A stretch of 64,000 bases of DNA from Lactiplantibacillus xiangfangensis. GTDB taxonomy: Bacteria; Bacillota; Bacilli; Lactobacillales; Lactobacillaceae. The notes under the pieces were generated by a model. It saw only the letters and a list, made by a program, of their open reading frames with translations, searched no databases and was not told where the DNA came from. The stretch is taken from the NCBI RefSeq assembly GCF_001438845.1, contig NZ_JQCL01000074.1, positions 42,327 to 106,326 on the forward strand. Direction: 5' to 3'. Of the stretch, positions 1 to 64,000 are shown in pieces; the first letter of the stretch is position 1; every line of letters starts with the position of its first letter. A program made the translations under genes and the position numbers.

Positions 1-207
1 CTTTGGCATCAATAAGACTGATTAGGTCGGGTAAGATGCAGTGAAAGTTTTCACTTTTTACAGCGTACGAACTGTGATGACTTATCGTTAGATTTAATCA
101 TTGCCAAGCTCGCCACCTCCATATTTACTCTCTGTGGGAGAACTTGGTATTCTGTTCTACATAGTTCTGCATTTTTCTATGTTTTAGTTAATGATTACTT
201 CCTCCTA
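1..207 (-). mobile_element. Left end of a TnpB-type insertion element, cut by the window edge
   Basis: Read on the minus strand, this stretch matches the left end of the complete TnpB element that starts near 30351. The match runs from a TAGGAGGAAG/TAGGAAGAAG boundary through the subterminal hairpin (AAGCTC..CCATA / TATGG..GAGCTT) to the window edge, with scattered substitutions. In the complete copy tnpB begins about 296 nt from this boundary, so any tnpB here would lie left of the window on the minus strand. Only the non-coding left end is visible, so I cannot say whether the element is intact or a remnant. Confidence 0.7.
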
Positions 208-245
208 AGTTTTTCAACTACGACTCAGTATAACATGATATGCCG

Positions 246-1064
246 TTAATTTAAGGCCAAAATTGCCCGTAACAACTGGCCCAAAGCAACCCCTTGGCGC
301 TCATCCGTTCGACGCTGGTCCAAGGTCTCGGCAACCGCTAAGTTGAGCCACTGATTGGCGAGTTCCAAGCTTCGCGTCAGAGAAAAGCCTCGCCCCAACA
401 AACCGGCAATGGCCGCCGCTAACGTGTCACCAGTCCCGTTGTAATGTCCCGGCAGGCGCGGCTGTCCCACGTACTGAACATCGCCCCGCTCATCCAACCA
501 AGCGCAACCAATGTGGTCGTCACGTTCAACATCCGTGATGACAGCGTGGGCGCCCGGCTTCAATAACCGTTGCAACGCCGTTAACGTTGGTTTTAATTCT
601 GGGTGGCGCTGATATGGTAAGTCCGTCAATAAGCTGGCCTCCGTCACGTTCGGTAAAATGACGTCCGCCGATTTAATCAACGTCCGCATCGCACCAACGT
701 AGGTCTGATCAAAACCACTATAAAGTTTACCTAAGTCGCCAAGCACCGGATCAACGACTAATAGATCCAAGTTTTGGTTGGTCAAGTAATCGGTCAGTAG
801 TCCGCAAAGTTCGACCGAACCGACGTACCCGATCAAAGCCTGGTCAAATTTTAATTGGGCCTGCGTCCAGTGTTTGAACACGGCGGGGAGCCAACTTGAT
901 AAGTCAACAACGGCCGGACGCCCATAGCCGCTAGTATGCGTCGAAAGTAGGCTCGTTGGTAACGCGGCGACGTCGTACTGCATCGCCGTTAAAACGGGCA
1001 GCGCGGCACTTAACGAAATGCCGCCGACCGCTGATAAGTCTTCCGCCACTAAAATTGATGCCAA
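246..1064 (-). CDS. pdxK: Pyridoxal/pyridoxamine kinase family protein
   Basis: A 272-residue ribokinase-fold kinase of the PdxK/PdxY/ThiD type, expected to phosphorylate pyridoxal, pyridoxine or pyridoxamine in B6 salvage in the cytoplasm. The C-terminal half has the anion-hole/catalytic-base motif NGTGD (about residues 208-212), and the central part has VVDPVLGD, typical of pyridoxal kinases. The start is TTG, supported by an AAAGGAGG ribosome site about 7 nt upstream. It is a single gene, divergent from the permease at 1392. Length is normal for the family. Closely related ThiD-type kinases act on hydroxymethylpyrimidine, so the substrate is inferred. Confidence 0.8.
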   Translation of the reverse strand: MASILVAEDLSAVGGISLSAALPVLTAMQYDVAALPTSLLSTHTSGYGRPAVVDLSSWLPAVFKHWTQAQLKFDQALIGYVGSVELCGLLTDYLTNQNLDLLVVDPVLGDLGKLYSGFDQTYVGAMRTLIKSADVILPNVTEASLLTDLPYQRHPELKPTLTALQRLLKPGAHAVITDVERDDHIGCAWLDERGDVQYVGQPRLPGHYNGTGDTLAAAIAGLLGRGFSLTRSLELANQWLNLAVAETLDQRRTDERQGVALGQLLRAILALN

Positions 1065-1292
1065 AATAATTCCTCCTTTAAGAGCGTTACATTCTTCAAA
1101 CTATGTACAGTGATGCGCTGAATAACTCCGGTCATGACTAATGATAAAAAATAGCTGTGATCCAAGTTAACTTTCAGCCTTTCATTATTCTAGCAGAATC
1201 CCTTGCGACTGTAACCCCATCGCTCACGGGTGCGTTCAAAAACACAAGCAGTTAAAGTGACTAAGTTCTTAATAATTAAAACCAGATTCTAA

Positions 1293-1352
1293 TTGACTTT
1301 TAATTATTATTCACGGTATCATATTATCATAGTAAATTGTCAATTTTGACAA
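1293..1352 (+). promoter_or_regulatory. Promoter and palindrome ahead of the amino-acid permease
   Basis: TTGACT (1293-1298) and TATCAT (1317-1322), 18 nt apart, form a plausible promoter for the permease at 1392. Just downstream is a perfect inverted repeat TTGTCAA-TT-TTGACAA (1337-1352), placed where a repressor would block early transcription. The rest of the 1065-1391 gap holds nothing I recognise; no T-box is visible. Confidence 0.45.
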
Positions 1353-1391
1353 AAGACTGTTAATAATAACTAAAAAAAGGTGGTTCATTCT

Positions 1392-2792
1392 ATGGGGATT
1401 CGTCAGCGCATCTTCCAAAAGGAAAACTTGGAGCGCTATTTACAAAAAGATAGTCAATTTGAGCGAACCCTAAGCGCCGTTGATTTGATTGCGCTCGGGA
1501 TTGGCGCGGTGATTGGGACCGGGATCTTCATTCTTCCCGGGACCGTTGCCGCAACTAAGGCTGGTCCGGGAATTATTTTATCCTTCGTCATTGCCGCCAT
1601 CGTCTGTGCAGTGGCCGCGATGTGTTACGCCGAGTTTGCATCGGTCTTACCCATCGCTGGTTCCGCCTATTCGTACGGTAACATTGTTTACGGCGAAATG
1701 GTCGGCTGGATCATCGGCTGGGCCCTCGTCTTGGAATACGTCCTGGCTGTCGCAGCGGTGGCCGTCGGTTGGGCCGCTTACTTTAACTCGTTTATCGCCG
1801 GCTTCGGCTTAAAATTGCCGAAAGCCATCACCGGTTCATTTGACCCGGCACACGGTACCTACGTTAATTTAGTGGCCATCTTAATCGTCTGCGCGATTGC
1901 CTGGATCATCGACGAAGGCTTGAAGACGTCCGTTCGTTTGAACAACATCATTGTGGCCGTAAAACTTGCTATTATTGTTATTTTCTTACTCGTTGGGTCA
2001 TTCTATGTTAAACCAAGCAACTGGACACCATTCGCACCGTTTGGCGTTTCAGGGATTTTCCAAGGGGCAGCGGTGGTCTTCTTCGCCTACCTTGGATTTG
2101 ACGCCGTTTCCTCATCAGCTGCCGAAGTTAAAAACGCCAAGCGCAACATGCCGATTGGGATTATCGGGACCTTGGTCGTCTGCACAATTTTCTACATCTT
2201 AGTATCAGGCGTTTTGACCGGGATGGTTTCATATAAGCTACTCAACGTTGATGACGCGGTGACCTTCGCCTTGCAACTCGTTCATCAAAACTTTGTTGCC
2301 GGGATTGTCTCAATCGGGGCCTTAGCTGGGATGTTCACCATGATGGTGACAATGATTTACAGTAGCTCGCGGTTACTCTACTCAATTGGCCGGGACGGTC
2401 TACTTCCTAGCTTCTTAGGTAAAATCGACAAGCACCACGCGCCTAAGTACGCCATGCTGACCGTGACCATCGTCATCTCAATTTTAGGTGGCTTCATTCC
2501 GTTAGGACAACTGGCCAACTTAGTTAACATCGGGACATTGATTGCCTTTACCTTCGTTTCCTTTGGGATCATCCTATTGCGGCGGAATCCAAAGTTGAAC
2601 CAGATCAAGGGCTTCCGGGTGCCATTCTACCCCGTTCTGCCAATCGTTTCTGGTTTACTCTGTCTCTTCATGATGACGCAGCTTTCCCTAGAAACGTGGG
2701 TCGCATCGTTAGTTTGGTTCGTACTCGGCCTAATCATCTACTTCAGCTATGGCATCCGTCACAGCAAGATGGGCCACGCTGAATCCAAATAA
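1392..2792 (+). CDS. APC-superfamily amino-acid permease
   Basis: A polytopic membrane transporter of 466 residues with about 12 hydrophobic segments. The N-terminal motif with GIGAVIGTGIFILPG (about residues 34-48) is the substrate-contacting first unwound helix of APC amino-acid transporters, and FFAYLGFDAVSSSAAE in the middle matches the cationic amino acid transporter (CAT/YfnA-like) branch. It probably imports amino acids by proton symport; the substrate cannot be read. I place the start at ATG 1392 because AAGGTGG lies 8 nt upstream; the in-frame GTG at 1380 overlaps that ribosome site. It is monocistronic, with a terminator after it. Confidence 0.88.
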   Translation: MGIRQRIFQKENLERYLQKDSQFERTLSAVDLIALGIGAVIGTGIFILPGTVAATKAGPGIILSFVIAAIVCAVAAMCYAEFASVLPIAGSAYSYGNIVYGEMVGWIIGWALVLEYVLAVAAVAVGWAAYFNSFIAGFGLKLPKAITGSFDPAHGTYVNLVAILIVCAIAWIIDEGLKTSVRLNNIIVAVKLAIIVIFLLVGSFYVKPSNWTPFAPFGVSGIFQGAAVVFFAYLGFDAVSSSAAEVKNAKRNMPIGIIGTLVVCTIFYILVSGVLTGMVSYKLLNVDDAVTFALQLVHQNFVAGIVSIGALAGMFTMMVTMIYSSSRLLYSIGRDGLLPSFLGKIDKHHAPKYAMLTVTIVISILGGFIPLGQLANLVNIGTLIAFTFVSFGIILLRRNPKLNQIKGFRVPFYPVLPIVSGLLCLFMMTQLSLETWVASLVWFVLGLIIYFSYGIRHSKMGHAESK

Positions 2793-2885
2793 AGCAGTCA
2801 ATTAATTGCATTCTTACCTTAACGGCACTACGCTAAGGTCGCGTGGGAGTTAGATACTGCCACGTGCCATACTAATTACAATGAC

Positions 2886-2918
2886 GGGTCTGAGAATTTT
2901 CTCAGGCCCGCTTTTTTA
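2886..2918 (+). terminator. Rho-independent terminator of the permease gene
   Basis: GGGTCTGAG and CTCAGGCCC form a 9-bp stem (with G-U pairs) around a T-rich loop, followed by CTTTTTTAG. An additional CGTGG/CCACG stem-loop lies upstream (about 2840-2865). Confidence 0.8.
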
Positions 2919-3004
2919 GTCAAATACTTGTGTCCATCAACCGTTCCCGATGACAGCGGTTCCACTTTAAGGTATGATGTGGGTAATAATAAAGGATGGT
3001 GATC

Positions 3005-3310
3005 ATGATGTTAACGCCTAAAATGATCCATAACGATGTTAGTACGCATCACGAACAATTTTTAACGATTCTAGAAAAGGATCCTTGGCTGATTCCCGCA
3101 TTGACCGCACTACACATCGTTCCCGTAGTTGTTGCTGCCCACGGCTTTTATAAGACGCTTGCGCTCAGTAAGCAACTAAAAATCGAACGCGAAAAGACCA
3201 AGCAGCTGGCCCTACAGCAGGTTGAAAAGGTCTCGACCGTAGCGCAAAATCACCACTGTCACATGCCGCTACCAGCAAAAATCAAGCAACACTTGCACCC
3301 AGAAGACTAA
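3005..3310 (+). CDS. Small hypothetical protein with one membrane segment
   Basis: About 101 residues; function not recognised. One hydrophobic stretch (WLIPALTALHIVPVVVAAHG, about residues 28-47) suggests a single membrane helix, followed by a charged, Lys/Gln-rich probable coiled coil (about 55-80) and a His-rich tail. I prefer the ATG at 3005 because AAAGG at 2991-2995 is then well spaced; an in-frame ATG at 2996 overlaps that site. It lies alone between the permease terminator and a bidirectional terminator shared with the convergent OsmC-like gene. Confidence 0.6.
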   Translation: MMLTPKMIHNDVSTHHEQFLTILEKDPWLIPALTALHIVPVVVAAHGFYKTLALSKQLKIEREKTKQLALQQVEKVSTVAQNHHCHMPLPAKIKQHLHPED

Positions 3311-3325
3311 TCTAGAAAATGTACA

Positions 3326-3380
3326 ACAAAAGATAGCGTATCAGAAATCATTTAAGCATTTCTGATACGCTATCTTTTGT
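3326..3380. terminator. Bidirectional terminator
   Basis: A 23-bp perfect inverted repeat (arms 3326-3348 and 3358-3380) with A/T tails on both sides lies between two convergent genes, so it can stop transcription from either side. Confidence 0.85.
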
Positions 3381-3391
3381 TTAATCAATGC

Positions 3392-3793
3392 TTACAGGTG
3401 AATCTTAACGCTCGTCGACCCACCAAGCAGCTTAGCAACTGGACAGCGCTGTTCCGCTAACGCCAACCAGTGACTCGCCGTGGCTGGATCAACTTCTGGA
3501 ATCGTTACTTGGGCATCCACAAAGAACTGATAGCCAAAACGATCCCGGCTCATGCTGACCGTTGTCACGACTCGACTCTGATGCGGTTGATTGTGCTCGC
3601 CTTCAATGGCGGCTAGCGTTGCGTTCAGACACGTGCTGAGCGCTAGGCCTAACAGTTGCTCCGGGTTCGTCCCGGGAACGTCTTTGAGCGGACTAGCGAC
3701 CGGTACTGCTAGCCCGTCTGGAACGTAAGCCCGCCCTTGCAGGCCATCTTCATTAATCGCCCGGGTCGTGTACAGAATTGGAAATTTCTCCAT
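3392..3793 (-). CDS. OsmC/Ohr-family peroxiredoxin-like protein
   Basis: About 133 residues, the normal length for OsmC/Ohr thiol peroxidases, which reduce organic hydroperoxides in the cytoplasm. Both redox cysteines are present: one in LSTCLNATL on the central helix and one in EQRCPVAKLL near the C-terminus. The N-terminal part has the G-R-Y/F-rich strands of the family. The start at 3793 (ATG) is chosen because GGGAGG sits 9 nt upstream; the in-frame GTG at 3802 directly abuts that ribosome site. It is a single gene convergent with the small membrane protein. Whether it belongs to the Ohr or the OsmC subgroup is not certain. Confidence 0.85.
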   Translation of the reverse strand: MEKFPILYTTRAINEDGLQGRAYVPDGLAVPVASPLKDVPGTNPEQLLGLALSTCLNATLAAIEGEHNQPHQSRVVTTVSMSRDRFGYQFFVDAQVTIPEVDPATASHWLALAEQRCPVAKLLGGSTSVKIHL

Positions 3794-3935
3794 CAAGTTC
3801 ACCCTCCCACACTAAGTTAGTTATCTTTAGCTATCAAAGTACCATAAACTTACTCGACCGTCCCTTAGAAGCGTTTGCACACAGCGAAATAGCGGTATAA
3901 TGTTAGGTAAATTAAACTTTTAGAGGACGTTTGCT

Positions 3936-6380
3936 ATGATAAATAATCAATTTGCGATCGTGCCGACTGATTCAGAAGCGGCCATCGCGGAACTCACTAA
4001 AATTCATTTCATCACACCAGCAATGACCAGCCTAACCACGGTTCCGGCCGTTTATCGGGCACTGTTGGCCGAGAGCTTTCCAGAAGTCAAAACGACTAGT
4101 GGTCTCAAGCATAAGTTTGCCAACCTGATGGCGACGAGCCAACTCAACTTGAACGAATGGTTAGAAAACGCGACCGTCGTTAACAACCAGGTCTTTTACA
4201 ACGTTGGCCTCCAACTGCTGGGCTTTTTACCGGGGCAGGACTTTGACTTAGCTGATCCCCTGCTCGCAATGCGCGACATCCACCTCCCAATGGTGGCCGA
4301 CAGCGCATTTGATCGTGAATCCCTATACTACGCGTGGTACTTGCTCTTAAATACCCGTGGGAACAACGGTCAAACGTTGATTGAGGCGTTAACGGCACGG
4401 GGCTACTTTGTGCCGTTTTACCAGTTGCCTAACGAACAAAAGCCCTTGTTTTTCAATGGCAAAGCGCAAGCCGTCTTTAATACGAACGACTTGATCCGCG
4501 ACGTCGTCTACGTTGAAGCCCCCTTAGATACCGACCACGACGGCAAACGGGACTTATTAAAGGTCGAAATTTTGCGGCCGGCCGAGACGGCCACTGGGTT
4601 GAAGGTACCGGTCCTATATACGGCTAGCCCTTATAACCAAGGTATCAACGACCACGCTGGCGAGGCGCAAATGCACAACGTCGACGTGCCGCTGACCGCG
4701 AAAACACCTGACACTAACACTTATGAAGACGTTGAATACCAACCTCAGACACCAGATTTACCGGCAGAACGACCGGTTAAGACGACCAGTGACGACGCCG
4801 AAGAAACGTTTGGCCGCGAAAAGTCGTATACGTTAAACGACTACTTCTTAGCCCGCGGGTTTGCCGTCGTTTACGCTGCTGGGATCGGTTCCGTCGACTC
4901 CGATGGCTTAGCGCCAACTGGTGACATCGATGAAACCACGTCAACGGTCGCCATCATCGAATGGTTAACTGGCAAACGTCACGCCTTCACTAACCGTGAC
5001 GCGGACGTTGCCATCAAAGCTTGGTGGACGAACGGTTCAGTTGCGATGACTGGCCGATCATACCTAGGAACGCTGGCGACCGCCGCAGCCACTACCGGTG
5101 TCGATGGGTTGAAGACGATTATCTCAGAAGCCGCCATTTCCAGCTGGTACGATTACTACCGTGACAACGGACTCGTTGTGGCACCGGACACCTTCCAAGG
5201 AGAAGATACCGACGTTTTAGCCGCTGAAGTCTTTTCACGGAGTCTAAAATCCGGCGACGCTCATCGGATTCAATCTAAATTTGACGAGAAGCTTGCCGAG
5301 TTAACCAAGGACCAAGACCGCGATACTGGAAACTATAACCGCTACTGGGACGAGCGAAATTACCTTAAGAACGTTGATAAAATCAAGGCTGACATCGTCA
5401 TGGTCCACGGTTTAAACGACTGGAACGTTAAGCCACGTAACGTTGCCAACCTCTGGGATAAGCTTCAAAAAGTTCCCGTAACCAAGAAACTGATCTTGCA
5501 TCAGGGACAACATATTTACATCAACAACTTACAGTCACTCGACTTCACCGACATGATGAACCTCTGGCTGAGTCATGAACTCTATGGCTTGGACAATCAC
5601 GCTGAATCGTTGTTGCCAAACGTTTTAGTGCAAGACAACACTAAGGCTGAAACTTGGCACGGCTACGATAATTGGTGGCAAGACAGCACCCAGTCACTCG
5701 ATTTCAAAGTTCAATATAAAGAACTCGTTCCCGCTGATCACCCCGTTGACCAACGTGCGGCCCACTTCACGGATAAGTTGCCTGACAAGCTATTCAAACA
5801 TTATCAACAAGATTTGAACGCTTGGCAAACCGACTTATTGAGCGAGTCCAAGACGAATCCACTGTACGACCACCGACTACTATTCAAGTCGTGGCAGGCA
5901 CCTAGCGACCAGTTACTTGTCGGTCGTCCGCACGTTCAGGGATCCGTCGCCGTCAATAAAAACTTTGGGATGTTGAGCTTCATGCTGATCGACTTTGGTG
6001 AAGCCAAGCGGTTAACGGTCAGTCCACAAATGATTGCCGCTAAAGCGCTCGATCTCGGGTTCCACTGGCGCGAAGACGATTTAAAGGACTTCAAGCTCGC
6101 ACCCGCAACCCCTTTCAAAATGATTACGAAGGGGCACTTAAACTTACAAAATCGGCATCACCCGTGGCACGCAGAAGCCATTCAGCCAAACGAATTTTAC
6201 GACTTTGAACTTGATCTACAGCCAATTTTCCACCACCTACTCAAAGGGCACCAAGTTGGCTTAGTCATCTATGGCACCGACATGAAGATGACCATTCGCG
6301 GTAACCAGGACTTACAATATTCATTGAACTTAAATGATATTCAATTGCACATCCCGGTCAAATCAATCGACGAAAACTAG
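3936..6380 (+). CDS. pepX: X-prolyl dipeptidyl aminopeptidase
   Basis: A cytoplasmic serine peptidase of 814 residues that releases X-Pro dipeptides, completing use of proline-rich peptides. It has the three-part PepX layout: N-terminal helical domain (about 1-160), S15 alpha/beta-hydrolase core, and C-terminal jelly-roll domain (about 570-814). The nucleophile is Ser375 in GRSYLG; Asp495 in HGLNDWNVKPRN and His526 in HQGQHIYI complete the triad. Length matches family members of about 760-820 residues. The ATG at 3936 has AGAGGA upstream. It is monocistronic with a strong terminator. Confidence 0.95.
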   Translation: MINNQFAIVPTDSEAAIAELTKIHFITPAMTSLTTVPAVYRALLAESFPEVKTTSGLKHKFANLMATSQLNLNEWLENATVVNNQVFYNVGLQLLGFLPGQDFDLADPLLAMRDIHLPMVADSAFDRESLYYAWYLLLNTRGNNGQTLIEALTARGYFVPFYQLPNEQKPLFFNGKAQAVFNTNDLIRDVVYVEAPLDTDHDGKRDLLKVEILRPAETATGLKVPVLYTASPYNQGINDHAGEAQMHNVDVPLTAKTPDTNTYEDVEYQPQTPDLPAERPVKTTSDDAEETFGREKSYTLNDYFLARGFAVVYAAGIGSVDSDGLAPTGDIDETTSTVAIIEWLTGKRHAFTNRDADVAIKAWWTNGSVAMTGRSYLGTLATAAATTGVDGLKTIISEAAISSWYDYYRDNGLVVAPDTFQGEDTDVLAAEVFSRSLKSGDAHRIQSKFDEKLAELTKDQDRDTGNYNRYWDERNYLKNVDKIKADIVMVHGLNDWNVKPRNVANLWDKLQKVPVTKKLILHQGQHIYINNLQSLDFTDMMNLWLSHELYGLDNHAESLLPNVLVQDNTKAETWHGYDNWWQDSTQSLDFKVQYKELVPADHPVDQRAAHFTDKLPDKLFKHYQQDLNAWQTDLLSESKTNPLYDHRLLFKSWQAPSDQLLVGRPHVQGSVAVNKNFGMLSFMLIDFGEAKRLTVSPQMIAAKALDLGFHWREDDLKDFKLAPATPFKMITKGHLNLQNRHHPWHAEAIQPNEFYDFELDLQPIFHHLLKGHQVGLVIYGTDMKMTIRGNQDLQYSLNLNDIQLHIPVKSIDEN

Positions 6381-6387
6381 CGCATAC

Positions 6388-6425
6388 AAAAACGGTTGAG
6401 GAATCAAATCCTCAACCGTTTTTTG
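6388..6425 (+). terminator. Terminator of pepX
   Basis: AACGGTTGAGGA (6391-6402) pairs with TCCTCAACCGTT (6409-6420), 12 bp, followed by TTTTTT. Confidence 0.9.
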
Positions 6426-6458
6426 TCGAGCCTTTAACTGAGTTAACCATGCCGTTTC

Positions 6459-6616
6459 GTCAGACAGAACCGGTGTGCTATGGGAGACGGTCCCAGCCAC
6501 AATGCGGTCTGGGATCCTCGATTCCAAGCCGACAAACCACGTCTTTGAATCGCTCCGCAATATTAGCCAATGGCCCCGGCTAATATTGCCGCCACAGCAC
6601 ACCAATCCTGCCTGAC
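6459..6616 (-). repeat. Large branched palindrome, copy 1 (reverse orientation)
   Basis: A 158-nt imperfect palindrome. Outer arms begin GTCAGACAG and end CTGCCTGAC and include GTGTGCT/AGCACAC. Inside are three hairpins; the two clearest have arms 6519-6528/6543-6552 and GCAATATTAGCC (6557-6568)/GGCTAATATTGC (6578-6589). In reverse complement it aligns end to end with the palindrome at 20313-20471, with paired substitutions that keep the stems. No credible coding sequence is present. Confidence 0.75.
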
Positions 6617-6781
6617 TTCACTAAAACACTGGGTTTTTAGTGTTATTACTGGCAAATGATTGTAGGTTGACTCAGATAACAAATATTTTATTGATATAGC
6701 AACATTAACACCAATAGATTCATTAAGCTTCCCACTTTTGGACGTCCGAAAGCTACGCTGGGTTGGTTTTTAAACAATCCT

Positions 6782-6953
6782 AGCGTAGCCAGCAGAACCA
6801 GTGGGCCGTGTCGGCGCTGTTAGCTGGCGTTGTTTGCCAGGTTACAGTGCGGGGCGACTTGAAAGACTCGTTCTTTGAGGCTTTCAAGCGAGGCGAAAGA
6901 CCGTTCTTTGTCTATAGCCGACCCCATGGCCCACTGGTTCCGCTGGCGCAGCG
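6782..6953 (+). repeat. Large branched palindrome, copy 2 (forward orientation)
   Basis: About 170 nt with outer arms GAACCAGTGGGCC (6795-6807) and GGCCCACTGGTTC (6928-6940), 13 bp perfect, extended by further pairing. The inside folds into three hairpins: CTGTTAGCTGGC../GCCAGGTTACAG, CTTGAAAG/CTTTCAAG, and a shorter AGAC/GTCT stem. It is nearly identical to the reverse complement of 19943-20119. With copy 1 it forms a head-to-head unit filling the 6430-7030 gap; flank similarity to the second unit continues to about 7031. Confidence 0.75.
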
Positions 6954-7035
6954 TCGAAAATTGTTGCCTTTTTAGCGATAAACAGTAACAGGGTAGCGAT
7001 TAAACTAGTTCTAGTACTTTCAGCCTTTAATAACA

Positions 7036-7083
7036 AAATAAAACACCGCCAAGCAGCCTAATCAGGTTACCTGGTGGTGTTTG
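7036..7083 (-). terminator. Terminator of the O-acetyltransferase gene
   Basis: Read on the minus strand, AAACACCACCAGGTAACC pairs with GGCTGCTTGGCGGTGTTTT and is followed by ATTTTG. Confidence 0.75.
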
Positions 7084-7109
7084 ATGTATCTATTTTATGC
7101 ACGCAATCC

Positions 7110-9077
7110 TTAGTTGTTAACCGATGCAATTTCATTGGCAATCAACTTGGTCAATTTGCGGTTCCCAGCTGTGTTGGGATGGACATTATCAGAAGCAAAC
7201 CAATCGGACTGGTTCAACGCCTTCTTGTACCAATCCACAACGTGAACATTAGGATGGTTCGCAGCCGTCTTCTTGATCTGGGTGTTAACCTGATGTTGCC
7301 AACTTTGAGTTGGGACGTGGGCCGTTACCCAGAAAATCTGGTGGTCTTTGCCAATCATGTTGACCACTTGTTCCGCTTGGCCGTTCGTAATGGTCCCGTT
7401 CGTCCCAATGTTGATCAAAACGTTATGTGCTAACTGCCCTTGTTGCTTAAGGGAACTGATGATTGGTGGTACGTCCGTGATTTGGCGACCAACCTTTCCT
7501 TGAACAACCGCACCTGGAATAACGTCTTGCAGATCCGGTGAAACGTCTAATAACACCGAATCACCAATGGCGGTCAAATCCGTAGTCCCCATGGCTAAGA
7601 CAACTTGTGGCTTCAAGTTATATTCCTTAGCAACCTTTTTCTGTTTCGGGGATAACTTGGCGAGCGCCGCTTTGGTCTTCATCTGTTCAGTCTTAATCTT
7701 AGCGGCCTTAGCAGCGGCTTTTTGCCGTTTCAAAGCGGCCGCGTTTTTCTTGCTAGCATTTTTAGTGTTCTTATCAATAGTCTTTTGTAAGTCCGTTTTT
7801 TGCGTTGCGGCTGATTTACTTGGCTGTTGCACAAACCCAACTGCCGTAATCACGAATAGGATAATGGTTAGCCCGGTAATCGTTCCAGTAACCCGGTTGA
7901 ACTTAGGTGCCCGCAAGAAGTTAGTGAAGTCTGTCCATAAGCGACTGTAATCGTAATGACGCATTGGATCTTCAATAAAGCGATAGCTTAGTTCCGTTAC
8001 CAACAAAATTAACGCAACTTCAATTAAGCTGTTGACTAAGGGATGGTCCCCGATGTTTTTCACTTTAGTTTCATAGAAAATCATGACTGGAAATTGATAC
8101 AGGTAAATCCCGTAACTACGTTGTCCAATATAGGTAAATACGGGATTAGTCAATAACCGGTTCATGTGGCTTCCGGGGTGCGCAACCGTCGCAACCAACA
8201 CGGCTGAAACGATGGTGAATAGTAACATCCCGCCACGATAAGTGAATGCCGACGTCCCTGCCATCTGGAAAAACATCCAGATTAAGACGACCAGTGAGAC
8301 GCCGCCCAAGATATCCAAGGTCAGCTGATTACTATGACCAATGTCTGGTGACAATTCTCGTGACGGCCAAACGAAGGCCAGGCCAGAACCAATCAAGATG
8401 GCAAACATCCGGGTATCAGTCCCGTAGTAAACCCGGTTCGTATTGGCTGGATCGTATAACAACGCCATGGCGACCGCGGAAATTCCCGCCATCGCAAGCA
8501 TGAACCAAAAGATTCGTGAGCGTTTCTTGAAAATGAGCATTAATAGTCCAATGATCAGTGGCCAGAAAAGATAATACTGACCTTCAATCGATAATGACCA
8601 TAAATGGGTAAATGGTGATTCGCCGTTAAAACGGTCAAAGTAACTCTGCCCATGGCCAATTTCAAACCAGTTATACACGTACAATAGATTGGTCACAACG
8701 GTCGCGCGAATGTTGCTCAACAACGAACGCTGAAACAACGTAATGTAGGCCGTCGTTCCTAGTAACATCGTCACAAACGCCGGATACAGTCGCCGCATTC
8801 GGTGTCCTAAGAATCGGCCGATTCGCACGTGACCGTAATTCAACCAGTCTTGTAATAAAATATCCGTAATTAAGTACCCGGAGACCACGAAGAAGATTGG
8901 TACCCCTAAGTACCCACCTTGTAATGACGCCGGCATTAAATGATAAACGATAACCCCAATAACCGCCAATGTTCGAATACCATCAAAGCCGGTGATGTAA
9001 CGGCGAGGACGCATTCGATGCCGGTTCATTCTTGTCATTGTCCGGCTCATGTTAACTCTCCGTAAATTTTCACTCAT
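7110..9077 (-). CDS. oatA: OatA-type peptidoglycan O-acetyltransferase
   Basis: A 655-residue two-domain membrane enzyme. An N-terminal acyltransferase-3 domain with about 10-11 membrane helices (about residues 28-400) passes acetyl groups outward. An external C-terminal SGNH/GDSL domain (about 495-655) transfers them to peptidoglycan, giving lysozyme and autolysin resistance. The catalytic Ser507 is in AIGDSVLLD, an NIGTNG block supplies the oxyanion hole, and DNVHPN supplies Asp and His. A Lys/Ala-rich linker (about 420-480) joins the domains. AAGGGG precedes the ATG. The layout matches OatA/OatB; whether MurNAc or GlcNAc is modified cannot be told from sequence alone. Confidence 0.88.
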   Translation of the reverse strand: MSENLRRVNMSRTMTRMNRHRMRPRRYITGFDGIRTLAVIGVIVYHLMPASLQGGYLGVPIFFVVSGYLITDILLQDWLNYGHVRIGRFLGHRMRRLYPAFVTMLLGTTAYITLFQRSLLSNIRATVVTNLLYVYNWFEIGHGQSYFDRFNGESPFTHLWSLSIEGQYYLFWPLIIGLLMLIFKKRSRIFWFMLAMAGISAVAMALLYDPANTNRVYYGTDTRMFAILIGSGLAFVWPSRELSPDIGHSNQLTLDILGGVSLVVLIWMFFQMAGTSAFTYRGGMLLFTIVSAVLVATVAHPGSHMNRLLTNPVFTYIGQRSYGIYLYQFPVMIFYETKVKNIGDHPLVNSLIEVALILLVTELSYRFIEDPMRHYDYSRLWTDFTNFLRAPKFNRVTGTITGLTIILFVITAVGFVQQPSKSAATQKTDLQKTIDKNTKNASKKNAAALKRQKAAAKAAKIKTEQMKTKAALAKLSPKQKKVAKEYNLKPQVVLAMGTTDLTAIGDSVLLDVSPDLQDVIPGAVVQGKVGRQITDVPPIISSLKQQGQLAHNVLINIGTNGTITNGQAEQVVNMIGKDHQIFWVTAHVPTQSWQHQVNTQIKKTAANHPNVHVVDWYKKALNQSDWFASDNVHPNTAGNRKLTKLIANEIASVNN

Positions 9078-9394
9078 TTTCTAATTACCCCTTGAACTAT
9101 TTCTTCTTTACCGACGTACCCGTTGGTATCCAATGCTTCCACTATAATCTGCCAATAACAGACCTGACTAGTATAATTATCTCTTTTTTAATTATTTTTA
9201 TTAACCGTTGTATTCATTGAGTAGTTTGAACACTTGCCCCATCTATGCCCGTTATCTAAGGACATACACCCACTCATAAAAATAAGCAAAACAGTACACA
9301 GCGGTATACCGTTGAGATATTTAAACCATAACCAATTTAAGCTGAATTAGTTACCTCAGCTTACAAAAACAACTCATCTGCGCATTCTGCCCGT
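9078..9394. other. Intergenic region without recognised gene
   Basis: AT-rich gap between oatA and birA (both minus strand). It should contain the oatA promoter. A weak stem AAGCTGA/TCAGCTT (9339-9362) lies downstream of birA and may be its terminator. I see no open reading frame or RNA gene. Confidence 0.4.
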
Positions 9395-10384
9395 TTAACC
9401 ATGATACTGACCCGTTAACAAGTTAACTTTTGTAATCTCGCCACTGCTGAAGTGTTGCGTTCGACCATCGGGTAACCGCACCACTAAGGCCCCATTTTGA
9501 TCAATATCTTCAACAACGCCATCGTAGGTTTGTACGCCGCTTTTCAAAACCACCCGCTGGTTGATCACCATCGATAACTTGCGGTAAGTTGGCATAAAAT
9601 CGCCCGTCCGGTACGTCGGGTAACCATCAAAAAAAGTCTGCAACAACGTGCGTACGACTTGATTCCTGGTGATTGCCGTTTGATGTGTCAAAACAGCGCC
9701 CGCCTTCTTTTGAATCGCCGTCGGAAACGCCGCCGTCGTCAAGTTAATTCCCATGCCGACCACTACCGTTGAGATCTGGCCAGTTTCCAGATTAGTAATG
9801 CCTTCCGACATAATCCCAACAACTTTATGATGATTGACTAAAACGTCGTTCACCCACTTGAGTTCTACGGAAACATTGAATAATTGCTGTAACGTTTGTG
9901 CAACGACAACTGCCGTACTCGTCGTCAACAAGCCCGCGTTTAGCGGCTGACTCGCCGTGACTGGCAATCCGATGCTAAGATAAATTCCCGTTTGCCCTGG
10001 TGAATAAAACGTCCGTCCGGAACGCCCATACCCCGCCGTTTGCGTATCCGCAACCACGACCACCGGTTCAACTAGTGGTGTTCGGGTCGCCATCCGCTTC
10101 AGGTAAGCATTGGTCGAATCAACTGATGGTAACACGTTTAACTGAACTACTGGTGATAATTTGAGACCATTCTTAATGCCTGCCACGCTCAATTGATTAT
10201 TTTCAACGTAGCGATAACCCAATCCATGCCGGCTTTCAATTGAATAACCAGCCGTTTGTAAACCCTGAACCACCTTCCAAACGGCTGTCCGACTAATAGC
10301 TAGTTCACTAGCCAACCGATCCCCAGAACAGTAATCTGGAGCCGTAGCCATCAGTAACCGTAATACTTCGGTCTGGTTAGCCAT
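9395..10384 (-). CDS. birA: Biotin protein ligase / biotin repressor BirA
   Basis: A 329-residue bifunctional protein that makes biotinyl-AMP, biotinylates carboxyl carrier protein and, in the DNA-binding form, represses transcription. The N-terminal winged helix (about residues 1-62, with ASELAISRTAVWKVVQGLQ as the HTH) makes it a class II ligase. The catalytic domain has GYGRSGRTF, a variant of the GRGRxGR biotinyl-AMP loop, and KWVNDVLV, matching the KWPND motif. A small C-terminal SH3-like domain follows. AAGGTGAG precedes the ATG. A perfect BirA-type operator straddles its promoter, so autoregulation is likely. Confidence 0.93.
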   Translation of the reverse strand: MANQTEVLRLLMATAPDYCSGDRLASELAISRTAVWKVVQGLQTAGYSIESRHGLGYRYVENNQLSVAGIKNGLKLSPVVQLNVLPSVDSTNAYLKRMATRTPLVEPVVVVADTQTAGYGRSGRTFYSPGQTGIYLSIGLPVTASQPLNAGLLTTSTAVVVAQTLQQLFNVSVELKWVNDVLVNHHKVVGIMSEGITNLETGQISTVVVGMGINLTTAAFPTAIQKKAGAVLTHQTAITRNQVVRTLLQTFFDGYPTYRTGDFMPTYRKLSMVINQRVVLKSGVQTYDGVVEDIDQNGALVVRLPDGRTQHFSSGEITKVNLLTGQYHG

Positions 10385-10405
10385 CTCAATCTCACCTTTT
10401 TCTCA

Positions 10406-10445
10406 TTAGTTAACCCATTATTTCATATTGGTTAACTAACCGCAA
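10406..10445 (-). promoter_or_regulatory. BirA operator overlapping the birA promoter
   Basis: TTAGTTAACC (10406-10415) and GGTTAACTAA (10430-10439) form a perfect 10-bp inverted repeat with a 14-nt spacer, closely matching the known Bacillus BirA box (TTGTTAACC-N15-GGTTAACAA). On the minus strand, TTGCGG (10440-10445) and AATAAT (10417-10422), 17 nt apart, give a promoter for birA lying between and beside the half-sites. Confidence 0.8.
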
Positions 10446-10451
10446 TTGAAT

Positions 10452-10526
10452 AGAAAAAATGTAATATTACATTTTTCTGCTAATATCAGTTTAGCTATTA
10501 TTCCTGAAAATGTAAGCGGTTGTCAA
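10452..10526 (-). promoter_or_regulatory. Promoter-like element with cre-like sequence and short hairpin
   Basis: On the minus strand TTGACA (10521-10526) and AATAAT (10497-10502) are 18 nt apart and overlap a cre-like sequence TGTAAGCGGTTGTCA that has one extra base relative to the consensus. Downstream is a 22-bp palindrome AAAAATGTAAT/ATTACATTTTT (10455-10476) followed by T residues. This could be a second birA promoter with an attenuator, or a very short RNA. The rest of the 10385-10754 gap shows no gene. Confidence 0.35.
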
Positions 10527-10691
10527 GCCAAAGCCATCTCAAACCTTAATCTTTATCTGGCCTACTTAACAAGACTATTTTTCAGAAATTGTCAGCCCCC
10601 TTTACATAATCTATATTTCATTAATTCGTTAATACTATAAATCACAGTTATCTATTATCACGCAACTATTGATGAGATACCACCCCCTCTT

Positions 10692-10721
10692 TTGACCGTC
10701 ATCCGCTATCAGTGGTAAGAT
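10692..10721 (+). promoter_or_regulatory. Probable promoter of the prolyl aminopeptidase gene
   Basis: TTGACC (10692-10697) and TAAGAT (10716-10721), 18 nt apart, about 35 nt before the start codon. Confidence 0.45.
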
Positions 10722-10754
10722 AATGATTAAAATATTTAGAAATTAGGTGATCAT

Positions 10755-11660
10755 TTGAAACAGGGAACGACGATCATCACACTGGATAACGGTTACCATT
10801 TATGGACCAATACCCAGGGTGAAGGCGACATTCAATTACTTTGCTTGCACGGTGGCCCAGGTGGTAACCACGAATACTGGGAAAATTTCGGTGATGAATT
10901 ATCCGACTTAGGCGTTCAAGTTTCCATGTATGATCAGTTAGGTTCTTGGTACTCTGATCAGCCCGACTATTCAGATCCTGAAATTGCCAAAAAATACCTG
11001 ACTTACGATTACTTCCTCGATGAAGTTGAAGAAGTTCGGCAAAAGCTTGGCCTTGATAACTTCTACCTTATTGGTCAATCATGGGGCGGTGCCTTAACCA
11101 TGATGTACGCGCTCAAGTATGGTCAACATTTAAAGGGTGCCATTATCTCCAGCATGGTCGACAATATCGAAGAATACGTCACGCACGTTAATAAAGTTCG
11201 TGAAGACGCCCTTCCCGCCGATGCAGTGGCCTACATGAAGCAAAAAGAAGCGGAAGGCAATTGGGACGATGCGCAATACCAAAAATACGTGGACGTCTTA
11301 AATGCCGGCTACGTTGACCGTAAACAGCCAACGTCAATTCGTCATTTGATTGACACGACGGCCAAACCCGTTTATAACGCTTTCCAAGGCGATAACGAAT
11401 TCGTCATCACTGGGAAGCTTAAGGAATGGGACGTTCGTGACCAGATTCATAACATCAAGGTTCCAACGTTATTGACCTTTGGTGAACACGAAACGATGCC
11501 ACTCGACTCCGCACGGCGGATGGCCCGCGACATTCCAAATTCACGGTTAGTCACTACGCCTAATGGTGGTCACCACCACATGATCGACAACGCACCGGTC
11601 TACTTCGACCACTTGAAACAATTTATCAAGGACGTTGAAGACGGTAGCTTTAATAAGTAG
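10755..11660 (+). CDS. pip: Proline iminopeptidase (prolyl aminopeptidase)
   Basis: A 301-residue alpha/beta hydrolase of family S33 that removes N-terminal proline from peptides in the cytoplasm. Typical motifs are HGGPGGNHEYW (oxyanion region, about residues 30-41), the nucleophile elbow GQSWGG (Ser about 109) and a C-terminal catalytic His in GGHHHM. The start is TTG at 10755 behind AGGTGA, with close spacing. Its role complements PepX at 3936. Length is standard; other S33 aminopeptidase specificities are possible. Confidence 0.85.
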   Translation: MKQGTTIITLDNGYHLWTNTQGEGDIQLLCLHGGPGGNHEYWENFGDELSDLGVQVSMYDQLGSWYSDQPDYSDPEIAKKYLTYDYFLDEVEEVRQKLGLDNFYLIGQSWGGALTMMYALKYGQHLKGAIISSMVDNIEEYVTHVNKVREDALPADAVAYMKQKEAEGNWDDAQYQKYVDVLNAGYVDRKQPTSIRHLIDTTAKPVYNAFQGDNEFVITGKLKEWDVRDQIHNIKVPTLLTFGEHETMPLDSARRMARDIPNSRLVTTPNGGHHHMIDNAPVYFDHLKQFIKDVEDGSFNK

Positions 11661-11682
11661 TCTTTTGAAATTTGACTAAAGT

Positions 11683-11724
11683 AAAACGGTCACCAGCTGA
11701 ATTCAGTTGATGACCGTTTTTTTA
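11683..11724. terminator. Terminator between convergent genes
   Basis: AAAACGGTCA-CCAGCTGAATTCAGTTGA-TGACCGTTTT forms a long hairpin with T-run on the plus side and A-run on the minus side, so it can serve pip and the purine permease gene. Confidence 0.85.
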
Positions 11725-11746
11725 TTGTCAACGTTTCATTGAAACA

Positions 11747-13054
11747 TCAGACGTTTAATATCCAAAGGTAGATGATAAAGATAAAGAAGAGCACGTACAT
11801 GAGTGGATGGACTTCCTTACCATGCTTAGTTGCGACCATCGTAATAACGTAAGTGATAAACCCTAACGCGATCCCATCAGAGATACTGTAAGTCAACGGC
11901 ATCCCAATCACGGTTAAGAATGCGGGTACGGCAATTTCAAACCGTTCCCAGTTAATTTGCTTTAATGATTCGGCCATGAGCACCCCAACGATGATTAATG
12001 CCGGTGCGGTGACTTGGCTCGTCACAACGTTCAATAATGGTGAGAAGAATAGCCCAAACAAGAAGAGAATTCCCGTTACAACGGCACTCATCCCGGAACG
12101 TCCCCCTACCGCAATCCCGGCAGAAGATTCAACGTACGCGGAAGTTGGTGAAGTCCCCAAGACGGAACCAACTAACATGGAAGTTGAGTCAGCCATCAAC
12201 GCCTTCCCAACCCGTGGCATCTTGTTATTACGCATAAAACCAGCTTGTTCAGCCAATCCGACCAGCGTACCAGCCGTATCAAAGAAGGTCACCAACAAGA
12301 ACGTTAAGACAACGATAATTAATTGTAATGAATTGATGTCCCCAATGTGAGTCAGCGCGACCCCAAAGGTTGGTTTTAATGAAGGCGCAGCGGAAACCAC
12401 CGTCGATGGCATCTTAATTAAACCAGTGACCAATCCTAAGATGGACGTCAAGACCATCCCGATGAAAATCCCACCCGGAACTTTACGACTCATCAAGATT
12501 AACGTGACGATCAACCCGAAGATGGTTAACCAAGTCGTCCCAACCGTCAATGAACCTAAACCAACGACCGTCGACTTATTCGCAACGATCAAACCACCGC
12601 CGTGTAACCCGATAAAAGCGATAAAGAACCCAATTCCGGCAGAAATCGCTAATTTCATATCCCGCGGAATCGCATCAATGATCATTTCACGTAACTTAAA
12701 GATGGTGATCAACATGAAGATTAACCCGGCAACGAAGACCCCTGCTAAGGCCGTCTGCCATTTCACACCCATCCCAATAACAACGGAGTAAGTAAAGAAG
12801 GCGTTGACGCCTAGCCCAGGCGCGATGGCGATTGGGTACTTCGCAAGTAGCCCCATCATCAGACACCCTAGCGCGGAAGCTAAAGCAGTCGCGGTAAACA
12901 CCGCCCCTTTATCCATTCCAGAAGCACCAAGAACACTCGGATTAACAAATAGGATGTAAGCCATCGAGACAAAGGTCGTTAACCCGGCCAATACTTCCGT
13001 TCGCATGGACGTTTTCAATTCTGAAAAATTAAAATACGTTGCAATTTTATTCAT
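11747..13054 (-). CDS. NCS2-family purine permease (PbuG/AzgA type)
   Basis: A 435-residue integral membrane transporter with about 12 hydrophobic segments, similar to guanine/hypoxanthine permeases of the PbuG/AzgA branch. Signature stretches include GLTTFVSMAYILFVNP near the N-terminus, APGLGVNAFF, and FDTAGTLVGLAEQAG in the second half, where substrate-contacting acidic and polar residues lie. I start at the ATG at 13054, which has TTGGAGGAAAAC directly upstream, rather than the longer open frame to 13093. It is monocistronic. A candidate PurBox lies next to the promoter, which would fit purine control; the exact base transported is inferred. Confidence 0.87.
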   Translation of the reverse strand: MNKIATYFNFSELKTSMRTEVLAGLTTFVSMAYILFVNPSVLGASGMDKGAVFTATALASALGCLMMGLLAKYPIAIAPGLGVNAFFTYSVVIGMGVKWQTALAGVFVAGLIFMLITIFKLREMIIDAIPRDMKLAISAGIGFFIAFIGLHGGGLIVANKSTVVGLGSLTVGTTWLTIFGLIVTLILMSRKVPGGIFIGMVLTSILGLVTGLIKMPSTVVSAAPSLKPTFGVALTHIGDINSLQLIIVVLTFLLVTFFDTAGTLVGLAEQAGFMRNNKMPRVGKALMADSTSMLVGSVLGTSPTSAYVESSAGIAVGGRSGMSAVVTGILFLFGLFFSPLLNVVTSQVTAPALIIVGVLMAESLKQINWERFEIAVPAFLTVIGMPLTYSISDGIALGFITYVITMVATKHGKEVHPLMYVLFFIFIIYLWILNV

Positions 13055-13132
13055 GTTTTCCTCCAAATATTTTAAATAATAGAAATAGCACAATTGTAAA
13101 CGTTCGTGTTTCTGCTCTGTATAACAGAATTA

Positions 13133-13173
13133 ATCCTAACATTGTTCTTAATTAAAAGCAATATCCGAACACT
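13133..13173 (-). promoter_or_regulatory. Promoter and candidate PurBox of the purine permease
   Basis: On the minus strand, TTGCTT (13156-13161) and TAGGAT (13133-13138) are 17 nt apart. Immediately upstream, ATATCCGAACACT (13161-13173, plus strand) matches most positions of the PurR box AWWWCCGAACWWT. A weaker inverted match lies at 13098-13111. The spacing is not that of classical paired boxes. Confidence 0.4.
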
Positions 13174-13282
13174 AAATAATTTTATTGTGATTTACTTTCC
13201 ACTTTCAATTTAAATTGGCAGCGTTAGAATGGAGTTGGTGTAAGGGATAATTTACAAAAATTGTCTGGGGAGCGTGATCAAT

Positions 13283-13444
13283 ATGGCAAGTTCCAAGTTT
13301 AGTGCCATCTTTTTTCTCATCTTATACGCCGTTTTACTCTACTTCGTTTTTACCATGAATAACATGGTTGCGATGTACATAATGGCCATCGGGATGTTTT
13401 TAGAAGCTTGCGAGGGTGTTTACTGTAACTTCTTTAAGCACTAA
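13283..13444 (+). CDS. Small membrane protein of 53 residues
   Basis: ATG at 13283 follows GGGGAG with reasonable spacing, and the frame ends at TAA 13442-13444 just before a strong terminator, so this is probably a real gene. The product starts MASSKFSAIFFLILYAVLLY and has two hydrophobic segments (about residues 7-23 and 26-42), with a short Cys-containing tail (EACEGVYCNFFKH). Function not recognised. It is convergent with a MarR-family regulator. Confidence 0.6.
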   Translation: MASSKFSAIFFLILYAVLLYFVFTMNNMVAMYIMAIGMFLEACEGVYCNFFKH

Positions 13445-13445
13445 A

Positions 13446-13494
13446 AAAATCCGGAAAAACGTGGGGACTGCTCCCCATGTTTTCCGGATTTTTT
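13446..13494. terminator. Bidirectional terminator
   Basis: AAAAATCCGGAAAAAC-GTGGGGA pairs with TCCCCATGTTTTCCGGATTTTTT. It serves the small membrane gene and the convergent MarR gene. Confidence 0.88.
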
Positions 13495-13972
13495 AGTGTG
13501 CGATTGGTCGTTGCTGGTCTTGGTTCTTGCCCAGTTGTGCAACTTGCTGACAAAAACCTTCCATCATCTTTAAAACCTGATCAATCTGCTCAGCACCTAA
13601 CTGGTTGACCCATGTATCAAAATGTTTCGTAATGGCTTGATTGACAATATTTTCGACCTGTTGTCCGCGTTCAGTCAAATGCAAATAGAGTCGCCGGCGG
13701 TCTTGCGGATCTGGCACCTGAAAAACGTAGTGCTGCGTCAACAGGGCTTTGACTTGCCGCGAAATCGCACTGCGCGTCACTTGCCGCTGAACAGCAATAT
13801 CGTTTAATGTCACTTGGTCACTATCGGTAATCCGTCGCAAAATTAAAAACTGCTCAAACGAAAGTTTATTTTGACTCAACGGCCACGCCACCAAGTCCGC
13901 CATATTCTTAGTGGCATCCTGATACGCTTCAAAATAACTATTTAATAATTTACTCAAATCGACATTTTTCAT
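13493..13972 (-). CDS. MarR-family transcriptional regulator
   Basis: A 159-residue winged-helix regulator. The recognition region TLNDIAVQRQVTRSAISRQVKALLTQHYV (about residues 58-86) is followed by the wing DPQDRRRLYLHLTERG, the hallmark of MarR proteins, which act as dimers and usually repress nearby or stress-related genes. The start is the ATG at 13972 with GGGGTGA upstream; the longer frame to 14014 has no ribosome site. Its architecture resembles the second MarR protein in the window (48791-49303). The target is unknown; the divergent LicD gene starts about 175 nt away. Confidence 0.85.
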   Translation of the reverse strand: MKNVDLSKLLNSYFEAYQDATKNMADLVAWPLSQNKLSFEQFLILRRITDSDQVTLNDIAVQRQVTRSAISRQVKALLTQHYVFQVPDPQDRRRLYLHLTERGQQVENIVNQAITKHFDTWVNQLGAEQIDQVLKMMEGFCQQVAQLGKNQDQQRPIAH

Positions 13973-14148
13973 GATATTACAGTCACCCCACTGACTTTTA
14001 TCTAAATATAACACGTCTTTAACTAATTTACTGATATCAGCCCAGCTTTTGTCGTTTTTTAGACATGTAAGGCATCCTGCCTAACATTTCAAGCGGACAA
14101 AGGAGTATGATAATAGTAGATGAAACGCTTACTAAAGGAGATGATTGC

Positions 14149-14958
14149 ATGGTCCTCACACCCTTGCACCAAGTCGAATTACGCTTGATGCAAACTGTCA
14201 TTAACATTTGTGACACCGAAAAAATCGACTACTTTTTAATTGGTGGCTCACTGTTGGGCGCAATCCGGCACCACGGCTTCATCCCGTGGGACGACGATAT
14301 TGACATCGGCATGCGTCGCAGTGAATACCAGCGCTTTATCGCGGTTGCGAACCGCTACCTTGATCCAGATCAATACTTCTTACAAACGGGGGCTAGTGAT
14401 CCCGATTACGGTCTCAGTTATATGAAGCTACTTGACGTTAATACTTATATTGAAGAAAAGAATAACGTCAATAACGCGTTTAAAGGCGTCTTCGTCGATA
14501 TCTTTCCCTTCGACAAGATTCCTGATGACGAAGCCCTCCGTCGTTCCCAAATGATGCACTTTCGTTTGGAAGACGCTGCGATTTTACTGCGGTTGAACTA
14601 TAACTTCGTCAAAACGCCCCTTCGTAATTTGTTAACGAAGCGGACGCCGCAACAGTTAGCCGAAGTCAACGGCCACAAACAAGATCGTGAAGGTTATATG
14701 CGCTTATACGAACAATCTGATTCGCGGACGTACAAAAACCTCGCTTCGCAGTACGATTACGATAAAGAAATCTTATCCTATCAAGAACTTACGGAATTGG
14801 AATCAGCGCCATTTGAAGATTTACAGGTTAAAATTCCCCGGGCTTACGATCAGATTCTGACCCGGATGTACGGTGACTATCTCCAACTACCACCGACCGA
14901 TCAACGAGTTGAAAAACATCTGAACAAACTGATTATTAACAATCACGAAATCTTATAG
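14149..14958 (+). CDS. LicD-family phosphotransferase
   Basis: A 269-residue protein of the LicD/fukutin nucleotidyltransferase-fold family, which transfers phosphocholine or similar phospho-groups to surface glycans. It has GGSLLGAIRHHGFIPWDDDIDIGM (about residues 35-58), including the GGS and DDDID metal-binding residues. ATG 14149 is preceded by AAAGGAG; the upstream in-frame ATG at 14107 lacks one. It is monocistronic with a terminator. The acceptor and transferred group are unknown; a role in decorating wall glycans or teichoic acids is inferred from the family. Confidence 0.85.
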   Translation: MVLTPLHQVELRLMQTVINICDTEKIDYFLIGGSLLGAIRHHGFIPWDDDIDIGMRRSEYQRFIAVANRYLDPDQYFLQTGASDPDYGLSYMKLLDVNTYIEEKNNVNNAFKGVFVDIFPFDKIPDDEALRRSQMMHFRLEDAAILLRLNYNFVKTPLRNLLTKRTPQQLAEVNGHKQDREGYMRLYEQSDSRTYKNLASQYDYDKEILSYQELTELESAPFEDLQVKIPRAYDQILTRMYGDYLQLPPTDQRVEKHLNKLIINNHEIL

Positions 14959-14966
14959 TTTTAACT

Positions 14967-15011
14967 AGCGTGGTTCAGGCGTTCTCGTAACCGCCGGACT
15001 ACGCCTTTTTT
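14967..15011 (+). terminator. Terminator of the licD-family gene
   Basis: GCGTGGTTCAGGCG pairs with CGCCGGACTACGC around TTCTCGTAAC, followed by CTTTTTT. Confidence 0.75.
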
Positions 15012-15157
15012 GGTATCCAGCCTTTTTGGCTACTTTACATTATTATGAACTACTCAGTCGTCGTTTCACCCTTGTTAAACGTGTGTTAAGATTAAAAGAA
15101 TTATTTCACTAGACATCGCGTTTACAAGGTATCAAAACATTTAAATGGGGGATCTAA

Positions 15158-16687
15158 ATGGCAGCAAAATTATTTGGTATCATGATGATCAATGTTCAAA
15201 ACATTGAGCTTTCAATCGTTAACTTACGGACCCTAAAACAGGTCGAACGGGTGCGTTCCGACGTGGCTTTAGGTGAAGACATCTACGATCAACACACGAT
15301 CAACTACGATTCAGTCGAAGAGGCAGCGTCCGCACTGACCGGTTTTGTCCAAATCATGAATGATTATGGCGTGGAAGACTATCGATTATGGGGATCATGG
15401 TCATTATCCACTGCCAACAATGCCGACTACGTCCAAGATCAGCTACTAGTTCGGACCGGCCTCAAAATTTCCTGGCTCTCCAGTAGTCAGGAGACCTACT
15501 TACGCTCAGCCGCCGTTGCAGTTCACTTTCCACGCTTTAAGCAGATGATTGAAGAACCGACCTACTTACTAGGGATCAATTCCGGAAGCGTCGGTATTTC
15601 CCATTACGATCAGGGCAACTTCGCCTTCTCTCGTAGTCTCCGCTTAGGACCCGTCCGGATTTCCGAGGTGCTAGAAGATTTACAATCTAGCGTTCCAAAC
15701 TACGTTGAAGTCCTAGACGACTACATCTCAAGCCAAATTGCGGACTTTGGACGCTTCTTACCCGGTCGCCGGGAAGAACCTAGTAACGTGGTGATGTTGG
15801 GGGTCGCTCCGTTTGCCACCCTCTTCCGTCAACAACAATCTAAGGCCGGTGTCGAAGAACTCAGCAAGGCTGATTTTCAAGCCCTCTACGATGACGTTAT
15901 CGACGCGTCTGATCAGTATTTAATGGACAAATACGAAGTGGACGAAGAAGACGTGCGCTTAATCGTGCCCGAACTCTTACTGATCAACGAATTGCTTCAG
16001 CTCACCAACGCCCAGAAGATTTGGTTGGGGAACGTAACCGTTTTAGACGGCCTCATTATTCAAGAAGCGGTTAAATTAGGTTATAAAAAATATAACTTCA
16101 ACGATCAAATCATTACCGCAGCGAAAAACATCGCTGACCGTTATAACGTTGAACCGAAACACCGCGACCTCGTCACGAAGTTCTCCCTTCACTTATTTGA
16201 TCAGCTAAAGCCCCTCCACCACTTAGATAAGCGGGACCGGCTACTACTACAAGTGGCCTCCATCGTCCACGACGTCGGAAGCTACATCGATCCGCACCAG
16301 CATTACATGCACTCGGATTACATTTTACGTGCGACTGAGCTCACTGGTCTGACCGACGACGAAAAGAAAATGATTGCGATGATCTCCCGCTATCACAGCG
16401 CCCAGACCCCGTCGAAAGACTTAAAGCACTTCGAACACATGACGCTTCAACAACGCGTGCTCGTATCCAAGCTATCCGCTATCTTGCGAATTGCTGATGC
16501 GTTGGACGACGGTCGCAAACAAAAGATCAGTAAAATTTCAGTCTCCATTAAAAATCCACGCGTCATTATTACCTGTTTCTCCCACGACGATCTGTTTTTA
16601 GAGAATTGGGTATTCGCGCAAAAAGCCGAATTCTTCAAGGAGGTCTTCGGCCTAACACCAGTTATTAAACTTCGGGGGGTACGTTAA
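15158..16687 (+). CDS. ppx: Exopolyphosphatase (Ppx/GppA type with HD domain)
   Basis: A 509-residue protein with an N-terminal actin-like ASKHA fold of the Ppx/GppA family and a C-terminal HD-type domain (about residues 320-509) containing VHDVGSYIDPHQHYMHS. Such enzymes release phosphate from polyphosphate or hydrolyse pppGpp. The N-terminal part is divergent from the canonical DxGSNS motif, unlike the shorter Ppx at 18842, so activity may differ. It is the first gene of a tight three-gene operon with ppk and a second ppx (2-nt gap to ppk). A GGGGGAT ribosome site precedes ATG 15158. Confidence 0.82.
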   Translation: MAAKLFGIMMINVQNIELSIVNLRTLKQVERVRSDVALGEDIYDQHTINYDSVEEAASALTGFVQIMNDYGVEDYRLWGSWSLSTANNADYVQDQLLVRTGLKISWLSSSQETYLRSAAVAVHFPRFKQMIEEPTYLLGINSGSVGISHYDQGNFAFSRSLRLGPVRISEVLEDLQSSVPNYVEVLDDYISSQIADFGRFLPGRREEPSNVVMLGVAPFATLFRQQQSKAGVEELSKADFQALYDDVIDASDQYLMDKYEVDEEDVRLIVPELLLINELLQLTNAQKIWLGNVTVLDGLIIQEAVKLGYKKYNFNDQIITAAKNIADRYNVEPKHRDLVTKFSLHLFDQLKPLHHLDKRDRLLLQVASIVHDVGSYIDPHQHYMHSDYILRATELTGLTDDEKKMIAMISRYHSAQTPSKDLKHFEHMTLQQRVLVSKLSAILRIADALDDGRKQKISKISVSIKNPRVIITCFSHDDLFLENWVFAQKAEFFKEVFGLTPVIKLRGVR

Positions 16688-16689
16688 AA

Positions 16690-18840
16690 ATGAATTATCA
16701 CAAGGAAGAATATTATACGAACCGTGAATTAAGCTGGCTCGATTTTAACTACCGAGTATTGGACGAAGCCCGCGACAAGGACAACCCGTTACTAGAACGC
16801 GTTCGCTTCTTGGGTATCACCCAAAGCAACCTCGACGAATTCTTTACCGTCCGGGTCGCCTCACTCCGTAAATTAATGTCCGTTAACTACAGCAAGCCCG
16901 ACCCTGCCGGCATGTCGCCAGAACAACAAGTGAAGGCCATCAGCGATACGGCCCACGAGATGGTCAAGCGCCAATACAACACGTTGAACCGCTCACTGTT
17001 ACCATTGTTAGAACAACACGACATTCACCTTTTACAGATGGCCGACTTGTCCGAAGCGCAACACACTTTTGTTAAAAATTACTTCGACGATGAGCTTTAC
17101 CCAGCGTTAACGCCGATGGCCGACGACTCATCCCGACCATTTCCATTCATTGGGAATAACACGCTCAACATTGCGTTACGAATTTATAAAAACGGCGATA
17201 AAAAGGATCGCAAATTTGCAACGGTTCAAGTGCCCGACGTTTTCCCACGGGTCGTAACGTTACCGGGTAAGCCTAACCAATTCATCTTAATTGAAGATAT
17301 TATCAAGGCTTTCGTCGGGTCACTCTTCATCAACTACACCGTCAAAGAGACCAGTGCCTACCGCGTCATGCGCGACTTGGACTTAGACGTTGCCGAGGAA
17401 GACACGTCCGACCTCTTAAAGGAAGTCCAAAAACAACTGAAGATGCGTGAACGGGGCAAAGTCATGCGCCTAGAAGTTGAAAAGAGCATGAGTAAACACC
17501 AACGGACCCGTCTATCTAAAGCTTTGGGCATCGAGGAAAGCGCGCTGTACGTCATTAACGGGCCGTTGAACTTAACTTTTCTATCGAAACTCGTTAAGGC
17601 CGTCAGTGGTCACGAAGACTTAAATTACCCGAAGTACCACGCAAACTATCCGGCCGTTTATCAAGAACACTCGATTTTTGACATCATCAAGCAACACGAC
17701 GTTTTGATGCAGTATCCGTACGATGACTTCAAACCGGTGGTCGACTTCATTCACGAAGCCGCCGAAGACCACGACGTTTTGGCCATCAAGATGACCCTTT
17801 ACCGGGTTTCTGCGGATTCGCCGATTATCAAATACCTCGGGCAAGCCGCACAAAATGGCAAACAAGTGACCGTCCTAGTCGAAGTGAAAGCCCGGTTTGA
17901 CGAAGAGAACAACGTCCACTGGGCCAAGAAGCTTGAAGAAATGGGCTGCCACGTCATCTACGGTTTAATTGGACTAAAGACGCACTGTAAGTTAGCCTTA
18001 GTCGTTCGGCGTGAAAATGAAGGTATTAAACGCTACATGCACATGGGGACCGGGAACTATAACGACGTAACCGCCCACTTCTACACGGACATGGGCCTGT
18101 TCACGGCTGATACCGACATGGGCATCGACGCCTCCAACATTTTCAACATGCTTTCCGGCTATTCGGAACCCCCTTATTTCCACAAACTACACATTTCACC
18201 AGACGGCATTCGCGACTTTATCAACGAAAAGCTTGATGATGAAATTGCCATCGCAAAAGCGGGCAAGCCGTCGCTAGTTCGGATGAAGATGAACTCGCTG
18301 TCCGACCCGCAAATTATCAGTAAGCTCTACGAAGCATCCCATGCGGGCGTTAAGGTTCAGCTGATTATTCGAGGCATTTGCTGCTTAAAGACGGGCATTA
18401 AGGGCGTTTCTGATAACATTGAAGTGCATTCGATCATTGGTCGTCTGTTGGAGCATAGCCGAATCTACTATTTCAGTAATGATGGCGAACCACAGATCTA
18501 CCTATCAAGCGCGGACATGATGACGCGGAACCTTAACCGGCGGGTTGAATTACTCTTCCCACTGCTTCAGCCAGAAATCAGCCGGCGCGCCATGGCCATT
18601 TTTGAAACGATGTGGCAAGACAACGTTAAGACCCGGGTACTGCAAGCCGATAACACTTACACGAAAGTTGACGGTCGGGGCTTAGAAATGTTGGATTCTC
18701 AAGACCACTTCATTCACGAAGCCGAACAAGAAGCGCAAGCTGACCACAGTGAAGCGCAACGTACTAGTAACAGTCACCAATTCATTCCAATGATGAGTCC
18801 TAAGAATGAACCTAATCCCTTAAACGGAGAGGAAGAGTAG
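16690..18840 (+). CDS. ppk: Polyphosphate kinase 1
   Basis: A 716-residue PPK1 that reversibly polymerises the gamma-phosphate of ATP into polyphosphate at the membrane/cytoplasm. N-terminal, head and two phospholipase-D-like domains are present. The autophosphorylated histidine is probably His432 in KTHCKLALVV, and His589 in LEHSRIYYF is the second conserved histidine. YTNRELSWLDFNYRVL near the N-terminus is the family signature. The start overlaps the end of the upstream ppx region, with GGGGGGT as ribosome site. It is flanked on both sides by exopolyphosphatases, so synthesis and breakdown are co-transcribed. Confidence 0.95.
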   Translation: MNYHKEEYYTNRELSWLDFNYRVLDEARDKDNPLLERVRFLGITQSNLDEFFTVRVASLRKLMSVNYSKPDPAGMSPEQQVKAISDTAHEMVKRQYNTLNRSLLPLLEQHDIHLLQMADLSEAQHTFVKNYFDDELYPALTPMADDSSRPFPFIGNNTLNIALRIYKNGDKKDRKFATVQVPDVFPRVVTLPGKPNQFILIEDIIKAFVGSLFINYTVKETSAYRVMRDLDLDVAEEDTSDLLKEVQKQLKMRERGKVMRLEVEKSMSKHQRTRLSKALGIEESALYVINGPLNLTFLSKLVKAVSGHEDLNYPKYHANYPAVYQEHSIFDIIKQHDVLMQYPYDDFKPVVDFIHEAAEDHDVLAIKMTLYRVSADSPIIKYLGQAAQNGKQVTVLVEVKARFDEENNVHWAKKLEEMGCHVIYGLIGLKTHCKLALVVRRENEGIKRYMHMGTGNYNDVTAHFYTDMGLFTADTDMGIDASNIFNMLSGYSEPPYFHKLHISPDGIRDFINEKLDDEIAIAKAGKPSLVRMKMNSLSDPQIISKLYEASHAGVKVQLIIRGICCLKTGIKGVSDNIEVHSIIGRLLEHSRIYYFSNDGEPQIYLSSADMMTRNLNRRVELLFPLLQPEISRRAMAIFETMWQDNVKTRVLQADNTYTKVDGRGLEMLDSQDHFIHEAEQEAQADHSEAQRTSNSHQFIPMMSPKNEPNPLNGEEE

Positions 18841-18841
18841 T

Positions 18842-19801
18842 ATGGAAAATTTTGCCGTCATCGATCTCGGATCAAACTCATGTCGGATGACGATTACCCA
18901 GATCCAACCGGATGGTAGTTACGCCGTAACCCACCGGCTCAAGGAAATGGTGCGCCTATCCGAAAATGAAAGTGTCGGGGAGGTGCCAACTTTACAGCCG
19001 GCCGCCATCGAACGTACCCTGACGGCACTAAAATCATTTAAATCCGTATACGACGAGTTACCCAACTTAACGTTGACCGCGGTTGCGACCGCAGCTACGC
19101 GTAAAGCTAGCAACCAAAAGAAGTTCTTGAAACAAGTCAAAAACGAACTCGGATTAGACATCGATGTTATTCCCGGGACGACCGAAGCCTATTATGATTA
19201 CCTGGGCGTCGTTAACACCCTACCAACGACCAACTGTGTGATGGTCGACACGGGCGGCGGTAGTTGTGAACTCGTCTTGATCATTAACGGCCAAGCCAAG
19301 GAATTGATCAGTTTGCCGATTGGGGCCGTCAGTCTATCAGAAAAGTTCGACTTGCGCGATAAGGTCGCAGCTAACGAGCTCTTTAAAACGATGACTTTTG
19401 TGGATAAACTGTTTAACAGTGTCTGGTGGCTGCGCAACGGGTTAAACCTTCCCTTGGTTTGTCTCGGCGGGAGCAACCGCACCTTGGCAAAGATCAACCG
19501 GCGCAAAAACGACTTTTTAAACTTTGAAGACATTCACGGTTACCGGCTGCGGGACACCGCAATCTACGAGACCTTTGACGAAGTCTTAGGCAAGGACGCT
19601 GCTCAGCGAGCTGAAGTCCCTGGTCTGGCTAAGGATCGCGCCGATATTATTGTCGGCGGCATGATTCCCGCCATCACCCTCATGCGGTTTTTAGACTCCG
19701 ATCGGATGATTTTCTCACAAAACGGGTTGCGCGAAGGCATCCTGTTCGAGCACCTGACCCAGCTAGCCGCTCACAAGAAGCAAACTGCGCCAGCGGACTA
19801 A
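18842..19801 (+). CDS. ppx: Exopolyphosphatase (Ppx/GppA family, short form)
   Basis: A 319-residue ASKHA-fold phosphatase with the N-terminal phosphate loop VIDLGSNSCRMTI and the second glycine-rich loop VMVDTGGGSCELV (about residues 132-144), both typical of Ppx/GppA. It lacks the HD domain present in the first operon gene. The start is one base after the ppk stop, with GGAGAGGAAG upstream, so translation is probably coupled. Its role is polyphosphate degradation or pppGpp hydrolysis. A terminator follows and ends the operon. Confidence 0.9.
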   Translation: MENFAVIDLGSNSCRMTITQIQPDGSYAVTHRLKEMVRLSENESVGEVPTLQPAAIERTLTALKSFKSVYDELPNLTLTAVATAATRKASNQKKFLKQVKNELGLDIDVIPGTTEAYYDYLGVVNTLPTTNCVMVDTGGGSCELVLIINGQAKELISLPIGAVSLSEKFDLRDKVAANELFKTMTFVDKLFNSVWWLRNGLNLPLVCLGGSNRTLAKINRRKNDFLNFEDIHGYRLRDTAIYETFDEVLGKDAAQRAEVPGLAKDRADIIVGGMIPAITLMRFLDSDRMIFSQNGLREGILFEHLTQLAAHKKQTAPAD

Positions 19802-19811
19802 ATTCGTTACT

Positions 19812-19858
19812 AAAAAAATCTTCCCACAAGGCTAACTGCCTTGTAGGAAGATTTTTTG
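19812..19858 (+). terminator. Terminator of the polyphosphate operon
   Basis: AAAAAATCTTCC-CACAAGGC pairs with GCCTTGT-AGGAAGATTTTTT. Confidence 0.88.
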
Positions 19859-19942
19859 GTTGTATTAATAACTAAAGATTGAAAGTGCTAGAACCAGTTC
19901 AATCGTTGCCATGGCACGACTTACCGAAAAATTTAGCTATCT

Positions 19943-20119
19943 TCGGCGCTTCGCCGGCAGAGCCAGTGGGCCATGGGGTCGGCTGCAGACAAAGAACGGT
20001 CTTCCGCCTCGCTTGAAAGCCTCAAAGAACGAGTCTTTCAAGTCGCCCCGCACTGTAACCTGGCAAAAAACGCCAGCTAACAGTGTCGACACGGCCCACT
20101 GGCTCTGCCAGCTACGCTA
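19943..20119 (-). repeat. Large branched palindrome, copy 3 (reverse orientation)
   Basis: Outer arms GGCAGAGCCAGTGGGCC (19956-19972) and GGCCCACTGGCTCTGCC (20093-20109) pair perfectly over 17 bp, with more imperfect pairing outside. Inside are the same three hairpins as in 6782-6953 (reverse complement). The outer stem differs by a compensatory change: GAACC/GGTTC there, GAGCC/GGCTC here. Flank similarity to the first unit begins near 19873. The 19802-20504 gap is filled by this palindrome and the next. Confidence 0.75.
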
Positions 20120-20312
20120 AGATTGCTTTAAAACAACCTAACCATGCTTGGTAACGACCGGAAACGGAAAACTCAACCAATTTTATTGGTGCTAACGTTG
20201 CTATATCAGTTAATTAGTAATCATTTTTGCTTTTCAAACTTTAGTTAATAAATTAAAATCACGGCTGTATCAGTATCCTGAGACTCAAACAAACTAGTTT
20301 GTTTTGAGCGCA

Positions 20313-20471
20313 GTCGGGTAGCCTTGGTGTGCTGTGTCGGCAAGATTGGCGGGTGACTTTTGCGCCAATCTTGCGGGGCGCTTCAAAGACGTGGGTTGTC
20401 GGCTTTGAAGCGAGGTCGCAGACCGTACTTCGGCTGGGACCGTCCCCCATAGCACACCAGGGCTACCCGAC
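20313..20471 (+). repeat. Large branched palindrome, copy 4 (forward orientation)
   Basis: Outer arms starting GTCGGGTAGCC and ending GGCTACCCGAC, with GTGTGCT/AGCACAC inside, pair at nearly every position. Internal hairpins are GCAAGATTGGCG/CGCCAATCTTGC-type and CGCTTCAAAG/CTTTGAAGCG. It matches 6459-6616 in reverse complement, with several paired changes that keep the stems, and shares a skeleton (GTGTCG-hairpin-CGGGGCG-hairpin-CGAGG) with the 6782 and 19943 copies. Confidence 0.75.
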
Positions 20472-20504
20472 GAAGCGGATACTTAGGAATAGCTATCGCT
20501 ACTA

Positions 20505-20720
20505 TTATTGCTCTTTTTTAGCTTGGCGTTGTGCGGCTTGATCCTGATGCCAACTAGTTGGACTCCATAATTGTCCTTCCATCGAGCCCTGCAAACTTTC
20601 AATTTCGGCCTGTTGGTCACTAAGGACCTTAATGATGCCGTCAATGGTGTATTGGTTACCATCCGCACGCAAATCCTTCAAGGCTTGAATCGCCCACGCA
20701 ACTTGATCTTGTTCACTCAT
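20505..20720 (-). CDS. Small hypothetical cytoplasmic protein
   Basis: 71 residues, highly polar and Gln/Ala/Lys-rich, starting MSEQDQVAWAIQALKDLRAD. I place the start at ATG 20720, which has AAAGGAG 7 nt upstream; the longer frame to 20744 has none. No hydrophobic segment or known motif is seen; a helical, possibly coiled-coil protein is likely. It lies between the palindrome pair and the spx-like gene. Confidence 0.6.
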   Translation of the reverse strand: MSEQDQVAWAIQALKDLRADGNQYTIDGIIKVLSDQQAEIESLQGSMEGQLWSPTSWHQDQAAQRQAKKEQ

Positions 20721-20816
20721 GTCAAAAACTCCTTTAACTCTCAATTCGTATTTTTCTATTATATTGTACGCAATGTTTCACCTTTAACCAACCATTTTGC
20801 TTAAATTTCAGACCAA

Positions 20817-20851
20817 CAAAAAAGTGCCACCGTTATAAATAACAGTGACAC
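20817..20851 (-). terminator. Terminator of the Spx-like gene
   Basis: On the minus strand GTGTCACTGTTA pairs (with G-U) with TAACGGTGGCAC, followed by TTTTTTG. Confidence 0.8.
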
Positions 20852-20866
20852 CCACGTTAACGGTGA

Positions 20867-21289
20867 TTACCCAACTGCCTGTTGGTCGTCATCGTATAAT
20901 TTTTGTTGAATTTCGCGTAATTCTGACTTACGCACTGAACGTGGCAAGAATGCCCGAATATCTTCTTCGTTGTAGCCGATTTGTAAACGACGTCCATCAT
21001 AAATGATTGGCCGCTTTAGTAGTTGTGGTTTTTCGACTAATAAATCTAACAATTGGTTAAAGCCAAGGTCAGACAAGTCAATGTGCAGTGCTTTGAAAGC
21101 CTTAGAACGCGTTGAAACAATGTCCTCGAAGCCATTTTCAGTGAGCCGGAGGATTTGTTTCAATTCATCGCGATCCAGAGGGTTAGCAATAATATCGCGT
21201 TCATTGAAAGTAATGTTGTTTGCAACCAACCATGCACGCGCACTACGGCTTGACTTGCTGGATGTTGAATAATATAAGTTTACTGTCAC
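20867..21289 (-). CDS. spx: Spx-family (ArsC-like) regulator lacking the CxxC redox switch
   Basis: A 140-residue ArsC-fold protein of the Spx family, which bind the RNA polymerase alpha C-terminal domain and redirect transcription in thiol stress. The C-terminal signature RPIIYDGRRLQIGYNEEDIRAFLPR is essentially canonical. At the N-terminus, where Spx normally has C10xxC13, this protein reads STSSKSSRSARAWL, so both cysteines are serines. RNA polymerase binding could be retained while disulfide control is lost. The start is GTG or ATG near 21289 behind TAGGAGGAAT. A palindromic operator overlaps its promoter. Members of the wider ArsC family are the alternative. Confidence 0.87.
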   Translation of the reverse strand: MTVNLYYSTSSKSSRSARAWLVANNITFNERDIIANPLDRDELKQILRLTENGFEDIVSTRSKAFKALHIDLSDLGFNQLLDLLVEKPQLLKRPIIYDGRRLQIGYNEEDIRAFLPRSVRKSELREIQQKLYDDDQQAVG

Positions 21290-21311
21290 GATGAATTCCT
21301 CCTAAGTTTAC

Positions 21312-21364
21312 AGTAAGTTACTTTATCACTTACTTTTATATAGTAAGTATACGAGATTAGTCAA
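21312..21364 (-). promoter_or_regulatory. Promoter and AGTAAGT-type operators of the spx-like gene
   Basis: On the minus strand TTGACT (21359-21364) and TATATA (21337-21342) are 16 nt apart. ACTTACT-N7-AGTAAGT (21328-21348) covers the -10 box, and a second palindrome AGTAAGTTACT (21312-21322) follows. Known DUF24/HxlR-type regulators such as YodB, which controls spx in Bacillus subtilis, bind TTAC/GTAA-type sites; the link here is inferred. Confidence 0.5.
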
Positions 21365-21461
21365 GAATAGTCAAGGTTTGTCAGGACTTTTTTCTTGATT
21401 TATTTGTGACGATTATTTGACCATTTTTATCCTAACAATTACCTTAGAATCGTAACGGACA

Positions 21462-21491
21462 AAAGCGGTATCTCTATGAGATACCGCTTTA
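21462..21491 (-). terminator. Terminator after tRNA-Asn
   Basis: AAGCGGTATCTC and GAGATACCGCTT form a strong hairpin followed by TTTTG on the minus strand, directly downstream of the tRNA. Confidence 0.75.
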
Positions 21492-21509
21492 CCACTATAC
21501 GACACTAAC

Positions 21510-21580
21510 TGCCCGGGCTGGGATCGAACCAGCGACCTCTTGATTAACAGTCAATTATTCTACCGCTGAACTACCGGGCA
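21510..21580 (-). tRNA. tRNA-Asn (anticodon GTT)
   Basis: On the minus strand the 7-bp acceptor stem TGCCCGG/CCGGGCA, the D-arm, the anticodon loop CTGTTAA (anticodon GTT) and the T-arm GCTGGTTCGATCCCAGC are all visible. CCA is not encoded. Confidence 0.95.
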
Positions 21581-21679
21581 ATAACTTATGACTGTATTTA
21601 TACACGCTTTTGAACATAATTACAAGCTTTTTCGTAATTTTTTCAAATTATTTCCACATAATTAATAAACTGACTATCC

Positions 21680-22465
21680 CTATAACGGATAGAGTCCAAG
21701 CCATGACATCACAGAAAAATCTTTTTGTTTTATAATTTTTGCAATCGCGTTTCTAATTTCTCCTTCGCTTAGATACGTTTGCAAATTATAGTAGTATTCT
21801 CCCTTCTGATTTTGCATGGTCAGTTGCCACAATCCTAAATCGGCCCACACGTCAGTATCCGGAACCTGCTTTTGGTGCTTGAAGATCACGTGCATCGTTG
21901 GTTTCCACGCTTCTTTATCTTCACCGGTAACCCGAATCAATCGCCGTACCTGCCCGTGAAAACGAGCTGCCGCCACCCCACAAATAACGATTGCGGCGAC
22001 GATCAGTCCCGCACCAACGCCAAACGATCCTAGTAATAAGTTCGTTAGCATCGGCGTTGCCGTCAACCGCGTCGTCGCCACTACCTCCACACACATTAAG
22101 AGCCAAATACCGACGACCCAGCCATTCATCCAATTCAGAGCAACTTCCCGCGCACGTCGATAAACGGCCAAGCGATAATGGTTATCATCACTGACGATTC
22201 GCTGCGCCGGTTGAACCGGTGAGTAAGCCACCGCCATCTTCCCGTTACGAAACGTGAAACTCGTCAGCGGGTGAAAAACGTCGGTCATCGCCGTTAATGT
22301 CTTGGTGGGTAAGTATTCCGCTAATACCTTTTCTGCATGCGCAACGGCCTTGAAATGGTACGTCATACCTTTGACAGCCGTTAATTGATACCCACGCTGT
22401 GCTTGCCGGTTGAGCCAAACATTTTCAGCGACAGAACCTTTTAAAAAGAACCGTGTTTTTTGCAT
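21680..22465 (-). CDS. DUF2812-like membrane protein
   Basis: 261 residues. The N-terminal half (about 1-110) looks like a DUF2812 domain: MQKTRFFLKG start, then WLNRQAQRGYQLTAVKGMTYHF. Two membrane helices follow (about residues 113-130 and 140-163), then a cytoplasmic C-terminal part. DUF2812 proteins often neighbour PadR-type regulators, but none is here. Function unknown. The ATG at 22465 is close to a GGGGGTCC sequence that may serve as ribosome site. Family assignment is by eye. Confidence 0.65.
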   Translation of the reverse strand: MQKTRFFLKGSVAENVWLNRQAQRGYQLTAVKGMTYHFKAVAHAEKVLAEYLPTKTLTAMTDVFHPLTSFTFRNGKMAVAYSPVQPAQRIVSDDNHYRLAVYRRAREVALNWMNGWVVGIWLLMCVEVVATTRLTATPMLTNLLLGSFGVGAGLIVAAIVICGVAAARFHGQVRRLIRVTGEDKEAWKPTMHVIFKHQKQVPDTDVWADLGLWQLTMQNQKGEYYYNLQTYLSEGEIRNAIAKIIKQKDFSVMSWLGLYPL

Positions 22466-22704
22466 GTCGGGACCCCCTATAAATTAGAATTACTAAATTG
22501 AATCCTAATTATATTCGGATTGGTCTATTTATCAAAACATTCTCACATTTACGTTTGATTAGGTTACGAACCATTTGAACAACCTTTTATCATAAAATCA
22601 TCCTTAAGCTTTCACTCCCATTTCAACAAATTGGTATAGTTAAATCCAAATGATTTATCGTGTCACCCATCCTTATCAAGGATTTATTAAATTACTTATA
22701 TTTA

Positions 22705-22733
22705 TTCACAAAATCCGGTAGGCGTGCTAGTAT
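22705..22733 (+). promoter_or_regulatory. Promoter of glpK
   Basis: TTCACA (22705-22710) and TAGTAT (22728-22733), 17 nt apart, with a TGC extended -10. The rest of the 22466-22781 gap shows nothing recognisable. Confidence 0.6.
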
Positions 22734-22781
22734 CAATTCATAATACTTTCGTTAAAAAAATAATTTTTGGAGGAATTGAAT

Positions 22782-24293
22782 ATGCCTGCCGAATATATCA
22801 TGGCCATTGATGAAGGCACCACCAGTACCCGGGCCATCATCTTTAACCACGCGGGCCAAAAACTCGCTGACTCACAACGCGAGTTTCCCCAATACTTTCC
22901 CCAGCCCGGCTGGGTCGAACATAATGCAAATGAAATTTGGAACGCAGTCTCTAGCACCATTGCCGACGTTTTAATCGAATCCGGCGTCTTGCCTGGTCAA
23001 ATCAAGGCCATCGGGATCACTAACCAACGGGAAACCACCGTCGTCTGGGACAAAGAAACCGGACAACCCATTTATAACGCGATTGTTTGGCAATCACGCC
23101 AGACTGCGCCCCTTGCCGACCAACTAGTTGAAAACGGTGCCGGTGAGATGATCCACCAGCGAACTGGGCTCGTCACCGACGCCTATTTCTCCGCCACGAA
23201 GATTCGTTGGATCCTTGACCACGTTGACGGTGCCCAAGCACGGGCTGAGCGTGGCGAGCTCTTATTCGGAACAATCGACACGTGGCTCGTTTGGAAGCTG
23301 ACCGGAGGAACGACCCACGTCACCGACTACACCAATGCAAGCCGAACGATGCTGTTTAACATTCACGACTTACAATGGGACCAAACGATTTTGGACCTCT
23401 TAAACATCCCCAAGGTCATGTTACCAACAGTGCGGTCTAATTCAGAAATTTACGGAACCACTAAGGATTACCTATTCTATAACTGCCAAGTCCCAATCAG
23501 CGGGATGGCTGGTGACCAACAGGCCGCGCTATTTGGGCAAATGGCCTTTGAACCCGGCATGGTCAAAAACACTTACGGTACCGGTGCCTTTACCGTCATG
23601 AACCTTGGCGAACAACCGCAACTGTCCGACCATAACCTGCTGACCACGATTGCTTACGGCATTGACGGTCACGTGAGTTATGCGCTGGAAGGTTCGATTT
23701 TCGTTGCGGGTTCCGCAATTCAATGGCTACGCGACGGGATGCAACTAGTCAAATCCGCGCCGGAATCGGAGACGCTTGCCAAGCAATCACACAACCATAA
23801 TGAAATCTACGTTGTACCAGCCTTTACCGGACTTGGCGCACCGTATTGGGATTCTGACGCCCGCGGAGCCGTCTTTGGACTGACCCGCGGTTCCACTAGG
23901 GCGGACTTCGTTAAAGCCACCCTGCAGTCATTAGCCTACCAATCACGCGACGTTATCGACACGATGAAGCAAGATGCCGACATTGCCATGCCGATTTTAA
24001 TGGTCGACGGCGGTGCGACCCGCAACGATTGGCTGATGCAATTCCAGGCTGATATTTCAGACGTCCAGATTCACCGGGCAGCGGATTTAGAGACGACTGC
24101 TCTTGGGGCCGCCTTCCTTGCCGGCTTGGCCGTGGGTTATTGGAAAGACCTCGATGAAATCAAGTCGATCCACCAAACCGGTGACGTCTTCAAGCCTAAA
24201 ATGAGTGCTGCAGAACGCGACAACCTCTACACGGGCTGGCAAACGGCCGTTAAAGCGGCACAACTGTTCAAACACGATCCTTATGAAAAATAA
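22782..24293 (+). CDS. glpK: Glycerol kinase
   Basis: A 503-residue FGGY-family kinase making sn-glycerol-3-phosphate from glycerol and ATP. The first strand-loop [14 protein letters not shown], the FGGY signatures, and the ADP-binding GTGAF and GGATRND motifs are all present. The phosphorylation-site region common to Firmicutes GlpK (His around residue 230) should be in the loop after [17 protein letters not shown] precedes ATG 22782. No glpD or glpF is adjacent. Glycerol-3-phosphate also feeds the TagD reaction encoded at 29.7 and 32.0 kb. Confidence 0.96.
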
Positions 24294-24313
24294 TCATCAT
24301 TAAGTCTAATTAT

Positions 24314-24372
24314 CAAAAAATAACGAACGAGTACTGCTACCATCAGCGCAGTTACTCGTTCGTTATTTTTGA
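24314..24372 (+). terminator. Terminator of glpK
   Basis: AAAAATAACGAACGAGTA-CTGC pairs with GCAG-TTACTCGTTCGTTATTTTT. Confidence 0.88.
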
Positions 24373-24502
24373 CTAAAAATTACAAATTGGAATTAAATCC
24401 TGTTTTTTCAATAATCAGACTAATGAAACTAGTCACGATTAATTAGTACGGTCATTCCTGATTAATTCAAAAAGTTACTTTGAGATAATCAGGCCATACT
24501 CA

Positions 24503-24564
24503 GCGACGCCGGTTCTGTCCAGCAAAGCGAATAAGGTAAAAACATCATGGTGTGGCGGACAGCC
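24503..24564. repeat. Short hairpin possibly derived from the large palindrome family
   Basis: CGCCGGTTCTGTCC and GGCGGACAGCC are partly complementary. The GGTTCTGTCC/GGACAGAACCGG segment resembles part of the outer arm of the 6459-6616 palindrome, so this may be a decayed or minimal member. Confidence 0.35.
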
Positions 24565-24571
24565 CTTTAAC

Positions 24572-25324
24572 TTAATCGTCCAATTCAGGTAAGAATCCCT
24601 GCCGCCGGACAATTTGTAAAAACCGGTGCCGTTTAGCCGCTGAACCTAACGCTTCGTTGGTCATGTGGGCCAAGCTTTCATCCCGTGCGTGACTCGTCCG
24701 TCCTTGGTAATAAGCATGCAACTGCTGATCAAATTCCGTTAACGCCCGTTGATAACTAGTTGGTTCCTGATACTGGTCCTTAAAGAGAATGGCCGGTAAA
24801 GCTAAGCGTGGCTTTTTCTCTGGTCGCACCTCTGGATAACCCAGTTGCAACCCAAATACCGGCAAAGTTAATGTTGGCAAGTGTAATAAGTCAATCACCG
24901 CTTGCGTATCGTTATTGATGGAGCCAAGTACGACGCTTCCTAGTCCTTGGCTCTCCGCAACCATCACCATCGCTGCCGTCATCAAAGTAGCGTCCTCGAT
25001 ACTTCCCGCAAAACGGTCAAATTCGGTCAATGCCCGTTTAGCAGCCGTTCCTGGAGCTAAGCTAGCATTACGATGCTGATCGGCTACAACCACCAACAAC
25101 CGGCCATTTTCACTGACTGTTGGCATCGTGATAATTTCAGCTAACTTCGCCCGGATTTCTGGCTTGGTAATTTCAATCAGGCTATAGGCCTGTAAGTATT
25201 GACTCGTTGGCATTTGTTGTGCCGTCGCAATAATCTGATGAAAGCTGTCATCGGTCACCGGTTGCGTCGTAAACGCGCGCTGGGTCCGGTATGCATTTAA
25301 CGTTTCTGTAACACTTAAGCTCAT
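24572..25324 (-). CDS. Nitroreductase-family flavoprotein (NfsA/Frp type)
   Basis: A 250-residue FMN-binding nitroreductase-like protein, probably an NAD(P)H-dependent reductase of quinones, flavin or nitro compounds. The N-terminal YRTQRAFTTQPV corresponds to the FMN phosphate-binding RRS/RRF-type motif (here RTQRAF), and the central GLGSVVLGSINND and C-terminal PVFGLQLGYPEVRPEKKPR match the NfsA/Frp subgroup. It overlaps the upstream gene by 4 nt, so the pair is co-transcribed and translationally coupled. Substrate unknown. Confidence 0.82.
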   Translation of the reverse strand: MSLSVTETLNAYRTQRAFTTQPVTDDSFHQIIATAQQMPTSQYLQAYSLIEITKPEIRAKLAEIITMPTVSENGRLLVVVADQHRNASLAPGTAAKRALTEFDRFAGSIEDATLMTAAMVMVAESQGLGSVVLGSINNDTQAVIDLLHLPTLTLPVFGLQLGYPEVRPEKKPRLALPAILFKDQYQEPTSYQRALTEFDQQLHAYYQGRTSHARDESLAHMTNEALGSAAKRHRFLQIVRRQGFLPELDD

Positions 25325-25746
25325 TTCTGTTCCTCCTGTTTACGGTTCAATTCGTGCGCCCAATCGGTCAGTTGGGGTAATACATCCAAGTTGAGATTGA
25401 ACACGATGCGCTCGCAAACCTGATCAATCTGAACACTGCGAAAGAGCGGGTAACGTACCCGCCCTTCAGGATGCGGCACCACGATACTTAAGCTCGTCAA
25501 CTCGTCCAACGCCGTTTCCAATAAGGTAATCGCGCGCTGAGGAAAATATTCGCGTTGCAGCGCCGGGTCGTCCAACGAACACCCCGTTAGTCGTTCCACA
25601 TCTTGCCGGGTCAGTAGTAAGCTTTCCGAATGTTCTAAAATCAACCGGGTTAAAATACTGATCGTTAATTGTGATTCAAACGCATTTCGGAACCGAAAGC
25701 GCGTTTGAAAGTGGTTCTGAATAAATTGTAATAGTTGGTTCTTCAA
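25321..25746 (-). CDS. Hypothetical protein coupled to the nitroreductase
   Basis: 141 residues with no recognised motif. Predicted largely helical; the order TILTRLILEHSESLLLTRQDVERLTG followed by a basic-poor C-terminal half could be a degenerate winged-helix fold, but no clear HTH is present. It is the first gene of a two-gene unit with the nitroreductase (ATGA overlap). A small DNA-binding or accessory role is conceivable but not supported. Confidence 0.6.
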   Translation of the reverse strand: MKNQLLQFIQNHFQTRFRFRNAFESQLTISILTRLILEHSESLLLTRQDVERLTGCSLDDPALQREYFPQRAITLLETALDELTSLSIVVPHPEGRVRYPLFRSVQIDQVCERIVFNLNLDVLPQLTDWAHELNRKQEEQK

Positions 25747-25810
25747 TCACAGGTCCCTTTCTCTTGATAGGCCGAACAATCACTTAGGTTTATCACGCTG
25801 AGCCGGAAAA

Positions 25811-25838
25811 TAAAAAACACCAGTAACGACTGATGTTT
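25811..25838 (-). terminator. Terminator of the 102-residue protein gene
   Basis: On the minus strand AAACA-CAGT / ACTG-TGTTT forms a hairpin followed by TTTTATTTT. Confidence 0.65.
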
Positions 25839-25855
25839 AACAAATCCGACCTGGA

Positions 25856-26164
25856 TTACCCAATGTGGTTTTCCTTTAAAATTAAATTAACTTCTTCCTG
25901 CATTTCAGGGGTTTTAGTCCATTCATCCCAGTGATCCATTGATTCGTCTGGAATCGTGAATGTCTCATTCACGTACGCTTCGTACTTCGCAACGTGGGTT
26001 GAATGGGGAATATTTAATTGTAAAATCCGAACTTCCTTGATAAAGCCACGTTCAGCAGCCAGCTCGGCCCGCCCATTCATCAGCATATTGCCAATTTCCA
26101 TGTAAGAAGTCCCATCATTACGGGTGATTTCTTGGATAAGATCTAACACTTCATGATTTTTCAA
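25856..26164 (-). CDS. Hypothetical 102-residue cytoplasmic protein
   Basis: Acidic, soluble, no recognised domain. Sequence includes MEIGNMLMNGRAELAAERGFIKEVRIL and Trp-rich DHWDEWTKTPEMQEEV. No signal peptide or membrane helix. It is preceded by a reasonable GAGGGATT-type site on the minus strand and followed by its own terminator. Function unknown. Confidence 0.6.
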   Translation of the reverse strand: MKNHEVLDLIQEITRNDGTSYMEIGNMLMNGRAELAAERGFIKEVRILQLNIPHSTHVAKYEAYVNETFTIPDESMDHWDEWTKTPEMQEEVNLILKENHIG

Positions 26165-26290
26165 ACTAATCCCTCACTTCAGATTTTAGTATAACGGGGC
26201 ACCCGGAAGCTGTCAAAAACTAAACCTGGACGACGGAAGATGCGATTAGTCATGCCTTAACCTGTTCCTACCTTGTGACAATTTTTCCAA

Positions 26291-26368
26291 TAAAAAAACC
26301 ACTATCCAAAGATAGTGGTCGGCATAAGAGAGAAAGAGAATTGATTAGAAGGTAACTAAATACCTTAC
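26291..26368 (-). ncRNA. Putative CcpA-controlled small RNA, about 78 nt
   Basis: Downstream of a near-consensus promoter, the minus-strand transcript would begin near 26368. It has a 5' hairpin AAGGTA-loop-TACCTT (26349-26366), an unpaired pyrimidine-rich stretch CTCTTTCTCTCTT, and an intrinsic terminator ACCACTATC-TTTG-GATAGTGGT followed by seven U. There is no ribosome site; the only short frame is seven codons. This layout is typical of a regulatory small RNA whose C/U-rich segment could pair with A/G-rich ribosome sites. I know of no name for it. The rest of the 26165-26639 gap shows nothing else. Confidence 0.6.
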
Positions 26369-26374
26369 AAACTA

Positions 26375-26403
26375 AGGATAAGCGAAAATGTAAGCGTTGT
26401 CAA
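26375..26403 (-). promoter_or_regulatory. Promoter with perfect cre site for the putative small RNA
   Basis: TTGACA (26398-26403) and TATCCT (26375-26380) with a 17-nt spacer. TGTAAGCGTTGTCA (26389-26402) matches the CcpA cre consensus TGWNANCGNTNWCA at every position and covers the -35 box, predicting carbon catabolite repression. Confidence 0.7.
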
Positions 26404-26639
26404 CAGCCTGTCAAAATAAATAGATAAATTGTCTGAATTTAATATCGTTTTATCATTCACAAGTTTAAAACGACTACTTGATTACCACTGCAGCGGTTTG
26501 GGACCCGGATAATCCCGTGGCTTAGTTAGTACATTCACTTTATTAAATCATCTAATTTTAAAGTTAGTGCCTTTTTCAACGGGTACGATCACTCAGTGGC
26601 TAAAAGTAATTTTATTTTCAAACAATCAATTATTTTAAT

Positions 26640-28664
26640 TTACTGATTAGCCTCAATCTGATGCATGACGTAACGGACCACCTTAATGGCTGCCTGCCCA
26701 TCGTCAATTGCACAAAAGCGTTCATAAAATGCCTGAAACTTCGCATTTTGACTCATATCCGGTTGCCGCAAGCCGTTTCTAATATTTACCAACAGCTCGG
26801 CTTCGTTATGCGCAATCGTTCCTGGCAAGTCGTGCTCATAATCCAAGTAAAACCCGCGTAGCTCACCCTGATACAGCTGATAATCATACGGGTAAAATAA
26901 GATTGGCCGCTTCAAGTAGGCGTAATCAAAAAACACGCTGGAATAATCCGTAATCAGTAGGTCTGAAACTAAGTACAAGTCTGAGATATTAGGATAACTC
27001 GACAGATCATAGACGAAGTCGCTGTATTCTGAAACGTCGAGGGCGTTTGAAATTAAGTAGTGCATCCGTAAGATCAAAACGGTATCTTCACCAAAGCGTT
27101 GCTTAAAATCAGCCAAGCTAAATGGTAGCTCAAAGGTATACTTTCCCTTTTCCACAAACTGATTATCACGATAAGTTGGCGCGTACATGACAACTTTTTT
27201 ATCCAACGGAATCTTTAGCTTCTGTTTCAGCGCTGTAATATCCACCGGGGTCGCATTGATCAATTCATCGTTGCGCGGATACCCCACCTTCAGGATTTGA
27301 TTATTAAATCCAAAGGCCGACCGGAAAATTTGCGTCGAATAATCATTGGGGCTAACCAGGGCGTCCCACCGGTTGGCTTCTTGAACAAAGTTGCGGTGAT
27401 AGGCCTCAGTAGTCGTTCCCGGCATCATGACATTTTCAATATCTAAGCCCAACTTTTTCAGTGGCGTGCCGTGCCACGTCTGAATGTAAGTGACGTACTT
27501 GGGCTTTTTGACCCAGGCCGGAAAGCGCGCATTGCTAATCCAATACTGGGCTTTCTCCAACGTTCGCGCCCACCGCGCCGTCCGGCGAACAACGTACGCA
27601 ATGTGATTGGCCTTACAATAGGGCACTAACTCCCGCTCAACGGACCAGACAAAGTGGAATCCCGGATATAATTGCTTGAACATCTGGTAAATCGCCAACG
27701 GACTATCACTGATCTGCCGTCCGCCGAAGCTTTCAAAAATAATCGTTGTGGCGGCAAACGGTCGGTGTCCCTGCTTGAATAGCCACCGCATGTAGCGATT
27801 GCTTAGTTTCTCGTGCAGCTGGTGTAACCCCGCCTTGACACGCTCTGCCTTACTTCCTAGCGCAACGACTTTTCGTTTCAAGGATACCGGGGCGTCGGTT
27901 TGAACCTGAAGCCGCCCGTCAGCCACTCGTTCAAGCCGCCCAATTCGGCCACTCGGCAAAGCCTGCGCCCCACTTTGACCCGTCAACTCACGGTCTAAAA
28001 CTAAGCGCTGACGCACGTGTTGAGAATGATAATCGTATTCGACGTAAAGATTGTAGGGCCCCGCCGCTGTCAAATCAGCGATGGGTACCGTTACTGAAAA
28101 TAGTCCCCGCAACAATTCTGTCGCTATCTCGTACTCAGTCACCGTTGCAGTCGCTGCATTTTCTAGCAGTAAGCACTGATTTTCAAGCGGCTGATCATTG
28201 ATCGTATTAAGCCCCGTAACCGTCAGCCCGTCCTTTGTCAGGTTGATACTGTTGACCACAAACTCATCTGGATTTTGACCCGTATGAATCTCAAATAACG
28301 CGTGATTTTGACTGTCCGCGTTAAATTGAAAATAACTATCCAGCGTTAATTGGTGCCGATCAGAAACGTATTCACTTTCAACTTCCAAGAGGTAGTGCTT
28401 AGTATCAACGTTAAATGTTAAGTACATGGCCCATGAAAACTCGCGCTGATTATCCTGCTCAAAAATAAACGCCGGCACCGCAATCGTCACGTCGACCACG
28501 TGATGATGTTCCCGCCGTTTAATCGGCACAAGCCGTGACGCTTTAGCATTGTTTTCCATAAAAATCATTGCTAGGTCGTTCACCACAAAAGGGACGTCGA
28601 TTAATTCAAGCGTCAACGACTGTTGATTACCATGTGAATGGACCTCTGATAAAATTGCTCGCAT
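26640..28664 (-). CDS. CDP-glycerol glycerophosphotransferase family protein with N-terminal extension
   Basis: About 674 residues. The C-terminal half (about 290-670) is a TagB/TagF-type domain that adds or polymerises glycerol-phosphate from CDP-glycerol in teichoic acid synthesis: WHGTPLKKLG, YAPTYRDN, RMHYLIS and the signature SDLLITDYSSVFFDYA are present. The first about 270 residues are beta-rich and of unknown function. ATG 28664 has AAGGGG upstream. It follows a gene of unknown function (28679) and tagD (29674) on the same strand, forming a likely operon. Poly-glycerolphosphate synthase versus primase cannot be told apart. Confidence 0.8.
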   Translation of the reverse strand: MRAILSEVHSHGNQQSLTLELIDVPFVVNDLAMIFMENNAKASRLVPIKRREHHHVVDVTIAVPAFIFEQDNQREFSWAMYLTFNVDTKHYLLEVESEYVSDRHQLTLDSYFQFNADSQNHALFEIHTGQNPDEFVVNSINLTKDGLTVTGLNTINDQPLENQCLLLENAATATVTEYEIATELLRGLFSVTVPIADLTAAGPYNLYVEYDYHSQHVRQRLVLDRELTGQSGAQALPSGRIGRLERVADGRLQVQTDAPVSLKRKVVALGSKAERVKAGLHQLHEKLSNRYMRWLFKQGHRPFAATTIIFESFGGRQISDSPLAIYQMFKQLYPGFHFVWSVERELVPYCKANHIAYVVRRTARWARTLEKAQYWISNARFPAWVKKPKYVTYIQTWHGTPLKKLGLDIENVMMPGTTTEAYHRNFVQEANRWDALVSPNDYSTQIFRSAFGFNNQILKVGYPRNDELINATPVDITALKQKLKIPLDKKVVMYAPTYRDNQFVEKGKYTFELPFSLADFKQRFGEDTVLILRMHYLISNALDVSEYSDFVYDLSSYPNISDLYLVSDLLITDYSSVFFDYAYLKRPILFYPYDYQLYQGELRGFYLDYEHDLPGTIAHNEAELLVNIRNGLRQPDMSQNAKFQAFYERFCAIDDGQAAIKVVRYVMHQIEANQ

Positions 28665-28678
28665 CAAGATCACCCCTT

Positions 28679-29533
28679 CTAATAGTTAAAAATCAACTGA
28701 TTAGGCAAGACTGCAGACATTTCAACGTTTTGACTGACACTCACGTAGAGTCTAGCATCCGCAGCGCCTAACCGTTTCAGGGCATAGCGATAAAAATCAT
28801 AAATGCCGTTGAAGTCAGTCGCATCGACGTAATCCATGACTTTAAAAATCGTTGCCTGTTCATTGCGCACGGTTAACGTCCCCGCCGGCTCACGGGACTT
28901 TTTACTAGGTAAAGCTTCAGACTGGGGTGTGGCAGGGTCCGCAACTTGTAAAGTCGCTGCGTCCTTGCCATTGAAGATTTTTTGGACAGGCTGTTCTTCG
29001 CGCATAAACCGGTAAACTAATTCACCCTGAGCGTTCAATAATAAAGTTTCCTTCAAAGCTTCCGCTTGAAAATTGCTAATAGTTACCGGACGTTGTTGCT
29101 TTCCCCAAAAAACAACCTGTGTCAGTAAATTATCCTGATAAAAGTTTTGATAACTCAGTTGCTGGTCGGCCGTAAAATGTTGCTCTTCTAACAACTGGTC
29201 ATCGTACAAATATCGCACGACGGTTTCCGTTGCGGACGTGTGACGGCGGACCGTCAAATTAGTATGATCAACCCGCATTCGCGTCCGTTCAGATAACGGA
29301 CTCCCCTGATCATTAGCAAAGATATCAAACAGGTCGGTAACCGTCACTAACGCTGGGTTAGTAACGGCCAAGGTGGCCAATAATTGGTCAAAGGTGGCCC
29401 GTTCTAAAAAGTTTAAGTCCGCAAATAAGATTTGTACGGGAACTTGCTGTTCAAGTAACGCCCGTAGCTTGACGCTAAAACCATCTTGTTTAACATCGGT
29501 TAACGCCGTTACTAAAAAAATCACTGGTTTCAT
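28679..29533 (-). CDS. Hypothetical protein in the teichoic-acid-like cluster
   Basis: About 284 residues, no domain recognised with confidence. It starts MKPVIFLVTALTDVKQDGFSVK, and the middle part has repeated short strands with Tyr/Asp/Gln turns (VRYLYDDQLLEEQHF, LLLNAQGELVYRFM). These resemble the beta-rich accessory regions of TagE/GtfA-like wall-glycan glycosyltransferases, but no glycosyltransferase catalytic domain is present. ATG 29533 has GGGGGAT upstream. Position between tagD and the TagF-like gene suggests a role in cell-wall polymer synthesis (inference). Confidence 0.5.
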   Translation of the reverse strand: MKPVIFLVTALTDVKQDGFSVKLRALLEQQVPVQILFADLNFLERATFDQLLATLAVTNPALVTVTDLFDIFANDQGSPLSERTRMRVDHTNLTVRRHTSATETVVRYLYDDQLLEEQHFTADQQLSYQNFYQDNLLTQVVFWGKQQRPVTISNFQAEALKETLLLNAQGELVYRFMREEQPVQKIFNGKDAATLQVADPATPQSEALPSKKSREPAGTLTVRNEQATIFKVMDYVDATDFNGIYDFYRYALKRLGAADARLYVSVSQNVEMSAVLPNQLIFNY

Positions 29534-29578
29534 TCCGACATCCCCCATCAAAAATAAACTTATATCGTAACAAAAAAA

Positions 29579-29653
29579 GCGCCACTAACAAGGGAGACTC
29601 CTCCCCGTTAATAGCGCAACGTGGCAACGAAACCCCTGATCATCTTTCGTTGC
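29579..29653 (-). terminator. Tandem hairpins with terminator after tagD
   Basis: On the minus strand a perfect 9-bp hairpin GCAACGAAA/TTTCGTTGC (29624-29653) is followed by GCGC..GGGGAG/CTCCC..GCGC (29579-29617) and TTTTTTT. It probably ends tagD transcripts, or attenuates read-through into the next two genes. Confidence 0.65.
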
Positions 29654-29673
29654 TCATTGTAACAAATTAAATT

Positions 29674-30075
29674 TTAATCAGCATCGACTTGCATTCCCAA
29701 ATCATGCTTGATTTTAGTGGTCGAAATGCCTTCAGTACGCGGTAAGTAGATTACTTCGCAATAATCCTTTAGGAAGTCGAACTTACCTTCCCAGTCATCA
29801 CCCATCACAAAGGTATCGATATCGTGATCTTGCACATCCTTGATTTTTTGATCCCAGCCTTGTTCTGGAATCACTTCGTCAACGTAACGGATTGCTTCTA
29901 AAATGTACTTACGATCTTCAAACGACGTGTAAGCTTTTTTGCCTTTAATGGCATTAAATTCATCCGTAGAAACACAAACTGTTAAGTGGTCACCCAATGC
30001 TTTAGCCCGCTTTAATAAGCGAATATGACCTTTGTGTAATAAATCAAATGTTCCGTAAGTGATTACTTTTTTCAT
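29674..30075 (-). CDS. tagD: Glycerol-3-phosphate cytidylyltransferase
   Basis: A 133-residue TagD that makes CDP-glycerol from CTP and glycerol-3-phosphate, the precursor for glycerol-type teichoic acids. The nucleotidyltransferase motif GTFDLLHKGHIRLL and the C-terminal RTEGISTTKIK are canonical. AGGAGATATT precedes the ATG. It is the first gene of the minus-strand module with the TagF-like protein and a paralog of the TagD at 32005. Confidence 0.95.
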   Translation of the reverse strand: MKKVITYGTFDLLHKGHIRLLKRAKALGDHLTVCVSTDEFNAIKGKKAYTSFEDRKYILEAIRYVDEVIPEQGWDQKIKDVQDHDIDTFVMGDDWEGKFDFLKDYCEVIYLPRTEGISTTKIKHDLGMQVDAD

Positions 30076-30350
30076 AATATCTCCTAGACGTGACTATCGT
30101 TAATTTAATACCATTCATAGTACCATATATTCGCTCAAGGTCAATTAGGATTTTAATTTTTTACCTTTTCATAAGGACGTTGAACAATATTTAAATCCTT
30201 ATTGAACTGTATTATTTTTCACGCGCGGTCGTTAACCGCTTTAACTTCTGAAACGCCAAATCCGCCGTACTGTCCCCATGACCAGTGTCAATTTCATGCT
30301 ATAATAGACGTGATTCTGTCCAGCATTATTAACTAACTTTTGGCATAAAA

Positions 30351-31865
30351 TAGGAAGAAGCAATCATTAACTAAAACATAGAAAAATGTAGAACTTACGT
30401 AGAAAAATTATCAAGCTCCCCATAGAGAGAAAATATGGAGGTGGCGAGCTTGGTAATGATTAAATCTAGTGATAATCCATCACAGTTTGTCCGTTGTAAA
30501 AAGTGAAAATTCGCATTTTATCTTGCCCAACTAAATCAGTCTTATTGATACCAAAAAAATCATTCTCGATGATCAAATCACTGACATCAATAGTTACCTA
30601 AATTATAATGAGAAGTGAAAAGACAACACTAATTTGGGTGGTGATGATGCTGGTGATTCGAACACAAAAAGTAAGACTTTATCCTAATCGTCACATGAAA
30701 AAGGTGCTCGATAGCCTTTGTGATTATCGGCGATACTGCTGGAATGAGGGGCTGGCTACTTGGAATGACATGTATGACTTATATACGCTTGATTCAAGTA
30801 GTCCCCGTCCCAGTGCTTATTCAGTTCGCAATGAACTAGTTGCGAATAAAGCTGATTGGCAATATGCGTTATCAGCACGTACCTTACAATTGGCGGTTAC
30901 TGACTTAGGTCAGGCTTGGCAGAACTTCTTTGATAAGTCACAGCCTGACTGGGGTAAACCGGCGTTCAAGTCGAAAAAGGCTGCGCGTCAAGGTTTTAAA
31001 ACCGACCGGGCTAAAATTGTCGCTGGCAAACTTCGATTGGACAAACCACATGATATCAAAGATTGGTATGACATCAGGATTAGTAAACACTCTGACTTGT
31101 CAGGCGTACTGAAGGTGGTCAGCATTTACCGTGAAAATGGGAAATACTGGGCCAGTCTTCCCTTTGAAGTTGAGCTTGATAACAAGCCACAAACTGGTGA
31201 TAATTCAGCTGTTGACGTGAACGTTGGCCATTTAAATTACACGGCTGGCGTTGTTAATACCTTGCCGAAACGGTTACGTAAGTTGTATCAGCGCATCAAG
31301 TTTTACCAAAAGCAGTTAGCTCATAAGCGAGTTGTGAACGGCAAAAAAGCAACTAAAGGAAGTCGTTACGTTGCAATGAGAGCCAAATTGCAGCGTGATT
31401 ATCGCAAAGTTGTCAAGATCCAACATGATATCATGCAAAAGTTTACGACGAAACTCGTCAATAATTACGACAAAATCGTGATTGAAGACTTATCCGTCAA
31501 AGCTATGCAGATGAGCCACGTTGCTTCTAAAGGTTTGCAACGGTCAATGTTTGGCTATTTTCGGCAGATACTAACTTATAAATGCGACTGGTACGGTAAA
31601 GAGCTGATTCTAGCAGACCAAGGGTATCCCTCAACACAACGCTGTTCAAAGTGTGGTCATATCAAAGTTGGTGACGATAAAATCACATTACAAGGTAATG
31701 AAAGGCACCGTACTAAACATAATGAGTATGTTTGTTATAGTTGTGGTGCGGTGCTCAATCGTGATGAAAATGCCGTTGCTAATTTACTAGCTTTAATCTA
31801 AAAATAAAAACTAAACGGGGCTGGCTAAGCCCTTAAGCTGTCATAGTTGGTCAATGCGATTACTC
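30351..31865 (+). mobile_element. IS605-group TnpB-only insertion element
   Basis: The left end is set at about 30351, where similarity to 1-207 begins; a subterminal hairpin is at about 30410-30455. A single tnpB gene follows and no tnpA (Y1 transposase) is present, so mobility would need a TnpA in trans. The right end is not defined; I place it near the GGGCT/AGCCC hairpin region before about 31865. It sits between two divergent tagD genes. Confidence 0.65.
30647..31801 (+). CDS. tnpB: TnpB RNA-guided nuclease family protein
   Basis: About 384 residues, a full-length TnpB related to the ancestors of Cas12. The RuvC catalytic residues appear as Asp190 (NSAVDVNVGHLNY), Glu280 (IVIEDLSVKAM) and Asp373 (LNRDENAVANL). 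A zinc-binding CSKCGH...CYSCG module lies between the last two. All look intact, so nuclease activity is likely. The first RuvC motif is less canonical (VDVNVG instead of GIDLG). I prefer the ATG at 30647 (or 30644) behind GGTGGTG; the frame is open to 30608. The guide RNA would come from the 3' end of the element. Confidence 0.85.
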   Translation: MLVIRTQKVRLYPNRHMKKVLDSLCDYRRYCWNEGLATWNDMYDLYTLDSSSPRPSAYSVRNELVANKADWQYALSARTLQLAVTDLGQAWQNFFDKSQPDWGKPAFKSKKAARQGFKTDRAKIVAGKLRLDKPHDIKDWYDIRISKHSDLSGVLKVVSIYRENGKYWASLPFEVELDNKPQTGDNSAVDVNVGHLNYTAGVVNTLPKRLRKLYQRIKFYQKQLAHKRVVNGKKATKGSRYVAMRAKLQRDYRKVVKIQHDIMQKFTTKLVNNYDKIVIEDLSVKAMQMSHVASKGLQRSMFGYFRQILTYKCDWYGKELILADQGYPSTQRCSKCGHIKVGDDKITLQGNERHRTKHNEYVCYSCGAVLNRDENAVANLLALI

Positions 31866-31870
31866 CCTAG
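31790..31870 (+). ncRNA. Possible omega-RNA scaffold / element right end
   Basis: In TnpB systems the guide RNA overlaps the end of tnpB and the right end. Here the sequence after the stop contains GGGCT-GGCTA-AGCCC and further partly paired segments, and could supply the scaffold, with the guide just outside the element. The boundary is not determined. Confidence 0.3.
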
Positions 31871-32004
31871 TGGAATATCAGAATACTGGTGTTATAACGG
31901 TAGCAAGCAAAAAACAAGAAAGGAAATATGTAATCTTTCTAAATGTGGAAATCAGCAATGATTTTCTATATTTCTCTATATTTTGCATAGCAGGATTTTT
32001 TCAT

Positions 32005-32409
32005 ATGAAACGTGTAATTACGTATGGTACCTTTGATTTATTACATTATGGCCACATTGAATTGTTGAAACGTGCTAAGGCCCTGGGCGACTATCTGATT
32101 GTCGCCCTCTCCACCGACGAGTTTAACTGGGAAAGCAAGCAAAAGAAGGCTTACTTCTCCTACGAAAAACGTAAAGCGCTATTGGAAGCAATTCGCTACG
32201 TCGACTTAGTGATTCCTGAAAACTCTTGGGATCAAAAAGTAAACGACATCAATTTCTACCAAATTGACAAGTTTGTCATGGGAGATGACTGGAAAGGTAA
32301 ATTCGACTTCGTCGGTGAACAGACTAACGCCGAAGTCATTTACCTGCCGCGGACACCCGAAATTTCTACGACCAAAATTAAGCACGACTTAAATTTCCAA
32401 AATAAATAG
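32005..32409 (+). CDS. tagD: Glycerol-3-phosphate cytidylyltransferase, second copy
   Basis: 134 residues, a paralog of the TagD at 29674 on the opposite strand. HYGH in GTFDLLHYGHIELL is intact; the C-terminal signature reads RTPEISTTKIK instead of RTEGISTTKIK. The start is ATG 32005, with AGGA 9 nt upstream; the 135-nt longer in-frame extension encodes no TagD sequence. It lies just downstream of the TnpB element and upstream of a TagB/F-like gene (23-nt gap), giving a second small CDP-glycerol module. Confidence 0.92.
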   Translation: MKRVITYGTFDLLHYGHIELLKRAKALGDYLIVALSTDEFNWESKQKKAYFSYEKRKALLEAIRYVDLVIPENSWDQKVNDINFYQIDKFVMGDDWKGKFDFVGEQTNAEVIYLPRTPEISTTKIKHDLNFQNK

Positions 32410-32432
32410 AATTGTTGTGAGGATCTAGTTCA

Positions 32433-33629
32433 ATGTCACTTAAGCAAATTATTAGTCAGGTCTACCGCCGGCTATTCAACCTGATTGCCACCGTTGCTCC
32501 GGTAAAAAAGCATCTCGTTTTATTCGAAGCATTTAACGGCAAGTTGCCCACCGATAACCCGTTATCAATCTATGAAGCGTTACAAAAAGCCCATCCCGAT
32601 TGGCGACTCGTTTGGGGCGTTAAACACCGCTTCATCGAACAGGCTCGTCAGGATTTTCCGCAAATCACCTTCGTCTCACGGTTTTCCGCTAAATGGCTGA
32701 CAATTGCCCCCGTGGCAAATTTTTGGGTCTTTAACGCCCGCATGCCGTACTGGTTAAAGAAAAATCGCGGAACCATCTACATTCAGACGTGGCACGGCAC
32801 CCCGCTGAAACGCTTGGGTATCGATATTGCAAATGTGACGATGCCGGGAATCGATACGGAAAAGTATCGCCACAATTTCTCTAGCGAGAGCCGGCGCTGG
32901 GACTACCTAATTAGTCCTAACCAATTTTCACAAGCTATTTTTAAGCGGGCGTTCAACTTTCAACACCAGTTTTTAGACTACGGCTACCCCCGTAACGACC
33001 GGCTCGTTAAGCACGCTCACGATACCGACACCATCCGCAAGATCAAGCAACGAATCGTTGGTCATCAGGACGGACGCGTGATTTTGTACGCACCAACTTG
33101 GCGTGACGATTTCTTCATTCGCAAAGGCATGTACAAGATGGACCTACCCTTCCGTTTGAGTGAACTGACCAAGCAATTGGGACCCGACGACGTGCTCATC
33201 ATCCGGCCCCACTACTTGGTTGCTGAGTCGATCGACATTACTGGCTTTGAAGACCAAGTCCGCCTCTGCGTGAGCGAAGACATTGACGACCTCTACTTGA
33301 TTAGTGACCTGTTAATCACAGACTATTCATCCGTGATGTTTGACTTTGCCATCTTGGATCGGCCGATGTTATTTTATCCGTACGACCTAGCGCACTACCA
33401 AGATGATATCCGTGGGTTTTACTTCGACTACCAAGAAGTTCCCGGCCCCATCGTAACAACGGAACCAGAATTTTTAACAGCGATTCAACGTTTCTTAGCC
33501 GACGGGGCTTACCCCGAATACACAGCTAAAATGCGTGCCTTTCAAACCAAGTTTACGTCGTGGGAAAAAGGAACGGCTAGCGACCGCGTCGTTCAGTTAA
33601 TGACTGACCGCGCATCCACTAAAAACTAA
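32433..33629 (+). CDS. CDP-glycerol glycerophosphotransferase family protein (TagB/F-like)
   Basis: 398 residues, corresponding to the catalytic half of the 674-residue protein at 26640 without its N-terminal extension. Motifs: QTWHGTPLKRLG, YAPTWRDDF, RPHYLVAES and SDLLITDYSSVMFDFA. It would add glycerol-phosphate from CDP-glycerol to a lipid-linked or wall polymer. The short form is the length of TagB primases, but the primase or polymerase role cannot be assigned. It forms a two-gene operon with the tagD at 32005 and ends at a bidirectional terminator. Confidence 0.85.
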   Translation: MSLKQIISQVYRRLFNLIATVAPVKKHLVLFEAFNGKLPTDNPLSIYEALQKAHPDWRLVWGVKHRFIEQARQDFPQITFVSRFSAKWLTIAPVANFWVFNARMPYWLKKNRGTIYIQTWHGTPLKRLGIDIANVTMPGIDTEKYRHNFSSESRRWDYLISPNQFSQAIFKRAFNFQHQFLDYGYPRNDRLVKHAHDTDTIRKIKQRIVGHQDGRVILYAPTWRDDFFIRKGMYKMDLPFRLSELTKQLGPDDVLIIRPHYLVAESIDITGFEDQVRLCVSEDIDDLYLISDLLITDYSSVMFDFAILDRPMLFYPYDLAHYQDDIRGFYFDYQEVPGPIVTTEPEFLTAIQRFLADGAYPEYTAKMRAFQTKFTSWEKGTASDRVVQLMTDRASTKN

Positions 33630-33632
33630 CTA

Positions 33633-33682
33633 AAAAGCAACCTTAGTCATCTGGATAAATCCAGTTGATTAAGGTTGCTTTG
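33633..33682. terminator. Bidirectional terminator
   Basis: AAGCAACCTTAGTCATCTGG pairs (with minor mismatch) with CCAGTTGATTAAGGTTGCTT, with A/T tails on both sides, between convergent tagF-like and tagH genes. Confidence 0.85.
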
Positions 33683-33683
33683 T

Positions 33684-34769
33684 TTATTTAACGGACTTGG
33701 TGACGCCCGGCCCCTTGAGCGTCGTCGTTGGGTGCCAAATATGTGACGGGTGCTGAACCACACTCGTCAATGAGTGTCCCGAAACGTTGACTAGCATTAA
33801 GAACACCACTGCAACCCCAACCACCGTCGTCAGGATTCGGTTGCCCCAAGACATGGTTTCTGAAATCACACTGCCATAAAAATCCTTGTGGACTTCCCTG
33901 GCAACGTGGTGATCTTCAGCATTTTCTTGTTGCCGTTCAGCCACGACTTGTTTCTCGTACGCTTCAATATCAAACGCCTTTTGTTTTTTCTTAGCTTCGT
34001 TTTGATACTTTTTCTTATCTTTTTTCGAGAGTGCTTTGAACCACTTGATAAACTTCCGGTATTCGCCGACCACTTCTGCGGTTGACCCGATTTGTTTCAA
34101 ATCACCGTACTGGATCCAAGCGACCCGGTCACACATCATTTCAATTTGCTTCAATGAATGGCTGACAAAGATGATCGTCTTGCCGGCTTCTTTGAATTGT
34201 TGAATCTTTTCCACACACTTTTGATAGAAGGTATCATCACCAACGGATAGCGCTTCGTCAATAATCAAAATATCTGGATTGATATGGACCGCAATTGCGA
34301 ACCCTAACCGTGACTTCATCCCGGAAGAATAACTTTTGACTGGTTGATAAACGAAGTCGCCAATGTCAGCAAAGGCAATGATGTCGTCTAACATCGAGTC
34401 AATTTCATGATTTGTCATCCCCATCATCAACGCCTTGAGCCGGATGTTTTCCATCCCGGTCAATTGGCCCCGTAGTCCTGAATTGATAGCGACGATCGAA
34501 GTATCCCCACGCACGTCAACCACACCGGTCGTTTGTGGAATCACCCCAGAAATAATGTTAGACAAAGTGGATTTACCAGAACCATTAACCCCGATTAATC
34601 CCAGCGTTTCGCCCGGTTCCACTTCAAGTGAAATTCCCTTTAACGCCCAGAATTCTGGGATTGGCCGGTTAGAAATCGAGAAGAACGCTTTTAATTGATC
34701 AGAACGAGTTTTGAATAGGTCAAACTCCTTGGTCACATTTTGAACCTTAATTTTATAATCAGCTGTCAT
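33684..34769 (-). CDS. tagH: Teichoic acid ABC exporter, ATP-binding subunit TagH
   Basis: A 361-residue ABC ATPase of the polysaccharide/teichoic-acid export class. Walker A GVNGSGKST (about residues 60-68), the signature SYSSGMKSRLGFAIA, Walker B DILIIDEALSVGDD and the switch His in VSHS are intact. After about residue 235 comes a Lys/Glu-rich linker and one membrane segment (TTVVGVAVVFLMLVNVSG). The C-terminal part is shorter than in Bacillus TagH. No TagG permease gene is adjacent, so its partner must be elsewhere. It lies beside the CDP-glycerol modules. Confidence 0.88.
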   Translation of the reverse strand: MTADYKIKVQNVTKEFDLFKTRSDQLKAFFSISNRPIPEFWALKGISLEVEPGETLGLIGVNGSGKSTLSNIISGVIPQTTGVVDVRGDTSIVAINSGLRGQLTGMENIRLKALMMGMTNHEIDSMLDDIIAFADIGDFVYQPVKSYSSGMKSRLGFAIAVHINPDILIIDEALSVGDDTFYQKCVEKIQQFKEAGKTIIFVSHSLKQIEMMCDRVAWIQYGDLKQIGSTAEVVGEYRKFIKWFKALSKKDKKKYQNEAKKKQKAFDIEAYEKQVVAERQQENAEDHHVAREVHKDFYGSVISETMSWGNRILTTVVGVAVVFLMLVNVSGHSLTSVVQHPSHIWHPTTTLKGPGVTKSVK

Positions 34770-34904
34770 TTTGATACTTCCTATATATTCTGCGATTTAT
34801 ATACTAATACTCGAGCATAACTAACTGCTATATGGTACTAGAGAAGTCAAAAAGCGTCAAGCAAGACCGTACAAGCTTAAGTCAAAATTAAGTCTGATTT
34901 CATT

Positions 34905-34957
34905 TGTGATTTATCACACAATTATACTGACTTATTCGTTCGTTTGCCGGGCAAACG
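34905..34957. promoter_or_regulatory. Two palindromes between tagH and galM
   Basis: TGTGAT-TT-ATCACA (34905-34918) and CGTTTGCC-G-GGCAAACG (34941-34957) are perfect inverted repeats between two divergent genes. They look like operators, but the regulator cannot be named. Confidence 0.35.
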
Positions 34958-35034
34958 TTCGCTTTATCACGGCTAATGAAATATACTTAAGTTAACAAGT
35001 TAATTGTTAGGCATGCATTGGAGTGGATGAGCGT

Positions 35035-36054
35035 ATGAAAATAATCGAACATCAAGCAAACGGTATCAACTATTACACATTAGTGAACAATCACCACATG
35101 AGTGTCACGGTGATGGACTGGGGCGCCACGGTCACGGCTATCAAGACACACGATAAAGACGGCAATTATGCAAACGTTGTCTTAGGTTTTGACGAAGGCG
35201 AAGACTACATTACCTACCAGTCATTTTTTGGTGCCACCATCGCCCGGGTCGCCGGCGTGATCAAGAATGCCAAGTGGCGCAATTATGAATTGACTCAAAA
35301 CGCTGGGGAAAACCATTTGAACGGCGGTAACATGCCCCAGATTGCGTTCGAACCCTGGTTCTTGGAACGGAAACTCCAGACTAGTGAACAAGTCGGCCTC
35401 GTCATGCAATACATTACCCTCGATGGCGAAAACGGCTATCCCGGGACGATGACCATCACCGCCGACTTTATCTTAGACAATAATGGTAAGTTTACGATTA
35501 GTTATACGGGTAAAAGTGATAAGGAAACCCTCTTTAACCCAACCAACCACACCTACTTCAATTTAAGCGGCAACGCCGAAAGCTTAATTAACCATGACAT
35601 CCTTAAAATCAATGCCGATGAATACGCTGCGCTCAATAAACACAACATCCCAACTGGTAAACTCCCGTGGGTCACGGACAGTCCGTTTGATTTCCGGGAA
35701 CCAACTGAAATCGGTCCCCAAATTGCCAAAATTAAGGGCGGCCTGCGCCACGGCTTCGTCTTAAACAAGACGCCGTATCCTCAGGTTGAACTATTTGATC
35801 GGGTCAGCGGGCGTAAAGTCACGCTCCGCACGAATGCACCCGCAATCGTGGTCTCCAGTGCTACCAACTACCGCGACGACCGTTACCGGCTAAATGGCGG
35901 TAAACCAATGCGCTCACAACTAGGGCTTTCATTACAGCCCCAAGTTTTACCCGACGCGATTCACCACCGTGAATTTGGGAGCATCATCATTGAACCAAAC
36001 GTTCCAATCACTTATCAGACCGCCTACCAATTCTCAAATATCTACGACGTTTAA
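35035..36054 (+). CDS. galM: Aldose 1-epimerase (galactose mutarotase)
   Basis: A 339-residue galactose mutarotase-like protein interconverting alpha and beta anomers. NPTNHTYFNLSG has the conserved catalytic-region His, GENHLNGG the substrate-binding His, and a Glu in IIIEPNVPITYQTAY near the C-terminus acts as general base. The start is ATG 35035; the GTG at 35023 overlaps the GGAG site. It is not in a Leloir operon here and stands alone. Confidence 0.92.
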   Translation: MKIIEHQANGINYYTLVNNHHMSVTVMDWGATVTAIKTHDKDGNYANVVLGFDEGEDYITYQSFFGATIARVAGVIKNAKWRNYELTQNAGENHLNGGNMPQIAFEPWFLERKLQTSEQVGLVMQYITLDGENGYPGTMTITADFILDNNGKFTISYTGKSDKETLFNPTNHTYFNLSGNAESLINHDILKINADEYAALNKHNIPTGKLPWVTDSPFDFREPTEIGPQIAKIKGGLRHGFVLNKTPYPQVELFDRVSGRKVTLRTNAPAIVVSSATNYRDDRYRLNGGKPMRSQLGLSLQPQVLPDAIHHREFGSIIIEPNVPITYQTAYQFSNIYDV

Positions 36055-36066
36055 CGGTCTAAAATA

Positions 36067-36118
36067 AACCAGTAAGTCCCGCACGGCCATGAACTGTGCG
36101 GGACTTACTGGTTTATTG
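36067..36118. terminator. Bidirectional terminator
   Basis: AACCAGTAAGTCCCGCAC and GTGCGGGACTTACTGGTT form an 18-bp perfect stem between convergent genes. Confidence 0.9.
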
Positions 36119-36120
36119 GT

Positions 36121-38913
36121 CTACTGCTTTTTTTCTGACTGGTCAGCTGATTCAGGTTCTTCCTGGTCCGACTCGGATTCCGCAACAACCTGTTCATCAA
36201 AATCAATCCGCTGTAACCGGCCACGCCGGCGCGCAAAGAATAGCATGCAGAGCCCTGAAAAGATCACCGCTATCAGGAATAGGATGATCATTTCGGGCAC
36301 CGCCGTATTTCCAATCATCAGCACTTCCCGCAACCCATTCACCGCGTACGTCATGGGTAACCACGGGTGAATGGCCTGGAAGAAACTGTTCGATAATTCA
36401 ATCGGGTAAGTCCCACCCGAACCACCTAGTTGTAAAACGAGTAAGATCATGCTGAAAAACGAGCCGACTTTTCCTAAAACAAGGTTTAGCCAGTACACGA
36501 TACTCATAAAGGCTAACGCGATACATAGCACCATGCCAAACGTCGCCCACATGTGGATTGGCGCTAACCCGTCGATCACCATCAAAAAGGTCACAATTAG
36601 CAAACTCTCAAAAAGCGCAAAACCATCTAAGACGGACGCCTTGCTTAGCCACCACCCAGCGCCAGTGCGCGGATAACGGCGCGGTGTATACGTGTCAAAC
36701 ATCATATTGAAGGCCAGTGCACCAACGAATAGTGAGACCGACATCATGTACGGCGCCATCCCGGTCCCGTTATTTTTAGCGCGGTCCCGCTCAGTGTGGC
36801 TCGTCGTAGTTGGCTTAGCGACCTGGTCATAGGTCAGCTTAGTCGGATCAACCTTAGCCCGTCGTCCGGCCTGCGTTAACTTAGTGGCCAACGTCTGATT
36901 ACCCGCCGCGACTTTTGTCAAACCAATACCTAACTGTTGCGACCCGCTGGCCAACTGCTGACTGCCACCAGCTAACTGGGTCGTACCGTTAGTCAGTAAA
37001 CCAGCACCCGTCGTTAACTGATTCCCCTTATCATTTAAGGTTTGTAAACCACCGGTGACCTGTTGTGACCCACTCGCCAATTGAGCGACCCCACTTGTCA
37101 AACTGGGGACCTTACCGTTGAGCGTGGCAATCCCGGAACTCAAACTGGCCGCGCCATGGTTCAACTGACCACCGGAAGCGTCAAGTGCCTGCGCACCAGC
37201 CGTTAACTGCGTGCCGGTTGCCGTTAATTGGGCCGTGCCATTCGCAAGCGTCCCGGCCCCGTTACGCAACTGGGTGATGCCACTTGCGAATGCCGGCGTT
37301 GCGCTTTGTAACGCCGTGAGACCATTATTTAAGGCAGCCATTCCACTAACCGCTGCTTGTAGCTTAGTCGTTAAGGTCTGCGCACCCGTGGTCATCCCTG
37401 CAAGTCCGGTTGCTAACTGCTGTTGTCCATCTCCCATTGCGGTCACCGTTTGCTTAATGGCGGCCAGTTGTTGGTTTACGGCACTCGCTGGACTGCTCTG
37501 AACACGCGCTAACACGGTTGCCAGTTGGGTTGTCGCATCGGTAAGCGCCTTAGTCGAAATTACTGGACTAGCGCTGACGGCCGCCACCATGGCGTTTTTT
37601 TGCGTTGCGGTTAATTTTTGGGCATCCGCGGCCGCGGCCACCTTCGCTTGCAACGTGGCCTGCGCGTTATCTTGGTCGCTTTGTAACGTGGTTAAAGCCG
37701 TCTGCAACTGGTCACTCGCCGCTTTAACTTGGGTCAACTGCTCAGAACTGCTATTATTCTGAGTCACGATTGTCGCCAATCTTTCCAGTTGGTCAGTTAA
37801 CGCAGCCCGCTGCGAACTAGTCCCCGCCAAGCCCTTGGAAGCCGCTGCCAAGCTGGTCGCTAAGTCACCACTGCCCGCGCTTAAAGCCTGCAGACCAGTC
37901 GTTAAATCTGAACTGGCCGACACTAACTGCGCACTACCGCTTTGAAGCGTGCCAGTCTTTTGATTCAAAGTGGTCAGCCCCGCTTGGAGCCGTTGTGCCC
38001 CTTGATTAACACTAGTGACACCGCCAACGTACGCTTGCATCCCGCGATTCAACGTTTGGACGCCCGTCGTATAGGTTTGAACACCGCTAGCCAACTGCTG
38101 CCCGCCCTCATTTAAGCCTTGAACACCACTCGCTAATTGTTGGCTGTTACTGAGTAGGGTATCCAGTCCGGTCGTCACTTGCTGGCTACCACTCCTAACT
38201 TGGGCCACCCCCGTCATGTACTGATCTAAGCCCTGATTAAGCGTCTGCGCGCCGTTATTTAAAGTCAGGGTACTTTTGGCCAAGGTATTCAAGCCCGTTG
38301 TGAGTTTTTGATTGGCCTGCTTCGCTTGCTGACTCCCCTGGGCAAGCTTTTGATTATTTTTACCAGCCGTCCGCATCCCCGTTCCGAGTTGTTTCAAACT
38401 ATTGAATAACGTCTTTGCATACGTTTTAGTGATTTGTTCTGAGACACTGGCGGCGGCGCTTTGAGCCGCTGACGCCGTCATTTTTGACGCCGTAAAATTA
38501 TGCCCAGCACTCGTTTCGTAGTGTAAGACCATCTTCTGAGGGCGTTTTGCCATTAAAGTCGTGGCATTATGTGAAAAGTTTTGCGGGATAGTGACGACCA
38601 TGTAGTATTTGCCATTCCTCAAACCACGTTTTGCCACCGCCGTTGACTTGACCGGTTTGAAATCCATGCCATCAGATTGCTTTAAATTTTCAGTTAACTG
38701 GTGACCAACATTTAGATGTTGTCCTTGCGACGTAACGGCCTGATCATGATTGACCACCGCTACCGGTAAATCCTGAAGCTTACCGTACGGGTCCCACATT
38801 GATTTCAAAAAGGTCACCGCGTAAATGGACGGAATAAACCCAATTACGATAATGACCATTAGCATCAACTTGTGCTTAATTAGGTACTTCCATTCCGCCT
38901 TAAACATGTTCAT
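36121..38913 (-). CDS. YhgE/Pip-family membrane protein with long repetitive extracellular region
   Basis: About 930 residues. One N-terminal membrane segment (about 17-38) and five or six C-terminal ones (about 690-910) frame a long extracellular region (about 40-680) of irregular repeats about 11 residues long, rich in G-x-Q-x-L (GAQTLNQGL, GSQQVTTGL, GGQQLASGV). This is the YhgE/Pip arrangement known from phage infection proteins and related to ABC-2 and EsaA-type membrane proteins. The start is ATG 38913 with GGGGG 6 nt upstream. The repeats probably form a long helical stalk. No TetR regulator is adjacent, though a palindrome upstream could be an operator. Confidence 0.87.
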   Translation of the reverse strand: MNMFKAEWKYLIKHKLMLMVIIVIGFIPSIYAVTFLKSMWDPYGKLQDLPVAVVNHDQAVTSQGQHLNVGHQLTENLKQSDGMDFKPVKSTAVAKRGLRNGKYYMVVTIPQNFSHNATTLMAKRPQKMVLHYETSAGHNFTASKMTASAAQSAAASVSEQITKTYAKTLFNSLKQLGTGMRTAGKNNQKLAQGSQQAKQANQKLTTGLNTLAKSTLTLNNGAQTLNQGLDQYMTGVAQVRSGSQQVTTGLDTLLSNSQQLASGVQGLNEGGQQLASGVQTYTTGVQTLNRGMQAYVGGVTSVNQGAQRLQAGLTTLNQKTGTLQSGSAQLVSASSDLTTGLQALSAGSGDLATSLAAASKGLAGTSSQRAALTDQLERLATIVTQNNSSSEQLTQVKAASDQLQTALTTLQSDQDNAQATLQAKVAAAADAQKLTATQKNAMVAAVSASPVISTKALTDATTQLATVLARVQSSPASAVNQQLAAIKQTVTAMGDGQQQLATGLAGMTTGAQTLTTKLQAAVSGMAALNNGLTALQSATPAFASGITQLRNGAGTLANGTAQLTATGTQLTAGAQALDASGGQLNHGAASLSSGIATLNGKVPSLTSGVAQLASGSQQVTGGLQTLNDKGNQLTTGAGLLTNGTTQLAGGSQQLASGSQQLGIGLTKVAAGNQTLATKLTQAGRRAKVDPTKLTYDQVAKPTTTSHTERDRAKNNGTGMAPYMMSVSLFVGALAFNMMFDTYTPRRYPRTGAGWWLSKASVLDGFALFESLLIVTFLMVIDGLAPIHMWATFGMVLCIALAFMSIVYWLNLVLGKVGSFFSMILLVLQLGGSGGTYPIELSNSFFQAIHPWLPMTYAVNGLREVLMIGNTAVPEMIILFLIAVIFSGLCMLFFARRRGRLQRIDFDEQVVAESESDQEEPESADQSEKKQ

Positions 38914-38993
38914 TTTAGCCCCCACTCAAAGCCTTGCAATCAATCTTTCCAACTCATGACCAGCGTTGTCTCAAAACAAGTTCCCCCATTGTC

Positions 38994-39006
38994 AACGGTT
39001 ACCGTT
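38994..39006. promoter_or_regulatory. Palindrome upstream of the YhgE/Pip gene
   Basis: AACGGT-T-ACCGTT overlaps a TTGACA -35-like sequence on the minus strand. The rest of the 38914-39238 gap, apart from the terminator at 39160, shows nothing recognisable. Confidence 0.3.
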
Positions 39007-39159
39007 AAGGCTATGCAATGTTTTTACTAGCAATAGTTCGTTTTTCACTAACCTGCTCTCATCAGTTAATTTAACCACAGTCAAACTGAAACGCTGACCC
39101 ATTTCCCCCAATTTGCTTGAAATTTATCGCTTTTTCGGCCTAACGAAAAGAAACTGACT

Positions 39160-39217
39160 AAAAAAAGTGGTTCTAGTTGACGGATGGATATTCCCCATTC
39201 GTTCACTAGAACCACTT
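39160..39217 (-). terminator. Terminator of the HAD hydrolase gene
   Basis: AAGTGGTTCTAGT (39165-39177) and ACTAGAACCACTT (39205-39217), 13-bp stem, followed on the minus strand by TTTTTTT. Confidence 0.85.
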
Positions 39218-39238
39218 GATATCGACTTAATAGCTGGA

Positions 39239-40060
39239 TTAATTTGTTTTTCCCAAGACTAGTTCTTCAATAGTTGCAAGCACCCCGGCGTGTTCGTTAT
39301 CCAGCGCAGTCACGTGATTGGCCACCGCCTGCACTTCCGCCGGCGCGTTGACCATGGCATAACTGTGCGTTGCGTATTTAAGCAACGGCACGTCATTGGC
39401 CCCGTCGCCAAACGCCATCACCTCATCAGCATTTAACCCCCAGCGTTGGGCTAAAAACTGAATTGCTGGTAATTTGCCAACGTGTTGTCCCACAAGATCG
39501 ACCACACCGTACCCGCTGTCATGTGCGCGCAGTTGGCCATCAAAGTACGCGTTGAGTTGTTCAACTAACGTTGCGGCCGCGGCTGGCATTGTCGACACAC
39601 TGATCTTCTTAATACGATCGTCCACCGTATCCAGATTTTCGACTAACTGTAAATGATCATAAAATTGACGTGCCATCGCCACTAACTTTTCGGGCGCACC
39701 ATTTTCCGTATAGGAACCGTGGCTACCGACTAAAATCAAATAAGCGTGTTTGAATAAGTCCTGGAACCGATCGACAGTCACAAAATGATGCTGCTGCTCA
39801 GCGGTCAAACTACCATCAAAAATTTGCTGACCCCGCGCATAGATCGACGCACCATTTTCCGCCACCATGACAAGGTTATCTGCGAGGACATCCGCAAACA
39901 GCTGTTGTAAGTGCGCATACTGGTTTCCAGAAGACAACACCAGTGGGATATTTAACCGTTTTAAACCGTTAAGGACCCGTTTAAAACGCGCCTGGTCAAA
40001 GCTTTGGTCGGCACGCAGCAAGGTGCCATTGAGATCGGTCGCAATTAACTTAATGGACAC
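39239..40060 (-). CDS. Cof-type HAD-superfamily hydrolase
   Basis: 273 residues of the Cof/YidA class, sugar-phosphate or nucleotide phosphatases with a C2B cap. Motif I reads ATDLNGTLL: the second Asp of DxDGT is Asn, so the general acid is changed. Motif II (SSGN), the conserved Lys and motif IV (GDGANDVPLL) are intact. The GTG start at 40060 is chosen because GAGGGGGAA precedes it; the longer open frame to 40144 has no ribosome site. It is downstream of glmS on the same strand, separated by a terminator. Confidence 0.83.
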   Translation of the reverse strand: MSIKLIATDLNGTLLRADQSFDQARFKRVLNGLKRLNIPLVLSSGNQYAHLQQLFADVLADNLVMVAENGASIYARGQQIFDGSLTAEQQHHFVTVDRFQDLFKHAYLILVGSHGSYTENGAPEKLVAMARQFYDHLQLVENLDTVDDRIKKISVSTMPAAAATLVEQLNAYFDGQLRAHDSGYGVVDLVGQHVGKLPAIQFLAQRWGLNADEVMAFGDGANDVPLLKYATHSYAMVNAPAEVQAVANHVTALDNEHAGVLATIEELVLGKTN

Positions 40061-40167
40061 GAAAAGTTCCCCCTCATTATCACTTATCCCGGGACCTTCC
40101 CGTGATAGATAATCTTTATTATACTCGTTTTCGCGCGATGACAAAAAATGACCATCACCTAAAACTA

Positions 40168-40214
40168 GAAAAAGTGCTTCCAGAAACCGTTAAGTTTCTA
40201 AGAAGCACTTTTTC
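40168..40214 (-). terminator. Terminator of glmS
   Basis: AAAAAGTGCTTC-AGAAAC pairs with GTTTCT-GAAGCACTTTTT; T-run on the minus strand. Confidence 0.85.
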
Positions 40215-40233
40215 GAACACTTACATTCTAAGC

Positions 40234-42051
40234 TTATTCAACCGTGACACTCTTGGCAAGGTTCCGTGGCTTATCCACGTCTAACCCCTTGGTAAGACTC
40301 GTGTAGTAGGCAAGTAATTGACCAGGCACAACACTAAGTAATGCCGTCAACCGTTCGTCTACGGCTGGTAACACGATTGTATCACCATCTTTAGCCAAGC
40401 CTTCACTCACGATCGTAATCGTCTTGGCACCCCGAGCGGCAACTTCTTGTAAGTTTGACCGCGTCAACGCTGCAGTGTTGGCTTGCGTAATGATCCCAAT
40501 AACTGGGGTATCCTTTTCGATTAACGCAATCGTCCCATGCTTTAATTCACCAGAAGCAAATCCTTCCGCCTGAACGTATGAGATTTCCTTCAACTTCAAC
40601 GCCGTTTCCAATGAAACCGCGTAGTCTAAGCCCCGGCCAATGTAGAACGCGTTTGGCGTATGCAATAAATCGGCCTTAGCAATGGCTTCGAAGGACTTCT
40701 TCTCGTCAACTAACCCTTGCATCCCGTTAGCAACCAAGGCCAGCTGCTTCTTAACGTTAAAGTCTTTTGCTGCTGATTGGTTGTCGGCATCACCTAACGC
40801 TTTAGCCAAAATAGCTTCCAAAGCAATCTGAGCCGTATAAGCCTTCGTTGAGGCTACCGCGATTTCAGGACCCGCATGTAGCAACAACGTGTAGGTTGCT
40901 TCACGTGACAACGTTGAGTTAGGCACGTTGGTAATCGTCAAGCTTGGGAATTTCTGTTCGTTAACGTTCAGTAAGACTTCCCGACTGTCGGCAGTTTCAC
41001 CGGACTGAGTCAAGAAGATAAAGAACGGATGATCTGACAACAATGGTTGGTTGTAGGCAAATTCGGATGAAACGTGAACTTCAGTTGGCACGTTAGCTAA
41101 GGATTCAAATAACTTCGCACCGACTAAACCAGCGTGGTAACTCGTTCCGGCTGCCACGATGTATAACCGATCAGCTGCTTTAATGGCATCCAAGAGTTCT
41201 TGGTTAATGATTGGTTGGCCGTCATCATTCAAATAAACTTGTGACAACTTACGCATCACGTTTGGTTGTTCATCAATTTCTTTCAACATATAGAAGGGAT
41301 AAGTACCCTTATCTGCTTGAGCAGCATCAATATCAACGTGGAACGTGTCCCGTTCAACGGATTGACCCTGTTGGTTTGTGATCTTGATTTCGTCTGGCTT
41401 AACCACAACGATTTCCCCATCGTGTAATTCCATGTAATCCTTCGTTTGGTCAAGCATAGCTAAACTGTCTGAGCAGACAACGTTGAAGCCCTTGCCAACC
41501 CCAATTAGCAACGGGCTCTTATTTTTAGCCACGTACAACGTATCAGGATCTTCCTTATCCATCAACAAGAATCCGTATGATGAACGGCCTAACAAGCCTA
41601 ATGTCTTGCGGAAGGCATCCAGCGTGGATAAGTTTTCCTTGGTGACGAAGCGGTCAACCAATTGCACGATAACTTCGGTATCCGTTTGAGACTTGAAAGT
41701 AACGTCACTTAAGTACTGACTCTTCAAATCTTGGAAGTTTTCGATCACACCGTTATGAACCAAGTAGAAACGGCCATCCGCTGAAACTTGGGGATGCGCG
41801 TTTGCAACACTTGGTGCACCATGCGTTGCCCACCGGGTGTGACCAATACCAGTTGAACCGTGTACGTTGGCCCCGACTTCTTTGCGCAAGTCGTCAATCC
41901 GGCCCTTTTCCTTAACTAAGTAATCATGGCCGTCCTGGTCATTAACATAAATACCAGCTGAATCGTAACCACGATATTCTAGTTTTTCCAAACCATTCAA
42001 TAAAATTGATACTGCGCTGTCTTTACCGGTAACTCCAACAATTCCACACAT
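40234..42051 (-). CDS. glmS: Glucosamine-6-phosphate synthase
   Basis: A 605-residue glutamine:fructose-6-phosphate amidotransferase, the first step of UDP-GlcNAc synthesis. The N-terminal glutaminase domain begins MCGIVGVTG, with Cys2 as nucleophile. Two SIS domains follow, with the C-terminal DKPRNLAKSVTVE that closes the active site. A glmS ribozyme in the leader and NagR/DasR-like sites at the promoter predict feedback control by GlcN6P at two levels. glmM, which acts next, is at 44712. Confidence 0.98.
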   Translation of the reverse strand: MCGIVGVTGKDSAVSILLNGLEKLEYRGYDSAGIYVNDQDGHDYLVKEKGRIDDLRKEVGANVHGSTGIGHTRWATHGAPSVANAHPQVSADGRFYLVHNGVIENFQDLKSQYLSDVTFKSQTDTEVIVQLVDRFVTKENLSTLDAFRKTLGLLGRSSYGFLLMDKEDPDTLYVAKNKSPLLIGVGKGFNVVCSDSLAMLDQTKDYMELHDGEIVVVKPDEIKITNQQGQSVERDTFHVDIDAAQADKGTYPFYMLKEIDEQPNVMRKLSQVYLNDDGQPIINQELLDAIKAADRLYIVAAGTSYHAGLVGAKLFESLANVPTEVHVSSEFAYNQPLLSDHPFFIFLTQSGETADSREVLLNVNEQKFPSLTITNVPNSTLSREATYTLLLHAGPEIAVASTKAYTAQIALEAILAKALGDADNQSAAKDFNVKKQLALVANGMQGLVDEKKSFEAIAKADLLHTPNAFYIGRGLDYAVSLETALKLKEISYVQAEGFASGELKHGTIALIEKDTPVIGIITQANTAALTRSNLQEVAARGAKTITIVSEGLAKDGDTIVLPAVDERLTALLSVVPGQLLAYYTSLTKGLDVDKPRNLAKSVTVE

Positions 42052-42089
42052 AAAATAATCTTCCTTTACTGTTTTGAATTGTTTCTAGC

Positions 42090-42228
42090 TGCGTGGGTAA
42101 AATATCTGTCATCAGTCTCACAACTGGTTTTTGTAATTACCCTGTAGAGTGCAGTCCCTGACGTCACCCGTCGATTGTCGATAAACGTCATCCTCGTCAA
42201 CTTTAAAACCTAAAGTCCTGGCGCTATT
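42090..42228 (-). ncRNA. glmS ribozyme
   Basis: On the minus strand the leader reads A|GCGCCAGGACT, then AGTTGACGAGGATGACG and ATCGACGGGTGACGTC, matching the conserved core of the GlcN6P-dependent self-cleaving glmS ribozyme. Cleavage is expected between 42225 and 42224. The 3' boundary is approximate. Confidence 0.92.
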
Positions 42229-42247
42229 CCAATTGAACCAATTGAAA

Positions 42248-42369
42248 ATTGGTCTAGTCTATCCTCCCATTGGTATATTTCCTAGAAACAAGTTAACTTT
42301 AACTTTGTAAGGGATAATTGTCAACAATAATTTGCATTGGTATACACGTTAGTTTATCCATATACCAAT
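42248..42369 (-). promoter_or_regulatory. glmS promoter with NagR/DasR-like repeats
   Basis: Promoter on the minus strand: TTGACA (42319-42324) and TAAAGT (42296-42301), spacer 17. Around it are four dre-like sites: ATTGGTCTAGTC (42248-42259), ATTGGTATA (42269-42277 and 42336-42344) and TATACCAAT (42361-42369). GntR/HutC-family NagR/DasR regulators bind TGGTMTA-type sites, so GlcN6P- or GlcNAc6P-responsive repression is plausible. Confidence 0.55.
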
Positions 42370-42524
42370 TAAATTACTTATATTTCAAGGCTGGTAGCTA
42401 CTTCAACAAATTTCTGATATTTGTCTACGGTTTAAACAGACGCTCGCAACCGATAAGCTTCCTATTTCACATCTAGGTTATTACATATAAACATAAAAAT
42501 ATAATCCTATTTATTTTTAAAAAG

Positions 42525-42614
42525 TAATTGTTATCAATTAACATGGAGATTATTCATGAATTAAAACTAATAGTTATCATTAATATTGACATTTAAACAG
42601 TGCTTATATATGAT
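42525..42614 (+). promoter_or_regulatory. Promoter of the adhesin gene with AT-rich repeated boxes
   Basis: TTGACA (42586-42591) and TATGAT (42609-42614), 17-nt spacer. Upstream are two similar boxes, TAATTGTTATCAATTA (42525-42540, palindromic) and TAATAGTTATCATTA (from about 42568), four helical turns apart. They recall Fur/Zur-type AT-rich operators, but this is not established. The 120-nt leader contains a GTGAA/TTCAC hairpin. Confidence 0.5.
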
Positions 42615-42741
42615 TGGGCTGATAAGATATGTGAATGTAATCACACACGTTCACACTCCTTCTGATAGAAAGGCGGTTTTACCCCATACTTTAATGATAC
42701 CCTGTAGTTAGATGCCCACCCAACAAGCGAGGTGTATTGAC

Positions 42742-44592
42742 ATGCAACGACAACTTCAGCAAAACTACTGGACTGCAGCTCGGCACGTCTTCCGAATCTT
42801 GGTAGCGACGTTCGCCTTTGCTAGCGGAATCAGCTTAATGCCAGCCACCGTACTGGCCACTGACAGTTCTGAACAGCCCGCAACCGAACAAGTACAACCA
42901 TCAGCGACTGAACAACCGACCATTCAAAGTGGCGGTACGGTCTATGAGGACCACCCCAACTTACAAAACGTTTTAGGCGTTGCGTCGCAATTTCACATCT
43001 TTGCCCGGGCAGCGGAACTTAAAACGCACACCGCGGGTAACTTGGCCGTCCAAACACTAACTGGGCACGTTGACTTCGGAACAACTAATAAACTCGAGTT
43101 GCTGGACCGCGATATTACCTACTTGCAAAACATCAAAATGATTACCGGAAGTTGTTTCGTTTCCGCAGGGCCAACTCGCTGTAATAAAGTGATTTTTGGT
43201 GAAACCATCCCCATCGACATCAGTGACCCAAAACGGCCCCTAATTAGCAACGTCCATATTGGCCACTTAGTTGCGGATGAGGTTTATCAGGATCAACCTG
43301 GTCAAGTCTACCTTGATTTTGACGCCGAGTTTGCAGCCTTATCTCAGCTAAACCTCACGCTCAGTCAAACGTCCCCGCAGGCGCAGTTTAGCAACGCTGA
43401 CTTTACGGATGAAAACAACCGGGTCATCGACGTGTCAAAACTGGGCTCCGTAAATGGTCAAATCGTAATCAACTTAACGCCAGAAGTACTCAGCTTATCA
43501 CGACCACTGATTATCGAAGGTTTATCAGACACCCCCAACGGTCCCACCGTCATCTTCAACGTTGATACCGGCGCCGCGGACTACGTTGTGAATAGTCCTA
43601 TCAAAATCATCTACCAAGATGGGACGGAGCGAAGTAATAAGGACGCTGACGACTTTGGCGATAACCACTTACTTTGGAATTTCCACAACGGTCAGCAAGC
43701 CGTGACGGGAACCCTGACCGTCAACGCTACTTCACAAGGGAGTGTCTTACTCCCACACGGAAATTTAGTGGCTAATCAAAATATGGATGGTAACCTAATT
43801 GCCAACAACGTTTTGATCCAAGCCGAAAGCCATCGGTGGGACTTACAAGACAATTCAGGTAACGAGCAGGAACCTGAAGAAGAAGACGAAGACATCATTA
43901 CTGAACCCGATCCCGAGGAAGAAGACGAAGACATCATTGCTGAACCCGATCCTGAAGATGAGGACAAAGAAACCGTTACTGAACCCGATCCTGAAGATGA
44001 AGACAAAGAAACTGCCACTGAACCCGATCCTGAAGATGAAGACAAAGAAACTGCCACTGAACCCGATCCCGAAAAAGAAGACTTAGTAACACCGGAAACA
44101 CCTGCCCCGGAAAAAGAAACGACTAAAGAACCAGACGAATCAACTCAAGGAAAAGAAACGGTTGTAAAAGAAACTGAGTCAAAAACAGCGGATAAAATTT
44201 TAGACGCGCCAACTAAGCGAACCCAAAGCACCACGACAATCAAAGTGCCGGATCAACCAGCTACCTTGACGCCGGTTAGCGACGACCCAGCAGTTGAACA
44301 GCTTGACACTGCTCTGACGCAGACATTGGCTCAACCGACTAGCCAAAGCAGCGCGAGTCCAGCGCTAAAAACGCTCGACCGCCACATTCAACAAGCACAA
44401 GCCGCCAATGACCCGGTTCGCGCGACCCAGCTTGCTAACGTTCGGTCACGGGGATTAGCAGCCGCTAACCTGCATCGGTTGCCGCAAACCGATGAACAAG
44501 AGGCAATTATCCTGACAGTCATCGGACTCTGCCTGACCCTCATTGCTCTGGGGATTGGTTGGTACCGCCATCCCCGAACACGTTCTAACTGA
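42742..44592 (+). CDS. Sortase-anchored surface protein, choice-of-anchor-A-like adhesin
   Basis: 616 residues: signal peptide (about 1-37, ending PATVLA), a beta-rich region (about 60-370), an acidic repeat region (about 377-448), a Thr/Lys/Glu-rich spacer, and a C-terminal sortase signal LPQTDE (580-585), hydrophobic helix and basic tail. LGVASQFHIFARAAEL, HLLWNF, VLLPHGNLVANQNMDGNLIANNVLI and the closing SHRWDL resemble choice-of-anchor-A adhesin domains. LPQTxE is the form of sortase signal common in L. plantarum. ATG 42742 has GAGGTG upstream. Ligand unknown. Confidence 0.85.
   Translation: MQRQLQQNYWTAARHVFRILVATFAFASGISLMPATVLATDSSEQPATEQVQPSATEQPTIQSGGTVYEDHPNLQNVLGVASQFHIFARAAELKTHTAGNLAVQTLTGHVDFGTTNKLELLDRDITYLQNIKMITGSCFVSAGPTRCNKVIFGETIPIDISDPKRPLISNVHIGHLVADEVYQDQPGQVYLDFDAEFAALSQLNLTLSQTSPQAQFSNADFTDENNRVIDVSKLGSVNGQIVINLTPEVLSLSRPLIIEGLSDTPNGPTVIFNVDTGAADYVVNSPIKIIYQDGTERSNKDADDFGDNHLLWNFHNGQQAVTGTLTVNATSQGSVLLPHGNLVANQNMDGNLIANNVLIQAESHRWDLQDNSGNEQEPEEEDEDIITEPDPEEEDEDIIAEPDPEDEDKETVTEPDPEDEDKETATEPDPEDEDKETATEPDPEKEDLVTPETPAPEKETTKEPDESTQGKETVVKETESKTADKILDAPTKRTQSTTTIKVPDQPATLTPVSDDPAVEQLDTALTQTLAQPTSQSSASPALKTLDRHIQQAQAANDPVRATQLANVRSRGLAAANLHRLPQTDEQEAIILTVIGLCLTLIALGIGWYRHPRTRSN
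43870..44085 (+). repeat. In-frame 39-bp tandem repeats in the adhesin gene
   Basis: Units starting at 43903, 43942, 43981, 44020 and partly 44059 are 39 bp apart and encode EPDPE-D/E-EDK/E-E/D-T/I-x-T/A; the 43981 and 44020 units are identical. Copy number could change by slippage or recombination without breaking the frame. Confidence 0.85.
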
Positions 44593-44646
44593 CCTAAAGG
44601 TTGAAAAGTCTAAATTCAGCCTTCAATCTTTAGCTGATACTAAAAA

Positions 44647-44685
44647 ATTGCCGCCCAACAGCATTCTGTCAGGCGGCAATTTTTA
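44647..44685 (+). terminator. Terminator of the adhesin gene
   Basis: ATTGCCGCC and GGCGGCAAT stem with loop CAACAGCATTCTGTCA, followed by TTTTTATG. Confidence 0.8.
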
Positions 44686-44711
44686 TGATTTAATGGATTT
44701 CTACCAAGTAA

Positions 44712-46067
44712 CTAGTCAACCCCAACTTCGGTTTTAACCACGTCAACGATACGGTCAACGTAAGCGCTAACTAATTCTTCGGTTTTGGCTTCTGCCATAA
44801 CACGGAGTAGATCTTGGGTCCCTGAAGGCCGAACTAAGACGCGACCTTCACCGGCCATTTCCGTTTCGACTTCTTTGATGATGCTTTGAATCTTTTCGTT
44901 GTTCAAAGCAGCCTTCTTATCTTGGACCTTAACGTTAACTAATTTTTGTGGATAAGTGGTTACTTCTCCAGCTAATTCAGATAACTTCTTACCAGTTTCT
45001 TTCATCACGTGTAAGAGTTGGATCCCAGTTAACATCCCGTCACCGGTCGTATTGAAATCAAGGAAGACCACGTGACCAGATTGTTCGCCACCAAGGTTAA
45101 AGCCGTCTTTCAACATTTCTTCAACCACGTAACGGTCCCCAACTTGGGTCTTTTCACTGTGTAAACCGGCAGTCTCTAAGGCTTTGTATAAACCGATGTT
45201 ACTCATTACAGTCGTCACAACGGTATCCTTCTTCAACTTGCCGCGTTCGCTGAGGAACTTCCCACAAATATACATGATCTTATCGCCATCGATAATGTTT
45301 CCTAATTCATCAACTGCGATACACCGGTCACCGTCACCGTCAAAAGCCAACCCAACTTGGGCGCCCTTTTCAACAACGAACTTCGATAAAGCTTCGGGAT
45401 GGGTTGAACCCACGCCCTTGTTGATGTTTAAACCGTCTGGTGAAGTCGCCATCGTTTCAAAGTCCACGTTTAAATCAGCAAAGATCCGTGAAACTAAATT
45501 ACTCGTTGAGCCGTTCGCACCGTCAACGGCCAAATGAATCCCGCTCAAGTCGTCTGGAATAGTTTGTTCCAAGAATTGAGAATACTTCAAGTTACCTTCT
45601 GGGAAGTCGGCAACCGTTCCCAACCCTTCGGCAGCTGGCCGTGGCAAATCATCAGTTGGTTGTTCAAGTAACGCTTCAATTTCTTCTTCCTTCGCGTCTG
45701 ACAACTTAAAGCCGTCACCACCAAAGAATTTAATCCCGTTATCTTCAACCGGGTTGTGGGATGCAGAAATCATGACCCCGGCATCGGCGTCTTGAATCCG
45801 AACTAAGTAAGCTACTCCGGGCGTTGTAATCACGCCTAAGCGCAATACTTCAATCCCAGCGGATAATAGTCCAGCAACTAACGCTTCTTCTAACATCTGC
45901 CCAGAAATCCGTGTATCACGGGCAACTAGAACCCGTGGTTGGGTTTCCTTGTTTTCAGCGTGTTCGGTTAACACGTAACCGCCAGCACGACCTAAACGAA
46001 AAGCTAATTCAGGAGTCAAACCTGAGTTTGCAATCCCACGAACCCCATCAGTACCAAAATATTTCAT
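44712..46067 (-). CDS. glmM: Phosphoglucosamine mutase
   Basis: A 451-residue alpha-D-phosphohexomutase converting GlcN-6-P to GlcN-1-P for UDP-GlcNAc. The phosphoserine is Ser103 in [13 protein letters not shown], the metal loop is DGDGDR, the sugar-binding loop GGEQSGH, and the phosphate loop [21 protein letters not shown] precedes the ATG. It follows cdaA and cdaR, the conserved Firmicutes order; in these bacteria GlmM can bind and inhibit CdaA. Confidence 0.98.
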
Positions 46068-46093
46068 TGTTAATTTACCTCATTTCAGAATAA

Positions 46094-47071
46094 TCAGTTA
46101 CTTTTAACTGTAATTTTAACTTTAATGGATGTCGGACTAACCGACGAAATATCATCTTCATCGTCCGTTGAAACTTTGACCGTCTTTTCCGTATTCGACG
46201 TCACGTCTGAGACATCGACATCAACCGGTAACGACGACAACTTAGCCAGCGCCGCCTTAGTTCCCGTGACGGTCACCGACTTCGTATCCGTTGAGAACGA
46301 ATAGCTGGTGTCCGCCGACGTCTTACCACTGGCTTTCAAGTCAACCGGCACATCTTTCGTTGTCGCCGCCTGCTTGATTGGAATATAAACCGAAGTCGTC
46401 GATGGCGTTAAGACAACATTTAACGTCTGTCCATTAGCATCTAAGGCTTCAATCATCGCCTGTTGGTTCACCGACTTTTGCAAATTCTTCACGGTATTCA
46501 CGACCGCAACGACCTTCGCAACGCGGCTAACCTCACTAACGGCCCCCGTCACTTTAACGGACGAAGTGCCTAACCGAGCAGTCCCAGCTTCATATCCCGC
46601 CGCAACGTTTGACTTGTTAAAGTCAGCGCGGACTTTATACGTCGCCGTTCGTCGGGGTTGAATATTAATATGGATATATTTCTGATTCAACGAATAGCTA
46701 AGTTCCTTATTAAGCCCATCAACTTGAACTTTAACGCTGTGACGTCCTACTGACAAATCAGATAAATTGGCGTACACCTTAAAATTCTGGGTGTTCGCAG
46801 TCGTCGTCACCAACGCTGCCGGCCCCTCGATCGTTACTTTAACGTTTTCTGGGTAGCCGGTCACAAAGTACTTGGTGCTGTTGACGTTTAGTTCCAGTGG
46901 CGCATTAATGGTCACTTTTCGATTCGAAGTTAACGTGGTCTTAGACGAGCTATTTGTTAAAATACTCGTATTATGAGAAGACTTTAGTGAGTTAACGTAT
47001 GCAAATAGAACTAAGGCACAAACTAACGCTAACAGGCGCATTGCCCAGGCACTATCCATGAATTTTTTCAT
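46094..47071 (-). CDS. cdaR: CdaA regulator CdaR (YbbR-domain protein)
   Basis: 325 residues: one N-terminal membrane helix (about 9-28), then several extracellular YbbR repeats of about 80 residues. CdaR proteins bind CdaA and modulate cyclic di-AMP synthesis. Its start overlaps the cdaA stop by 4 nt (ATGA), so the two are translationally coupled. A 26-nt gap separates it from glmM. Confidence 0.93.
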   Translation of the reverse strand: MKKFMDSAWAMRLLALVCALVLFAYVNSLKSSHNTSILTNSSSKTTLTSNRKVTINAPLELNVNSTKYFVTGYPENVKVTIEGPAALVTTTANTQNFKVYANLSDLSVGRHSVKVQVDGLNKELSYSLNQKYIHINIQPRRTATYKVRADFNKSNVAAGYEAGTARLGTSSVKVTGAVSEVSRVAKVVAVVNTVKNLQKSVNQQAMIEALDANGQTLNVVLTPSTTSVYIPIKQAATTKDVPVDLKASGKTSADTSYSFSTDTKSVTVTGTKAALAKLSSLPVDVDVSDVTSNTEKTVKVSTDDEDDISSVSPTSIKVKITVKSN

Positions 47072-47910
47072 TTACGAGGACCCCCTCCGAAAATGCGTGC
47101 AAACCAATTTTGAATCGCATTTTGATGAGTTTGATCTTCTGGTGTAAGCAAGACTTGACGGAAATAACGCAAATAATTTTCACGCGTCATCCCCCGCATC
47201 AATTCGTTATCCTTCGTGAGCGAAACCTCACCAGTCTCCTCAGAAATAACGATCGTCAAGGCATCCGTTACTTCACTAATACCCACGGCAGCCCGGTGAC
47301 GCGTTCCTAATTCTTTGGGAATGAGATTACTTTCCGATAACGGTAAATAAGCTGCAGCCACCTTAATTTGATTATCTTGGATAATCACCGCCCCGTCATG
47401 TAGCGGGGTATTCGGGATAAAAATGTTGATCAGTAATTCGCCGGTGATATCTGCATCAAGGGCAATCCCAGTCTCAATATAATCTTCCAACCCAGTGTCC
47501 AACTTAATGGACATCAGGGCCCCAATTCGACGCTTAGCCATGTACTGAATGGCTTTATCCAATTCGGTAATCATCCGTTCTTCGTCTTCATTTTGACGCT
47601 TGCCACGCATAAAAATCGAGCCACGCCCTAAATGCTCCAACCCTCGTCGAATTTCGGGCTGGAAAATAATGACGATTGCAATAACGGCCCAATTAATGAT
47701 TTGGTCCATGATCCATGAAACCGTATCAAGGCCGATAAACACACTCACAGCCTTAACGATCGCAATAACAACGATTCCCCGGAAGAGTTGAACGGCCTTG
47801 GTTCCCCGCAGCAATACGATCAACTCATAAATCACAAACCAGACCGCAAGAATGTCAAGGAGCCGGACAAAGTTTTGCACTGTCAATAAAGCGCTCCAGT
47901 TGAAGTTCAT
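47068..47910 (-). CDS. cdaA: Diadenylate cyclase CdaA
   Basis: 280 residues: three N-terminal membrane helices (about 13-90) and a cytoplasmic DAC domain that joins two ATP molecules to cyclic di-AMP. The catalytic motifs LHDGAVII and GTRHRAAVG are intact. AGGAGGAGG precedes the ATG. It is the first gene of cdaA-cdaR-glmM. Cyclic di-AMP controls potassium, osmolytes and wall homeostasis. Confidence 0.97.
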   Translation of the reverse strand: MNFNWSALLTVQNFVRLLDILAVWFVIYELIVLLRGTKAVQLFRGIVVIAIVKAVSVFIGLDTVSWIMDQIINWAVIAIVIIFQPEIRRGLEHLGRGSIFMRGKRQNEDEERMITELDKAIQYMAKRRIGALMSIKLDTGLEDYIETGIALDADITGELLINIFIPNTPLHDGAVIIQDNQIKVAAAYLPLSESNLIPKELGTRHRAAVGISEVTDALTIVISEETGEVSLTKDNELMRGMTRENYLRYFRQVLLTPEDQTHQNAIQNWFARIFGGGPRK

Positions 47911-48093
47911 GATCCTCCTCCTTATGAAAATTATTTACTTTCACATTATAGCACGGCGTTCCCCCTCACGTTGCCTGATTTCAAACAAGAACGGGAATTC
48001 GATTATATTTTGAATTAATATTAATTCGGTAGTTATTTAATATAGTTTATTTAATATTTCTGTTAAAATTAATGTTGAAAGCGTGGTGATCAA

Positions 48094-48744
48094 ATGACTA
48101 GAACTCAGCGCTGGCTGATTCGGTTAGTTTACTGGACCTTTATCGGTTTTGCAGCGCTTGAATTGCATAACTCTTTTCGCTTCTTACTGTTGAATACTGT
48201 CTTGGCCTACGTGCCGATTGAACTCAGCTTTTGGCTAACCAAGCGGCGAAGTAACTGGACCTTCTGGGTGCTCGGCGTCATTTGGTTACTATTCTATCCC
48301 AACGCCCCGTACCTGATGACGGACTTATTCCATCTCAGTCTGCTACACCCATACGGCGTCAATGGCATGTTGCGGTTCAACCTTGAAATGTGGCGTGAAT
48401 TTGCCTACCTCATTGGACCGATGATGGTCTCCATCATTGTTGGAACTTGGGGTGTTGACCAAGTCGCACAGGAATGTACTCGCCGACTACACCTCACTAA
48501 ATTACCAGTTAGTCGCGAGCTCATTAGCGTGGTCCTCTTCCTGTTTGCAGGCATCGGCGTTTACGTCGGCCGTTTCTTACGCTTGCATTCGATTTACCTA
48601 CTAATTACACCCCAGTACATCGTGGATCAATTAGTCGACATGTGGTCCCCTAAGATGCTCGCATTCGTACTGATTATGTGGTGCTTACAACTATTAATAT
48701 ACGCAACGTGGCGCTTTACCAGCGTTACGACTAATCAAAAATAG
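48094..48744 (+). CDS. DUF1361-family membrane protein
   Basis: 216 residues with six or seven membrane helices. LLFYPNAPYLMTDLFHL and GIGVYVGRFLRLHS are the signature stretches of DUF1361 proteins, whose function is unknown. AAAGCGTGGTGATC lies before the ATG. It is monocistronic with a terminator shared with the convergent MarR gene. Confidence 0.82.
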   Translation: MTRTQRWLIRLVYWTFIGFAALELHNSFRFLLLNTVLAYVPIELSFWLTKRRSNWTFWVLGVIWLLFYPNAPYLMTDLFHLSLLHPYGVNGMLRFNLEMWREFAYLIGPMMVSIIVGTWGVDQVAQECTRRLHLTKLPVSRELISVVLFLFAGIGVYVGRFLRLHSIYLLITPQYIVDQLVDMWSPKMLAFVLIMWCLQLLIYATWRFTSVTTNQK

Positions 48745-48782
48745 CAAGTGCTCTGCCATCCTGGCAAAGCACTTGCTATTTT
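48737..48782. terminator. Bidirectional terminator
   Basis: AAAATAGCAAGTGCT-TGCC pairs with GGCA-AGCACTTGCTATTTT between convergent genes. Confidence 0.88.
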
Positions 48783-48790
48783 AAATTGAC

Positions 48791-49303
48791 TTAGTTATTT
48801 ACCTTTGGATCGGTATACTCAGCATGCCGGCCACGCTTATCGTGTAACCCGCTGAAGCCGCTAAAGCCTAGTTTAGTCGCCTTTTTCTCAGCGTCCGTGA
48901 TATAGCGTAAGGTATCGCCCGCACGCTTTTCCCCGTAAACTTGCATCCATTGGTGAAACCGTTCGTCCGATGCCGCCGTGATTGATTGCTCAACGCGGGA
49001 GCCGGTTGGTGTCAGTGATAGATACTTGATACGGCGATCATGAGCGTTAGTCGTCTGATCGATATACTTTAAGTCTAATAGTACGTTGATTTGACGGGCG
49101 ATGGCGCTTCGCGAAACCCGTTGTCGATTGGCAATTTTAACCAACGTTAACGGTTCTTCACTAGTCGCAATCATACGCATGACGATATAAGCTTCAAATG
49201 TTATCTTGTACGGCCGAGTTGGTACCGACACAAAGTCCCCAATATATTTCAAAATGTGCATGTAAGTCTCCACGAATTGTTCGTGGATCTCTGATTCAGT
49301 CAT
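48791..49303 (-). CDS. MarR-family transcriptional regulator
   Basis: 170 residues with a winged helix: LTLVKIANRQRVSRSAIARQINVLLDLKYI (about 56-85), then the wing NAHDRRIKYLSLTPTG. It resembles the MarR protein at 13493 in order and motif spacing, but has a C-terminal tail of basic and polar residues (about 145-170). GGGGGACGTAAC precedes the ATG. The antiporter gene upstream (49441) is on the same strand, about 140 nt away; target unknown. Confidence 0.85.
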   Translation of the reverse strand: MTESEIHEQFVETYMHILKYIGDFVSVPTRPYKITFEAYIVMRMIATSEEPLTLVKIANRQRVSRSAIARQINVLLDLKYIDQTTNAHDRRIKYLSLTPTGSRVEQSITAASDERFHQWMQVYGEKRAGDTLRYITDAEKKATKLGFSGFSGLHDKRGRHAEYTDPKVNN

Positions 49304-49440
49304 GTTACGTCCCCCCGCAAATTCTTTCCTAAAACAGTTCTTTAAAGCCCATGATTAATTGGCAGGCATAACCATTTACTATTAACACTACTCTACATCA
49401 TTATAACCTAGAACTACTCTTTTACAACATTTTAATGTAA

Positions 49441-51573
49441 TTATTCATCGTTAGCATCAATGTCGTTAAGCATTAACAGGTTTTCGGAATAATTGATGAA
49501 TTGACGTAACTTGGCAGCCGTCCGTAAATTGATCCGGCCACTCTCTAACAAGTGTTGAACGCCCGCACGTTCAGCACCCAAACTTTTAATGCGCAAGGTT
49601 TGCAGCTGGCGCTCATAATCTGCCCGTGACAAACTATGATCCGCTTTCGCACTTTCGATTCGATTACGATAATGAACGATCAGGTGATACAAGGCCTGCC
49701 GATCAAATTGTTGTTCATCGACGGTCGTCTGCTTTAAATATTGAGACAGCGCTTTGATGGCCGCCTTGGACGCGACCCGCTGAATCTCTAACTGTTCAGC
49801 ACGTAATTTGTCACTATCCGCTGGCGATAACCAGAGGCGTAAATCTTGCATCCAGCGGTATACCAGCACACGTAGTGACCGCAACGTTGGGAGACCCGCA
49901 CGATGCGTCGCCCGCTCTAACCGTTGTTCACGGTGATCGATTCGCCGTAAGTAAGCCTGTGCCGCCAACTTCGACGTTTCTTTATTAGCTAGCATTTCTT
50001 CGACGGCCTGACGTTCACCAGTCAAAGCGACTAATCGTAATTGCATCTCATCAGTCAGCATAGGGGCTAACTGATCAGCGGTTTGCGATGCCACCTCTAA
50101 GCGGCGAATCTGAAACTGTTGGTCAAGGATCAAATCATAAGCCGCGCGTTGATTTTCAGGTCGGCGGTGTTCTTCAATGTTTTGAACTGCCAACTGTAAA
50201 ACGTAGATTCGGGCTTGCTTATAACCAATTTGGTCCGGCTGATCACCCGCGTCCTCATCCGGCTCATCAGGGCCGTTTGCCAACACCGCATCGTCGTCAT
50301 CTAAACTAGACCCCCGCGTCATGAATGGTAATGAGCGGGAAGCCATTAACGGTAAGATTCCGGCGGCAGCCACCAGACTCACGATGATCACGCCGGCCGC
50401 AATGAACAGCACTAAGGCCCGTTCAGGAAACGCCCCGCCACTCGCAATCACCGTTGGAATCGTAAAGACCCCGGCCATCGTGATGGCGCCCCGAACCCCG
50501 GATAACCCAGACAAAGTGGCGATCCGAAGACTCGGCTTCGATTTGTTATGATCTCGTAACCAGTTAAACAACATGTAAACGTAGGTCCACGCGACCCGGA
50601 TCAAAAGTAAAATCGCCCACACGATCAACACGTCAAAAATGGCGTGGAACGTGTTGGTGTGTGACCCTTTGATCGTTGCTTGAGTCGCGACGGGCAGTTC
50701 AATTCCTAAGATTAAGAAGACGATTCCGTTCAATAAGTAAACGATAACGTTCCACACTTTTTCGGTAACTAACCGTAATTCCGGTGTGTCTTCGTCGGCA
50801 TGCGAGTTTTGGATGTGCGACAAAACGCCCGCCGCAACGACGGCGACCACGCCGGAAGCGTGAAACCATTCTTCAGCGACAAAGTAAATGGCGAACGGCG
50901 TTAAAATCTGTAAAACGACGTTAAAGACCGTATCGTTGATTCCTTCACGCCGTAAAATATCGCGTACGACCTGAATCAACGTAATTAACGCTAATCCCAC
51001 GGCTAGTCCCACTAAACTAATGTAGAAAAAGTCGCCCACGGCTTGACTCAAAACAAAACTGCCAGTGACGGCCGCTGCTAATGCGTACTTAAAGCCAATC
51101 AGCCCGCTGGCATCGTTGATCAAACTTTCACCACTAACTAAATGCAAGATTTCTTTCGGGAGCTTGACCCCTTCTGAAATCGACTGGACCGCCACTGGAT
51201 CGGTTGGCGACAAGATGGCGGCCAACGCAATACTAACAGCTAGCGGAATCGACGGAATTAAAACGTGAATTAAAAATCCGCCTAAAATCGTTGTAATAAA
51301 GACGAGTACGATTGCATTGGCAAAAATCGCCCCGCGTAGTTCCCATAATTCTTGTTTTGGAAATTGGCGGCCGTCGTTATACAGCATCGGTGCAATGAAG
51401 ACCAGCATGAACCAATCCGTTTGCAGGTTAACCTGTATATTTAGCAATAAAGCCACTCCTAGACCCAGCCCGACTTGAATTAAACTGACCGGGATTGCGA
51501 CTAGATAGTGGCTCAACACGTTCGACAGCAGCACTAAACATGCCAATAAAATCACTAATTCTATAATCGGCAC
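49441..51573 (-). CDS. Na+/H+ antiporter (CPA1/NhaP type)
   Basis: About 710 residues. The N-terminal about 430 residues carry 11-13 membrane helices of a CPA1 exchanger, including SPTDPVAVQSI with the ND/DP-type cation-binding region and SGESLINDASGLIGFK. The remaining about 280 residues form a soluble, helical, Gln/Arg-rich cytoplasmic domain, probably regulatory. I use the GTG at 51573, with GGGGGG 6-7 nt upstream, as start; the frame is open to 51594. The ion is probably sodium, inferred from the family. Confidence 0.87.
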   Translation of the reverse strand: MPIIELVILLACLVLLSNVLSHYLVAIPVSLIQVGLGLGVALLLNIQVNLQTDWFMLVFIAPMLYNDGRQFPKQELWELRGAIFANAIVLVFITTILGGFLIHVLIPSIPLAVSIALAAILSPTDPVAVQSISEGVKLPKEILHLVSGESLINDASGLIGFKYALAAAVTGSFVLSQAVGDFFYISLVGLAVGLALITLIQVVRDILRREGINDTVFNVVLQILTPFAIYFVAEEWFHASGVVAVVAAGVLSHIQNSHADEDTPELRLVTEKVWNVIVYLLNGIVFLILGIELPVATQATIKGSHTNTFHAIFDVLIVWAILLLIRVAWTYVYMLFNWLRDHNKSKPSLRIATLSGLSGVRGAITMAGVFTIPTVIASGGAFPERALVLFIAAGVIIVSLVAAAGILPLMASRSLPFMTRGSSLDDDDAVLANGPDEPDEDAGDQPDQIGYKQARIYVLQLAVQNIEEHRRPENQRAAYDLILDQQFQIRRLEVASQTADQLAPMLTDEMQLRLVALTGERQAVEEMLANKETSKLAAQAYLRRIDHREQRLERATHRAGLPTLRSLRVLVYRWMQDLRLWLSPADSDKLRAEQLEIQRVASKAAIKALSQYLKQTTVDEQQFDRQALYHLIVHYRNRIESAKADHSLSRADYERQLQTLRIKSLGAERAGVQHLLESGRINLRTAAKLRQFINYSENLLMLNDIDANDE

Positions 51574-51605
51574 GTGGTTGCCCCCCTTGTTCAATTGACA
51601 AAAAC

Positions 51606-52511
51606 TTACTTCGTGACGTCTTCTCCAATAATCCGAACTTCGGTTTGAAGATGGACACCAAACTTCTCAAAAACAACCTTTTGAACGTAATGGATCATAT
51701 CCATATAGTCCGTAGCAGTTGCGTGGTCCACGTTAATAATAAAGCCCGCGTGCTTCTTTGACACTTCGGCGCCACCGATACGATGCCCCTGTAACCCGGC
51801 ATCGTGAATCAGTTTACCCGTAAAGTACCCGGTTGGGCGCTTGAAGACACTCCCGCAAGAGGGCCATTCTAAGGGTTGTTTAGCCGCCCGTAGCGTATTT
51901 AACTTGTCCATCTGGGCTTGAATCGTATCTTGCTTGCCCGGCGTTAAGGCAAACGTTGCGGTAACGACCGTATCATCGTAATCCTGAACCGTACTGTGAC
52001 GGTACCCGAAGTCCAAGTCAGCATTGGATAAAGTCTTCAACTGGCCTTCGCGCGTCAAAACAGTTATTTCTTCAACGACTTCGCTAATTTCACCACCGTA
52101 AGCACCGGCATTCATAAAGATCGCGCCACCGACACTTCCCGGAATTCCAGCGGCGAATTCGAGCCCTGAAAGGCTAGCGTGACACGCGACCTTGGTCGTT
52201 TCAATCATCGCCGCACCAGCTTCGGCTACCACGTGATTCTCACTCGCATGAATCTGGTTCATCTTAGTAAGAATCATGGTCAAGCCACGGATACCGCCAT
52301 CTTTAACGATCAAATTACTGGCGTTTCCAATCACCGTTAGTGGCATGCTTTCGGCATTGGCATATTCGATCAGCGCCTTTGCTTCACTGATGGACTTTGG
52401 AAACGCAACGTAATCAGCGGGACCGCCAGTTTTAGTGTTCGTATAGTGACTAAGGGCTTCATTCTTTTTAATTTCAATGGCTGGAAAAGTGGCCAAGACA
52501 TCTTTGGTCAT
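51606..52511 (-). CDS. murB: UDP-N-acetylenolpyruvoylglucosamine reductase
   Basis: A 301-residue FAD enzyme completing UDP-MurNAc synthesis with NADPH. FAD-binding [12 protein letters not shown], the YRHSTVQD Arg-containing loop and the SCGSVFKRP region with the catalytic Ser/Cys are present; the C-terminal Glu is in [10 protein letters not shown]. The start is ATG 52511 behind AAAGGA. It has the shorter second domain of Firmicutes MurB. Confidence 0.96.
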
Positions 52512-52622
52512 GGTGGAAGTTCCTTTCATGTTTCATTTAATAATTATTTAAATTTAAGACTGCGCTGGCGGTCATCAGATACACCACCAATTGCGCCAGT
52601 CAATATCTAATTTTAGCACTTT

Positions 52623-53525
52623 TTAACGGCTTAATAAATGACGACACACCGCGTGACTAGTAATGGCAGACGTTGGGTCAACCGGGTTAACGCCGTGGGT
52701 AGTAACCGCAGTCAGAAACGCCCGAATCAGGGGTGCAAAGCCGCGTTTTTCCAACGTTGGCTCCCAGTCAGGAAAAGCCGTTGTTTGCGTTTGTGCCGTC
52801 TGATACTGCGTCAAAGTACTTAAATCATTAACCGTAGCCCGGCCGTGAATTGTCTGAACCGTCGCCTGTTCAAGGTTAACGCCACCATACATATTCGTGA
52901 CGACTTGGAGCTGTTCGCGACTCGTCTGCGCAGTGAGATACCCCTGTCCTAAGGCACCCGTCTCCGTCTGCAAAATGCGACCATCCGTAGCCGCCAACGG
53001 TTCATCCAACAAGAATAGGCCAGTATCAACCGCGTGGATCATCAAATCAAACACCGCAGTCTCTGGATCTTGGCCGCCCGTGGTGCGAACTTTTTCAACC
53101 GTGATCATCTGTTTATCAGGTAACGCCTTGAGTTGTTGATTAAGCGGTGCAAAACGGCGGTTAAACCCGCAGGTCAGCATCAGGTGGCGACTCGCAGCAA
53201 GATCGTACAACGCTTGAACATCCTGCAAATCAGTCGCAACCGGTTTATCGACGTACACGTTGATCCCGTTTTCTAAGAGTTGCCGAATAATGGGCGCGTG
53301 GGTCGTCGTTGGCGTATGCACGAAGACGGCCGCCGGGTGAACCGCAATCAGTTCATCCAAGTTAGCGTGCGTATTTTGAAACCCGTACTTAGCCGCTAAC
53401 TTCTCCCGCTTCTCCGGGTTACGGGTCGTTAAGTGAAATTCATATTGATCTTGCATACCAGCGAATACTGGTAAATACGCTTTCTGTGCGATGTTTCCTA
53501 AACCAATAACCCCAATTTTTAGCAT
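52623..53525 (-). CDS. Gfo/Idh/MocA-family oxidoreductase
   Basis: A 300-residue NAD(P)-dependent oxidoreductase with Rossmann motif GVIGLGNIAQKAYLPVF at the N-terminus and VDKPVATD (EKP-like motif) at about residue 91. The C-terminal half is the usual alpha/beta catalytic domain. GGAGG precedes ATG 53525. Substrate unknown; members act on sugars, inositols or related compounds. Confidence 0.87.
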   Translation of the reverse strand: MLKIGVIGLGNIAQKAYLPVFAGMQDQYEFHLTTRNPEKREKLAAKYGFQNTHANLDELIAVHPAAVFVHTPTTTHAPIIRQLLENGINVYVDKPVATDLQDVQALYDLAASRHLMLTCGFNRRFAPLNQQLKALPDKQMITVEKVRTTGGQDPETAVFDLMIHAVDTGLFLLDEPLAATDGRILQTETGALGQGYLTAQTSREQLQVVTNMYGGVNLEQATVQTIHGRATVNDLSTLTQYQTAQTQTTAFPDWEPTLEKRGFAPLIRAFLTAVTTHGVNPVDPTSAITSHAVCRHLLSR

Positions 53526-53622
53526 GTCTGTTCCTCCATTTTCATCCCGCAAATGCGGTACAATAAATATATTACGGACTTCATAACGTCCACAATTTCT
53601 TTACGAAAGGTCTGAATCGCTC

Positions 53623-54378
53623 TTGAAACTTATTTCTTGGAATGTTAACGGTCTCCGAGCCGCCGTTAAGCACGGCTTCGTCGACGCTTTTAACCAGTTA
53701 GACGCCGATTTTTTCTGCGTTCAGGAAACCAAATTACAGGCGGGCCAAATTGACCTCGACCTCCCCGGTTACCACCAATATTGGAACTACGCTGAACGCA
53801 AAGGCTACTCAGGTACCGCAATTTTCACCAAACGTGAACCACTAAATGTCACGTACGGTATCGGCGTTCCCGAACACGATACGGAAGGCCGGGTCATCAC
53901 ACTGGAATACCCCGACTACTACGTTTTAACGTGCTACACCCCTAATTCCGGTGGTGAGCTTAAACGCCTCGAATACCGGCAAAGCTGGGAAGACGCCTTT
54001 TTAACCTACATCAATAGTTTAAGCGCGAAGAAGCCCTTGATTTTCTGCGGGGACCTCAACGTCGCTCACGAAAACATTGATTTAAAGAACTGGCGGAGTA
54101 ATCATCACAGCGCTGGTTTCACCGATGAAGAACGCGGTAAGTTCGATCGTCTGTTGGCGAACGGCTACACCGATACTTTCCGGCACTTTTACCCGGACCA
54201 AACTGAAATTTATTCTTGGTGGAGCTACCGGTTCCACGCACGTGATAATAATTCGGGGTGGCGGATCGATTACTTCATCACGTCAAACCAACTTGAGGAC
54301 CGGTTACTAAACGCGCGCATCTTAAACGACGTCTATGGTTCCGACCACTGTCCCGTTGAATTAGATATTCGCCTATAA
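53623..54378 (+). CDS. xth: Exodeoxyribonuclease III (AP endonuclease)
   Basis: A 251-residue exonuclease III/ExoA that nicks DNA at abasic sites in base excision repair. ISWNVNGLRAA, FCVQETKLQ (Glu), FCGDLNVAH and the C-terminal YGSDHCPVEL contain the catalytic residues. The TTG start at 53623 follows GAAAGG. It is divergent from the oxidoreductase gene and followed by a second nuclease gene. Confidence 0.95.
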   Translation: MKLISWNVNGLRAAVKHGFVDAFNQLDADFFCVQETKLQAGQIDLDLPGYHQYWNYAERKGYSGTAIFTKREPLNVTYGIGVPEHDTEGRVITLEYPDYYVLTCYTPNSGGELKRLEYRQSWEDAFLTYINSLSAKKPLIFCGDLNVAHENIDLKNWRSNHHSAGFTDEERGKFDRLLANGYTDTFRHFYPDQTEIYSWWSYRFHARDNNSGWRIDYFITSNQLEDRLLNARILNDVYGSDHCPVELDIRL

Positions 54379-54453
54379 TCGAATCGCAAACTTGAAATTC
54401 AACCAATCCCTTAGTAGGATTAACTTAATTCTTTAGAAACGGTGGTGGCACCT

Positions 54454-54990
54454 TTGAACTTTGTCGCAATGGATTTTGAAACTGCGAATGCCAAGCGGGA
54501 CAGTGCTTGTTCCCTAGCGCTTACGATTGTCCGCAATAGTCAGGTCACGGATGAATTTTACACCCTGATCAAGCCTGAAAGTGACTTTTTCTGGCGGAAC
54601 GTCCAAATCCACGGAATTCACGAAACTGACGTTGCTTCGGCCCCCAAGTTTCCAGAAGTATGGGACCACATCGCGCCGTTTTTCCAACGGGACCGGTTGG
54701 TGATCGCTCACAACGCGCCGTTCGATACTGGCGTACTTCGCCAAACACTGGCGCACTACGGTATTGGCGCGCCGGAGTACCTGTCCATGGATACGGTCAA
54801 AACGAGTAAACGTTTCTACCCTGAACTCCCAAACCACAAATTAGACACGATGTGTGATGCGCTCAATATCGAGCTTCAACACCACCACAACGCCTTGGAC
54901 GACAGCTTAGCCTGCGCTAACATCTTGTTAACTGAAGCTCAGCAGTTCGGTACTGAACAGCTTAAACCGTTCGTACGCGTCCAAGGCTAA
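54454..54990 (+). CDS. DnaQ-like 3'-5' exonuclease (DEDDh)
   Basis: About 178 residues related to the DNA polymerase III epsilon exonuclease. Acidic residues of the DEDDh fold appear in FVAMDFETANAKRDSA, AHNAPFDTGVL and HHNALDDSLACA. It may proofread or process DNA/RNA ends. The likely start is TTG 54454 (MNFVAMDFETAN); GTG codons at 54442/54445 overlap a GGTGG sequence. It follows xth in the same direction with a 75-nt gap. Confidence 0.85.
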   Translation: MNFVAMDFETANAKRDSACSLALTIVRNSQVTDEFYTLIKPESDFFWRNVQIHGIHETDVASAPKFPEVWDHIAPFFQRDRLVIAHNAPFDTGVLRQTLAHYGIGAPEYLSMDTVKTSKRFYPELPNHKLDTMCDALNIELQHHHNALDDSLACANILLTEAQQFGTEQLKPFVRVQG

Positions 54991-55053
54991 ACGATTAAAG
55001 CGTATGAAATTACTATCAATACTAGAATAACTATAGTCATTATTTCCAAATTA

Positions 55054-55112
55054 GCCGCTGCGCCGGACAGCCTTGGTTTGCTAAGGGAGACGGTTCTGTC
55101 CGCCGAAGCGAC
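55054..55112. repeat. Short hairpin resembling the large palindrome family
   Basis: GCCGCTGCGCCGGACAG and CTGTCCGCCGAAGCGAC form a long stem around a loop GCCTTGGTTTGCTAAGGGAG-like, which aligns with an arm and first hairpin of the 20313 palindrome in reverse complement. Possible minimal or decayed member. Confidence 0.45.
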
Positions 55113-55119
55113 TAACTTA

Positions 55120-55168
55120 AAAACGTGTGTCAAACTGCGATTATTTGCGATTTGACACACGTTTTTTT
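55120..55168 (+). terminator. Terminator of the exonuclease gene
   Basis: AAAACGTGTGTCAAA and TTTGACACACGTTTT stem, with an inner partly paired loop, then TTTT. Confidence 0.85.
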
Positions 55169-55196
55169 ATAAAATCAGTTATACCTAAAAGACGAT

Positions 55197-55712
55197 CTAG
55201 ACCGGCAATACCATGTCGATGGCGGGGACTTTTTCACCCGTTGGATCGAGCACGTCGTACGGTTTCGGCGTGCTCTTCTCGAATCCTAGGTGTTCGTACA
55301 AAGAGATAGCGCGGCCATTGCGGAGTTGCACCGTCAAAACAAGTCGCTTTAAAGTACTGAAATCCTGCGCCCAATTAATCAACTCTTCGACTAACGCGGC
55401 ACCAAGCCCCATCCCCCAAAATTCTTTAAGTACGGCGACCCCAATCTCGCCCTCAGTAACAACCAAACCTTCCGTCGCTTGGACCGTCCCAACACCAATT
55501 AAGCGCTGATCTAAGACCGCAACGAAAATCATGTTGGTCGTAGTCCGGGTAATTTGCTCAATTTGTTGCCGTTCTTCCTGCTCACTAATGGCACCTAAGC
55601 CCTCATCCGCCGTAAAGGTGTTTGATTCATGGGACAGGTGCTTCAATAATTGTAACAACTTAGCAGCGTCACTTGGCACTGCTGGTCGGACATCCACAAC
55701 TTCCTCTGCCAT
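55197..55712 (-). CDS. GNAT-family N-acetyltransferase
   Basis: 171 residues with the GNAT acetyl-CoA-binding region GEIGVAVLKEFWGMGLGAALVEELINWA (about 88-115; motif A R/QxxGxG/A as GMGLGA). Substrate unknown; N-terminal protein or small-molecule acetylation is possible. It is 6 nt downstream of tsaE and likely co-transcribed. AAAGGGTGAGC precedes the ATG. Confidence 0.85.
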   Translation of the reverse strand: MAEEVVDVRPAVPSDAAKLLQLLKHLSHESNTFTADEGLGAISEQEERQQIEQITRTTTNMIFVAVLDQRLIGVGTVQATEGLVVTEGEIGVAVLKEFWGMGLGAALVEELINWAQDFSTLKRLVLTVQLRNGRAISLYEHLGFEKSTPKPYDVLDPTGEKVPAIDMVLPV

Positions 55713-55718
55713 GGTTGC

Positions 55719-56180
55719 TCACCCTTTCAACTGGCTCACAAGCTGATCATAGCGCGCCCCGTGCGGCGTTAACGTAATCGTGCGACCATCATCAGTGGCA
55801 CCGTTGCGTTCCAGCGCAATTCGCAAATACGTTGTCGGCAAAAGATCAGCAATAAATTCAGACCATTCCACAACGCTCACACCGTCACCATCAAAATATT
55901 CATCCAGTCCTAAATCTTCCGCGCCGCCGTCTTCTAAACGATAGACATCCATATGATACAGTGGCAAACGTCCCTGATGATACTCGCGAATCAGGGTGAA
56001 GGTTGGACTTTTAACGTTATTGGGAATTCCCAAACTCTTAGCTAACCCCTTTGTAAAGGTTGTTTTGCCCGCGCCCAGGTCACCATCCAATAAAATTAGA
56101 TCACCTGGCTGCACTAACTGACCAATCTGTTCACCCAGTTGCATCGTTTCTTCCGGGGACGTTACCGTCATCGAATTCAT
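55719..56180 (-). CDS. tsaE: tRNA threonylcarbamoyladenosine biosynthesis ATPase TsaE
   Basis: 153 residues with Walker A GDLGAGKTTFTKGL, the switch region and Walker B-like residues of TsaE/YdiB. It drives turnover of the TsaBD complex that makes t6A37 in tRNAs reading ANN codons. GAGGAGATGG precedes the ATG. It heads a unit with the GNAT gene. Confidence 0.95.
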   Translation of the reverse strand: MNSMTVTSPEETMQLGEQIGQLVQPGDLILLDGDLGAGKTTFTKGLAKSLGIPNNVKSPTFTLIREYHQGRLPLYHMDVYRLEDGGAEDLGLDEYFDGDGVSVVEWSEFIADLLPTTYLRIALERNGATDDGRTITLTPHGARYDQLVSQLKG

Positions 56181-56220
56181 AAAATGTCCATCTCCTCATT
56201 TAACATACTGTTTTCATTAT

Positions 56221-56271
56221 AAAAAAAACGGGCGAAACTTCAAAGTACAAGTCCTGAAGTTCCCCCGTTTT
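56221..56271 (-). terminator. Terminator of pta
   Basis: On the minus strand AAAACGGG-GAACTTCAGG pairs with GAAGTTTCGCCCGTTTT, followed by TTTT. Confidence 0.8.
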
Positions 56272-56294
56272 AAAATTACTCTTACTTAATTTGG

Positions 56295-57272
56295 CTATGC
56301 TAATCCTTGCGCCGCCGTAATAATGGCAACTTTGTAGACGTCTTCTTCACTGGCACCCCGCGATAAATCGGAGACCGGTTTGTTCAAGCCTTGCAAAATT
56401 GGGCCGACCGCTTCAAAACCACCGAAACGTTGGGCAATCTTGTAGCCAATGTTCCCGGACTGTAGTTCTGGGAATACAAAGACGTTGGCGTGACCGGCAA
56501 CTTTTGAACCGGGCGCTTTTTGTAAGCCAACCTTTTCAACAAAGGCAGCGTCAAATTGAAGTTCACCATCGATAGCTAAATCTGGTTCAGCCGCTTGGGC
56601 CTTCGCAGTTGCTTCTTGAACCTTGGTGACCATGTCACCCTTAGCCGAACCCTTGGTTGAAAAGCTCAACATTGCAACCTTTGGGTCAATGTCGAAGATT
56701 TCAGCGGTGTGAGCACTTTGCGTCGCAATTTCGGCTAACGTATCTGCATCTGGGTCAATGTTAATGGCACAGTCCGCAAAGACGTAGCGTTCGTCACCTT
56801 TTTGCATGATGAACGCACCAGAAATCCGGTGTGAACCGGGCTTAGTCTTAATAATTTGTAAGGCTGGGCGCACCGTGTCACCGGTTGGATGAACGGCACC
56901 AGACACCATCCCGTCAGCTTTGCCCATATAAACGAGCATCGTTCCAAAATAATTTTCATCTTCAAGCATCTTGGCCGCTTGTTCAGGGGTATTCTTACCC
57001 TTGCGCCGCTCTACCAATGAATCCAACATCGCCTGCTTGTCAGCGGCTGGATATGTAGCTGGGTCTAACACTTGAACACCGCTAAGGTCGGCTTTCAAAT
57101 CCTTAGCAACCGCCTGGACTTTGTCCGTAGCGCCTAAAACAATTGGTTTAACTAATCCATCCGCAGCAAGCCGTGCCGCAGCACCGACGATCCGGGGTTC
57201 CGTACCTTCGGGGAAAACAATGGTTTGATCTTTACCAGTAATTTTTTGTGCCAATGATGTAAATAGATCCAT
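56295..57272 (-). CDS. pta: Phosphate acetyltransferase
   Basis: A 325-residue single-domain Pta converting acetyl-CoA and phosphate to acetyl-phosphate. It contains PEGTEPRIVGAA at the N-terminus, SGAVHPTGDTVRPALQII and the C-terminal LSRGASEEDVYKVA signature. The start is ATG 57272 with GGAGGGTC upstream. It is 22 nt downstream of ung. Confidence 0.97.
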   Translation of the reverse strand: MDLFTSLAQKITGKDQTIVFPEGTEPRIVGAAARLAADGLVKPIVLGATDKVQAVAKDLKADLSGVQVLDPATYPAADKQAMLDSLVERRKGKNTPEQAAKMLEDENYFGTMLVYMGKADGMVSGAVHPTGDTVRPALQIIKTKPGSHRISGAFIMQKGDERYVFADCAINIDPDADTLAEIATQSAHTAEIFDIDPKVAMLSFSTKGSAKGDMVTKVQEATAKAQAAEPDLAIDGELQFDAAFVEKVGLQKAPGSKVAGHANVFVFPELQSGNIGYKIAQRFGGFEAVGPILQGLNKPVSDLSRGASEEDVYKVAIITAAQGLA

Positions 57273-57294
57273 GAAATGACCCTCCAATAAAAAA

Positions 57295-57987
57295 TTAATT
57301 TTTTATACTGACGTGTTCTGGAAGTTGCCAATTAATGGGCTGTTCGCCAAATGATTCTAACGCAATGTTAGTCTTAGAAAATGGTTTGGAACCAAAGAAG
57401 CCCCGGTAAGCGGACAGCGGGCTTGGATGTGGTGCTTGTAACACCACGTTCGTTTCCGTATTGATCAGCTTAATTTTGGAACGAGCTGCTTTACCCCAGA
57501 GAATGAAGACTACCGGTGTTGGCCGTTCAGATAATTGATGAATTGCATAATCCGTCAATTGTTCCCAGCCTTTATTGGCATGTGAAAAGGCAATGCCATT
57601 TTGAACCGTAAGGACCGAGTTCAATAGTAAAACGCCCTGTTTAGCCCAACTCTCTAGATAACCATGATTGACTGGCGTACAGCCAACGTCATCCTGTAAT
57701 TCTTTATATATATTGACCAGCGATGGGGGTACCGCAACCCCGGGCAAAACGGAAAAGCTCAATCCGTGTGCCTGATTGGGACCGTGATACGGGTCCTGGC
57801 CTAAGATAACGACCTTTGTGTCGGCAAACGGCGTCCATTCAAAGGCTTGAAAAATATTATACATATCCGGATGAATATTTTTCGTCCGATATTCTTCTTT
57901 TAAAAATTCGTGCAGCTGCTGGTAATAAGGCTCCTCAAATTGGGGCTCCAAAATGTCCCACCAGTCCGTATGAATAAACGCTTTCAT
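57295..57987 (-). CDS. ung: Uracil-DNA glycosylase
   Basis: A 230-residue family 1 UDG removing uracil from DNA. Water-activating loop [20 protein letters not shown], and the [18 protein letters not shown] leucine loop are canonical; LLLNSVLTV completes the pocket. ATG 57987 is preceded by AGAGGTG. It probably forms an operon with pta. Confidence 0.97.
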
Positions 57988-58101
57988 CCTTAACACCTCT
58001 ACATTATTGTAGCATACTAAAAACCGGTAATGATAATAATTCTGAATTCACTCCTAAACATGTTAAAATGTAACTATTAAGACAACTAAGGATGTGACAA
58101 C

Positions 58102-58971
58102 ATGATTTCGATTATCGCTTCTGACATGGACGGCACGTTATTAAACAACGAAATGACCGTTTCGGATTTTAATGCCGATGCTATCCGTCAAGCGCAGCAG
58201 CAAGGCGTCCACTTCATCGTTTCCACTGGCCGTCGCTACTCTGAAGCTCAACCACTCATGGCCGCTCAAGGAATTACCGCTCCTTTAATTACGTTAAATG
58301 GCGCAGAAGTTTACGATGCTTCTGGTAAAATGCTCGACATGGTTCCCATTACTAAGACCGTTTCACGGGCTATTTTTCACACGTTAATTTCACGGGGCTA
58401 CTATTTTGAAGTGGTTGGTAATGATGGTATTTACTCGAATAATAAAGCCAAGCGAATCGAACAAATTGCCCACCTACTGACCAATTTAAATCCGGATACG
58501 TCGTTTAAGATTGCCGTGACCTTAGCGTCGGCCCGCCTTGAATTGATGGATATTAACTACGTCGATAATTACGACGAATTACTGAACGACCCGACCAAGC
58601 ACGTCATGAAAATCATTACGTTTAGTCAGGAAGGGCCCGCTAAGCTCAAGCCATTAAGCGATGAATTATTAGCTAAGCACTCATCCTTAAAGATCACTTC
58701 GTCTTCGCGGTCTAATATTGAAATCAACAATATCAACGCCCAAAAAGGGATTGCCGTTGAACGCTATGCCAACATGCTCAACACCCCAATGACCGACGTA
58801 ATGGCCATTGGCGACAATAACAATGACGTTTCGATGCTCAAAGTTGCTGGGATCAGCTACGCAATGGGTAACGGAACCAATGAAGTGAAACAGTTAGCCA
58901 GTCGGGTGACCGATACCAACGTCAATGACGGGGTTGGTAAGGCTATTTTGGAAGTGCTCGCGCAACAATAG
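58102..58971 (+). CDS. Cof-type HAD-superfamily phosphatase
   Basis: 289 residues of the Cof/YidA family. Motif I SDMDGTLL, motif II VSTGR, and motif IV GDNNNDVSML are intact, with a C2B cap between. It probably dephosphorylates sugar phosphates or flavin/nucleotide phosphates. AAGGATGTGAC precedes the ATG. It probably forms an operon with the next gene (24-nt gap). Unlike the HAD protein at 39239, its second Asp is retained. Confidence 0.88.
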   Translation: MISIIASDMDGTLLNNEMTVSDFNADAIRQAQQQGVHFIVSTGRRYSEAQPLMAAQGITAPLITLNGAEVYDASGKMLDMVPITKTVSRAIFHTLISRGYYFEVVGNDGIYSNNKAKRIEQIAHLLTNLNPDTSFKIAVTLASARLELMDINYVDNYDELLNDPTKHVMKIITFSQEGPAKLKPLSDELLAKHSSLKITSSSRSNIEINNINAQKGIAVERYANMLNTPMTDVMAIGDNNNDVSMLKVAGISYAMGNGTNEVKQLASRVTDTNVNDGVGKAILEVLAQQ

Positions 58972-58995
58972 TTCACCGGGAAACGAGGGTTGAAA

Positions 58996-59556
58996 ATGCG
59001 TAAATTATATTTCAGCCGCAATAGCTTTGCCAAGGGCGCACGGGTCGTTCGTGATGAACATAACCAGTCTCACTACTTACTCGTAGGTCGCTGGGGACGG
59101 CGTCAGGACGCGCTTAGTCTCTACGCTATCCGTGGCGAACTACTTGCTGAAATCCGACAGACCACACTCGGACTATTACCAAAGTTTGAGTTGTATTATA
59201 ATCGTCAAAACGTCGGCTCCATCAGTAAAACACTGGGCTTTTGGCATGAAATGATCTACGTGCGGAAGCTCCGCTGGATTATTATGGGAAGTCTCAATTC
59301 AGAAACGTACCGCGTTTATCACGGGACCGAATTGGTCATGACAATGCGCCCAGTTGTCACCAGTAATGGCGAAGCGTTTGAGTTAACCATTACTGAACAT
59401 TCCACGGAACCACTGTGTATTTGTATCGCAGCGATTCTCGACCACTGGCAAAAACCAACGAATCGTTCCCGTTCATCAGCGTTATCAAGTGACGGACTCC
59501 AAATCAACTTTGGGGAAAGCAACTATACGCTTCATCACAAATTACCGCAAAACTAA
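58996..59556 (+). CDS. LURP-one-related (tubby-like) protein
   Basis: 186 residues, mostly predicted beta strands, beginning MRKLYFSRNSFAKGARVVRDE. The alternating pattern and the stretch LLPKFELYYNRQNVGSISKTLGFWHE resemble LURP-one-related/YxjI proteins with a tubby-like barrel that may bind membrane lipids. The assignment is by eye. ATG 58996 has GAGGGTTG upstream. It follows the HAD gene and ends at a terminator. Confidence 0.65.
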   Translation: MRKLYFSRNSFAKGARVVRDEHNQSHYLLVGRWGRRQDALSLYAIRGELLAEIRQTTLGLLPKFELYYNRQNVGSISKTLGFWHEMIYVRKLRWIIMGSLNSETYRVYHGTELVMTMRPVVTSNGEAFELTITEHSTEPLCICIAAILDHWQKPTNRSRSSALSSDGLQINFGESNYTLHHKLPQN

Positions 59557-59590
59557 AAAACGTCGGCCAATGTTGGTCGACGTTTTTTTG
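59555..59590. terminator. Bidirectional terminator
   Basis: AAAAAACGTCGGCCAA pairs with TTGGTCGACGTTTTTT between convergent genes. Confidence 0.88.
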
Positions 59591-59599
59591 ATATGCTTT

Positions 59600-60334
59600 T
59601 TACACATTAATTACTTTTTCTAAGAAGTCTTGTAACCGTGGACTCTTCGGGTGATCGAATAAATCATCTGGTTTGCCACTCTCTTGAATCAAACCATCTG
59701 CCATGAAAACGACGCGGTCCGCAACTTCCTTTGCGAATCCCATTTCATGGGTAACCACGATCATAGTCATCCCTTTTGCAGCTAACTTTTTCATAACGTC
59801 CAACACATCGCCGACCATTTCAGGGTCCAAAGCGGAGGTTGGTTCGTCAAATAGCATGATGCTTGGATGCATTGCTAAGGCCCGGGCAATCGCAACCCGT
59901 TGCTTTTGCCCACCAGATAAGGATTTAGGCATCGCGTCCGCTTTGTCTGACAGCCCAACCGTGGCTAATAAGTCACGTGCTGTTTTTTCAGCTTCCACTT
60001 TCGATTCCTTGTTTAACTGGACCGGCGCCAACGTAATGTTTTGTAAGACCGATAAATGCGGGAACAAGTTAAAATGTTGGAACACCATCCCAATATTTTC
60101 ACGAACTAAATTGATATTCGTGCCTTTGTCTGACAAGTCATAACCACTAATGACGACTTGACCCTGGGTTGGAATTTCCAAATCGTTTAAACAACGTAGG
60201 AAGGTACTTTTCCCTGAACCAGACGGGCCAATCATACAAACCACTTCGTTATCTTGGACTTCTAAGTTAAGCCCTTTTAAAACTTCGTTGTCGCCGTAGC
60301 TTTTGTGTAAATCTTTGACGATCACTTTAGCCAT
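59600..60334 (-). CDS. glnQ: Glutamine/polar amino acid ABC transporter, ATPase
   Basis: 244 residues; Walker [10 protein letters not shown], signature LSGGQKQR, Walker [13 protein letters not shown], switch His in VTHEMG. This is the polar amino acid importer class. The start is ATG 60334 (GGAGG upstream), 2 nt after the stop of the fused substrate-binding/permease gene. Confidence 0.95.
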
Positions 60335-60336
60335 AC

Positions 60337-61773
60337 TTAGTTGATCCTCCTTTGAACCCAGTTTGAAAGCCAAGTTAATAACGTGATAATTACAAGGTAG
60401 ATAATCGCAATCATGAGCCAAATCTTAAACCCTTCGAAGTTCCGTGCAATGATCAACGTCCCCGTTTGGGTTAATTCAACGATCCCGATAACGGAAAGGA
60501 TTGAAGTATCCTTCAACGTAATAATGAATTGGTTGATAAATGACGGAATCATGATCCGAATCCCTTGCGGCATAATAACTTTACGCATGGCAGTCCAATA
60601 CGGTAGCCCTAACGAACGGGCCGCTTCCATCTGACCATCATCAACGGCTTGAAAGCCCCCCTTAACGAAGGCGCCGGTATAAGCCCCTTCGTTAAGCATC
60701 AAGGTTATCATCCCGGCAATGAACGCTGGAATCTTAAACCCGTGCCCAATTAAGTCTGGGAACCCGATGTAGATGAAGAACGCCAACACCATTAGTGGCA
60801 TCCCCCGGAAAATATAGATAATCGTACTTGAAATGGCAGGACCAACTTTACCCGGCATAACACCCAGAACACCGAGGGCCAAGCCCATAACAGTTGCTAA
60901 AATAATAGAAATAACCGTTAATTCCAAGGTCATCCATAACCCACTACCAATGGTTCCTAAGTTTTGGGTAAACAGTCCAATAAAGGTCCGACTGCTGGCC
61001 GTTTCACCGGTCAATGATGATTCACTAGAATGTAAATATTTATCGACAATTTTCTTATATTGCCCATCCGCTTTGATGGCTTTTAAACCGGCGTTGAACT
61101 TCTTCAACAACTTAGCGTTCTTACCCTTTTTAACGGCAAAACCGTAATCACCGGCTTCGTATTGCTTAGAAACGATCTTCAGCGCAATGCCGTTTTTGAT
61201 GCCGTAAGACATAACGGGGTAATCTTCAAAACAAGCGGCTGAGTTACCAACCTTAACATCGTTATACATATTATTAGAATCATTGAAATACTTAATCTTA
61301 AACCCGTACTTGTTTTGGATGGACTTTGCGTAAGTCGCCCCAGCCGTCCCGGTCTTTAGTGCGACAGTCTTACCTTTTAACTGGCTAAACTGCTTGATCT
61401 TACTATCCTTAGCTACGGCCATAACGACCCCGGAAGTGTAGTAGGCATTTGAAAAGTCAAACGTCTTCTTCCGTTCAGGCGTGATATTCATCCCAGCAAT
61501 CACACCGTCAACCTGGTTGGCACTTAGCTGCTGAACGGCGGCCCCGAAGCTAATTGCTTTTAACTTATAATTGATATTTTCTTTTTTCGAGATCGCATTC
61601 AAAATATCAATATCGATCCCTTTATACTTACCGCCTTTGGCCTGAAATTCAAACGGCGCAAAGGTAGTATCTGTCGCAATCGTGTACGTTTTCGCCTGCG
61701 CCTGAGTGCCAACTGTAAACCAGCTACCCAGTGCCGCTAACAACATGACAATTGCAACTTGCCATTTTTTCAT
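60337..61773 (-). CDS. glnP: Fused glutamine-binding/permease protein
   Basis: About 478 residues: signal peptide (about 1-29), one periplasmic-binding-type domain (about 30-255, starting [15 protein letters not shown]) and a C-terminal permease domain with about five membrane helices and the EAA loop ([21 protein letters not shown]). Substrate-binding and permease parts in one chain are typical of GlnP/GlnPH of lactic acid bacteria. Start ATG 61773, with a possible TTG one codon earlier, behind AGGAGG. A GlnR box lies just upstream. Confidence 0.93.
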
Positions 61774-61812
61774 CAATTGTGAGACCTCCTAATTCATTCT
61801 ACCGGATTGGTA

Positions 61813-61829
61813 TGTCATAAAATATAACA
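61813..61829 (-). promoter_or_regulatory. GlnR box at the glnPQ promoter
   Basis: TGTCA-TAAAATA-TAACA fits the GlnR consensus TGTNAN7TNACA at every fixed position. It overlaps the likely -10 region (TATGTT, with TTGAGT 18 nt upstream) on the minus strand, consistent with repression when glutamine is plentiful. The rest of the 61774-62148 stretch is AT-rich with no recognised gene. Confidence 0.7.
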
Positions 61830-62148
61830 TAAATCATTCGTTACCACCAACTCAAACTATAATAATATTATAATTTAATTTTAATGTTTGCGGTATCATT
61901 CTGACTTTTCTTAATTTTATTAAGTAAATTGCATTACTTAGAAAAGATTACGAAGAATTCGACCTGATATTGCATCTTTTTAATTTTCCAAGTAAAACCC
62001 GCATTATTTCGCCAACTTGAATTATGAAGATGCTCATATAAGGCCTTAAGTATCCCCAAACGAACAATTACTTCACTTTATTTTCTTAAGTTAGCGCTGA
62101 ATAATCAACCTAAAATGGCATAGTCTGCTGAAGTAATGTAACCCAACC

Positions 62149-62182
62149 TAAAAAAGCCACCCACAAAGTGAGTGACTTTTTA
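62149..62182 (-). terminator. Terminator of smpB
   Basis: AAAAAGTCACTCAC and GTGGGTGGCTTTTTT form a hairpin with G-U pairs and a T-run on the minus strand. Confidence 0.8.
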
Positions 62183-62188
62183 AAAATA

Positions 62189-62659
62189 TTAGTAGTGTTT
62201 CATGACGCGATCAATTTGTCGTTGTTGTTCACGCTTCTTAATATCTTGACGCTTATCGTATTCCCGTTTCCCATGCGCAACCCCAATCAGGACTTTAGCA
62301 AAGCCGTGCTTGAGATACATTTTCAACGGAATTACGGTAATTCCCTTTGTCTGAGTTGCTTCCCCAATTTTACTGATTTCCTTTTTATGGAGCAGTAATT
62401 TGCGGTTACGCAAAGGGTCAACATTGAAGCGGTTCCCCTCAGCAAACGGACTAATATGCACATTCATCATCCAAGCTTCGCCATTGCGAATCTGGACAAA
62501 GCCGTCCTTCAAATTAACCCGACGATCACGGACTGACTTGATTTCGGTCCCCGTCAAAGCAATCCCTGCTTCATAGGTATCCTCAACAGCGTAGTCGTGC
62601 CGGGCCTTCCGGTTTTGAGCGAGGGCGGTATCCGGGTGCTTACCGTGTTGTTTGGCCAT
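62189..62659 (-). CDS. smpB: SsrA-binding protein SmpB
   Basis: 156 residues; binds tmRNA and delivers it to stalled ribosomes. [18 protein letters not shown] and GTEIKSVR at the N-terminus, [21 protein letters not shown] at the basic C-terminus are canonical. GGGATGTGAG precedes ATG 62659. It lies 28 nt downstream of rnr, the usual Firmicutes order; no ssrA gene is seen in the window. Confidence 0.97.
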
Positions 62660-62687
62660 CAGCCTCACATCCCCTTACTTTTTTAGC

Positions 62688-64000
62688 TTAACGCCGGTTA
62701 TCGTTGTTTGACCGACGGTGGCTGTTATTACTATTGTTATTATTGCTGCGATGGTTATTGCGGTTGTTACTATTCCCATTGCGGTGATTACCATTACTAT
62801 GGTTCCCACCGTTGCGATTGCCGCCGTTACCATTGCCATTACGATTATTATTGTTGCGGTTATAGCTGCCGTTACCACCGCGACGGTTGTTTCCACGATA
62901 ATTATCATGGTGTTCCCGCTTTGGTAATAAGTCCGTCTTAGGCGCTTCTTCTGGATTCAATAGCTTAAAGTCAATTTCACGCTGATCTTTGTCGACCCGC
63001 ATCAATTGAACCTTAACTGGTTGTCCAATCCGGAACGTCCGCTTCGTCTTGCGACCGACTAAGGCGAGTTGTTGTTCAACGTACTCGTAGTAATCATCGT
63101 CCATCACACTAATGTGGACTAGCCCTTCAACGGTGTTTTCCAACTCAACGAACAACCCAAACTTCATAACGGAGTCGATGACAGCATCGAAACGTTCGCC
63201 CACGTGGTCAGCCATGTATTCGGCCTTCTTCATGGAGTCAACGTCCCGTTCCGTCGCAATCCCCCGACGTTCGTGATCTGAAGTCGTTTCAGCAATCGTT
63301 GGTAAGTTATCTTGATACTTCGCACGCGCTTCGTCGCCAGTGCCGTTTTCAGCGTAATGCCGAATCAAACGGTGCACCATCATATCCGGATAACGCCGAA
63401 TTGGTGACGTAAAGTGGGTGTAGTATGGTGCGGCTAACCCAAAGTGACCTAAGGATTGGTCCGCATAACGCGCCTGCTTCATGCTCCGCAACATCATTAC
63501 GGAAACCATGGCTTCTTCCGGTTTACCCGCAACCTTCTTCAAAACGTCTTGCAACATCTTTGGCTTAACGTCTTTAGATGAACCCGTGACGTTAACCCCA
63601 AAGGTCGTTACAAATTCGAAGAAGCTGTGCATCCGGTCACTATCAGGCGTTTCGTGCACCCGGTAGATAAACGGTACCTTGAGTAAGCTGTAGTGCTTAG
63701 CAACCGTTTCATTGGCTGCTAACATGAAACTTTCAATCATCCGTTCGGCTAAGCCCCGTACACGCAATTGAATGTCAATTGGGTGACCGGTTTCGTCCAC
63801 GATGATCTTCGCTTCATTGTCATCAAAATCGATTGCACCACGGTGCCGACGATGCTTGTATAAAACTCGGTGCAAGTCGCCCATAACGTCGAACATGTCG
63901 ACGAGGTCCGCGTACTTTTCACGGGTCTTAGGATCGTGAGCTTCCAAAATCTGGTTAACCGCATCATAAGTCATCCGGGCGTGTGACTTGATCACACTCT
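62688..64000 (-). CDS. rnr: Ribonuclease R (C-terminal part; gene continues past the window edge)
   Basis: About 437 residues visible; the N-terminus lies beyond 64000. Present are the end of the RNB catalytic domain (IDFDDNEAKI, SPIRRYPDMMVHRLI), an S1 domain (about 60-80 residues with GERFDAVIDSVMKFGLFVELENTVEGLVH) and a long C-terminal tail of about 75 residues of Asn, Gly, Arg, His and Ser, probably disordered and RNA-binding. 3'-5' exoribonuclease, working with SmpB/tmRNA on stalled mRNAs. The tail is longer and more repetitive than in Bacillus RNase R. Confidence 0.95.
   Translation of the reverse strand, partial: SVIKSHARMTYDAVNQILEAHDPKTREKYADLVDMFDVMGDLHRVLYKHRRHRGAIDFDDNEAKIIVDETGHPIDIQLRVRGLAERMIESFMLAANETVAKHYSLLKVPFIYRVHETPDSDRMHSFFEFVTTFGVNVTGSSKDVKPKMLQDVLKKVAGKPEEAMVSVMMLRSMKQARYADQSLGHFGLAAPYYTHFTSPIRRYPDMMVHRLIRHYAENGTGDEARAKYQDNLPTIAETTSDHERRGIATERDVDSMKKAEYMADHVGERFDAVIDSVMKFGLFVELENTVEGLVHISVMDDDYYEYVEQQLALVGRKTKRTFRIGQPVKVQLMRVDKDQREIDFKLLNPEEAPKTDLLPKREHHDNYRGNNRRGGNGSYNRNNNNRNGNGNGGNRNGGNHSNGNHRNGNSNNRNNHRSNNNNSNNSHRRSNNDNRR

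Follow-up and report, generated by a model that had tools for sequence, protein, structure and literature searches.

The BOX and RUP-type repeats of streptococci are modular, palindromic and intergenic elements of a Gram-positive genome. REP/BIME elements, which are moved by RAYTs, are palindromic mobile hairpins that lie in intergenic regions at the 3' ends of genes, and group IIC introns insert directly behind intrinsic terminators. GOLLD, ROOL and OLE are conserved, elaborately folded RNAs of Lactobacillales and others (PMC12286853).

In this study, we analyzed a window of 64,000 nt from Lactiplantibacillus xiangfangensis, in which a sequence-only reading had compared two palindromes and taken their compensatory base changes as a sign of selection on structure. 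We found that the palindromes are modules of MITEs, which form a large family in lactic acid bacteria, and that these elements stand directly behind intrinsic terminators more often than controls do. With a probability of about two in three, we read these elements as terminator-targeting MITEs that carry a new structured-RNA-like family, whose function is putative.

Fold and covariation of the module

We compared the two window copies of the palindrome, here called module A (Table 1). They are homologous over the coordinates given in the sequence-only reading, with 124/155 aligned positions identical, and both form the same kind of fold, in which the stems stay paired despite base differences. 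The consensus fold of A has 58 pairs in six helices: the outer stem (15 pairs), the inner stem (8 pairs), the three hairpin arms and a short helix at the junction. Between the two copies, 44 of these pairs are identical and nine differ on both sides with pairing kept. Three pairs differ on one side and remain paired through a change to or from wobble, and in two more a one-sided change leaves one of the copies unpaired. Differences were also found at 8/39 unpaired positions. The earlier figure of about seven double changes was therefore an understatement, since nine are counted on the consensus structure.

Table 1. Coordinates of modules, element ends and neighbouring features in the window
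Feature	Position	Strand	Remarks
Module A, copy named in the sequence-only reading	20313..20471	+	three-armed cloverleaf with outer stem, inner stem and three hairpin arms; 185.6 bits with R1, a model built with this copy among others
Module A, second window copy	6459..6616	-	153.1 bits (R1); this copy is part of the model too
Module B, divergent homologous cloverleaf	19952..20113	-	96.2 bits, E 4.9e-20 (R1); 208-nt repeat; head-to-head with A at 20313
Module B	6787..6948	+	90.5 bits (R1); adjoins A at 6459, again head-to-head
Terminal inverted repeat CTAAAGATTGAAA, left end	19872..19884	+	C15:62198-62210
Terminal inverted repeat, right end of B element 19872-20244	20232..20244	-	one mismatch
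7-bp target duplication TTAATAA, left	19865..19871	+	L094
7-bp target duplication TTAATAA, right	20245..20251	+	L094
Intrinsic terminator behind exopolyphosphatase gene	19812..19857	+	T-tract (scored position) 17 nt before element end
41-nt remnant of the two terminal inverted repeats, nearly back to back	44594..44634		beside a terminator hairpin (by eye), behind an adhesin-like gene

A larger alignment of module A was built from the genome of the window (G000; 2.99 Mb, 103 contigs). A blastn search returned 43 rows, with 40 of 81 candidates scored, and 40 of these rows (three 24-nt fragments were omitted) were joined by the copy at 6459 to give 41 copies. In this alignment 96.4% of cells are paired. 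Double changes occur at 29/58 pairs, compared with 16.1 +/- 1.7 after shuffling (0/500 shuffles as high), and 207 cells are doubly changed against 64 in the shuffled data. When the partner was slid by 1-3 columns, only 5-13 pairs had double changes and 31-45% of cells were paired. The covariation check proposed with the sequence-only reading thus gave an excess of paired over single changes.

Furthermore, we placed 121 A copies, 61 from G000 and 60 from the sister genome G012, on a tree, which is rough as it is based on about 160 columns. Parsimony on this tree counted 191 double events that keep the pair (59 on internal and 132 on terminal branches), whereas with re-dealt partners the mean was 6.3 and the highest count 32. 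Single changes that break a pair numbered 184 (40 internal, 144 terminal). The covariation therefore exceeds both controls that keep relatedness, the slid columns and the columns re-paired on the same tree. Pairing, and not sequence alone, appears to be kept by selection.

The same fold was followed across the genus and into other genera, where 77/86 rows were kept in an alignment. Its 92.6% of paired cells must be read with a lean towards structure, because the alignment was fitted to the model. Three or more Watson-Crick types, each seen in no fewer than three rows, occur at 38/58 pairs, and G·U outnumbers A·C by 239:65. Letters are conserved mainly in loops and junctions, and the core bases that recur across genera are cGAGG, an arm AGACCG..GGCU, and then CCG..CCCCA.

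Module family, carrier elements and terminators

We searched for related modules with R1, the covariance model of the A modules, and found that modules of types A, B and C are homologous by model score. At 15 A loci, where a second, oppositely oriented module was sought with R1, it reached 42-65 bits across the whole model at 12 of them; it was weaker at L032 (33 bits) and L010 (26 bits), and none was found at L046. The census of G000 holds at least 145 modules with fragments included (62 A, 40 C, 23 B and 20 other). It draws on 105/121 rows (15 opposite-strand echoes and one weak fragment were omitted), together with 23/29 and 40/41 rows, and some low-scoring fragments remain in it. The copy counts are lower bounds, as the two blastn searches scored 40 of 81 candidates and 40 of 94, respectively, and a further search scored 150 of 906. 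Neighbouring modules less than 400 nt apart are divergent in 33/35 cases, convergent in none and tandem in two, and both tandem pairs involve short fragments. In the divergent pairs, the 3' side of each module faces its own element end.

R1 matches at E <= 1e-4 were found in 16/21 genomes of the genus, with 0 to 134 per genome, reverse-strand echoes included. At E <= 1e-6 and with stricter filters, 45/301 sampled genomes of the family and 8/40 genera contained a match. Carriers that an exact pattern identified by name are Lactiplantibacillus pingfangensis, L. nangangensis and an uncultured Lactobacillus sp. MAG, and divergent module pairs recur in other genera. The collections of phage and plasmid records that were searched contained no module match. 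Among the papers covered by a literature search, none describes the module family in its title or the start of its abstract; most subscription papers lie outside that scope.

Rfam at the gathering threshold returned three matches in the window and none at a module, and relaxed thresholds at 19800-20867 gave only sub-threshold hits. A glmS ribozyme lies at 42085-42236 upstream of glmS (86.7 bits, Rfam), as expected. The stretch 30608-31895 holds the gene of a TnpB-type protein (IS605 OrfB, with a Cas12f1-like TNB domain) and, just behind its stop codon, the Rfam Transposase-1 RNA at 31838-31895. We also observed a pair of inverted repeats at 2-207 and 30351-30555 (137 nt at 85%, 45 nt at 93%), one copy of which is just upstream of the TnpB gene; the R1 search reported no module at either place.

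The 159-nt unit is a cloverleaf module inside larger elements that carry one or two modules. Around the A copies, homology continues for about 80 nt in one direction and for as much as 240 nt or more in the other, and the copy at 20313 is without clear ends of its own. The ends of the element are CTAAAGRTTGAAA and its reverse complement, which form 13-bp terminal inverted repeats. This sequence occurs at 38 exact places, and at 106 places with at most one mismatch against 17 for the reversed control. We identified 23 bounded elements of 251-612 bp. A perfect 7-bp direct repeat flanks 7/23 of them, and across all 23 the mean identity of the direct repeats is 0.69 at 7 bp, compared with 0.26-0.48 at the other lengths from 2 to 12. 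The longest frame has 23-98 codons in 22/23 elements and 143 codons in one (L002). Elements with one module exist between terminal repeats, and at L144 only a module fragment is present. Terminal inverted repeats, a target duplication of fixed length, and a short body in which no transposase gene was seen are the features of MITEs.

The 41-nt remnant in the window (Table 1) is probably an extreme deletion derivative of the element. The ORF at 42712-44592, which encodes an ice-binding-like adhesive-domain protein, contains six tandem copies at 39-nt spacing (43831-44129). In other genera, the copies that were compared share little beyond one module, and those of G283 have in common roughly the module and 16 nt at either side of it.

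To find the moving enzyme, we looked at 81 loci of 117 matches to PF00872, PF01610 and PF13612 in the 21 genus genomes, and no transposase with matching ends was found there, so we only infer such an enzyme. At L482, an end pair with two mismatches each was rejected, as its right end lies inside the transposase match. We also looked for an autonomous element between and around widely spaced modules, and the ORFs listed for three of seven such stretches look like host genes.

The position of the elements relative to terminators was assessed with 25 bounded elements, 23 from G000 loci and two from G012. An intrinsic terminator points into at least one end in 21/25 of them. Terminator-positive flanks numbered 24/50, compared with 10/49 control flanks taken 100-190 nt out (Fisher p = 0.006) and 46/500 shuffled flanks. 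These counts come from a laxer finder with its own controls; the first finder (17/25) missed hairpins visible by eye. The distance from T-tract to element end is 9-17 nt for 21/24 scored T-tracts, which equals the T-tract plus the 7-bp duplication. This tight spacing is the main argument for the preference, because terminators are common in such regions, as the distal control flanks indicate. In other genera the link is weaker (17/39 modules; 18/77 flanks against 14/152 control flanks). The genes on either side are convergent at 34 of the 70 own loci, co-directional at 31 and divergent at two, the other three loci are at edges, and by heuristic ORF calls none of the 70 modules is spanned by an ORF of at least 150 codons.

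Strand bias, turnover and rival explanations

We found that the minority cells in the A modules (41 copies) comprise 94 G·U against 27 A·C on the sense strand. On the 121-copy tree, single changes that leave Watson-Crick pairing have G·U:A·C ratios of 47:8 on internal and 123:69 on terminal branches, and the bias is stronger on the internal ones (Fisher p = 0.003). Unpaired sites drift the opposite way, with 163 changes of the G·U-making type and 264 of the A·C-making type, and neutral mutation pressure with a strand bias is therefore unlikely to have produced the excess of G·U seen in A modules. Two A pairs are G·U in the majority of copies (33/41 and 36/41); arm 2 has an A·G mismatch and arm 3 a bulged A, both with no or almost no variation. 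In B modules the ratio is 36:17 (21/29 rows used), whereas C modules alone show no strand bias (40:36; 29/40 copies used). Thus, the proposal of selection on structure, made from the two window copies, gains support and is refined in two respects. The selection acts on a single strand, and it is stronger on internal branches. The latter places the structural constraint probably more on the propagating element than on resident copies.

To follow the resident copies, we compared G000 with related genomes. The stretch 19870..20493 (+), which holds B and A, has no counterpart at the same place in G012, where a weak module of 34.3 bits lies on the strand opposite to B. This is not a clean empty site, because the weak module sits behind the same terminator. 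In G012 this module (L257:2529-2762), behind the exopolyphosphatase terminator, is accompanied by what by eye is the apparent base of a lost A stem, and the site looks like either repeated use of one terminator or clean loss of A. A module copy behind pepX is common to the own genome and G012 and is missing in G006. By flank matching, 13 copies matched among 61 own and 60 sister A copies, a lower bound because 40 own loci had only 300 nt of flank. This suggests that A copies turn over fast between sister genomes.

The matched copies were compared in 13/14 pairs (L386 was ambiguous, and L023, L042 and L379 may be non-orthologous). Over the 743 base pairs compared, we counted 36 changes of the wobble type and 33 single changes by which a pair is broken or restored. 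Double changes kept pairing in 24 cases and were without pairing on both sides in three, and one change occurred within a position that is unpaired. The difference amounts to 8.3% at paired sites and 14.7% at unpaired ones, and the resident copies are at most weakly protected. This weak protection, together with the bias on internal branches, suggests selection for spread.

The paired changes might instead arise as a mutational by-product, if replication corrected one arm of the quasi-palindrome against the other by template switching, with no selection involved. Long, near-perfect quasi-palindromes are the classic substrate of template switching. The stems of the module are long and near perfect, and some double changes between the window copies are close together, for example at 20322-20323, as such a process would leave them. 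Correction from arm to arm would be expected to yield perfect stems and to erase irregularities, yet the majority G·U pairs, the A·G mismatch and the bulged A persist, which argues for selection on a folded single strand. The process should also be symmetric between strands, whereas A and B modules have more G·U than A·C, and it does not account for loop and junction bases conserved across genera. The wobble bias of A and B modules, which C modules alone do not carry, thus favours a folded single strand over arm-to-arm correction, and we consider a purely mutational origin very doubtful. The folded strand could also be DNA, with the module acting as a cruciform or single-stranded hairpin that a transposase or replication protein reads at each end, so that RNA is irrelevant. 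G·T pairs are tolerated in single-stranded DNA too. That tolerance, the C modules without strand bias and the divergent arrangement, in which each module of two faces its own end (33/35), are all consistent with such a structure. However, a double-strand cruciform predicts no excess of G·U over A·C, the terminal repeats with their 7-bp duplications hint at a DDE mechanism on double strands, for which folded ends are not required, and elements with one module, or with only the fragment at L144, exist between terminal repeats. A DNA-level role is possible but rather unlikely, and the folded single strand would more likely be RNA than ssDNA.

The placement of the modules behind terminators and between convergent genes, and a core conserved across genera, would also fit regulators or terminator add-ons (an attenuator, insulator or 3' stabiliser) that the host has domesticated and keeps for its own use. 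Against such host benefit, few copies have matched flanks in the sister genome (13/61, the lower bound given above), genomes of a single genus have anything from 0 to 134 model matches (echoes included), pair-breaking changes occur in the matched resident copies, and the constraint is stronger on internal branches. We regard domestication as improbable.

Under the preferred reading of terminator-targeting MITEs with a structured-RNA-like module, the elements would be moved in trans by a DDE-type transposase. The module would act as a folded single strand, probably RNA, and its fold would be kept because elements that have it intact spread better. The fold may bind a protein of the transposition machinery, or it may protect both the element and the genes of the host against read-through where the element lands, at the 3' ends of genes. 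A further version, to which we give a slim chance, is that the cloverleaf is a transposon-encoded RNA that chooses or marks terminators, with transcripts binding the transposase or paused RNA polymerase and insertion following at the T-tract. If true, this would be a terminator-seeking, RNA-assisted transposition system.

Significance and comparison with known systems

The modules would represent a structured RNA-like family absent from Rfam, and with tens to more than 100 model matches in some genomes they offer many natural variants for dissecting structure, function and mobility. Their carrier would be a mobile element that is not an intron and yet sharply prefers intrinsic terminators, and landing at terminators would explain how so many modules are tolerated. 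The question of why a mobile element keeps a cloverleaf thereby becomes testable.

Like other bacterial MITEs, the elements are short, intergenic and present in high copy, with terminal inverted repeats, a duplication of fixed length and little coding capacity. They differ in carrying one or two homologous cloverleaf modules, divergent if paired, in the selection on structure and in the terminator preference. BOX and RUP repeats are likewise modular, palindromic and intergenic, whereas the modules here are homologous to each other, about 160 nt long and linked to terminators. Insertion at terminators is shared with group IIC introns (21/25 elements here), but our elements have terminal repeats and 7-bp duplications, and the window has no Rfam match to a group II intron core. 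The placement resembles that of REP/BIME elements; the structure is far larger and is accompanied by terminal inverted repeats and target duplications. Finally, the modules share an elaborate, conserved and RNA-like fold with GOLLD, ROOL and OLE, while they are much shorter, multicopy, borne by MITEs and without a match in Rfam.
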